Program-made: the position numbers and the translations under genes
Source of the DNA: a bacterium
GTDB lineage: Bacteria > UBA9089 > CG2-30-40-21 > SBAY01
Direction: 5' to 3'
Length of the DNA stretch: 28,434 bases
Assembly (NCBI GenBank): GCA_040757115.1
Contig: JBFLYA010000020.1
Coordinates: forward strand, 2,264 to 30,697
Shown: one piece after another, positions 1 to 28,434 of the stretch
Layout: the number at the start of each line of letters is the position of its first letter
How positions within the stretch are numbered: the first letter of the stretch is position 1
Notes under the pieces: generated by a model
What the model was told of the DNA's origin: nothing
The model's input: only the letters and a program-made list of their open reading frames with translations
The model's database searches: none

Positions 1-2
1 TT

Positions 3-2459
3 ATGATGAAAATTCCGGTTAACGGCTTAGAATTTCTATCAGATAATGACGGACCAATAGATTCTGAAGTCATCAATCCATATCTCCAGATTATCTCTGC
101 GGGGCTATTATCTTCATTAAAATTAACTTCACAAAAGGTTACGGTAGCCAGCACTTTCACGGTCGAGATGAGCATTACCGCAAATGAGGATGTTTATAAT
201 GTTACGCCAACCCTACTTGTTCTTGATGGTTCTGGAAGTGCGAGTTTAATCAGTGTCCCTCAGGCTATTTCTACCCTTACCGCGGGTTCTTTTCACGAAT
301 TTATCTGGATCTACAAAGCCTCTCATATCCCGGGCACACTTACCTTTAGCGGCTATGCAACATCGACGACCCTTTCCTCTATCAATACTTATTCCGAGAT
401 TCTTTATATTCAGGAGATACCTACAAAGTTAGTTATTCGACATATCCCAAATATGCCTTTTGAGGTAAATAAAGGACAGCAAGATGTGATTCCAATGAAT
501 ATTATCTTTCAAAACACTGGAACTCCGACCTTGACCGGAGATATAAAAATTGGAACATTGACCTTTGATGTAGGCACAATACCAGGTCGGGCAATAGCCA
601 GAATGATGATTAGTCAATCTGGGATTATCTATGGAAGCAAAACCAATCTTGAGATATCAGGAACAATCACTGTTTTACCATTAACAACACCAGTTAGTAT
701 TCCACCTGGTCAAAATGTAGCCGTAAATTTAATTATTGATATTCCAACTTCATCCACAACTAATAGATTTCAAATAAGTTTGATTCATATTGATGCGAAT
801 TCTAATGTTATTGAAGCCGCATTTCCCCTTAATTCAGGCTGGACAAATATCAAAACCCAATCACCGGGCATAAAGGTAAATTTCAAGAATGAAAATGTTC
901 CAAAGTTTGCCAATAAAGGACAAAGCAATGTCTGTGCGGGACAGATTGAATTTAAAAATGAAGGAGAAAATGCCAGTGATGTCAAGGTGACCCAACTTAT
1001 TCTCAATGGAACTATTAGCCCAATATCTAATGTCCGGGTAAAAGATGAGGATATTATCTATGGCGAGGTTGCGGTTGCGGGAAATCCTGTTACCGTTTTT
1101 TTCTCGCCGGTTATTACCTTGAACGCCAATATCCCTAAAATAGTGGATATAGTGGTCGATATAATTGAAAATCCATTATCTACGGAATTTCAAATCGGTT
1201 CTATCACCATTTTTGCCAGGGATTCAAATACAGGGGAGGATGTGCCAGTGAACTTTGGTAGTGTCACAACATCTTCGATTAAATTACAGGATTTGGCACA
1301 GCAGATTATTGTTTTTGCAACCTCCACTATCCCAACCAAAGTCTATCAAAATCAAACAGACATCAATGCCTTTGAATTAACCATAACTAATCCAGGGACG
1401 ATAAACAGTGCCAGTATCTTATTAAAAGAGTTAAAATTATTCATACCTGAAGTTGTAAGTAAGATAATAGTTGAAGGCTTTGGAACATATTCTGGAATCC
1501 AGAATTTAACACTTTCAGCAACAATTACTCCACAGGCGACGATTACGATTAATTTAAAAATAAACATTGGTGGAAATTTAGGTGAGTTTAGATTAGATTT
1601 GCTCGATTTAAAATTCGTTGATGCCAATGATTTTCACACAATTACACATACTTTTGGCTCTATTTCTGTTTTATTCCAGGTTAAAGAAAAACCTGTTGGA
1701 CTTTCAGTTTCATCTCAAACTCATATCCCGGTAAATGTGGTAAAAGGAAATAAAGATGTTCACGCTCTAACGCTTATTTTTAATAATCAAGGTGGAACAA
1801 ATACAGATGAAATTAAGATAGGCACGATAACTCTAAGTTTAGCAGATAGATTTAATAATCCAATTCTGCCTGCGGCTGTTTTATCCAGATTAATTTTATC
1901 TTATGATGGCACCCAGACGGAGAAGACCGAGATGAGTGGTTCAAAGGTAATGGTAAATTTAGTGCCTATTTTGAAGGTAGCGGTTGCTGATTCAAAAACG
2001 GTCGAGGTAAAAATAGATATATCAGATTTTGCCACAACGGGTAATTTTAAGGTTGGAGTAGAGGATATTGAGGCGGTGGATAATTGGGATAATCCAATAG
2101 CCGTTTTGGGTGTTTTCCCGCTCTGGTCTGAGCAAACGACTATTTTTGAACCAGCCATTGAACAATCGTTTACCAACTACCCCAATCCTTTTGCCGCTGG
2201 TAAAGAATCCACAACGATTGCTTATTACTTACCGCAAGATGGGTATGTCACGATTAAAATTTATACGGTGATAGGGGATTTAGTCAGGATTTTATTGCAG
2301 GATAATTTTAAGGCACACGGGATGAATGAAGTCCAATGGGACGGTCGAAATGGGGTAGGGGAGGTTGTGTTAAATGGGGTTTATTTCTGCCAGATTAATG
2401 TCCATTATGTCAGTGGTGGCTCGGATAAAAAGGTGCGGAAAATAGCAGTTGTCAGGTAA
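3..2459 (+). CDS. Secreted multi-repeat beta-sandwich protein with C-terminal FlgD-like sorting domain (5' end probably cut by window)
   Basis: The 818 readable residues contain no enzyme motif. At least four related beta-rich modules are visible, each opening with a pattern like P-x-x-V-x-K-G-x-x-D-V followed by an N-x-G turn (around residues 150, 295, 450 and 570), as in surface or adhesin-like repeat proteins. The last ~95 residues, starting at YPNPFAAG, match the FlgD-type Ig-like fold used as a C-terminal sorting or anchoring domain (a WDGRNGVGEVVLNGVYF core and a final KVRKIAVVR strand). No signal peptide is seen; the frame starts at the window edge with two adjacent ATGs, so the true start probably lies upstream. 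The cell-surface role is inferred from the sorting domain. It is unrelated to the defence genes that follow and probably marks the edge of the island. Confidence 0.75.
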   Translation: MMKIPVNGLEFLSDNDGPIDSEVINPYLQIISAGLLSSLKLTSQKVTVASTFTVEMSITANEDVYNVTPTLLVLDGSGSASLISVPQAISTLTAGSFHEFIWIYKASHIPGTLTFSGYATSTTLSSINTYSEILYIQEIPTKLVIRHIPNMPFEVNKGQQDVIPMNIIFQNTGTPTLTGDIKIGTLTFDVGTIPGRAIARMMISQSGIIYGSKTNLEISGTITVLPLTTPVSIPPGQNVAVNLIIDIPTSSTTNRFQISLIHIDANSNVIEAAFPLNSGWTNIKTQSPGIKVNFKNENVPKFANKGQSNVCAGQIEFKNEGENASDVKVTQLILNGTISPISNVRVKDEDIIYGEVAVAGNPVTVFFSPVITLNANIPKIVDIVVDIIENPLSTEFQIGSITIFARDSNTGEDVPVNFGSVTTSSIKLQDLAQQIIVFATSTIPTKVYQNQTDINAFELTITNPGTINSASILLKELKLFIPEVVSKIIVEGFGTYSGIQNLTLSATITPQATITINLKINIGGNLGEFRLDLLDLKFVDANDFHTITHTFGSISVLFQVKEKPVGLSVSSQTHIPVNVVKGNKDVHALTLIFNNQGGTNTDEIKIGTITLSLADRFNNPILPAAVLSRLILSYDGTQTEKTEMSGSKVMVNLVPILKVAVADSKTVEVKIDISDFATTGNFKVGVEDIEAVDNWDNPIAVLGVFPLWSEQTTIFEPAIEQSFTNYPNPFAAGKESTTIAYYLPQDGYVTIKIYTVIGDLVRILLQDNFKAHGMNEVQWDGRNGVGEVVLNGVYFCQINVHYVSGGSDKKVRKIAVVR

Positions 2460-2547
2460 ATTGAAGGAAAATGTCTTTTAATGGCAAATAAGTCCATATC
2501 TCATTCCTCCAAATGACTGAGCTATTACAATGAATTCAAAAACTTTG

Positions 2548-2576
2548 TTGACATAGGATAAATTTTTTGGTAAAAT
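2548..2576 (+). promoter_or_regulatory. Sigma70-type promoter
   Basis: A perfect TTGACA at 2548-2553, a 17-nt spacer, and TAAAAT (5 of 6 to consensus) at 2571-2576 predict a start near 2583. It points into the GxxExxY remnant and the regulator/helicase/methyltransferase operon, whose first likely start codon is ~400 nt downstream. Assigned from consensus only. Confidence 0.6.
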
Positions 2577-2713
2577 ATCCCCATAATGAGCAAAAATGAA
2601 GGTAACATCCAAATTCGAGCAAAGCGAGAATGTTGCGAAGCAAAAAATGCCCAAAAAGCAATTTCCTATCAGTAAATATAAAGTTACGGTAAGGGTTCAG
2701 GTAGGATAAAAAT
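2577..2713 (+). other. Leader region without a convincing gene
   Basis: Only a 29-codon frame (ATG 2586) with no recognisable similarity is seen. GGTAAGGGTTCAGGTAGG at 2688-2705 resembles GGTAAGCGTTCAGGTGGT at 28311-28328 near the other end of the window, suggesting a dispersed genomic repeat. Confidence 0.3.
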
Positions 2714-2750
2714 AAGGAGAAAGGGAGAAGATGGAGAAGTGGAGAAAAGA
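2714..2750 (+). repeat. Left purine-rich inverted repeat flanking the GxxExxY remnant
   Basis: This G/A-rich stretch (AAGGAGAAAGGGAGAAGATG and onward) is an imperfect reverse complement of the C/T-rich stretch at 2904-2940. It overlaps the first codons of the remnant. Confidence 0.5.
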
Positions 2751-2901
2751 AGAGTTAAGTGATAGGATTATTAATGCCTGTATTAATGTCCATAAAAAGT
2801 TATGACCTGGTTTTCTGGAGAGCATCTATCACAATGCCTTGAAGGTTGAGTTTGCAAGACACAGGATTGATGTCCGAAGGGTGGAGCAAGAAAAAGTTTG
2901 A
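2731..2901 (+). pseudogene. GxxExxY-family protein remnant with in-frame TGA
   Basis: Translation gives MEKWRKEELSDRIINACINV then HKKL, a TGA at 2803-2805, and PGFLESIYHNALKVEFARH. This is the N-terminus of the GxxExxY family (PDDEXK-like fold), where the usual text is V-H-x-x-L-G-P-G-F-L-E-S-x-Y. The TGA replaces the conserved glycine (GGA to TGA is one change). The frame ends at 2899-2901, about 57 codons in, against a usual ~120-130 residues, so the rest is lost. Inverted repeats flank the remnant. Not expected to be functional. Confidence 0.75.
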
Positions 2902-2903
2902 GC

Positions 2904-2940
2904 CATTTCTCCAATTCTCCCTTTTCCCCATTTCTCCTTG
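2904..2940 (+). repeat. Right pyrimidine-rich inverted repeat flanking the GxxExxY remnant
   Basis: CATTTCTCCAATTCTCCC and onward; its reverse complement matches the pattern at 2714-2750 with several mismatches. The pair brackets the GxxExxY fragment at a spacing of ~150 nt. Confidence 0.5.
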
Positions 2941-2988
2941 TTTACACTTCTAATGTATAGCCCTGAACGGTTACAGATTATTATAAAA

Positions 2989-3768
2989 ATGGACAAGAGA
3001 GAACTTGCTTTAATTTCAAAAGAGGGTGAAGGCTACTTTGTGGAATTTAAAGAAGGCTTATCGGGGGTCGAGAAAGACCTTGTCGCCTTTGCTAATTCTT
3101 CTGGAGGAAGAGTATTTTTAGGGGTGAGGCTGTATTCAAAAGTTGCCTACCGCTTTACAGGAATGCCTCGAAGGGAGAATGTGTACGAATATCCCTTTGA
3201 TGCCATAAGAGAAGCTGTTATAAATTCAGTGATGCATAAATACTATTTTGAGCATGGTCATAACAACATTCTAAGATTTTTCCCTGATAGAATCAAGATT
3301 GAAAACTATTGGCAAAAACCATCTAATTTTATACTTGGAGAAACAGTATTCAGAAGAAACCACCTTATTGCTGATCTATTTGCCAAGATACATTTTGCTG
3401 AAAAGATGGGCACAGGTTTTGAAAGAATAAAAGAGATATGCAAAAAAGAGAATGCTCCTTTCCCAGAAATAGAGTTTAATGAGAATTATTTTTATGTAAC
3501 TTTTAAGCAAAGCCATGAATACTTAAAACTTGCAAAAAAGGGAATTTTAGAAACTACCCCTAAAACTACCCCTAAAACTACCCCTAAAACAGGTGAAAAG
3601 ATTATTGCTCTACTTCGGGAAAACCCACGACTTACAAAAGAAGATATATCAAAAGAATTACATCTCACACTTGATGGCATAAAGTATCATATCCGGAATT
3701 TAACAAAAAAAGGTGAATTAAAATGGGAAGGTCCGAGTAAAGGCGGATATTGGAAAGTGCTATTATGA
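2989..3768 (+). CDS. AlbA_2/RecG-like ATP-binding transcriptional regulator, internally deleted
   Basis: A putative DNA-binding regulator of the AlbA_2 / HATPase_c_4 (divergent AAA_4) type. ATG 2989 is chosen because MDKRELALISKEGEGYFVEF matches the usual N-terminus; an upstream TTG (2938) would add 17 unlikely residues. The AlbA_2 start (VEFKE...FANSSGGRVFLGV) jumps straight to VAYRFTG and the EYPFDAIREAVINSVMHKYY ATPase-like segment, so ~140 residues usually between them appear deleted in frame. RRNHLIADLFAKIHFAEKMG and GTGFERIKEICK follow. A TTPK-repeat linker leads to a C-terminal winged helix (LTKEDISKELHLTLDGIKYH). It overlaps the next gene by 4 nt (ATGA). Probable role: regulator of the downstream module. 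Whether the shortened protein works is unknown. Confidence 0.75.
   Translation: MDKRELALISKEGEGYFVEFKEGLSGVEKDLVAFANSSGGRVFLGVRLYSKVAYRFTGMPRRENVYEYPFDAIREAVINSVMHKYYFEHGHNNILRFFPDRIKIENYWQKPSNFILGETVFRRNHLIADLFAKIHFAEKMGTGFERIKEICKKENAPFPEIEFNENYFYVTFKQSHEYLKLAKKGILETTPKTTPKTTPKTGEKIIALLRENPRLTKEDISKELHLTLDGIKYHIRNLTKKGELKWEGPSKGGYWKVLL
3553..3588 (+). repeat. Three 12-bp in-frame tandem repeats encoding the TTPK linker
   Basis: The unit ACTACCCCTAAA occurs three times exactly and encodes T-T-P-K. Such linkers are familiar between the ATPase and winged-helix parts of this regulator family. Copy-number change would be in frame. Confidence 0.85.
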
Positions 3769-3944
3769 AAAATAACGAGCTGTTTGATCTCGCCAGAAGG
3801 CTTGTAAAACTTAATGAAGAAGCAAAGAAACCTGGAATATTTACAGGTGACCGCGAGTTGCTTGAATGCCCAAAGAACAGAGAAAATATCTTTTCCTGCC
3901 CTAATTGTGGGGAAGTTATTGCATTAGAGGAGGAAAATGAATGA
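3765..3944 (+). CDS. Small zinc-ribbon-like protein
   Basis: A 59-residue protein starting at ATG 3765, which overlaps the stop of the regulator (ATGA). The N-terminal half (NNELFDLARRLVKLNEEAKK) is helical. The C-terminal half has C-P-K-N and C-P-N-C-G, i.e. three cysteines rather than four, so the first knuckle (normally C-P-x-C) may have been altered or deleted. It overlaps the helicase start by 4 nt (ATGA at 3941), so it is translationally coupled on both sides and likely an accessory of the helicase/methyltransferase pair. No specific function can be assigned. Confidence 0.65.
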   Translation: MKNNELFDLARRLVKLNEEAKKPGIFTGDRELLECPKNRENIFSCPNCGEVIALEEENE

Positions 3945-6900
3945 GCACCGATACTACCTTTTTTACCAATGAGCCAGGTGCTACTCTACTTGACCGGTTC
4001 AAGAAAATATTAAAGGATGTCCAATATCTTGATGTATTGGTTGGATATTTTCGTACCAGTGGCTTCCATCAATTATATCAATCTCTTGAGGGCATTGAAA
4101 AGATCAGAATCCTGGTTGGCTTGAATATGGACCGCAAAGCTTATGAAATTATTGAAACAGCCAGATTTCAGGGTAAACTTGATTTCGAATCGCACAGCAA
4201 AACCAAACACCTGTTTGTTGAACATACTATATCTGAAATGGAAGGCTCTGAGGATTCTTACCAAACAGAAATTGGAATCAAAAAGTTCGTAGAGTTTCTG
4301 ACCACCGACTGCCCTAATAAAGAGCAGGATATTAACCACGGTGGTAATGGGAAGAAGCTGGAATTTCGTGTCTATCCCAGTGAAAACATTCATGCTAAGG
4401 TCTACATTAGCCGATTCCACAAAGATGCCCTGGATTTTGGCCGGGTTGTTACTGGTTCCAGCAATTTCTCTGAAAGCGGGTTTGTGGCAAATAGAGAGTT
4501 CAATGTTGAGTTAAAAGACAAAGCCGATGTTGAATTTGCCTTGAACCAATTTGAACAGTTATGGAAAGATAGTATAGACATTTCACAAGATTATATTGAA
4601 ACCATTCAAAAGAAAACATGGCCCAATGAAGATATTTCCCCTTATCACATCTATTTGAAAATGCTTTACGAATACCTGAAGGAAGACATTAACTTAGACC
4701 AGGAAATTGACCTGCACCTTCCTGAAGGATTCCTTGATCTCATGTATCAAAAGCAGGCGGTGCTTTCAGCAAAAAAGGTTTTGGAAGCTTACCACGGCGT
4801 CTTTCTGGCTGATGTGGTCGGTTTAGGAAAAACTTACATATCTGCCTTATTGGCTCAACAATTACCTGGAGGTAAACTAATAATTTGTCCTCCTGTCTTA
4901 GAGGATTACTGGAAGGAGACATTCTTTGATTTTGGAATTAGTAAATTCAGGGTTGAATCTGTGGGCAAACTTGATCATATCTTAAAAAAGGGGATAGAAA
5001 AGTATGACTACATCTTTGTTGATGAGGCTCATCGTTTCAGGAATGAATATACACAGGGGTTTGAAAAGCTTCATCAAATCTGTTTTGGTAAAAAAGTCAT
5101 ACTTGTTTCAGCCACACCACTCAACAATACCTTTGGTGATATTTACAGTCAGCTAAAGCTTTTCCAGATTCCCAAAAAGTCCACCATCCCAGGAGTCCCA
5201 AATCTGGAGAGATTTTTCAAAAATCTGATGGATAACCTTAAAAACTACGATAAATCTGACCCCGAATACCTTGAGGTCTTAAAAGATTGGTCTGGTAGAA
5301 TCCGAGAACAGGTGTTGAAATATGTAATGGTTCGCAGAACACGCATGGAGATTAGTAAATACTTTAGCGATGATATTGATAAGCGAGGTTTGTTTTTCCC
5401 TGAGGTAGAAGAGCCAAAACGAATCATTTACCGATTTGATGAACGAATCACTACCGTGTTTAACCAGACCATCGGATTGCTCAAGGTATTCAAGTATTCA
5501 CGCTACACCCCATTGCTTTATCTTAAAAGAGAGTTATCTGAATTTGATAAACAAAGGGAGCGCAACATCGGCGGATTTATGAAAGGCATTCTGGTCAAAC
5601 GACTGGAAAGCAGTTTTGATGCCTTTCGTAAAACCCTGGAGCGCTTTGTAGAATCTTATAAAAAATTTATCGATATGTTCAATAAAGGTACGGTACTCAT
5701 TAGCAAAAAGGTGAATGTGTATGACCTGCTAAATGAAGATAATGAGGAAAAGATTCTGCAACTGATAGAGGAGGAAAAGGTTGATAAATATGATTCAGGT
5801 GAATTCAGACCGGAATTTATTAAATATCTCAAAGCTGATTGGGAGTTGCTTAAGCAGATTCGTAATTTGTGGGAAGAGGTAGATTCAGACCCTAAACTCG
5901 AAGCATTTATCAAAAGGCTGCATGGAGAACTCAAGGATAAAAAGATCATCGTCTTTACCGAATCCAAAGAAACTGGTGACTATCTACATAAGAATCTGAA
6001 TAGACATTTCCCTGGCAAAGTCTTATTTTATTGTAGTGCCGGTGGTTTACTTTCTGATAGGAGAAAAACTACATCCCTTGCCAGAGAACTGATCAAGGAA
6101 AACTTTGACCCAACACATAGTGTTAAAAATGATGAAGTGCGCATTCTGCTCAGCACGGATGTGCTTGCAGAAGGTATCAACCTGCACCGTTCCAACATTA
6201 TCATCAACTATGATCTGCCATGGAATCCGACTAAGGTCTTGCAGAGGGTCGGACGTGTCAACAGGGTAGGCACTGAACATAAAAATATCTGTATCTTTAA
6301 CTTTTTTCCAACAGATCAATCTGAAGAGCATATAGGGCTGGAAGCCAATATCAAAGCCAAAATTCAGGCCTTTCATGACACCCTGGGTGAAGATACCAAA
6401 TATCTTACCGAAGAAGAAATTCCTGCTTCCCACGAACTTTTTGGTGATACCTTGTATAAAAAACTCACCAGTAAAAAGACATACCAGGCTGAAGAAGAGG
6501 AACGGTCTGAACTGGAATACTTAAACTTTATTCGGGATATTCGAGACCACCAACCTGAACTCTTTGAGAAGATTAAACATCTGCCTAAAAAAGCTCGATC
6601 TGCCAGAGAAGATGATGTTAAAACCGAGCAGTTAGTCACCTTCTTTAGAAAGGGTAAATTGAAGAAATTTTTCATCACTGACAGCGAGGAATCACAGGAG
6701 ATTACTTTTTTTGAGGCCGTAGATCTCTTTAGATGCAAACCTGATACACCTCGTCAGAAAATACCAAAACAATACTATCCTATGCTGGATAAGAATAAAA
6801 CCCAGTTTGATCTGGTCACATCAGGGGAGATGTTAGAAAGTAAAGGCTCGGGCAGGCAAGGTGGACGCTCCAATGAGAGTTATGTAATCAGACGGTTAAA

Positions 6901-7180
6901 GGTAAAAGAGTTCCAACAATACCAGGGCTTCACCGATGAAGATGAGGAGTATATTCGGCAAGTTTTGAAAGGATATGAAGATGGTGTTATCCCGCAGAAT
7001 ACTACCAAAAGGATCAAGAAGGCAATCGAGGAAGAGACAAATCCTCTTAAGGTTTTAGCTGTATTCAAGAAAAATATTCCATATAATATTCTGAGCTTGA
7101 CTAAAGCACCTCAACCGCAAGTGTTGGCTAAAAGAGAGGTTATTTTATCTGAATACTTAACTAAAGGGACTAAAAGATAA
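3941..7180 (+). CDS. PLD-nuclease/SNF2-like helicase of an RM-like defence module
   Basis: A 1079-residue cytoplasmic protein. The N-terminus (about 1-215) is a phospholipase-D-type nuclease domain with the HxK motif at H151-K153 (IHAKVYISRF) followed by GSSNFSESGF. A superfamily 2 helicase follows: Walker A GLGKT with K297, DEAH box D361-H364 (FVDEAHRF), SATPLNNT, FTESKETG, STDVLAEGINLH, and motif VI QRVGRVNRVG near 766-775. The C-terminal ~300 residues are helical and charged. GAGGAGG at 3927-3933 gives a strong ribosome site. The gene ends 2 nt before the methyltransferase. By analogy with restriction translocases, it probably moves along and cuts unmodified DNA. DISARM partners drmA and drmB are absent, so I do not call it DISARM. 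Confidence 0.8.
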   Translation: MSTDTTFFTNEPGATLLDRFKKILKDVQYLDVLVGYFRTSGFHQLYQSLEGIEKIRILVGLNMDRKAYEIIETARFQGKLDFESHSKTKHLFVEHTISEMEGSEDSYQTEIGIKKFVEFLTTDCPNKEQDINHGGNGKKLEFRVYPSENIHAKVYISRFHKDALDFGRVVTGSSNFSESGFVANREFNVELKDKADVEFALNQFEQLWKDSIDISQDYIETIQKKTWPNEDISPYHIYLKMLYEYLKEDINLDQEIDLHLPEGFLDLMYQKQAVLSAKKVLEAYHGVFLADVVGLGKTYISALLAQQLPGGKLIICPPVLEDYWKETFFDFGISKFRVESVGKLDHILKKGIEKYDYIFVDEAHRFRNEYTQGFEKLHQICFGKKVILVSATPLNNTFGDIYSQLKLFQIPKKSTIPGVPNLERFFKNLMDNLKNYDKSDPEYLEVLKDWSGRIREQVLKYVMVRRTRMEISKYFSDDIDKRGLFFPEVEEPKRIIYRFDERITTVFNQTIGLLKVFKYSRYTPLLYLKRELSEFDKQRERNIGGFMKGILVKRLESSFDAFRKTLERFVESYKKFIDMFNKGTVLISKKVNVYDLLNEDNEEKILQLIEEEKVDKYDSGEFRPEFIKYLKADWELLKQIRNLWEEVDSDPKLEAFIKRLHGELKDKKIIVFTESKETGDYLHKNLNRHFPGKVLFYCSAGGLLSDRRKTTSLARELIKENFDPTHSVKNDEVRILLSTDVLAEGINLHRSNIIINYDLPWNPTKVLQRVGRVNRVGTEHKNICIFNFFPTDQSEEHIGLEANIKAKIQAFHDTLGEDTKYLTEEEIPASHELFGDTLYKKLTSKKTYQAEEEERSELEYLNFIRDIRDHQPELFEKIKHLPKKARSAREDDVKTEQLVTFFRKGKLKKFFITDSEESQEITFFEAVDLFRCKPDTPRQKIPKQYYPMLDKNKTQFDLVTSGEMLESKGSGRQGGRSNESYVIRRLKVKEFQQYQGFTDEDEEYIRQVLKGYEDGVIPQNTTKRIKKAIEEETNPLKVLAVFKKNIPYNILSLTKAPQPQVLAKREVILSEYLTKGTKR

Positions 7181-7182
7181 CT

Positions 7183-10100
7183 ATGGACAGACAAACAGCC
7201 ATTAATCTAATCGCTAATACATTTAATCATCCTTTTAATGAGGATAAATTTCGGCACTTTATTCGAAACCTGCTTAATGATGTGGATGAATCCGGAAACT
7301 TTGAGTACTATGGCCGATACATACCCGATTCTTTCAAAGAGCACATCAGAAAATACAAGAGAGTTGGTAAATATGCTGACCCTAAAGGGAAGGAATTAGA
7401 TGTCATTATTGTTCACTTAAAACGAGAGACAGCCCTGGATAGAGCTCGCACGATGCAGCGTAACTTCATTGCCTGGTATCTCAAAAATAGGGGCGAAAAG
7501 GATGCGGCAGTAGTAGCATACCATACCGATACTCCGGATGACTGGCGGTTCTCCTATGTGCGAGTGGAATATAAGCAGGAGACTACAGAATCCGGAAAAG
7601 TCAAAGTAAAGGAAGAACTTACCCCTGCCCGAAGATACTCCTTTCTTGTAGGCAAAAACGAACCCACCCATACTGCCCAACAGCAATTAATTTCAATATT
7701 TCAGGATGACAGACTCAATCCTTCTCTGGCAGACCTGGAAAAGGCATTTAGTGTTGAAGCCGTGACCAGGCAGTTCTATGAGGACTATAAAGGGTTGTAT
7801 GAAAAATTGACACAAGAGTTGAATAGCCTCATGGAAGAAGATGGCAGGATTAAAAAAGAGTTTGAAACCAAATCTATTGATACAGCTAATTTTGCCAAGA
7901 AGCTATTAGGCCAGATCGTCTTTCTTTACTTTTTGCAGAAGAAAGGCTGGTTAGGTGTTGGCAAGAACAATGAAGGCAGTTTCAAACCCTGGGGCACAGG
8001 ACAGAAAAATTTCCTTCGCTTACTTTTTGAAAAGCAGTTTATCAATTATCACAACTTCTTTAATGATGTGCTGGAGCCTCTATTTTACGAAGCATTAGCA
8101 ACCGAAAGAGCCAACGATTTTTATTCTCCCTTTAACTGTAAAATACCATTCTTAAACGGGGGGTTATTTGAGCCTATCAACGAATATGATTGGCAACAGA
8201 CGGATATTTTTATTAATCACGAGCTTTTTACTGAAATTTTTGACACCTTTGACCGTTACAACTTCACTGTGCGAGAGGACGAACCACTGGAAAAAGAGGT
8301 TGCCGTTGACCCGGAAATGTTGGGTAAGGTCTTTGAGAATCTCCTGCCTGAAAATCTTCGCAAGGGACAGGGAGCATACTATACACCCCGTGAGATTGTT
8401 CATTATATGTGTCAGGAGAGCCTGATTAATTATCTGGACACCGCAGTCAATACCGGCGAAGTTTCACTGGCACAAACTCCACCTACCCAGGGAAAGCTAT
8501 TTGGAAAGCCAGACCCTGAACAGATGGTACTAAAAACCACAGGATACAAACCTTTAGTTCCACGGGAAGATATTGAAGAGTTTATTCGAAAGGGAGAGTT
8601 TGCTGTGGAGCATGATATTGCTAAGGAGAAAGGCACAAAAACTTACAAATACCAGGTGCCTGAATCCATTCGAAAAAACGCCAAATTACTGGATGATAAA
8701 TTGACAGCAATCAAAATCTGCGACCCGGCTATCGGTTCCGGGGCATTTCCTGTAGGCATGATGCACGAAATTGTCAAAGCCCGAAATGTGCTCACAACCT
8801 ACATAGAAGACAGTAAAGAACGGAGTGCCGATAAATTTAAACGCCACTGCATTCAGGAATCACTTTATGGCGTGGATATTGACCCTGGTGCTATTGAAAT
8901 TGCCAAGTTACGATTATGGCTTTCACTGATGGTGGATGAGGATGACTACTATGCCATTAAGCCCTTGCCTAACCTGGACTACAAGATTATGCAGGGTAAT
9001 AGCCTGATTGAGGATTTTCACGGTATTTCGTTGAATATAGAAAAAAAGGAAGAATCTCAGGGAAGCCTCTTTGATATGGATTCCGAATTAGATCGTCTGA
9101 TCGAAGACCTGCATCACAAACAAAATGCCCTGTTCAATGCTACTCATCCATCAGATAAGAAAGAGCAGAAAGAAGAGGTGGAAAATGCCATTGTGAAAAT
9201 CTTCCACTATGAATTACAGAGGCAGAAAGAACCCTATTTTAGAGAACTGAAAAACATTAAAGAATCAGCCAGGCGGTTTAAAGAAGAAGAACAGCAAAAA
9301 ATCTATGATATCGAAAAGGTCAAACTGGACAAAAAATACAACTTTGATTTTGAAACCGTGGAGAATGAGCTGCGGGAGATGACCCACGGCAACAAGGTGC
9401 GCAACTTCTTTCCGTGGAAACTATACTTTGCCGATGTGTTTCGGCAGAAAGGCGGGTTTGATGTGGTGATTGCTAATCCGCCGTATATTTTCGCAAGAGA
9501 AAGCAAGAAGAAGGGGCTGTCAAATGAAGATAAAGGATATTTTTACGAACATTATGAACTTGCTGAATATCAGGTGAACCTGTACCCCCTCTTCATCGAG
9601 AAAGGAACTTATTTGCTGCGGGCAAATGGTTGCTTCTGTTTTATTACCCCCAACAACTGGTTAACGATCAACACAAACAGGAGGTTGAGGAAGTTCGTTC
9701 TTGGGCAGTCAGACATCACTATCGTCAATTTCTATGCCCGGGTCTTTGAAAGTGCCGCCGTGGACAGTGCTATCATCATCTTCAGGAAATCTGTCGATAA
9801 CCGGCATGTCGCCTTGTATGAATACACAGACGACTTTAGATTCATCAAGGAGGCGGAATGTGGTTTTTTCCTTTCCCATCGCAACCATGTTATTAATATC
9901 GAGGCTTTCAAAGGTGGTGGAATTTCCGAGGTGATGGAGAAGATTGAACGTGGTTCGGTAAAACTCGCACAAGTTGCAGATGTCAAAGCAGGTTTGAAGG
10001 CATATGAGATCGGAAAAGGGAATCCTCCCCAGACCAATGAGATGAAGACAGATCGCGTCTATCACTCTACTCGTAAGATTGATAATAGCTACATCAAGTA

Positions 10101-10641
10101 CCTGGATGGAAAGGATGTATGCCGTTATTACCTTGACTGGACTGGTGAGTATCTCAAATATGGAAACAACTTGGCTGCACCACGGAAAGACTTCCGACTT
10201 TATTCCACCAGCAGAATCCTTGTGCGCCAGATTCCAGCTAAACCTCCATACTGTATCCACGCCTGCTTGATTGAAGAAACCGCTTTGAATGATCTCAACT
10301 CCATGAACATCATCAACATTCGAGAATCACCTGAGTGCGTGCTGGGTATCCTAAATTCTCGTCTCACATCTTTCTGGTTTATCCACAAGTTTGGCAAGAT
10401 GCAGCGGGGAACTTTTCCGCAATTCAAAGTTAATGAACTTGCTGACTTTCCCTTGCCGAAAAACCGGGCAGAGCGGAGTGACGAGATTGCTAAGCTGGTT
10501 TCCCAAATTCTCTCCCTAAAAAAATCCGACCCGCAGGCAGACACCAGGGCATTGGAGGCAGAGATTGACCGTCTGGTGTATGACCTCTATGGATTGACAG
10601 AGGAAGAGATTGCTATTGTGGAGGGGAGTGTTAGGAGGTAA
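7183..10641 (+). CDS. Eco57I-like N6-adenine DNA methyltransferase with target-recognition region
   Basis: A 1152-residue class I SAM-dependent DNA methyltransferase. The N-terminal ~200 residues are family-specific (RYIPDSFKEHIRKYKRVGKY, LDVIIVHLKRETALDRARTM). PEMLGKVFENLL and GAYYTPREIVHYM precede SAM motif I DPAIGSGAF (D514 onward) and LYGVDIDPGAIEIAKLRLWL. A long helical insert carries K/E-rich coiled-coil-like sequence. Catalytic motif IV NPPY is at N765-Y768, then FITPNNWL. The C-terminus has a TaqI/Eco57I-type recognition region (FGKMQRGTFPQFKVNELADF) and ends DLYGLTEEEIAIVEG. It starts 2 nt after the helicase, so they are one operon: modification plus translocase/nuclease. PglX of BREX is related, but no BREX partner is present. 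A decayed tail of a similar gene lies at 28000-28074. Confidence 0.85.
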   Translation: MDRQTAINLIANTFNHPFNEDKFRHFIRNLLNDVDESGNFEYYGRYIPDSFKEHIRKYKRVGKYADPKGKELDVIIVHLKRETALDRARTMQRNFIAWYLKNRGEKDAAVVAYHTDTPDDWRFSYVRVEYKQETTESGKVKVKEELTPARRYSFLVGKNEPTHTAQQQLISIFQDDRLNPSLADLEKAFSVEAVTRQFYEDYKGLYEKLTQELNSLMEEDGRIKKEFETKSIDTANFAKKLLGQIVFLYFLQKKGWLGVGKNNEGSFKPWGTGQKNFLRLLFEKQFINYHNFFNDVLEPLFYEALATERANDFYSPFNCKIPFLNGGLFEPINEYDWQQTDIFINHELFTEIFDTFDRYNFTVREDEPLEKEVAVDPEMLGKVFENLLPENLRKGQGAYYTPREIVHYMCQESLINYLDTAVNTGEVSLAQTPPTQGKLFGKPDPEQMVLKTTGYKPLVPREDIEEFIRKGEFAVEHDIAKEKGTKTYKYQVPESIRKNAKLLDDKLTAIKICDPAIGSGAFPVGMMHEIVKARNVLTTYIEDSKERSADKFKRHCIQESLYGVDIDPGAIEIAKLRLWLSLMVDEDDYYAIKPLPNLDYKIMQGNSLIEDFHGISLNIEKKEESQGSLFDMDSELDRLIEDLHHKQNALFNATHPSDKKEQKEEVENAIVKIFHYELQRQKEPYFRELKNIKESARRFKEEEQQKIYDIEKVKLDKKYNFDFETVENELREMTHGNKVRNFFPWKLYFADVFRQKGGFDVVIANPPYIFARESKKKGLSNEDKGYFYEHYELAEYQVNLYPLFIEKGTYLLRANGCFCFITPNNWLTINTNRRLRKFVLGQSDITIVNFYARVFESAAVDSAIIIFRKSVDNRHVALYEYTDDFRFIKEAECGFFLSHRNHVINIEAFKGGGISEVMEKIERGSVKLAQVADVKAGLKAYEIGKGNPPQTNEMKTDRVYHSTRKIDNSYIKYLDGKDVCRYYLDWTGEYLKYGNNLAAPRKDFRLYSTSRILVRQIPAKPPYCIHACLIEETALNDLNSMNIINIRESPECVLGILNSRLTSFWFIHKFGKMQRGTFPQFKVNELADFPLPKNRAERSDEIAKLVSQILSLKKSDPQADTRALEAEIDRLVYDLYGLTEEEIAIVEGSVRR

Positions 10642-10678
10642 ATTCTGTAAGGAGAAACCCAACTTTTGCCATTTTTTA

Positions 10679-10707
10679 TTGCTTTTTGGCAATACTTTTG
10701 TTATACT
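10679..10707 (+). promoter_or_regulatory. Possible promoter for SIR2-HerA
   Basis: TTGCTT (10679-10684), a 17-nt spacer and TATACT (10702-10707, 5 of 6) lie ~185 nt upstream of the SIR2 start. The -35 box is weak, so this is tentative. Confidence 0.3.
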
Positions 10708-10799
10708 TCTATAGAGTTATTCTGAAATCAAATCTTCTGTCATTTGTTGAGGACTAAAATGGATAGCCAATTTGAAGATTTAAACATAGATACTAAACG

Positions 10800-10860
10800 A
10801 ACAGCGAATAAATCGACGAAATCCAAAAACTCATTAAAATCTTTGAAGTAAAAATCAAAG
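10800..10860 (+). pseudogene. Remnant resembling the 3' flank of hsdR (24154-24215)
   Basis: Aligned by eye, 48 of 62 columns match the sequence at the end of hsdR, and 29 of the last 32 bases match. One phase reads IQKLIKIFEVKIKDNIQEVW, comparable to EEQKKLIEIFEAKIKAVN after the hsdR stop. It sits just upstream of SIR2, where no hsdR remains. Partly A-rich, so chance similarity contributes, but the shared CTTTGAAG-ending block is hard to dismiss. Confidence 0.5.
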
Positions 10861-10890
10861 ACAACATCCAAGAAGTTTGGGGGTGTAACT

Positions 10891-12195
10891 ATGGAAACAT
10901 CATGGAATAGTAAACATATTCTAAAGGTTCAAGATGACCGTGAGCCAAATATAGTGGAAGAGCCAGATATCAAAAAACATCGGCAGCGTGTTGAACCATG
11001 GCTAACAGCTCTCTTCCAAAGCGATCATCTTTCTTTATTGGTGGGGTCAGGACTTTCATTAGCTGTTCATAAGCTTGCTACAGGGAATTCTGGTGAGGGG
11101 ATGGCGAAAATAGCATTCTCTGTTTTTAAGGAACAAATGGATACCTGTGTTGTTGAGGCAGCCAGAAAAGCTGGACGAGGGAATGGGAACATTGAAGATC
11201 AGATACGTGTTGCTAATGATTTATTGCAAGGATTGGAAATATATACATCAACAGGTGTGTTCGGCTCAAAAAAGATTAAAAAAGAAATGGGGAAATTCAA
11301 AGAAGAAATTAATTCAGGATTGTTTGAATTTGTAAAAAGAATTCTTCAGACAGAAAAAAATATTGTGAATGCATCTAACCCTAAAGCTGCTGAATACTTG
11401 TTGAACTTTATGGTTAGTTTTGCTAGTCGATCTGGCACGCGAGAACGTTTAAACATTTTTACTATTAATTATGATCGTGTAGTCGAATTTGGTGCAGAGT
11501 TAGCAGGTATTCGTTTGATTGATCGGTTTGTTGGAACGGTAAATCCCATTTTTCATTCGTCACGCTTAGAGATCGATATGCATTACAATCCCCCTGGTAT
11601 TCGTGGAGAACCACGCTATCTAGAAGGAGTCGTACATTTTGCGAAGTTGCATGGCTCTTTAGATTGGGTTTATCAAAATGGAAATGTCAGACGCATATCA
11701 GTGCCTTTTGGGGCTGAAACAGTTGAATCGTATTTTACTTTGTTGGATGGAGAAAAGCCTAATGCACAGTCATTAATGATTTATCCTAATGCATCAAAAG
11801 ATCGTGAAACCTCTGAATATCCATATGTTGAGCTTTTTCGAGATTTGGCTGCAGCCATTTGCCGTCCTAACTCAACTGTGATATTGTATGGATATGGCTT
11901 TGGCGATGACCATGTTAATCGTGTTATTAAGGATATGCTAACAATACCGTCTAGTCATCTTGTTGTTATTTCTTATAATGATGAGGGCGATAGAATTCAA
12001 AGATTCTATGATGATGCAAAACGGCCAGCACAAACAACGCTTCTAATTGGTGAACATTTTGGGAATTTAAAAACACTCGTTGATGGTTATCTTCCTAAGC
12101 CAGCGATTGATCGAACTACTTTTCGTATGGTTGATCTTCTCAAGTCAAGAGGGGTTATTGTTGACGAGCATAAAGAAAAGGAAGGTGAACAATGA
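10891..12195 (+). CDS. SIR2-family NADase effector of a SIR2-HerA defence system
   Basis: A 434-residue SIR2_2-type protein. The nucleotide-binding loop is LLVGSGLS (near residue 50); FTINYDRVVEFG carries the conserved N-Y-D; KLHGSLDW holds the catalytic histidine; VILYGYGFGDDHVNRVI is the usual C-terminal Rossmann signature. In this family bacterial SIR2 proteins paired with HerA hydrolyse NAD+ on phage infection (established for SIR2-HerA systems); here the role is inferred from the pairing. A GGGGGTG ribosome site precedes ATG 10891, and the stop overlaps the HerA start by 4 nt, so the two are translated together. All motifs look intact. Confidence 0.88.
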   Translation: METSWNSKHILKVQDDREPNIVEEPDIKKHRQRVEPWLTALFQSDHLSLLVGSGLSLAVHKLATGNSGEGMAKIAFSVFKEQMDTCVVEAARKAGRGNGNIEDQIRVANDLLQGLEIYTSTGVFGSKKIKKEMGKFKEEINSGLFEFVKRILQTEKNIVNASNPKAAEYLLNFMVSFASRSGTRERLNIFTINYDRVVEFGAELAGIRLIDRFVGTVNPIFHSSRLEIDMHYNPPGIRGEPRYLEGVVHFAKLHGSLDWVYQNGNVRRISVPFGAETVESYFTLLDGEKPNAQSLMIYPNASKDRETSEYPYVELFRDLAAAICRPNSTVILYGYGFGDDHVNRVIKDMLTIPSSHLVVISYNDEGDRIQRFYDDAKRPAQTTLLIGEHFGNLKTLVDGYLPKPAIDRTTFRMVDLLKSRGVIVDEHKEKEGEQ

Positions 12196-14327
12196 GTTTT
12201 ACTCCTATAGAATATTCTTCATCTTTGCGAATTGGAACTGTTGAGTTTGTGGCTCCTGATGAAATAAAAGTTTCACTTGATTTAGAATCACCTGATGGGA
12301 TTGCCGCAAATGCAGGAGTGCCTCGTTCATTTCCTCGCATAAATAATTATGTTATTGTTCCATCGGAGGCAGGGTATATTGTAGGGCAAATTGAATGGAT
12401 CGCTGTTGAGCGTTCCCCTTTCCCAAAGCGTAAGGGTTTCCAGGATTATGGCTTGGTGGACCTCCCTTTTCCTTTACGGAAAATGCGAGTTAACCCCCTT
12501 GGTATATTAAAGGTTGATGAAGATGATAACTTTCTGTTTCGGCGTGGTGTGCAAACATTCCCCAGCATAGGCGAACCTGTGTTGATGCCTACAGATAAAC
12601 AGCTTCGTGCTATTGTTGAATCCGGCGAAAAACGTAGGGTAAAGATAGGAACCAGTCCTTTAGCCGCTAATGCGGATGTGTGTATTGATCCAGATAGACT
12701 TTTTGGCCGGCATTTAGCAGTTTTAGGGAATACGGGAAGTGGGAAATCATGTTCAGTTGCTGGTTTAATCCAATGGTCGTTAGATGCAGCTAAAAAAGAT
12801 GAGCGTAATCCTAATGCACGGTTTATTATACTTGACCCAAATGGTGAATACTCAAGAGTATTTAAGGATAGAGGTCGCATTTTTACAGTGAATGCGACTG
12901 ATAACCCTTTACAAGTGCCGTTATGGTTTTGGAATAGTGCTGAATGGTGTTCGTTCACTCAGGCTAGCGCAAAGGCACAACGGCCGTTATTGAAAAGGGC
13001 TCTCAGGGAGATTAGAATCGGGAGGTCAGATTTGACTGTCTCAACTGAAGAGGCTCAAAAACTTGAACTCAGACGCTACCTTTCATCAAATATGATCTCT
13101 ATACGAAACGACTTACAGAGTGGTGCGATAAGAACAGATGAGTCAAAGTTTGGGTTCCGGTTAAAAGCTATTCTGAATGATTTAGATGTTAAGAAAACCG
13201 TCTTTACAACATATAATATCCAGAATATTTGCGATAAAATCAAGACGGCCTTGACTGCTACCTACAAAGAGTTCACTGAAAAGCCCACAAACAAATTAGT
13301 AGAATACTATCGTGCTTTTACTGAAGAACAAGTCAATGATATATTAAATGCGTTGAACAATGTTTTTCAAGACCTTGGAGGAATTGTTTATCAAGAAGGC
13401 CCTGATGAAGATATTCCTATTTCTTTCTCTGGTGCTGAGTTTTCAGATCATCTTCAGAGTTTGGCTGAACAAGAGAATGTGAGCCAGTTCCTTGACTTTT
13501 TGATAATGCGGATTCGAACAATGCTTGCCGATACTCTTATGAAGAAAATCATCGGAGATGAAATTAACATTACCCTTGATAAATGGCTGGAAGATTATAT
13601 TGGGAAAAATAAAGCAGAGAATGGTTGTGTTACCGTCATTGATCTTTCTCTGGTTCCCACAGAAATTATACATATTACAATTGCAGTAATTGCTCGTATA
13701 ACATTCGAAGCCTTGCAACGGTATCGAAAGCTTGAAAACAATCCTTTGCCTACGGTAATGGTTATGGAGGAAGCTCACACATTTATTAAACGATACAAGG
13801 AAGATGTTGAAAATCAGAACACTGCTGCTATTTGTTGTCAAGTATTTGAGAAAATAGCGATGGAAGGGCGCAAATTTGGGTTAGGTTTAGTCCTATCTTC
13901 GCAACGTCCATCAGAACTTTCTTCAACAGTTCTCTCACAGTGTAATAGTTTTCTCTTGCATCGCATTAGTAACGATCGTGATCAAGAATTGATAAATAAA
14001 TTAGTGCCAGATAACCTTCGCGGATTGTTACGTGAGTTACCTTCTTTGCCCTCTCAAAATGCAATCTTATTGGGTTGGGCATCTGAACTCCCTGTCATGG
14101 TTAAGATGAATGATCTTTCCGACGAAGAAAGACCGCACTCAGATGACCCTGATTTTTGGGATGTTTGGACTGGAGAGAATATCGAGGGAGAAAAAGTGGT
14201 TCGTGAAGTTAATTGGAAAAAGATTGCTGATGAATGGCAATGTAAGGATGCATCTACAATCGCAAAGAGTGACAAAGTGGAGGATTTGGAACAAAACACA
14301 GAGGGAATGGATGATGTACCGTTTTGA
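12192..14327 (+). CDS. herA: HerA-like hexameric ATPase of a SIR2-HerA defence system
   Basis: A 711-residue HerA/FtsK-type ATPase. The N-terminal ~100 residues form a HAS-barrel-like region. Walker A is GNTGSGKS at 179-186, followed by FIILDPNGEYSRVF. Walker B with the glutamate pair is VMVMEEAH (E526-E527). Sensor and arginine-finger regions follow (GLGLVLSSQRPSELSSTVLS, HRISNDRDQELI). HerA assembles as a hexameric ring and partners with SIR2 in anti-phage systems. The last ~15 codons (EDLEQNTEGMDDVPF) are not HerA-like: they match the end of the DUF4263 fragment at 24489-24536, so the HerA 3' end was fused in frame to the 1.2 kb direct repeat. The long middle insert, roughly residues 255-500, is charged and helical. 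Confidence 0.87.
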   Translation: MSFTPIEYSSSLRIGTVEFVAPDEIKVSLDLESPDGIAANAGVPRSFPRINNYVIVPSEAGYIVGQIEWIAVERSPFPKRKGFQDYGLVDLPFPLRKMRVNPLGILKVDEDDNFLFRRGVQTFPSIGEPVLMPTDKQLRAIVESGEKRRVKIGTSPLAANADVCIDPDRLFGRHLAVLGNTGSGKSCSVAGLIQWSLDAAKKDERNPNARFIILDPNGEYSRVFKDRGRIFTVNATDNPLQVPLWFWNSAEWCSFTQASAKAQRPLLKRALREIRIGRSDLTVSTEEAQKLELRRYLSSNMISIRNDLQSGAIRTDESKFGFRLKAILNDLDVKKTVFTTYNIQNICDKIKTALTATYKEFTEKPTNKLVEYYRAFTEEQVNDILNALNNVFQDLGGIVYQEGPDEDIPISFSGAEFSDHLQSLAEQENVSQFLDFLIMRIRTMLADTLMKKIIGDEINITLDKWLEDYIGKNKAENGCVTVIDLSLVPTEIIHITIAVIARITFEALQRYRKLENNPLPTVMVMEEAHTFIKRYKEDVENQNTAAICCQVFEKIAMEGRKFGLGLVLSSQRPSELSSTVLSQCNSFLLHRISNDRDQELINKLVPDNLRGLLRELPSLPSQNAILLGWASELPVMVKMNDLSDEERPHSDDPDFWDVWTGENIEGEKVVREVNWKKIADEWQCKDASTIAKSDKVEDLEQNTEGMDDVPF

Positions 14328-14441
14328 AAATTTCAAGACTATGATAAAGAGCCAGAATTGTAGTGCTTGACATTATCTTCTTTAATCCTGACAATCTGCG
14401 GTCATCTGCGTCCTATAAAGAGAAAGATAAGGAAGGTATAG

Positions 14442-14600
14442 ATGCTATACTTATATCTTGATGAAAGTGGAGATTTAGGGTTTGATTTCGTGAATAAGAG
14501 ACCATCAAAGTATTTCACGATAGCCATTCTTGTGGTAAAAGGATATGAAGAAAACCGATTACTGTTAAAGGTAGTAAAGAAAACTTTAAGTCGAAGATAA
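14442..14600 (+). pseudogene. Truncated DUF3800 gene (copy 1)
   Basis: A 52-residue frame begins MLYLYLDESGDLGFDFV, which is the N-terminus of DUF3800 (conserved D-E-S-G near the start), and runs through SKYFTIAILVVKGYEENRLL. It stops at TAA 14598-14600, whereas full proteins are usually over 200 residues. The terminator of the minus-strand RNA begins 24 nt later, so that element may have replaced the rest. The copy at 24651 is truncated at the same codon. Confidence 0.75.
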
Positions 14601-14624
14601 GGTATGATTCTGTTTATTTGCCAT

Positions 14625-14718
14625 AAAAAAGAGCGTGCCTTGTGGGCTTGTTGCGCTGTGGCTTTTGCCAACCGATGGATGGGAACACCACAGACAACCC
14701 ACAACGGGCTTACCGCTC
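14625..14718 (-). ncRNA. Small hairpin RNA, copy 1
   Basis: Read on the minus strand, a GC-rich (~59%) ~88-nt hairpin ends in U6. Nested stems are GAGCG/CGCTC, GCC/GGC, TTGTGGG/CCCACAA, CTGTGG/CCACAG and an apical CCATCC/GGTTGG with one mismatch. Asymmetric bulges (GUAA on the 5' side, a single A on the 3' side) argue against a simple inverted repeat. A consensus promoter is correctly spaced upstream. It does not resemble 6S, 4.5S/SRP, tmRNA or tRNA. Function unknown; it is convergent with the truncated DUF3800 gene and divergent from the AlbA_2 gene. Confidence 0.65.
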
Positions 14719-14725
14719 AATTAAT

Positions 14726-14754
14726 AATATACTACATTTTGCTTCATTTGTCAA
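14726..14754 (-). promoter_or_regulatory. Consensus promoter for the hairpin RNA, copy 1
   Basis: On the minus strand: TTGACA (14754-14749), exactly 17 nt, TATATT (14731-14726). The first hairpin base, G14718, is 8 nt past the -10 box, a normal start position. Confidence 0.7.
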
Positions 14755-14821
14755 GCACTTTTTTTTTCAAAGTCGAGTTGTCATTTGCATTACATTTTCT
14801 ATCAAAAGCAGGAGCGATTAA

Positions 14822-14905
14822 CCCATACCTCCAGAAGAAGCAATGCAATTATTAGAGAACAAAGAAACCCAAATGGTTAAATACATGATTGGAGAAACGA
14901 TATGA
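14822..14905 (+). pseudogene. Tail of a lost upstream gene (copy 1)
   Basis: After an in-frame TAA, this reads PIPPEEAMQLLENKETQMVK then YMIGETI and a TGA overlapping the AlbA_2 start (ATGA). The same peptide, with mainly synonymous or mild changes, ends just before the AlbA_2 start at 25037-25120 and again near 26538-26610. It looks like the 3' end of a gene once translationally coupled to AlbA_2. I do not recognise the family. Confidence 0.5.
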
Positions 14906-15483
14906 CCAAAGAACAACTCCATAAACTAATTGCCCAAGGAGAAGGGCAGCGGTTAGAGTTCAAAAAATCTGTTGCTGAATTAGATAGGATTATTCAGACT
15001 TTAGCTGCCTTTGCTAATACCAATTCCGATGGCGGATGTGTCCTCATTGGAATAGGGGATAGGGGCAGAGTCAAAGAAGTGATAATTGGCAGAGAAACAG
15101 TAAGGCAAATAGCCAATAAAATCGCAGCTCATACTGACCCTGTTCTTTACCCTGAGATTGAAGTGATAAAGGAATCGGGGAATAAAGGTATCATCGTAAT
15201 CACCATAGATGGAAGTCCTAATAAACCCCATTTAGCCTTTGGCCGGGCATATAAAAGGGTAGGTTCTACCACCACACAAATGACCAGAGCAGAATATGAG
15301 AATCTGCTGTTAGCAAGACACAAAGATAAGTTTCAATTTGACTCTCAGGTTTGTGAAGGAGCTGATTTAGAAGATATTGATGAAGAAAAGGTAAGGTGGT
15401 TTTTGAGAACAGCTAAGACTAAGAGAGGATTAGCGATAGAGGAGAATGCATCTATAGCGGTTATTAACTGGAAGTTTACATAG
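14902..15483 (+). pseudogene. AlbA_2 regulator, truncated copy
   Basis: 193 residues beginning MTKEQLHKLIAQGEGQRLEF and covering the AlbA_2 DNA-binding domain (FANTNSDGGCVLIGIG, GSPNKPHLAFGRAYKRVG). It parallels the full 471-residue protein at 25117-26532 to about residue 175, then diverges into ENASIAVINWKFT and stops. The ATPase-like and winged-helix parts are missing. It may still make an isolated AlbA_2 domain, but most likely it is the broken end of the repeat. The palindromic repeat cluster starts ~30 nt later. Confidence 0.75.
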
Positions 15484-15510
15484 GATAATACCCATAAATA
15501 AGGCATGAGA

Positions 15511-15697
15511 ATAATTGTTCCGTTAGGAACATAATATCGGTAGGAATAGATAGACAAATCAATCAGTTCCGTAGGAACGATATATTGGTAGAAAATTTAT
15601 GGAAAGCCATTTACCGATATATTGTCCCTATGGGACATTATTTGTATGATATTTATTTCTACCGATATGTTGTCCCTATGGGACATTATTTGTATTT
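15511..15697 (+). repeat. Cluster of four REP-like palindromes in opposed orientation
   Basis: Palindromic cores are at 15516-15531 (TGTTCCGTTAGGAACA), 15566-15578 (GTTCCGTAGGAAC), 15623-15637 and 15671-15685 (both TGTCCCTATGGGACA). The first two are followed by an ATAT(C/T)GGTAG tail; the last two are preceded by its reverse complement, TACCGATAT. The last two units agree over ~36 nt. The head-to-head layout resembles REP doublets rather than CRISPR. It fills the gap upstream of radC. Confidence 0.75.
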
Positions 15698-15781
15698 CTA
15701 AGTAAAGTTTTGAATAATAACTGCTATATTTATCCACCATTCATTGGATTCGTTTGCCAAAATTAAAATCAGGGATAAATT

Positions 15782-16501
15782 ATGAATAAGAAAAAGATAT
15801 ATCCAAAAGCAATACTTAATTGGCCGGAAGATGAGAGACCCAGGGAAAGGCTGCTTAAATATGGCGAGCATACCCTTAGCAACTCCGAACTATTGGCAAT
15901 ACTTTTGCGAACAGGCGTCCAGGGCCAGAGCGCTATAGACCTGGCAAGGGAAATACTGCAAAAATTCAAGACTTTTCGTAATTTATCGCATACCGATTTG
16001 TCCCATTGGAAAGAATTCAAAGGCCTTGGCCAGGCCAAGATTGCCCAGATAAAAGCAGCCATTGAAATAGGAAGAAGATTTAGAGAAGAAATAGTAAAAG
16101 AAAAAAAGATTAAGATAAGCTCTTCAAAAACCGTGGCAGATATTTTAATGCCGAGAATGAGGGATTTAAAGAAAGAAATCTTTAAAATCTTACTCCTGAA
16201 TTCACAAAATACAGTTATTGATATTGTAGAAATTACCGAAGGGACGGTTAATAAGGCAGACCCTATCATTCGAGAAATTTTCCAAAAGGCATTACAGTCT
16301 TTTGCTGTCTCTATAGTTTGTGTTCATAATCATCCCTCTGGTGATGTTTCTCCAAGCAAAGAAGACAGAGACTTTACAAGTGAGTTATGCAACGCAGGCA
16401 ACATAATACAGGTAAAGGTATTAGACCACATTATTATCGGTGATAATGAGTATTATAGTTTTGCAGATAAAGGTGAGCTTTATAAAAGGAGTTTTCAATG
16501 A
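15782..16501 (+). CDS. radC: RadC family JAB-domain protein
   Basis: A 239-residue RadC/DUF2466 protein. The N-terminal UPF0758 region has PRERLLKYGEHTLSNSELLA and LLRTGVQGQSAIDLA, a helix-hairpin-helix-like FKGLGQAKIAQIKAA, and a JAB metalloprotease-like domain with VCVHNHPSGDVSPSKEDRDF (H-x-H-P-S-G and the downstream S and D). Its stop overlaps the hsdM start by 4 nt (16498-16501), so it is the first gene of the type I operon. RadC-like genes are common in mobile and defence islands; the biochemical role is still debated. It looks intact. Confidence 0.88.
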   Translation: MNKKKIYPKAILNWPEDERPRERLLKYGEHTLSNSELLAILLRTGVQGQSAIDLAREILQKFKTFRNLSHTDLSHWKEFKGLGQAKIAQIKAAIEIGRRFREEIVKEKKIKISSSKTVADILMPRMRDLKKEIFKILLLNSQNTVIDIVEITEGTVNKADPIIREIFQKALQSFAVSIVCVHNHPSGDVSPSKEDRDFTSELCNAGNIIQVKVLDHIIIGDNEYYSFADKGELYKRSFQ

Positions 16502-18472
16502 ATCACGCAATTCATAATGCTATAGTAAATTTTATCTGGACAATAGCAGATGATGTTCTGCGAGATGTTTATGTTCGGGGAAAATATAGAGATGTTATCC
16601 TGCCAATGACGGTCATTCGCCGTTTCGATGCAGTGTTAGAGCCTACTAAAGAAGCAGTTCTTAAAATGAAAGAACATCTTGATGCTTCCAGAATATCCAA
16701 TCAGCATATTGCCTTATGCCAGGCTTCTGGACAGGCTTTTTACAACACCTCACCATTTACCCTTCGGGACTTAAAAGCCCGGGCAAAAAAGCAGCAACTG
16801 AAAGCAGACTTTGAAGCATATCTGGATGGTTTCTCTCCCAATGTGCAAGAAATCCTGGATAAGTTTAAATTTCGCAATCAGATACCGACAATGATAGAGG
16901 CTGATATCCTTGGACATGTTATTGAGAAATTTCTTGATCCGGTAATCAATCTAAGCTCAAAGCCGGTTTATGATGCAAACGGAAATGAAAAACTTCCAGT
17001 CTTAGATAATTATGACATGGGGACGATTTTTGAAGAGTTGATTCGCCGCTTTAATGAAGAGAATAATGAAGAAGCCGGGGAGCACTTTACCCCACGAGAT
17101 GTAGTTACGCTTATGGCAAATTTGGTTTTTCTTCCCGTTGCAGATAACATAGAGTCAAATACATATCTTATTTATGACGGTGCCTGCGGCACAGGCGGTA
17201 TGTTGACAGTTGCAGAAAATATTCTTGCAGAATTAGCCAAAAAGCATAATAAAGATGTTTCCATCCATCTCTATGGGCAAGAAATCAATCCTGAAACCTT
17301 TGCCATCAGTAAGGCAGATCTTTTATTAAAAGGAGAAGGTGAAGAAGCGGAAAATATGAAATTTGGCTCCACCCTTTCTGCGGATGCGTTTCCATCTCTT
17401 GAATTTGACTTTATGCTCTCCAATCCTCCCTATGGCAAGAGTTGGAAGACAGATTTGGAAAGGCTTGGTGGAAAGAGAGATTTTTATGACCCACGTTTTA
17501 TAATTAGCTATGCCGAGAATCCTGAATTTAGCTTGATAACCAGATCAAGTGATGGACAACTTATGTTTTTAGTGAATAAATTAAGCAAAATGAAGCACAA
17601 TACACCCTTAGGAAGCCGTATAGCTGAGGTTCATAACGGGTCATCGCTGTTTACCGGTGACGCAGGCCAGGGAGAAAGTAATATTCGGCGATGGATTATT
17701 GAGAACGATTGGCTGGAGGCTATTATCGCTTTGCCCGAAAATATGTTCTACAATACAGGTATTGCCACTTATATCTGGGTGCTTACTAATCGCAAAGCAG
17801 AGCACCGCAAAGGTAAAATCCAACTTATTGACGCCAGGGGGGTGGTATGATTCTTTACGAAAGAATTTAGGTAAGAAGAATTGTGAATTTGCAGAAGGCC
17901 ATATCCGGAAAATATGCGATTTATTGCTTTCTTTTAAAGAGACCGAGCAGTCAAAGATATTTCCTAATGAGGCATTTGGGTATTGGAAGATAGTTGTTGA
18001 ACGGCCGCTTAGATTTAAAGGAATTGACCCAAATAGAGAATATAACGCTAAAGAAATCAAAGAAATGGTTACTAAAGGACTGGCTGATGAAAATGGTGTG
18101 CCTGCAATTAAAAAAATCCATAACCCCGGCAAGACTTCCGCTAATCCTTTCTATGGTCTGTTTGAAATTGAAATTGACGGTAAGAAATGTGTGGTTGAGT
18201 ATGAACCAGATACATCTTTGCGCGATACAGAACAGGTGCCCCTACTTGAAGATGGCGGTATTGAAGCGTTCTTTAAGCGAGAAGTATTACCTTATGTGCC
18301 AGATGCCTGGCTTGATAGGTCAAAAACCCAGATTGGCTATGAAATCTCTTTCACCAGGTATTTTTATAAGCCACAGAATCTACGAACGCTGGACGAGATT
18401 ACCGCGGACATCCGGGCACTGGAGGCCGAGTCTAAAGGATTGCTGGAGCGCATCATCAAGGAGGCAGAATAA
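16498..18472 (+). pseudogene. hsdM: Type I restriction N6-adenine methyltransferase HsdM, frameshifted at a G6 run
   Basis: HsdM methylates adenine within the site read by HsdS. HsdM_N features (DVLRDVYVRGKYRDVILPMT), AGEHFTPRDVV, SAM motif I GACGTGG (just after D227) and NPPY (N309-Y312) are intact. At 17837-17842 a run of six Gs shifts LIDARG into GVV-stop at 17850. With five Gs the text continues ARG-WYDSLRKNLGKKN into the second frame, which runs to the TAA at 18470-18472. So one extra G splits an otherwise complete ~658-residue protein. This could be a real mutation, a reversible phase-variable state or an assembly error; G6 is short for phase variation. The first part alone (450 residues) retains both catalytic motifs. 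The end overlaps the next ATG by 1 nt. Confidence 0.85.
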
Positions 18473-19581
18473 TGGGTAATAACATGCCGGATAGAAAATC
18501 TGATTCAAATATTCAAAAAGCTCGAGCACCTGAATCGTCGGCTATTGTTGGCGATATTCGCCGAATGATCGAAGAAACCCGTTCATCAGTTGCCTTGACT
18601 GTTAATGTCAATCTCACTATGCTCTATTGGCGGATTGGAAAACGAATTAATGAAGAGATTCTTAAGGGGGACCGTGCAGAATACGGAAAGAAAATTGTTC
18701 TATTACTATCGCAGCGGTTGGCTGAAGAATATGGCAACAATTTTTCTGAAAAGAACTTGCGCAGAATGATGCAGTTTGCCGAAGTTTTCTCGAATGAAGG
18801 AATTGTCGTATCACTGATACGACAATTGAGTTGGACCCATTTTCTTGCCCTAATTCCTCTGAAAAAGCCGTTGCAGCGTGAATTTTATGCGGAAATGTGC
18901 CGAGTCGAACGGTGGAGCGTCCGTACCCTTCGTAAAAATATCGATTCTATGCTTTATGAGCGCACCGCGATATCCCGCAAGCCAGAAGAATTGGTCAGTA
19001 AAGAATTGGCAAAATTACGTAATGAGGGCCACCTGTCACCTAATATGATTCTCAAGGATCCCTATGTTCTTGATTTTCTCGGTGTCAAGGACCGTTATTA
19101 CGAGAAAGACCTGGAGGACGCCATCCTGCGCGAGATGGAAGCATTCATTTTGGAACTCGGAGCAGGATTCACCTTTCTCGCCCGGCAAAAGCGAATTCAG
19201 GTCGACAATGACGATTTCTATATCGACCTACTCTTTTATAACCGCAAGCTTTGCCGACTGGTGGCCGTTGAATTGAAGCTTGACGACTTTAAACCCGCGG
19301 ACAAGGATCAGATGGAACTCTATCTTCGCTGGCTGGAAAAATACGAAAGTGAACCTAACGAAAATCCGCCACTCGGTATCATTCTGTGTGCCGGAAAAAA
19401 GCAGGAACAGATTGAACTGTTAGAACTGGGTAAGTCCGATATCCATGTGGCTGAGTATTGGACCGCACTGCCACCTAAAGAATTGATGCAGAAGAAACTC
19501 CACGCCGCGATCCAACACGCCAGGATGCGACTGGATAATCGTATTACCGAAGATATTCCGGGAGATGGGGGTGCTGAATGA
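18472..19581 (+). CDS. DUF1016/YhcG-family PDDEXK nuclease within the type I operon
   Basis: A 369-residue YhcG-like protein. The N-terminal DUF1016 helical region (residues ~25-190) has LTMLYWRIGKRINEEI, NLRRMMQFAEVF and RQLSWTHFLALIPL. The C-terminal PDDEXK domain has YIDLLFYN (D252) and VAVELKLDDF (E267, K269), then DQMELYLRWL. These are common passengers in type I restriction operons; their contribution is not settled. It starts on the last base of hsdM and overlaps hsdS by 4 nt. A perfect palindrome with 13-bp arms lies at 18801-18827 inside the coding region. The ATG at 18484 is an alternative start. Confidence 0.85.
   Translation: MGNNMPDRKSDSNIQKARAPESSAIVGDIRRMIEETRSSVALTVNVNLTMLYWRIGKRINEEILKGDRAEYGKKIVLLLSQRLAEEYGNNFSEKNLRRMMQFAEVFSNEGIVVSLIRQLSWTHFLALIPLKKPLQREFYAEMCRVERWSVRTLRKNIDSMLYERTAISRKPEELVSKELAKLRNEGHLSPNMILKDPYVLDFLGVKDRYYEKDLEDAILREMEAFILELGAGFTFLARQKRIQVDNDDFYIDLLFYNRKLCRLVAVELKLDDFKPADKDQMELYLRWLEKYESEPNENPPLGIILCAGKKQEQIELLELGKSDIHVAEYWTALPPKELMQKKLHAAIQHARMRLDNRITEDIPGDGGAE
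18801..18827 (+). repeat. Perfect palindrome (13-bp arms, 1-nt centre) inside yhcG copy 1
   Basis: The left arm AATTGTCGTATCA and right arm TGATACGACAATT surround a single C at 18814, which is the first base of a Leu codon. It encodes IVVSLIRQ directly before the family's LSW(S/T)H motif. Confidence 0.9.
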
Positions 19582-20927
19582 TGTTGAAAGGCTATCCTGA
19601 ATATAAGGATTCCGGCCTTGCATGGCTGGGGAATATCCCTAAGCATTGGAAAGTGGGAAGACTCAAGCAAATCTGCCATTTGGCATATGGAGATTCTCTC
19701 CCTGATGATGTCCGATTGGCAGGTGAAGTACCTGTCTACGGTTCAAATGGGCAGGTTGGTTTCCATTTATCTGCTAACACACTGTCGCCTTGCATCGTCA
19801 TCGGTCGGAAAGGTTCGTTTGGAAAGGTAAATTACTCCTTCTGCCCAGTTTTCGCTATCGACACAACTTTCTTTGTGGATAGCCGCTTTACTAAAGCTGA
19901 TATCCGGTGGCTCTTTTACATCCTGATATGGGCACATCTCGATGCTGTCTCCAAAGATGCAGCAGTCCCAGGGCTCAATCGCGGTGAAGCGTATGCACAA
20001 CTCATACCCTACTGTCCACAGGCAGAACAGCAACACATTGCTAATTACCTCGATGCGAAGACTCGCCAGATTAATCGCTTCATCCGTAGCAAGCAGCAGT
20101 TGATTAATCTCCTCACCGAACAAAAACAGGCAGTTATTAACCAGGCTGTAACTCGAGGTATTGACCCTAATGTCCGGCTTAAACCTTCAGGAATAGATTG
20201 GCTTGGGGATATTCCAGAACATTGGATAATGAAACCACTTAAACATTGGGTTAAAATTAATACACGGGTTTTACCAGAATCAACGGATCCAAACTACGAA
20301 TTTTTATATTTGGATATTAGTGCAGTATCAACTGGATTTTTGGTAAAAGAACCGGAAAAAATGTTATTTGGTAGTTCTCCTTCAAGAGCTAGAAGAATTC
20401 TTAGCAAGGGTGATATTATCATCTCAACTGTAAGGACTTATCTAAAAGCGATCTATTTCGTTAAGGAAGATTTGCCAAATTATATCGCATCGACTGGATT
20501 TGCTGTTTTGACTCCCAATAAAGAGATATATCCAAAGTTTCTGAGCTATGTTATTCAAAGTAGATCTTTTATTGATAGTGTGACAGCTAATTCTGTTGGT
20601 GTCGCATATCCAGCTATTGCAGAAACTAAACTAGCCATGCTTCATCTTGCAATACCTCGAGATTTCATTGAACAACAAGCAATTGTAAAAAAAATAGAAA
20701 ACGAGATATCGCCACTTGAGAAAGCCATAAATAGAGCATTAAGAGAAATAGACCTCATCCGTGAATACCGCACCCGGCTTATTTCTGATGTAGTAACTGG
20801 TAAGATTGATGTGCGAGATATTTCGGTAGAACCAACAGAAGGGCTGGAAGGGTATGAGGAGTTAGATATGCTTGAAGAGGCTGATAAACAGGAAGAAGAA
20901 ATAAAAGAAATTGAGGAGGATTTGTGA
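19578..20927 (+). CDS. hsdS: Type I restriction specificity subunit HsdS
   Basis: A 449-residue HsdS with two target-recognition halves. Half 1 opens DSGLAWLGNIPKHWKVGRLK and ends with the conserved helix AEQQHIANYLDAKTRQINRF plus LLTEQKQAVINQAVTRG. Half 2 opens GIDWLGDIPEHWIMKPLKHW and ends EQQAIVKKIENEISPLEKAI and SDVVTGKIDVRD. HsdS reads the bipartite DNA target for both methylation and cleavage. The reading frame is intact even though hsdM and hsdR are broken. After GKIDVRD it carries an acidic tail (~37 residues). A second, detached copy of the GKIDVR tail lies at 21107-21142. Confidence 0.9.
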   Translation: MMLKGYPEYKDSGLAWLGNIPKHWKVGRLKQICHLAYGDSLPDDVRLAGEVPVYGSNGQVGFHLSANTLSPCIVIGRKGSFGKVNYSFCPVFAIDTTFFVDSRFTKADIRWLFYILIWAHLDAVSKDAAVPGLNRGEAYAQLIPYCPQAEQQHIANYLDAKTRQINRFIRSKQQLINLLTEQKQAVINQAVTRGIDPNVRLKPSGIDWLGDIPEHWIMKPLKHWVKINTRVLPESTDPNYEFLYLDISAVSTGFLVKEPEKMLFGSSPSRARRILSKGDIIISTVRTYLKAIYFVKEDLPNYIASTGFAVLTPNKEIYPKFLSYVIQSRSFIDSVTANSVGVAYPAIAETKLAMLHLAIPRDFIEQQAIVKKIENEISPLEKAINRALREIDLIREYRTRLISDVVTGKIDVRDISVEPTEGLEGYEELDMLEEADKQEEEIKEIEEDL

Positions 20928-20941
20928 AAGCCAATTAGGAA

Positions 20942-21097
20942 TCTCGCAAAGGCGCAAAGGACGCAAAGGACGCAAAGTAACAAGGATGAGACTTGGATTA
21001 TTGATCAATTTCAATGTTGAATTAATTAAGGATGGGATTTTACCATGATTGTAAAATAACTTGTAACCTTTGCGAGCTTTACGCCTTTGCGAGAAAT
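20942..21097 (+). repeat. MITE-like inverted-repeat element of CGCAAAGG type
   Basis: The left end TCTCGCAAAGGCGCAAAGG followed by two more ACGCAAAG units is an imperfect reverse complement of the right end (ACCTTTGCGAGCTTTACGCC onward, 21066-21097). The interior is AT-rich with no gene. Elements with this sequence style are widespread in bacteria. It sits between the hsdS stop and a stray hsdS tail. Confidence 0.6.
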
Positions 21098-21106
21098 ATT
21101 AGAATA

Positions 21107-21142
21107 GTGATAATCGGCAAGATTGATGTTAGAGGAGAATAA
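21107..21142 (+). pseudogene. hsdS: Detached HsdS C-terminal tail
   Basis: Reads VIIGKIDVRGE then TAA. This matches the usual HsdS ending (SDVVTGKIDVR in the intact gene, 20785-20820) in protein and DNA. It is probably what remains of the original hsdS 3' end, or of a second hsdS, after recombination or insertion of the preceding element. Confidence 0.6.
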
Positions 21143-21146
21143 CAAG

Positions 21147-21218
21147 GATAATGAAAAACTTGCACCACTGGTGCAAGAAATTAGGTGGGCTAAAAATATT
21201 GTCATGCTTGAATTTTAA
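21147..21218 (+). pseudogene. DUF1016 fragment between hsdS and hsdR
   Basis: Reads DNEKLAPLVQEIRWAKNIVM then LEF and TAA, matching the central DUF1016 motif normally seen as LAPLVREISWSHN. Only ~23 residues survive. It contains the palindrome at 21159-21177. Short, so identification rests on one motif. Confidence 0.55.
21159..21177 (+). repeat. Perfect palindrome (9-bp arms, 1-nt centre) in the DUF1016 fragment
   Basis: CTTGCACCA and TGGTGCAAG flank C21168, the first base of a Leu codon, four residues before the R-W that aligns with S-W. This is the same geometry as at 18801-18827. Confidence 0.85.
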
Positions 21219-21229
21219 GGAGGTCAAAG

Positions 21230-24169
21230 ATGAAGACATCTGATACCAGTGAAAAGGGGCTTGAAAATTTAATCGTTGAGTCTTTAGTTAATGAATCTGG
21301 TTATCAACAAGGAATACCAGAAGATTATGACCGAGAGCATGCCGTTGACCTGACCAAGCTTAAGTCGTTCTTAAAGGCGTCTCAGCCAAATGTTGTTGAA
21401 TCATTGGGTTTAGACGAAGAAGGTCCAAAGCAGACACAATTTCTCCACCGGCTTCAGGGTGAAATCGCAAGACGCGGAATAATTGATGTTCTCCGTAACG
21501 GTATAAAACACGGCCCGGCATCAGTAGATTTATTCTATGGCGCTCCTACCCCCGGCAATAAGAAAGCAGAAGAGCTCTTCAAGATGAACATTTTTAGCGT
21601 TACACGCCAGCTTCAATATAGCAGGGATGAAACTCAATTAGCCCTTGATTTAGTAATTTTTATCAACGGTCTACCTCTTGCTACTTTTGAGCTTAAGAAT
21701 AAGCTTACCAAACAGACCGTTGATGACGCCATACAGCAATACAAGGAAGACCGTAACCCCAAAGAGCTTTTGTTTTATTTTGGAAGGTGTATAGTCCATT
21801 TTGCTGTAGATGACCACGAGGTTTATATGTGCACACACCTTAAAGGAAAATCTTCCTGGTTTTTACCATTTAATAAAGGTTACAACGATGGGGCGGGAAA
21901 TCCTCCTAATCCAAATGGTATTGCTACTGATTATCTATGGCAAGAAATCCTTAATAAAGAGAGCTTAACCGATATCATTGAAAACTACGCTCAGAGAGTG
22001 GAAGAAAATGATGAAAAAGGTAGAAAAAAACATAAACAGATATTTCCTCGTTACCACCAACTTGATGTAGTGCGTAAACTCTTATCTGCCGCGAAAGAAG
22101 ACGATGTAGGCAAGCGGTATCTTATTCAGCACTCAACAGGAAGCGGTAAGAGTAATTCCATAGTCTGGCTTGCCCATCAGTTAATCGGCTTAAAGCACAA
22201 TGACTCCGAGATATTTAATTCAGTGATTGTTGTTACTGATAGAATCATTCTTGATAGGCAAATCCGCGATACAGTCAAACAATTCACGCAGGTAGCTGCC
22301 ACAGTCGGGCATGCTGAACGGGCAGGAGACCTGCGTCAGTTCTTAGCTTCTAAAAAGAAGATTATTATTACAACTGTCCAAAAATTCCCCTTTATACTTG
22401 ATGAAATTGGCAATGAACATCGGGGAAGCAGATTTGCCATCATTATTGATGAGGCACATTCCAGTCAAGGGGGAAGGACATCAGCAAAAATGAATGTTGT
22501 CTTATCTGACCATACCATTGATGAAGAAGAGACAATTGAAGATAAAATTAATCAGATTATGGAATCTCGCAAGATGTTAGGCAATGCCAGTTATTTTGCT
22601 TTTACTGCAACTCCAAAGAATAAAACCCTTGAAATATTTGGTTATTCTTTTGCAGAAGGAGATAAGGTAAAGCACCGGCCGTTTCATACCTATACAATGA
22701 AACAGGCAATCCAAGAAGGTTTTATTATTGATGTGCTTAAACATTATACACCTGTTGAAAGCTATTATAGATTAATAAAGACTGTTGAATACGACCCGGA
22801 ATTCGATACCCGCAAAGCCAAAAAGAAACTCAGGAGATATGTAGAGTCGCATAGTTATGCGATTAGAGAAAAGGCAGAAATAATGATTGACCATTTTCAC
22901 GATTCTGTCCTATCCCATCATAAAATTGGTGGTCAGGCAAGGGCGATGGTTGTCACAGGTAGCATTGAGCGGGCATATCAATATTATCAGGCGTTTGTTA
23001 GCTACTTACGAGAAAGAAAAAGCCCTTATAAGGCAATAGTGGCATTCTCTGGAGAGCATGAATTTGGAGGCTGTAGGGTTACTGAAACCTCTCTGAATGC
23101 ATTTCCGAGTAAAGAGATTCCAAAGAGGTTTATTCAAAACCCTTATCGCTTTTTAATAGCTGCTGATAAATTTCAGACCGGCTATGATGAACCGCTCCTT
23201 CATACTATGTATGTTGATAAGCAACTGACAGGGATTAAGGCTGTGCAGACTCTTTCTCGGTTAAATCGGGCACACCCGCTTAAATATGATACCTTTACCC
23301 TTGATTTTATGAACGATGCCGATACAATTCAAGCGGCCTTCGCAGACTATTATCGGACAACTATCCTCAGCGAAGAAACTGATCCAAATAAATTACACGA
23401 CCTTAAGGCTGCTCTTGATGCCTGACAGGTCTATAACCCTGCTCAAGTTGAAGATGTTGTAACACTATATTTAAATGGAACAGGCAGGGAACAACTCGAC
23501 CCTATACTTGATGAGTGCGTGGCTGTATATACATCTGAGTTAGATGAAGATAGCCAGGTTGATTTTAAAGGAAAGGCTAAGGCATTTGTTAGAACTTACA
23601 ATTTCCTTGCCTGCATATTACCTTATACAAATGCTGAATGGGAAAAACTATCCATATTCCTAAATTTTCTCATACCCAAGCTGCCAGCGCCGATAGAGGA
23701 TGATTTCTCAAAAGGCATACTTCAAACCGTAGATATGGATAGCTATCGTGTTGAGGTGCAGGCAACTATACAGATTAAACTTCAAGATCAGAATTCTGAA
23801 ATAGGTCCGGTGCCTACCAGTGGAGGTGGAGGCATAGCAGAACCAGAGATGGATTTACTAAGCAATATTATCAAAACATTTAACGACCAATTTGGCAACC
23901 TTGATTGGAAAGATAAGGATAAAATAGTTAAAGAGATTAGTGAGGGAATTCCGGTAAAGGTTTCAGCAGATAAAGCATATCAAAACGCTATTAAGCATTC
24001 GGATAAACAGAACGCCCGCATTGAATATGACAAAGCTTTACAGCGAGTAATGACGGCATTGGTATTAGATTATACTGAATTGTTCAAACAGTTTAGCGAT
24101 AACCCTTCTTTTAAGAGATGGCTTTCAGATTCAGTATTTAATCTGACTTATGCAACAGCAAATAGATAG
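21230..24169 (+). pseudogene. hsdR: Type I restriction translocase/endonuclease HsdR with in-frame TGA
   Basis: HsdR is the ATP-driven translocase and nuclease of type I systems. TAAGGAGGT at 21216-21224 is a strong ribosome site. The PDDEXK core is D140 with E154-x-K156 (LDLVIFINGLPLATFELKNK). The motor has HSTGSGKS (K307), IIDEAH (D407-H410), FTATPKNK, KFQTGYDEP and LSRLNRAHP. A TGA at 23423-23425 (codon 732) interrupts; the same frame then continues QVYNPAQVEDVVTLYLNG to a TAG at 24167-24169, including the helical C-terminal domain. An internal GTG at 23519 could restart translation. The first 731 residues keep nuclease and motor but lack the C-terminal region that contacts HsdM, so restriction is probably lost. 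After the TAG the frame still reads EEQKKLIEIFEAKIKAVN. Confidence 0.88.
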
Positions 24170-24536
24170 GAAGAACAAAAAAAACTCATCGAAATCTTTG
24201 AAGCAAAAATCAAAGCAGTCAACTGAGATAACAAAAGCCATCACGCAGGCGACAAGATATATTTACGAAGTGGAGCGTGAGGCAAACAGCGTTAAATTCT
24301 TGGAGAGAATGGACAATGTCAAAACTATAAAGCCTCGCTGTATTTTGATATTTGGTAGATCAAATAACTGGAATGATGAGCAAAAAGAGGCATATCGCAT
24401 TTTAAATTCAAGTTATCACAATTTAATGATAATGACTTATGACCATGTATTATTGAGAGCAAAGAGGATTTTAAATATTGACACACCGGAAGATTTGGAA
24501 CGAAATACAGAGGGAATGGATGATGTGCCGTTTTGA
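24150..24536 (+). pseudogene. Shedu-type (DUF4263) C-terminal fragment
   Basis: From about residue 28 the frame reads KAITQATRYIYEVEREANSV, then IKPRCILIFGRSNNWNDEQK and LMIMTYDHVLLRAKRIL. This matches the C-terminal part of the DUF4263/SduA domain of Shedu anti-phage nucleases. The upstream half with the catalytic E-x-K core is missing. The first ~25 residues (K/S/Q-rich) are the hsdR 3' flank read in another phase, so the junction lies near 24226. Its last 16 codons belong to the direct repeat. Not expected to be active. Confidence 0.65.
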
Positions 24537-24650
24537 AAATTTCAAGACTATGATAAAGAACCAGAATTGTAGTGCTTGACATCATCTTCTTTAATCCTGA
24601 CAATCTGCGGTAATCTGCGTCCTATAAAGAGAAAGGTAAGGAAGGTATAG

Positions 24651-24809
24651 ATGCTATACTTATATCTTGATGAAAGTGGAGATTTAGGGTTTGATTTCGT
24701 GAATAAGAAACCATCAAAGTATTTCACGATAGCCATTCTTGTGGTAAAAGGATATGAAGAAAACCGATTACTGTTAAAGGCAGTAAAGAAAACTTTAAGT
24801 CGAAGATAA
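24651..24809 (+). pseudogene. Truncated DUF3800 gene (copy 2)
   Basis: The same 52-residue fragment as at 14442, differing at two residues (K for R at 20, A for V at 44), and ending at the same TAA. The truncation therefore preceded the duplication. Confidence 0.75.
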
Positions 24810-24833
24810 GGTATGATTCTGTTTATTTGCCAT

Positions 24834-24929
24834 AAAAAAAAGAGCGTGCCTTGTGAGCTTGTTGCGCTGTGGCTTTTGCCAACCGATGGATGGGAACACC
24901 ACAGACAACCCACAACGGGCTTACCGCTC
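24834..24929 (-). ncRNA. Small hairpin RNA, copy 2
   Basis: The minus-strand counterpart of the RNA at 14625-14718, with a U8 rather than U6 tail. The one stem substitution changes CCCACAA to CUCACAA opposite UUGUGGG, replacing a G-C pair by G-U, so pairing is kept. The promoter and all other stems are unchanged. Confidence 0.65.
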
Positions 24930-24936
24930 AATTAAT

Positions 24937-24965
24937 AATATACTACATTTTGCTTCATTTGTCAA
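24937..24965 (-). promoter_or_regulatory. Consensus promoter for the hairpin RNA, copy 2
   Basis: Minus strand TTGACA (24965-24960), 17 nt, TATATT (24942-24937), unchanged from copy 1, whereas the T-run and a short CAAAGT duplication just upstream differ between copies. Confidence 0.7.
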
Positions 24966-25036
24966 GCACTTTTTTTCAAAGTCAAAGTCGAGTTGTCATT
25001 TGCATTACATTTTCTATCAAAAACAGGAGCGATTAA

Positions 25037-25120
25037 CCCAAACCTCCGGAAGAAGCGGTCCAATTATTAGAGGACAAAGAAACCCAAATGGTTAAATACA
25101 TGATTGGAGAAAAGATATGA
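25037..25120 (+). pseudogene. Tail of a lost upstream gene (copy 2)
   Basis: Reads PKPPEEAVQLLEDKETQMVK then YMIGEKI and a TGA overlapping the AlbA_2 ATG. Equivalent to 14822-14905. Confidence 0.5.
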
Positions 25121-26532
25121 CTAAAGAACAACTCTATAAACTAATTGCTCAAGGTGAAGGGCAGCGGTTAGAGTTCAAAAAATCTGTGGCTGAATTGAAC
25201 AGAATCATTCAGACCCTGGCTGCCTTTGCTAATACCAATTCCGATGGCGGATGTGTCCTCATTGGAATAGGGGATAGTGGCAGAGTCAAAGAAGTGATAA
25301 TTGGCAGAGAAACAGTAAGGCAAATAGCCAATAAAATCGCAGCTCATACTGACCCTGTTCTTTACCCTGAGATTGAAGTGATAAAGGAATCGGGGAATAA
25401 AGGTATCATCGTAATCACCATAGATGGAAGTCCTAATAAACCCCATTTAGCCTTTGGCCGGGCATATAAAAGGGTAGGCTCTACCACCACACAAATGACC
25501 AGGGATGAATATGAGAGGTTGTTGTTAGTAAAACATGAAAATAAGTTTCAATTCGATTCTCAGGTTTGTGAAGGATCTACCATTGAAGATATTGACGAAG
25601 AAAAGATGAAATGGTTTTTGAGAATTGCAAGAGCAAAAAGGGGGGTAACATTAAACGACGAGATCTCTGTGGAGGAATTTCTAATACATCTACAGCTTGT
25701 AAGTAAAGCTGGGTTGACTAATGCGGCAGTTATGTTGTTTGGCAAAAGTCCACATCGGTTTTTCTTGCAATCTGAAATTAAATGTATTGCTTTGCCTACT
25801 ATGGAGTTTATAAAACCCTACACTACTTATCAGGCTCATGGAGGTAATTTATTTGAACAGGCTGATAAAACATTGGCATTTATTCTTGATAATATAAAAA
25901 GACCACTATGGATTAAAGCAGGAGAAATGACAGCGAGACACCCTTATGAAATACCTGAAGAAGCAGTACGAGAGGCAGTCGTTAATGCCATCATCCATAG
26001 AGATTATATGAGCCCTTCCAAGGTGCAAATCAGAGTATTTCCAAACAGAGTTGAGATATGGAATCCAGGAAAGCTGCCACCTCAACTAAGCGTTGATGAT
26101 CTAAGGAAACCCCATCCGTCGCTACCGTACAACCCTTTACTTTTCAGACAGTTTTATAGAGCCAGTTATGTTGAAGATGTTGGCGGTGGAACTATCGATA
26201 TCATTAAGAGTTGCACGGACGCCAACTTACCGGAACCAAAATTTGAACAGAAAATGGGAAGTTTTATTCTTACAATATATCGTTCACCCTTGACAGACGA
26301 ATATCTTGATAATAAGAAGCTCAGTGAGAGGCAAAAGAATTCGATTAGTCATATTGAGAAGCATGGAAAGATGGGGCGGAAAGAATATGAAGAATTATAC
26401 AATGTTTCAGGAAGAACTGCTAACAGAGAATTGAATGATTTGTCTAAGAAAGGTCTAATCAAAAAAATAGGTAGTGGCCCAGGCACATACTATGTTTTGG
26501 CGAGATATGGCGAGATATGGCGAGATAAATAA
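25117..26532 (+). CDS. AlbA_2/RecG-like ATP-binding transcriptional regulator, full length
   Basis: 471 residues. The AlbA_2 domain covers ~15-130 (GQRLEFKKSV, FANTNSDGGCVLIGIGD, HLAFGRAYKRVGS). The GHKL/HATPase_c_4-like domain follows (IPEEAVREAVVNAIIHRDYM, VEIWNPGKLPPQLSVDDLRK, YNPLLFRQFYRASYVEDVGG). A C-terminal winged helix (GRKEYEELYNVSGRTANREL) ends the protein. Such proteins are putative DNA-binding regulators frequent in defence islands. The last ~10 residues (LARYGEIWRDK) come from a 10-bp tandem repeat. This is the intact version of the broken copy at 14902 and of the stubs at 26607 and 27747. Confidence 0.83.
   Translation: MTKEQLYKLIAQGEGQRLEFKKSVAELNRIIQTLAAFANTNSDGGCVLIGIGDSGRVKEVIIGRETVRQIANKIAAHTDPVLYPEIEVIKESGNKGIIVITIDGSPNKPHLAFGRAYKRVGSTTTQMTRDEYERLLLVKHENKFQFDSQVCEGSTIEDIDEEKMKWFLRIARAKRGVTLNDEISVEEFLIHLQLVSKAGLTNAAVMLFGKSPHRFFLQSEIKCIALPTMEFIKPYTTYQAHGGNLFEQADKTLAFILDNIKRPLWIKAGEMTARHPYEIPEEAVREAVVNAIIHRDYMSPSKVQIRVFPNRVEIWNPGKLPPQLSVDDLRKPHPSLPYNPLLFRQFYRASYVEDVGGGTIDIIKSCTDANLPEPKFEQKMGSFILTIYRSPLTDEYLDNKKLSERQKNSISHIEKHGKMGRKEYEELYNVSGRTANRELNDLSKKGLIKKIGSGPGTYYVLARYGEIWRDK
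26498..26527 (+). repeat. Three tandem 10-bp repeats at the 3' end of the AlbA_2 gene
   Basis: TGGCGAGATA occurs three times. The unit is not a multiple of three, so loss or gain of a copy changes the C-terminal frame and stop. Confidence 0.85.
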
Positions 26533-26537
26533 AAAAT

Positions 26538-26660
26538 AGAAGAAGCAATGCAATTATTAGAGGACAAAGAAACCCAAATGGTTAAATACATGATTGGAGA
26601 AACGCTATGACCAAAGAACAACTCCATAAACTAATTGCCCAGGGAGGAGGGCAATTTTAA
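26538..26660 (+). repeat. Third, short copy of the AlbA_2 5' region
   Basis: AGAAGAAGCAATGCAATTAT through the AlbA_2 ATG at 26607 matches 14833 onward and 25048 onward. The AlbA_2 frame reads MTKEQLHKLIAQGGGQF and stops at 26660 after 17 residues. Only the last part of the 1.2 kb repeat's non-coding section is present. Confidence 0.8.
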
Positions 26661-26674
26661 AGAGGTAATTTACT

Positions 26675-27769
26675 ATGAGAAAAGAAGAGATAACCACAGG
26701 AGTTTATAATGACTTTCTTGGCAGGATTGCTAAGATTCTGGTTGAGGCAAGAACTAAGGTAACAAGAGAGATAAACACGACTCAGGTATTAGCCTATTGG
26801 GAGATTGGCAGAGAGATTGTCGAGTTTGAGCAGAAAGGTAAGGCACGGGCGGAATATGGTGGAAAGGTTCTTATCAAGTTATCTGATGATTTAACACAAA
26901 AATTTGGCAGGGGTTTCTCTATGGATAATTTGCAGTTAATGAGAAGGTTTTACTCAACATATCCAGATAAATTTCAAATTTACGAGACAGCGTCTCGTAA
27001 ATCTCTTCAACAGACCTTGTCTGACCAATTTGTACCAATGCTATCCTGGTCATGCTATTGTGAATTGTTAAAAGTAGATGAACCTCTTGCTCGATCTTTT
27101 TACGAGCAAGAAGCAATTCAAAGTAACTGGTCAGTAAGAGAATTAAAAAGACAGATTAACTCAATGCTCTTTGAACGACTGGCTCTTAGTAAAGATACCA
27201 AAGCAGTAATGGAGATGGCAAAGGAAGGACAGATTATAGAAAAGCCAGAGGATGCAATTAAAGACCCTTATATCCTGGAGTTTCTTAATCTTAAGGAAGA
27301 GACATCTTATACAGAAAACCAATTAGAACAAGCGATTATTGATAAACTCCAACATTTCCTTCTGGAGATGGGTAAGGGTTTTAGTTTTGTCGCCCACCAA
27401 AAGAGAATAACTATCGCTAATCGGCATTATTATATTGATCTGGTCTTCTATAACCGCTTCTTGCGATGTTTTGTCTTGATAGACTTAAAGAGTGGTGAGC
27501 TTGACCACGCTGATATTGGTCAGATGAATTTCTACCTGAACTATTACAAGGAGAATGAGAAGACAGAAGAAGAGAATGACCCCATAGGTCTTGTTCTCTG
27601 TGCCAAGAAAGATGATATCTTTGCCAAGTATATCTTAGGCGGATTAAACAACAAGGTCTTTGCTTCCAAGTATAAATTGGCACTACCCTCGGAGAAGGAA
27701 CTAAGTAGTAAGCTCAAATCAATCCCATTATTAGTGGAGGAACAACATGACCAAAGACCAACTCTATAG
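26675..27769 (+). CDS. DUF1016/YhcG-family PDDEXK nuclease, second copy
   Basis: A 364-residue protein related to that at 18472. The N-terminal helical part has TTQVLAYWEIGREIVEFEQK, NLQLMRRFYSTYP and LSWSCYCELLK. The nuclease domain has YYIDLVFYNRFL (D255) and VLIDLKSGELD (D270, K272), using D-x-K where copy 1 has E-x-K, then QMNFYLNYY. It stands alone next to AlbA_2 remnants rather than in an hsd operon. Palindromes lie at 26978-27002 and 27085-27111. The last residues (EEQHDQRPTL) overlap an AlbA_2 start stub at 27747 in another phase, so the original C-terminus may differ. Confidence 0.83.
   Translation: MRKEEITTGVYNDFLGRIAKILVEARTKVTREINTTQVLAYWEIGREIVEFEQKGKARAEYGGKVLIKLSDDLTQKFGRGFSMDNLQLMRRFYSTYPDKFQIYETASRKSLQQTLSDQFVPMLSWSCYCELLKVDEPLARSFYEQEAIQSNWSVRELKRQINSMLFERLALSKDTKAVMEMAKEGQIIEKPEDAIKDPYILEFLNLKEETSYTENQLEQAIIDKLQHFLLEMGKGFSFVAHQKRITIANRHYYIDLVFYNRFLRCFVLIDLKSGELDHADIGQMNFYLNYYKENEKTEEENDPIGLVLCAKKDDIFAKYILGGLNNKVFASKYKLALPSEKELSSKLKSIPLLVEEQHDQRPTL
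26978..27002 (+). repeat. Perfect palindrome (11-bp arms, 3-nt centre) inside yhcG copy 2
   Basis: ATTTACGAGAC and GTCTCGTAAAT flank AGC; the centre base G26990 is the first base of a codon. It encodes IYETASRK, the stretch that aligns with the palindrome-encoded IVVSLIRQ of copy 1. Confidence 0.9.
27085..27111 (+). repeat. Inverted repeat (9-bp arms, 9-nt loop) inside yhcG copy 2
   Basis: TCTTGCTCG and CGAGCAAGA flank a 9-nt loop within codons for PLARSFYEQEA. No counterpart is present in copy 1. Confidence 0.75.
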
Positions 27770-27809
27770 GGAGGGAAAAAGAGGGAAGAGGGGACAGGCT
27801 ACTTTTTAG
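27747..27809 (+). pseudogene. Fourth AlbA_2 start stub
   Basis: ATGACCAAAGACCAACTCTA reads MTKDQLY, nearly the AlbA_2 start MTKEQLY, then loses similarity (REGKRGKRGQATF) and stops. It overlaps the 3' end of yhcG copy 2, the relation expected of a coupled downstream gene. Confidence 0.45.
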
Positions 27810-27999
27810 GAATTGGGAGCAATAGATGAAGGATACCAGATCCGGAAAGCTGAAAGCAGAATTTAGCAATCACCCATCGGATGGTGGGACTTTTTTAGTA
27901 GCTTTGTTGAGTTTATTAACTTATCAACCAGCCCCAAAGAACGATTTGAATTCAGCGGAAAAATATCGAGAAGGTTTATCTGTTCTCTTCTGAATACAG
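27810..27999 (+). other. Degenerate region without a convincing gene
   Basis: A phase reading SSFVEFINLSTSPKERFEFS and ending at TAA ~28007 looks protein-like but has no recognised family. CCCATCGGATGGTGGGACTT followed by Ts at 27873-27896 is a weak hairpin. Confidence 0.3.
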
Positions 28000-28074
28000 A
28001 ATTTGTATAACTTTTATGGCTTCGCCGAGGAAGAGACAGCCATTGTGGGGAAGCGTCTTAAAGGAGCAAAATAA
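28000..28074 (+). pseudogene. C-terminal remnant of an Eco57I-like methyltransferase
   Basis: Reads NLYNFYGFAEEETAIVGKRL then KGAK and TAA. This matches the last residues of the methyltransferase at 7183-10641 (VYDLYGLTEEEIAIVEG). The in-frame stop at 27991-27993 limits it to ~26 residues. Confidence 0.6.
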
Positions 28075-28205
28075 TGGCAAGCAAAAAAGAAACGATACTA
28101 AAATCTGATTACCTTCAATTCTTAAAAGAGATAAAGGGAAATTGGGGCACGTTGTTGAATTTATTGATTTATTCATGTCAAAGAGCGCAGGATCATAAGA
28201 GATAA
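28074..28205 (+). pseudogene. Short frame resembling the DUF1016 N-terminus
   Basis: A 43-residue frame whose ATG overlaps the preceding TAA. MASKKETILKSDYLQFLKEI fits the helical start of DUF1016 proteins (S-D-Y-x-x-x-L-x-E-I-K), but the rest (NWGTLLNLLIYSCQ) does not, suggesting a frameshift or deletion. It may also be a chance small ORF. Confidence 0.35.
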
Positions 28206-28434
28206 AGTTAGCAATTCTCGGTGAATTTTTAGAGACTGAATTTACCTATGTTTAGGAGAGACAGAAAAAATATTTTTCGTAAAGATTTTGAGAGAAAAAT
28301 AAGGAATAATGGTAAGCGTTCAGGTGGTGTAACAAAAGGAGATGTGGAGATTAAGGAGATAGGGAGATATTATTAAAAAAATTGAAATTAATAGAAACTA
28401 ATAGAAATTTATGGAAATTTGTTGTTTTCCACAA
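28206..28434 (+). other. AT-rich end of window, no gene seen
   Basis: Holds the GGTAAGCGTTCAGGTGGT motif (28311-28328) that resembles 2688-2705 and short near-repeats of GAAATT(A/T)AT. No frame longer than ~25 codons is convincing. Confidence 0.35.

Follow-up and report, generated by a model that had tools for sequence, protein, structure and literature searches.

The window analysed here, a stretch of 28,434 nt from a bacterial contig, is by its gene content a defence island. Genes encoding SIR2 and HerA, a known anti-phage pair, occupy positions 10891-14327 of the plus strand (PADLOC SIR2, E 4e-161; HerA, E 6e-265), and the window also encodes type I restriction-modification (R-M) genes with a RadC-like gene, a Snf2-type helicase and AlbA_2 (Schlafen) genes, one of which (14902-15483, plus strand; Pfam PF04326) is truncated compared to the copy at 25117-26532; the defence-gene setting named in the original prediction was thus borne out. 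In the type I R-M operon, hsdM appears to be split into two overlapping frames of 450 and 271 aa (16498-18472), probably by a frameshift, and beyond the truncated AlbA_2 gene a 36-nt unit (TACCGATATATTGTCCCTATGGGACATTATTTGTAT) occurs as inverted and direct repeats (15519-15695).

Two copies of a small RNA gene lie on the minus strand, copy 1 with a 99-nt core at 14626-14724, adjoining the truncated AlbA_2 gene, and copy 2 at 24837-24935. In each copy a TTGACA -35 box (14749-14754 and 24960-24965) is separated by 17 nt from a TATATT -10 box (14726-14731 and 24937-24942), as read from the sequence and from a promoter scan of 40 homologues, and is followed by a nested hairpin of about 95 nt and a terminator tract, U6 and U8, respectively. 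The U6 tract of copy 1 (14625-14630, minus strand), placed by sequence and by alignment with the related locus L004, overlaps the ancestral stop codon of a DUF3800 gene at 14624-14626 of the plus strand. Minimum free energies of the predicted hairpins were -39.3 kcal/mol (z -4.3) for copy 1 and -36.3 kcal/mol (z -2.6) for copy 2, with all base pairs being standard in both. The sole difference between the copies within the 99-nt RNA turns a G-C pair into G-U, and the flanking A/T runs are of unequal length. The promoter, hairpin, U-tracts, single stem substitution and drifted runs had all been described in the original prediction, and the sequence analysis supports its view of a promoter-driven, terminator-ended structured small RNA with a conserved fold.

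The same prediction had found no match to common RNAs, which proved wrong, since both copies far exceed the cut-off of 37.4 bits for the Rfam covariance model RF02964 (DUF3800-V RNA), scoring 75.9 bits (E 7.8e-16) and 73.7 bits (E 3.5e-15) over model positions 1-96 of 96 and resembling the family end to end in sequence and structure. Hence, the window RNAs are members of a catalogued family and represent no new class; the covariance-model search that had been proposed did return a conserved family, but one already listed in Rfam, where it has the sister families DUF3800-I to -XI. Another contig of the same genome carries a diverged third copy (54.5 bits) with intact pairs and a promoter of its own (TTGACA-17-TATAAT); no DUF3800 match was obtained on this 6.8-kb contig. 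Weinberg et al. reportedly described DUF3800 motifs in 2017, and no function was assigned to DUF3800 RNAs in the literature searched.

The truncated DUF3800 gene noted earlier beside the RNA was confirmed, and alignment with the intact gene of L004 identified the lesion as an internal deletion. An N-terminal remnant of 52 codons followed by TAA (14442-14600, plus strand; PF12686, E 2e-4), with 88% identity to residues 1-52 of the L004 protein, is fused at a TTTA microhomology (14585-14588) to the last 13 codons of the gene, leaving a C-terminal remnant (FKSKIRYDSVYLP and stop, 14585-14626, plus strand) that is now out of frame, with about 470 bp gone. In two relatives from the same small phylum the DUF3800 gene is intact (212-216 aa) and the RNA lies immediately beyond it in convergent orientation. 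The N-terminal remnant of copy 2 (24651-24809, plus strand) has the same deletion junction, as determined by copy-versus-copy alignment and tblastn, and since the junction is common to both copies, a single internal deletion most likely destroyed the partner gene before the crippled module was duplicated. Compared to the usual RF02964 module, the window differs both in its internally deleted partner gene and in the duplication of the module inside a larger block.

Identity profiles place the two copies of this block at approximately 14285-15375 and 24494-25590, a span of about 1.1 kb comprising the end of the HerA gene, the DUF3800 remnant, the RNA and the start of the AlbA_2 gene, with 96-100% identity over most of the length and fading on both sides. 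The duplication is hence segmental and either recent or homogenised, and the near-identity of the two RNAs is by itself no evidence of selection. At the left edge of the block, the HerA gene ends in NTEGMDDVPF, as does an unrelated ORF of 128 aa (14285-14327 and 24494-24536); this tail resembles the C-terminal tip of SSB.

When the intact protein was used to scan one genome per species, 31 loci were recovered from Planctomycetes, Actinomycetota, Nitrospinota, Omnitrophota, Patescibacteria, Elusimicrobia, Calditrichota, Margulisiibacteriota and others, although single organism labels may be wrong, as nearly all loci come from metagenome-assembled genomes. In a separate plasmid search, one plasmid was found to encode a 48% identical DUF3800 protein and three more distant ones were also detected. 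Among viral contigs and phages no relative was detected at the sensitivity used, and a viral or phage element was rejected on this basis. The RNA was convergent with the DUF3800 gene (about 215 aa), tail to tail and 1-41 nt from its stop, in all 27 loci that have a full-length or nearly full-length gene together with its 3' flank, three of which (L007, L025 and L030) bear small nonsense or frameshift lesions. Among 40 aligned RNAs, two-sided compensatory changes were observed at 22 of 24 pairs, and 96.5% of cells could pair compared to 76% in shuffled and 25-45% in slid controls, counts which are biased towards the model to which the alignment was fitted. A promoter score of at least 9 of 12 was reached by 35 of the 40 homologues as compared to 31% of shuffles, with the -10 box usually ending a few nucleotides from the start of the RNA model and the U-tract following the closing stem; the covariation and sigma70-like promoter on which the original prediction had staked itself are thus found in the family, the promoter in most homologues. 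Furthermore, protein and RNA distances were correlated (Mantel r 0.57, 0 of 2000 permutations as high), and two unpaired RNA motifs, GUAAG-CC and GUGUUCCC, are conserved.

The DUF3800 partner is predicted to have an RNase HII-like fold. An AlphaFold2 model (pLDDT 91), built from an alignment that excluded the plasmid homologue, gave RNase HII as its best match (Foldseek E 8e-7; Z 13.1, 3.1 A over 167 residues), with RNase HII matches reaching Z 11-13 over 150-167 residues and with weaker similarity of the model to Argonaute PIWI domains; a shared fold by itself shows no function. No solved relative was found in the PDB by sequence. Invariant residues include the acidic D7, E8, E65, D137 and D183 as well as H170, and the N-terminal D-E pair (LDESGD) recalls the RNase HII motif, without residue-by-residue mapping. 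The protein also matched PADLOC DUF3800_VII weakly (E 2.4e-4); in type VII retrons, a DUF3800 effector is accompanied by a reverse transcriptase, and the msr-msd RNA lies beside the DUF3800 gene. The RNase H fold of DUF3800 in Cas12a2-linked proteins and an association with putative non-coding RNAs were already noted in Science (PMC10910872), a 2025 classification names DUF3800 among the accessory components of certain V-A2 and VI-F loci (PMC12669027), and a role in interference or crRNA biogenesis has been proposed for DUF3800 in Cas12a2 loci (PMC10910872; PMC12669027).

The convergent arrangement extends to other DUF3800 subfamilies. A strong convergent sigma70-like promoter was present 60-175 nt beyond the stop of 15 of 21 broadly sampled PF12686 genes, compared to 10 of 234 other genes serving as controls (P 2e-13). 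One of the 20 loci scanned for DUF3800 RNA families gave a match above cut-off (DUF3800-IX in L128), L146 gave a weak DUF3800-IX match, and the DUF3800-IX RNA of L111 is convergent as well. Several of the remaining loci are candidates for new DUF3800 RNA types, recognised by eye and by promoter score rather than by covariation: L121, L122, L125, L126, L144 and L148 have a convergent promoter and hairpin just beyond the DUF3800 stop without an Rfam match, and L122 and L125 have a GGGGUGUC-type segment in common. The convergent RNAs of L136, L140 and L146 share a UUCC-CCU...AGCCC...GGGAGGUC-like pattern and by sequence look like divergent DUF3800-IX. A search for DUF3800-I in 290 genomes gave no match; its controls were also silent, and the result hence has no bearing on absence.

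In an unbiased scan of 386 genomes, 11 DUF3800-V RNAs were detected, only two of which face an intact cognate DUF3800 gene. Eight face a gene that is deleted, frameshifted or undetected (the window pair, G000:C200, G309, G390:C42, G191, G231 and G195), and the remaining RNA (G390:C62) directly adjoins an open gene that is DUF3800-like but belongs to another subfamily. Conversely, all seven intact DUF3800 genes retrieved from the 386 genomes with a profile, divergent subfamilies included, had a convergent promoter-hairpin-terminator unit beside them, and none was found without an RNA. This asymmetry is in keeping with an antitoxin but no proof of one, since the six-fold larger target offered by the gene predicts the same outcome; target size alone gives P of about 0.37 for zero RNA-first losses in seven events, and one-sided orphaning was therefore rejected as proof of a toxin-antitoxin pair. 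RNAs next to broken or absent genes had kept 98% of their pairs and had similar promoter scores, although a few of them had weak promoters or terminators. L116 (708-1599) contains a DUF3800-V RNA without a clear terminator 83 nt past an open DUF3800-like gene of another subfamily (DESGNF type), which is either a relic that happens to adjoin an unrelated module or the result of a partner swap.

R-M and CRISPR genes were enriched near DUF3800-V modules, and N6 methylases made up 8 of 94 neighbour proteins but none of the 118 control proteins drawn from those genomes (P 0.001). The module lies 15 nt after the HsdS gene in L011, between apparent hsdM and hsdS genes in L014, upstream of Cmr2-like genes in L022 and L023, and 127 nt after cas7 in L030 (3924-7482), where the DUF3800 gene is frameshifted near its start and the operon is a probable type I-C cas operon. 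In roughly one third of the loci the DUF3800 start is found 3-41 nt past an upstream gene on the same strand, and the gene is for this reason probably expressed from the upstream operon, with the RNA having an opposing promoter of its own. As to the partner of the RNA, of the two neighbours named in the original prediction the DUF3800 gene is the evident one, being intact and convergent in relatives and internally deleted in the window, whereas regulation of AlbA_2 found little support, as an AlbA_2/RecG-like gene was seen next to just one further copy. An antisense or cis-regulatory role towards AlbA_2 was rejected as poorly supported, since nearly every homologous locus has a different neighbouring gene, the exception being that orphan. 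The copy in question (L117, 1951-3009) adjoins its AlbA_2/RecG-like gene much as in the window.

The presence of a gutted nuclease-like gene beside an intact RNA suggests that the RNA normally restrains the nuclease. We tentatively favour, at somewhat under an even chance, the explanation that the DUF3800-V RNA restrains an RNase H-fold nuclease in a toxin-antitoxin-like manner within defence islands, for which the abiF-motif RNA RCd22, known to neutralise its toxin by direct binding, provides a precedent (PMC12373285). The DUF3800 nuclease would probably be made from the transcript of the host operon, while the self-terminating RNA of about 95 nt would be transcribed towards its gene from its own strong promoter, fold as a nested hairpin, and bind and restrain the nuclease much as an RNA antitoxin would. 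On this explanation, the modules move between phyla and settle in R-M and CRISPR operons, where the pair may have an effector role in defence or act as an addiction guard, and loss of the nuclease gene is tolerated and frequent, with orphan RNAs like those of the window accumulating as a result. Some observations speak against an antitoxin. Orphan RNAs retain nearly all of their pairs, although a useless relic of toxin loss would have no need to, barring a recent loss or some other role for the RNA, and in known type III systems the RNA is found upstream of the toxin gene and in its orientation instead of convergently. The RNAs of the window may be orphans that still function, or relics. That they are non-functional and survive only through recent deletion and duplication is a real possibility, short of probable, in view of the dead partner gene in both copies and of their divergence at 1 of 99 positions; nevertheless, both copies, and the diverged third one as well, still have all their pairs and the promoter, with the caveat that intact features alone are no sign of selection on a recent pair.

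The strongest rival holds that the RNA is a required cofactor and forms with DUF3800 a ribonucleoprotein nuclease in which activity or substrate recognition depends on the RNA. The conserved unpaired motifs, the strict pairing of RNA and gene and the RNase H-fold accessories of Cas12a2 loci (PMC10910872; PMC12669027) are all consistent with this, but a pure cofactor would be expected to decay together with the enzyme, whereas RNAs with their fold and mostly with their promoter outlast deleted or absent genes, and we regard a cofactor as rather unlikely. We give still less credence to a mobile element composed of DUF3800 and RNA, the internally deleted copies of which would be non-autonomous derivatives comparable to small insertion-sequence derivatives. 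Such an element would account for the patchy spread over phyla and for one KSB1 genome with eight diverged copies, of which five have a full-length gene while three have lost internal or terminal parts of it but retain the RNA; similarity between copies extends from near the start of the gene to near the RNA promoter and stops there. However, no conserved terminal sequence was seen upstream of the gene or past the -35 box, and the window pair moved within a larger block and not as a module. An RNA-guided nuclease, in which the RNA would direct DUF3800 to a target as omega RNA does for TnpB or IscB, might be suspected from the predicted RNase H-type fold with its weaker PIWI similarity and from the RNA adjoining the gene. 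Within the RNA, however, no variable unpaired stretch exceeds 2 nt, and as the -10 box and the U-tract abut the closing stem, no room is left for a guide from flanking DNA; a guide RNA was thus rejected for want of a variable segment and seems highly improbable.

In a broader form of the antitoxin explanation, DUF3800 genes would generally belong to two-gene modules, each with a gene for an RNase HII-like nuclease and a convergent structured RNA driven by a promoter, the RNAs being of many families with several outside Rfam; the RNA would neutralise the nuclease, the modules would act as addiction guards or effectors in R-M and CRISPR operons, and orphans like those of the window would persist by protecting the cell from incoming DUF3800 modules. 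We consider this generalisation unlikely as a whole. In the window the RNA has been naturally parted from its gene, and the survey shows convergent RNA-nuclease pairs to be widespread, with an RNase HII-like fold in the partner model, a preference of the module for defence operons and an RNA that frequently persists after the gene is lost. Should the antitoxin explanation be true, DUF3800 would constitute a widespread RNA-controlled nuclease family.

Among known systems, the abiF-motif RNA RCd22 (RF03085; PMC12373285) is likewise a structured RNA of about 100 nt with a sigma70-type promoter, a terminator, a toxin-like neighbour and a defence context. It lies, however, upstream of the gene and on the gene's own strand, and its transcription can continue into the gene, while DUF3800-V RNA is downstream and convergent, and its partner is an Abi_2 protein for which neutralisation has been demonstrated, compared to a predicted RNase H fold and a putative neutralisation for DUF3800-V. 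The type III toxin-antitoxin systems ToxIN, CptIN and TenpIN also pair an RNA with a nuclease-like protein, but their RNA, encoded ahead of the toxin gene in the same orientation, is usually made of tandem repeats, as opposed to the single, convergent copy of DUF3800-V, whose gene has no repeat array upstream, and the DUF3800 model best matches RNase HII and not a ToxN-type fold. RNase HII and RNase H2 themselves resemble DUF3800 in predicted fold and in the N-terminal D-E pair, at an identity of about 12%, and the dedicated RNA partner is on the DUF3800 side. Omega RNAs of TnpB and IscB carry a guide segment, in contrast to the DUF3800-V RNA, whose promoter and terminator abut its closing stem. 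Finally, the CreTA guards of CRISPR-Cas are likewise small modules in defence operons (PMC9458426), although CreTA consists of two RNAs and is Cascade-dependent, whereas the DUF3800-V module, in which no crRNA-like repeat was seen, is composed of a protein and an RNA.

What the first reader, a model, noticed from the sequence alone, without database searches (positions are those of the whole stretch)
18801..27002. Perfect palindromes centred on the same codon in all three DUF1016/YhcG sequences, with unrelated palindrome sequences
Seen directly: palindromes at 18801-18827 (13-bp arms), 26978-27002 (11-bp arms) and 21159-21177 (9-bp arms) lie in the intact yhcG, the second yhcG and the DUF1016 fragment. 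Each centre falls on the first base of a codon, and the encoded stretches align: IVVS-L-IRQ, IYET-A-SRK, KLAP-L-VQE. In two cases the centre Leu is four residues before the conserved (S/R)-W. The arms have no sequence in common, yet each is perfectly self-complementary, so symmetry rather than sequence is conserved. Inference: the site could be a DNA target or operator, an RNA hairpin, or a hot spot where one arm templates the other, creating variable protein segments. Protein-level constraint alone would not easily give perfect symmetry.
Basis: partly seen in the sequence, partly recalled or inferred. Interest (0 to 1): 0.78.

Follow-up and report, generated by a model that had tools for sequence, protein, structure and literature searches.

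The report
Nuclease gene carrying its own binding site
Across bacteria and archaea, genes for the YhcG/DUF1016 nuclease contain, inside their coding sequence, a perfect DNA palindrome that matches the DNA-reading helix of the very protein they encode, so each gene appears to carry the address that its own product recognises; what the protein does there still has to be tested.

Summary
The palindromes are real and far beyond chance. They are the only perfect inverted repeats with arms of 9 bp or more in the window. Among 372 DUF1016 genes from many phyla, 337 have at least 10 of 13 complementary pairs in the stretch flanking the recognition helix, against 21 in synonymous-codon shuffles; 65 against 0 are perfect. 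Arm sequences differ widely. The palindrome occurs essentially nowhere else in the genomes searched.

The N-domain is a distant relative of the ParB/Noc/KorB DNA-binding domain (structure and profile matches). Palindrome bases covary with residues of its DNA-reading surface that lie outside the palindrome. A rule written down beforehand held on unseen genes: Arg at recognition-helix column 89 goes with G at offset 7 (59 of 60). On a nuclease-domain tree, 37 of 45 independent contrasts agreed and none disagreed. ParB Arg173 contacts a guanine at the same distance from the parS dyad. Two E. coli yhcG alleles swap helix and palindrome together.

Best explanation: the palindrome is the DNA-binding site of the protein the gene encodes. 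Autoregulation is the most likely role but is inferred. An RNA hairpin, a mobile repeat and a purely protein-level cause are disfavoured. No earlier description was found in the open-access papers searched.

The parts
18472..19581 (+). Intact DUF1016/yhcG gene 1 (369 aa): DUF1016_N plus YhcG_C PD-(D/E)XK nuclease
   Evidence: Pfam PF17761 E 6e-47 and PF06250 E 3e-46
18801..18827 (.). Perfect palindrome AATTGTCGTATCA-C-TGATACGACAATT (13+1+13), site B of gene 1; predicted binding site of its own product
   Evidence: only copy in the genome with up to 3 mismatches; obeys the code K89-C7 and V145-T3
18742..18777 (+). Codons of the ParB-like recognition helix of gene 1 (FSEKNLRRMMQF); K94 (alignment column 89) is the offset-7 reader
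   Evidence: profile alignment to ParB, covariation
18835..18837 (+). Codon T122 (column 117, SWTH), aligned near ParB residue 201; covaries with offsets 2-3
   Evidence: ParB residue from PMC7383237
18919..18921 (+). Codon V150 (column 145, WSVR), offset-3 reader
26675..27769 (+). Second intact DUF1016/yhcG gene (364 aa)
   Evidence: Pfam PF06250 E 6e-58 and PF17761 E 2e-44
26978..27002 (.). Palindrome ATTTACGAGAC-AGC-GTCTCGTAAAT (11+3+11), site B of gene 2
   Evidence: obeys the code D89-C7 and V145-A3
26915..26950 (+). Recognition-helix codons of gene 2 (FSMDNLQLMRRF); D84 = column 89
21132..21218 (+). DUF1016 remnant without a start codon (NEKLAPLVQEIRWAKNIVMLEF), between hsdS and hsdR
   Evidence: same peptide in the longer gene of L007 (LAPLVQEISWAKNIV)
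21159..21177 (.). Palindrome CTTGCACCA-C-TGGTGCAAG (9+1+9) in the remnant: an orphan site without its reader

Best explanation
Each palindrome is the cognate DNA-binding site of the protein encoded by the same gene. The DUF1016_N domain is a ParB/Noc/KorB-like helix-turn-helix domain that, presumably as a dimer, reads a ~25-27 bp palindrome. That palindrome is written into its own coding sequence, in the codons of the helix just after the recognition helix (site B) and sometimes also the helix just before it (site A, 108 bp upstream). Arg/Lys/Gln and similar at column 89 read offset 7; residues 145 and 117 read offsets 2-3. Because reader and site lie within about 60 codons, one recombination event changes both together, so specificity can diversify while self-recognition is kept. 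Inferred: physical binding, dimerisation, and the consequence. The most likely consequence is negative autoregulation, a DNA-bound roadblock or operator inside the gene that keeps a potentially harmful nuclease low and travels with the gene in any promoter context (about 0.5 given binding). Self-directed nicking or recombination, or sequestration, are the alternatives.
For: Excess and position: 337/372 genes with >=10/13 pairs against 21 in synonymous shuffles; one alignment column; sharp edge, with pairing 0.61 at offset 13 and 0.17 at offset 14. DNA-level: eight genes lacking it in the usual phase carry a palindrome of >=11/13 pairs at the same place centred on codon base 3. Site uniqueness. 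ParB-like domain: the first 17 Foldseek rows and first 12 VIA rows for the N-domain model are ParB/Noc/Spo0J; profile-profile P 4e-6; Pfam HTH_ParB weakly matches 14/54 members. Code: mutual information z 8.6 (offset 7 x column 89) and 7.5 (offset 3 x column 145); pre-registered rules on held-out genes, Arg89 to G7 59/60 and Lys145 to C3 22/22; 45 independent pairs, 37 concordant, 0 discordant, p 1.5e-11, column 89 ranks first of 311; own-gene predictions 124/130 correct, paralogue swaps mean 56%, 0 of 20,000 reach it. ParB Arg173 bonds parS guanine 1, seven bp from the dyad (PMC7383237). E. coli alleles K89/C7 and R89/G7 differ mainly in codons 81-140.
Against: No binding has been measured. 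The profile alignment places column 89 one residue from ParB Arg173. About 9% of genes have fewer than 10/13 pairs and a few seem to lack any site. Palindromes reach offset 12-13, further than ParB half-sites (7-8 bp), so the outer arms are unexplained. Non-Arg89 genes still have G7 in 12 of 71 held-out cases. The MI discovery set and the tree test share genes. No promoter site (up to 3 mismatches, genomes searched) and no expression data support autoregulation.
Confidence: 0.87

Rival explanations
1. Self-addressed nuclease: the HTH brings the PD-(D/E)XK domain to its own gene, where it nicks or resolves the palindrome (perhaps as a cruciform). This would stimulate recombination that copies or swaps the helix-plus-palindrome cassette, or exclude second copies of the same allele. 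Binding is as in the best explanation; the purpose differs.
For: The nuclease domain matches Holliday-junction-resolvase and EndoMS-type folds. A ~180-bp cassette of helix and palindrome differs as a block between E. coli alleles. Fragmentary DUF1016 copies are frequent.
Against: Cleaving its own single-copy site would damage the host chromosome. Block differences are equally explained by ordinary recombination under diversifying selection. E. coli breakpoints inside or near the palindrome lie next to transposase genes in already broken genes.
Confidence: 0.2
2. mRNA hairpin: the symmetry is kept for an RNA stem-loop in the coding sequence, for translation control or RNA cleavage.
For: Perfect self-complementarity would give a 12-13 bp stem, and central mismatches are tolerated.
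Against: At offsets 4-12, G.U-type mismatches per synonymous opportunity (0.038) are not commoner than A.C-type (0.053). No Rfam family at the site. It does not explain covariation with recognition-helix residues.
Confidence: 0.03
3. Mobile or self-templating palindrome: a small palindromic element, or quasi-palindrome correction by template switching, creates the symmetry without function for the DNA.
For: Tandem units vary in number (one in one E. coli allele, three in K-12), and in-frame palindromic repeats are known in Rickettsia (reference). A lone remnant-like copy occurs in a Legionella plasmid.
Against: The sequences are not dispersed in genomes, arms differ between genes, and the base-residue code is unexplained.
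Confidence: 0.04
4. The palindrome is read by a partner protein (for example HsdS or another regulator) rather than by DUF1016 itself.
For: In this window gene 1 lies between hsdM and hsdS genes, and E. coli YhcG was found with HsdMRS in a proteomic network (PMC2672614).
Against: The covarying residues are in the DUF1016 DNA-reading domain, and within a genome each paralogue predicts its own site. E. coli yhcG lies beside nan and glt genes, not in an hsd operon.
Confidence: 0.04

Closest known systems
ParB-parS and Noc-NBS (PMC7383237)
   Same: Homologous-looking HTH domain reading a palindrome; recognition-helix Arg contacts guanine seven bp from the dyad; a second specificity position lies after the recognition helix.
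   Different: ParB/Noc sites are mostly outside their gene and shared over large clades; DUF1016 lacks a detected ParB CTPase domain, carries a PD-(D/E)XK nuclease, its palindrome is longer and odd-centred, highly diverse, and lies inside its own ORF.
KorB of plasmid RK2 and its operator OB
   Same: ParB-family DNA-binding domain (weaker structural match); odd palindrome with a central S; transcriptional regulation (operator details from own knowledge).
   Different: KorB sites are in promoters of many genes; DUF1016 sites are inside its own gene.
parS inside spo0J of Bacillus subtilis, and other intragenic operators (own knowledge)
   Same: A protein's binding site lies within its own coding sequence.
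   Different: There it is one conserved site in one gene; here it is a family-wide arrangement in which site and reader diversify together, next to the recognition helix.
Rickettsia palindromic elements (Ogata et al., cited in PMC4316617)
   Same: In-frame palindromic DNA inside coding sequences.
   Different: Those are ~100-150 nt dispersed selfish repeats; these are 19-39 bp, gene-specific and not dispersed.

Membership tests
DUF1016/YhcG family | DUF1016_N (PF17761) and YhcG_C (PF06250) above curated cut-offs | tested here: met
   both intact window genes
DUF1016/YhcG family | the remnant at 21132-21218 belongs to the family | tested here: inconclusive
   too short for a Pfam test (one search scanned a different frame of it); identical core peptide in L007
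ParB/Noc/KorB DNA-binding domain | fold of the central DNA-binding domain | tested here: met
   N-domain model pLDDT 90; first 17 Foldseek rows are ParB/Noc/Spo0J; Noc 7nfu_A Z 9.6, rmsd 3.1 over 99, and 6y93_A Z 9.2 over 103 of 105 residues; first unrelated row Z 6.4
ParB/Noc/KorB DNA-binding domain | sequence-profile similarity | tested here: met
   HTH_ParB matches 14/54 members, best E 1.3e-4; profile-profile probability 87%, P 4.4e-6; single ParB sequences were not hit
ParB/Noc/KorB DNA-binding domain | recognition helix and following helices read bases of a palindromic site | tested here: met
   by covariation only, columns 89, 117 and 145; no binding assay
ParB protein (CTPase clamp) | N-terminal ParB CTPase domain | tested here: not met
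   no such domain among Pfam matches of 54 members at E <= 10; so it works like a ParB reader but is not filed as a ParB
PD-(D/E)XK nuclease | nuclease fold with conserved acidic and lysine residues | tested here: met
   fold matches, invariant D252 and K269; activity not tested
Dispersed palindromic repeat element | many similar copies outside the host gene | tested here: not met
   one copy in the own genome; essentially only DUF1016-type sites in 17 genomes; every listed E. coli match lies in a yhcG/DUF1016 gene
RNA hairpin element | G.U pairs tolerated on the mRNA strand | tested here: not met
   G.T 0.038 versus A.C 0.053 per opportunity
Autoregulatory operator | binding of the product changes expression of its own gene | not testable with these tools
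   needs reporter assays

The most novel reading that the evidence does not exclude
A self-addressed nuclease: a ParB-like reader fused to a PD-(D/E)XK nuclease whose only genomic target is its own gene, used to cut, nick or recombine that gene (or rival copies of the same allele) so that specificity cassettes of recognition helix plus site are exchanged as a unit. Reader and target would then evolve within one short block of DNA.
Probability: 0.2. Interest if true: 0.96.

Novelty: new variant of a known kind. Interest (0 to 1): 0.9.

Why it matters
DUF1016/YhcG is a widespread nuclease family of unknown function in bacteria and archaea, often beside restriction systems. The finding assigns its N-domain a DNA-reading role with a named fold, gives for most genes the exact sequence the protein should bind, and supplies a partial residue-to-base code that can be tested at once in E. 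coli K-12. It also shows a general arrangement, a reader whose site lies inside its own specificity-coding region, that keeps self-recognition intact while specificity changes. That offers a natural data set of hundreds of reader-site pairs for protein-DNA recognition. It shows too that DNA-level constraint can shape a protein segment strongly enough to mislead protein-level analysis.

Tried and rejected
RNA hairpin: tested by wobble asymmetry and Rfam, not supported. Dispersed mobile repeat: searched the own genome, 17 genomes, plasmids and E. coli, not supported. Protein-only cause: synonymous shuffles and frame-shifted cases speak against it. Order in tandem arrays: I suspected that only the first unit is cognate and later ones are fossils; first and later units obey the code equally often (66/86 and 96/121), so this is dropped. 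Viral-contig scans gave almost nothing. No solved structure is related by sequence. hhalign of the DUF1016 profile against single ParB proteins found nothing; only a ParB profile did. Sliding-window distance correlation gave weak peaks; pairwise MI was far clearer. Papers on YhcG with palindromes: none found.
Full report
OBSERVATION. The three palindromes exist exactly as described. They are the only perfect inverted repeats with arms of at least 9 bp and spacers up to 8 in the window, where about 1.25 are expected. The genes at 18472-19581 and 26675-27769 are DUF1016_N + YhcG_C proteins. The third palindrome lies in a remnant without a start codon at about 21132-21218 whose peptide matches a longer gene in a relative.

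BEYOND THE WINDOW. All four DUF1016 genes of this genome and nearly all in its relatives carry such palindromes with different sequences. I collected 204 full-length distinct genes first. Perfect palindromes with arms of at least 9, 11 and 13 bp number 130, 100 and 50, against 5.5, 0.6 and 0.1 in synonymous-codon shuffles. They centre on one alignment column and on codon base 1. A second place lies exactly 36 codons upstream. Complementarity is mostly above 0.8 from offset 2 to 12 and drops to background at 14, so the unit is about 25-27 bp. With all 372 genes, 337 have at least 10 of 13 pairs anywhere in the flanking stretch, against 21 in shuffles and 15 of 358 in a control stretch downstream. 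Eight genes lacking it in the usual phase have a palindrome of at least 11/13 pairs at the same place in another reading phase, so the constraint is on DNA and not on the peptide.

DNA, NOT RNA, NOT A REPEAT. Mismatches that RNA would tolerate (G.U) are no commoner than A.C ones, per synonymous opportunity. The palindrome of gene 1 occurs once in its genome with up to three mismatches. In 17 genomes a common version occurs essentially only as the two DUF1016 sites 108 bp apart; three weaker three-mismatch matches elsewhere were not annotated, and the reversed-pattern control found none. In E. coli, all 30 listed matches of 3,526 genomes lie in yhcG or DUF1016 genes, with a median of two places, the two strands of one palindrome. 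E. coli K-12 yhcG itself carries three tandem palindromes 39 bp apart.

WHAT READS IT. An AlphaFold model of the N-domain alone (pLDDT 90) has ParB, Noc and Spo0J DNA-binding domains as its first 17 Foldseek rows and first 12 VIA rows (Z up to 9.6; KorB and SopB lower). A Pfam ParB HTH model weakly matches 14 of 54 members. A profile-profile alignment (P 4e-6) puts the DUF1016 recognition helix on the ParB one and SWSH on the SxGHAR motif. The palindromes therefore encode the helices just before and just after a DNA-recognition helix.

THE CODE. Mutual information between palindrome bases and protein columns outside the palindrome peaks at offset 7 with column 89 in the recognition helix (z 8.6) and offset 3 with column 145 (z 7.5). 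I wrote the rules down before fetching 172 new genes. They held: Arg89 with G7 in 59 of 60, Lys89 with C7 in 11 of 11, Lys145 with C3 in 22 of 22, Thr/Ser145 with G3 in 14 of 14, Val145 with A/T3 in 24 of 25; Arg145 with C3 was weaker, 37 of 46, and non-Arg89 genes had G7 in 12 of 71. On a tree of the nuclease domain only, 45 path-independent pairs differ in G7; Arg89 changes with it in 37 and against it in none (p 1.5e-11), and column 89 ranks first of 311 columns, 0.82 against 0.20 for the next. Column 117 also follows offsets 2-3; for example Gly117 goes with C3A2 in 42 of 42. Within 16 genomes with several paralogues, a gene's residues predict its own palindrome in 124 of 130 tests; shuffling among paralogues gives 56% and never reaches that in 20,000 tries. 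In ParB, Arg173 of the recognition helix bonds guanine 1 of parS, the seventh base from the dyad, and residue 201 reads position 6 (PMC7383237). The same chemistry at the same distance from the dyad supports a ParB-like docking; the profile alignment places column 89 one residue from Arg173, within its uncertainty.

WITHIN ONE SPECIES. E. coli has a K89 allele whose first palindrome has C7 and an R89 allele whose first palindrome has G7. The two genes differ by at most 4 of 30 bases per block except in codons 81-140, the recognition helix and palindromes, where 6-13 of about 18-30 differ. Helix and site thus change as one cassette. Tandem units occur in many genes; first and later units obey the code equally often. 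Paralogues within a genome nearly always have different half-sites (113 of 115 pairs), as expected if each should recognise only itself.

MECHANISM. Established here by computation: a DNA palindrome in the gene, a ParB-like reader in the product, and a matching code between them. Inferred: binding, dimerisation and effect. The site is the only strong match in the genomes searched and lies inside the gene, so negative autoregulation by a roadblock or intragenic operator is the simplest role; it would travel with the gene. I give it about one half, given binding. A self-addressed nuclease, or tethering and sequestration, are possible; the nuclease domain resembles EndoMS and Holliday-junction resolvase folds. 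Earlier work reports that E. coli YhcG associates with HsdMRS and McrABC and that its deletion is synthetically lethal with dnaB, dnaN and parE alleles (PMC2672614). Kosinski et al. found no fold for the N-domain in 2005.

NOVELTY. No description of the palindromes or of a ParB-like N-domain was found in the open-access papers searched; subscription papers were not searchable. Binding sites within one's own gene are known in single cases (own knowledge: parS in spo0J). The family-wide, co-diversifying arrangement is new to me, hence 'new variant of a known kind'; it could become categorically new if the nuclease acts on its own gene.

LIMITS. No experiment was available. Alignments fix the columns and could be off by one. 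The sample is what the searches returned. The outer arms (offsets 9-13) and the few genes without a site are unexplained.

Noticed in passing
window 14264-15409 and 24473-25624: Direct duplication of 1.15 kb at 94% identity, with a third 116-bp copy at 26538-26653.
   Followed up: partly
window 14626-14724 and 24837-24935, minus strand: Two matches to Rfam DUF3800-V RNA (RF02964), one in each copy of the duplication.
   Followed up: no
window 16498-18472: The hsdM-like gene is read in two overlapping frames (16498-17850 and 17657-18472), so it is frameshifted or the assembly has an error.
   Followed up: partly
window 21230-24169: The hsdR-like gene has an in-frame TGA at 23423-23425; the same frame continues from 23519.
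   Followed up: no
L473, L474, L475, L476 (E. coli): yhcG is broken in many E. coli; in E. coli B and a relative the truncation at bp 406, near a transposase gene, lies inside the palindrome, and in ECCWS199 the remnant starts at bp 385 next to IS1.
   Followed up: partly
L255 around 2001-2027 (Legionella anisa plasmid): A lone near-palindrome of the AATTGTCTCGACACTGTCG type outside any recognisable DUF1016 gene, possibly a remnant site.
   Followed up: partly
many genomes: DUF1016 fragments and multiple paralogues per genome are frequent, suggesting rapid gain, decay and replacement.
   Followed up: no
L041 DUF1016 gene, codons 252-264: A 16+1 bp palindrome AGAAACCAGGTTTTTT-C-AAAAAACCTGGTTTCT in the nuclease-coding part, unlike the usual sites.
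   Followed up: no
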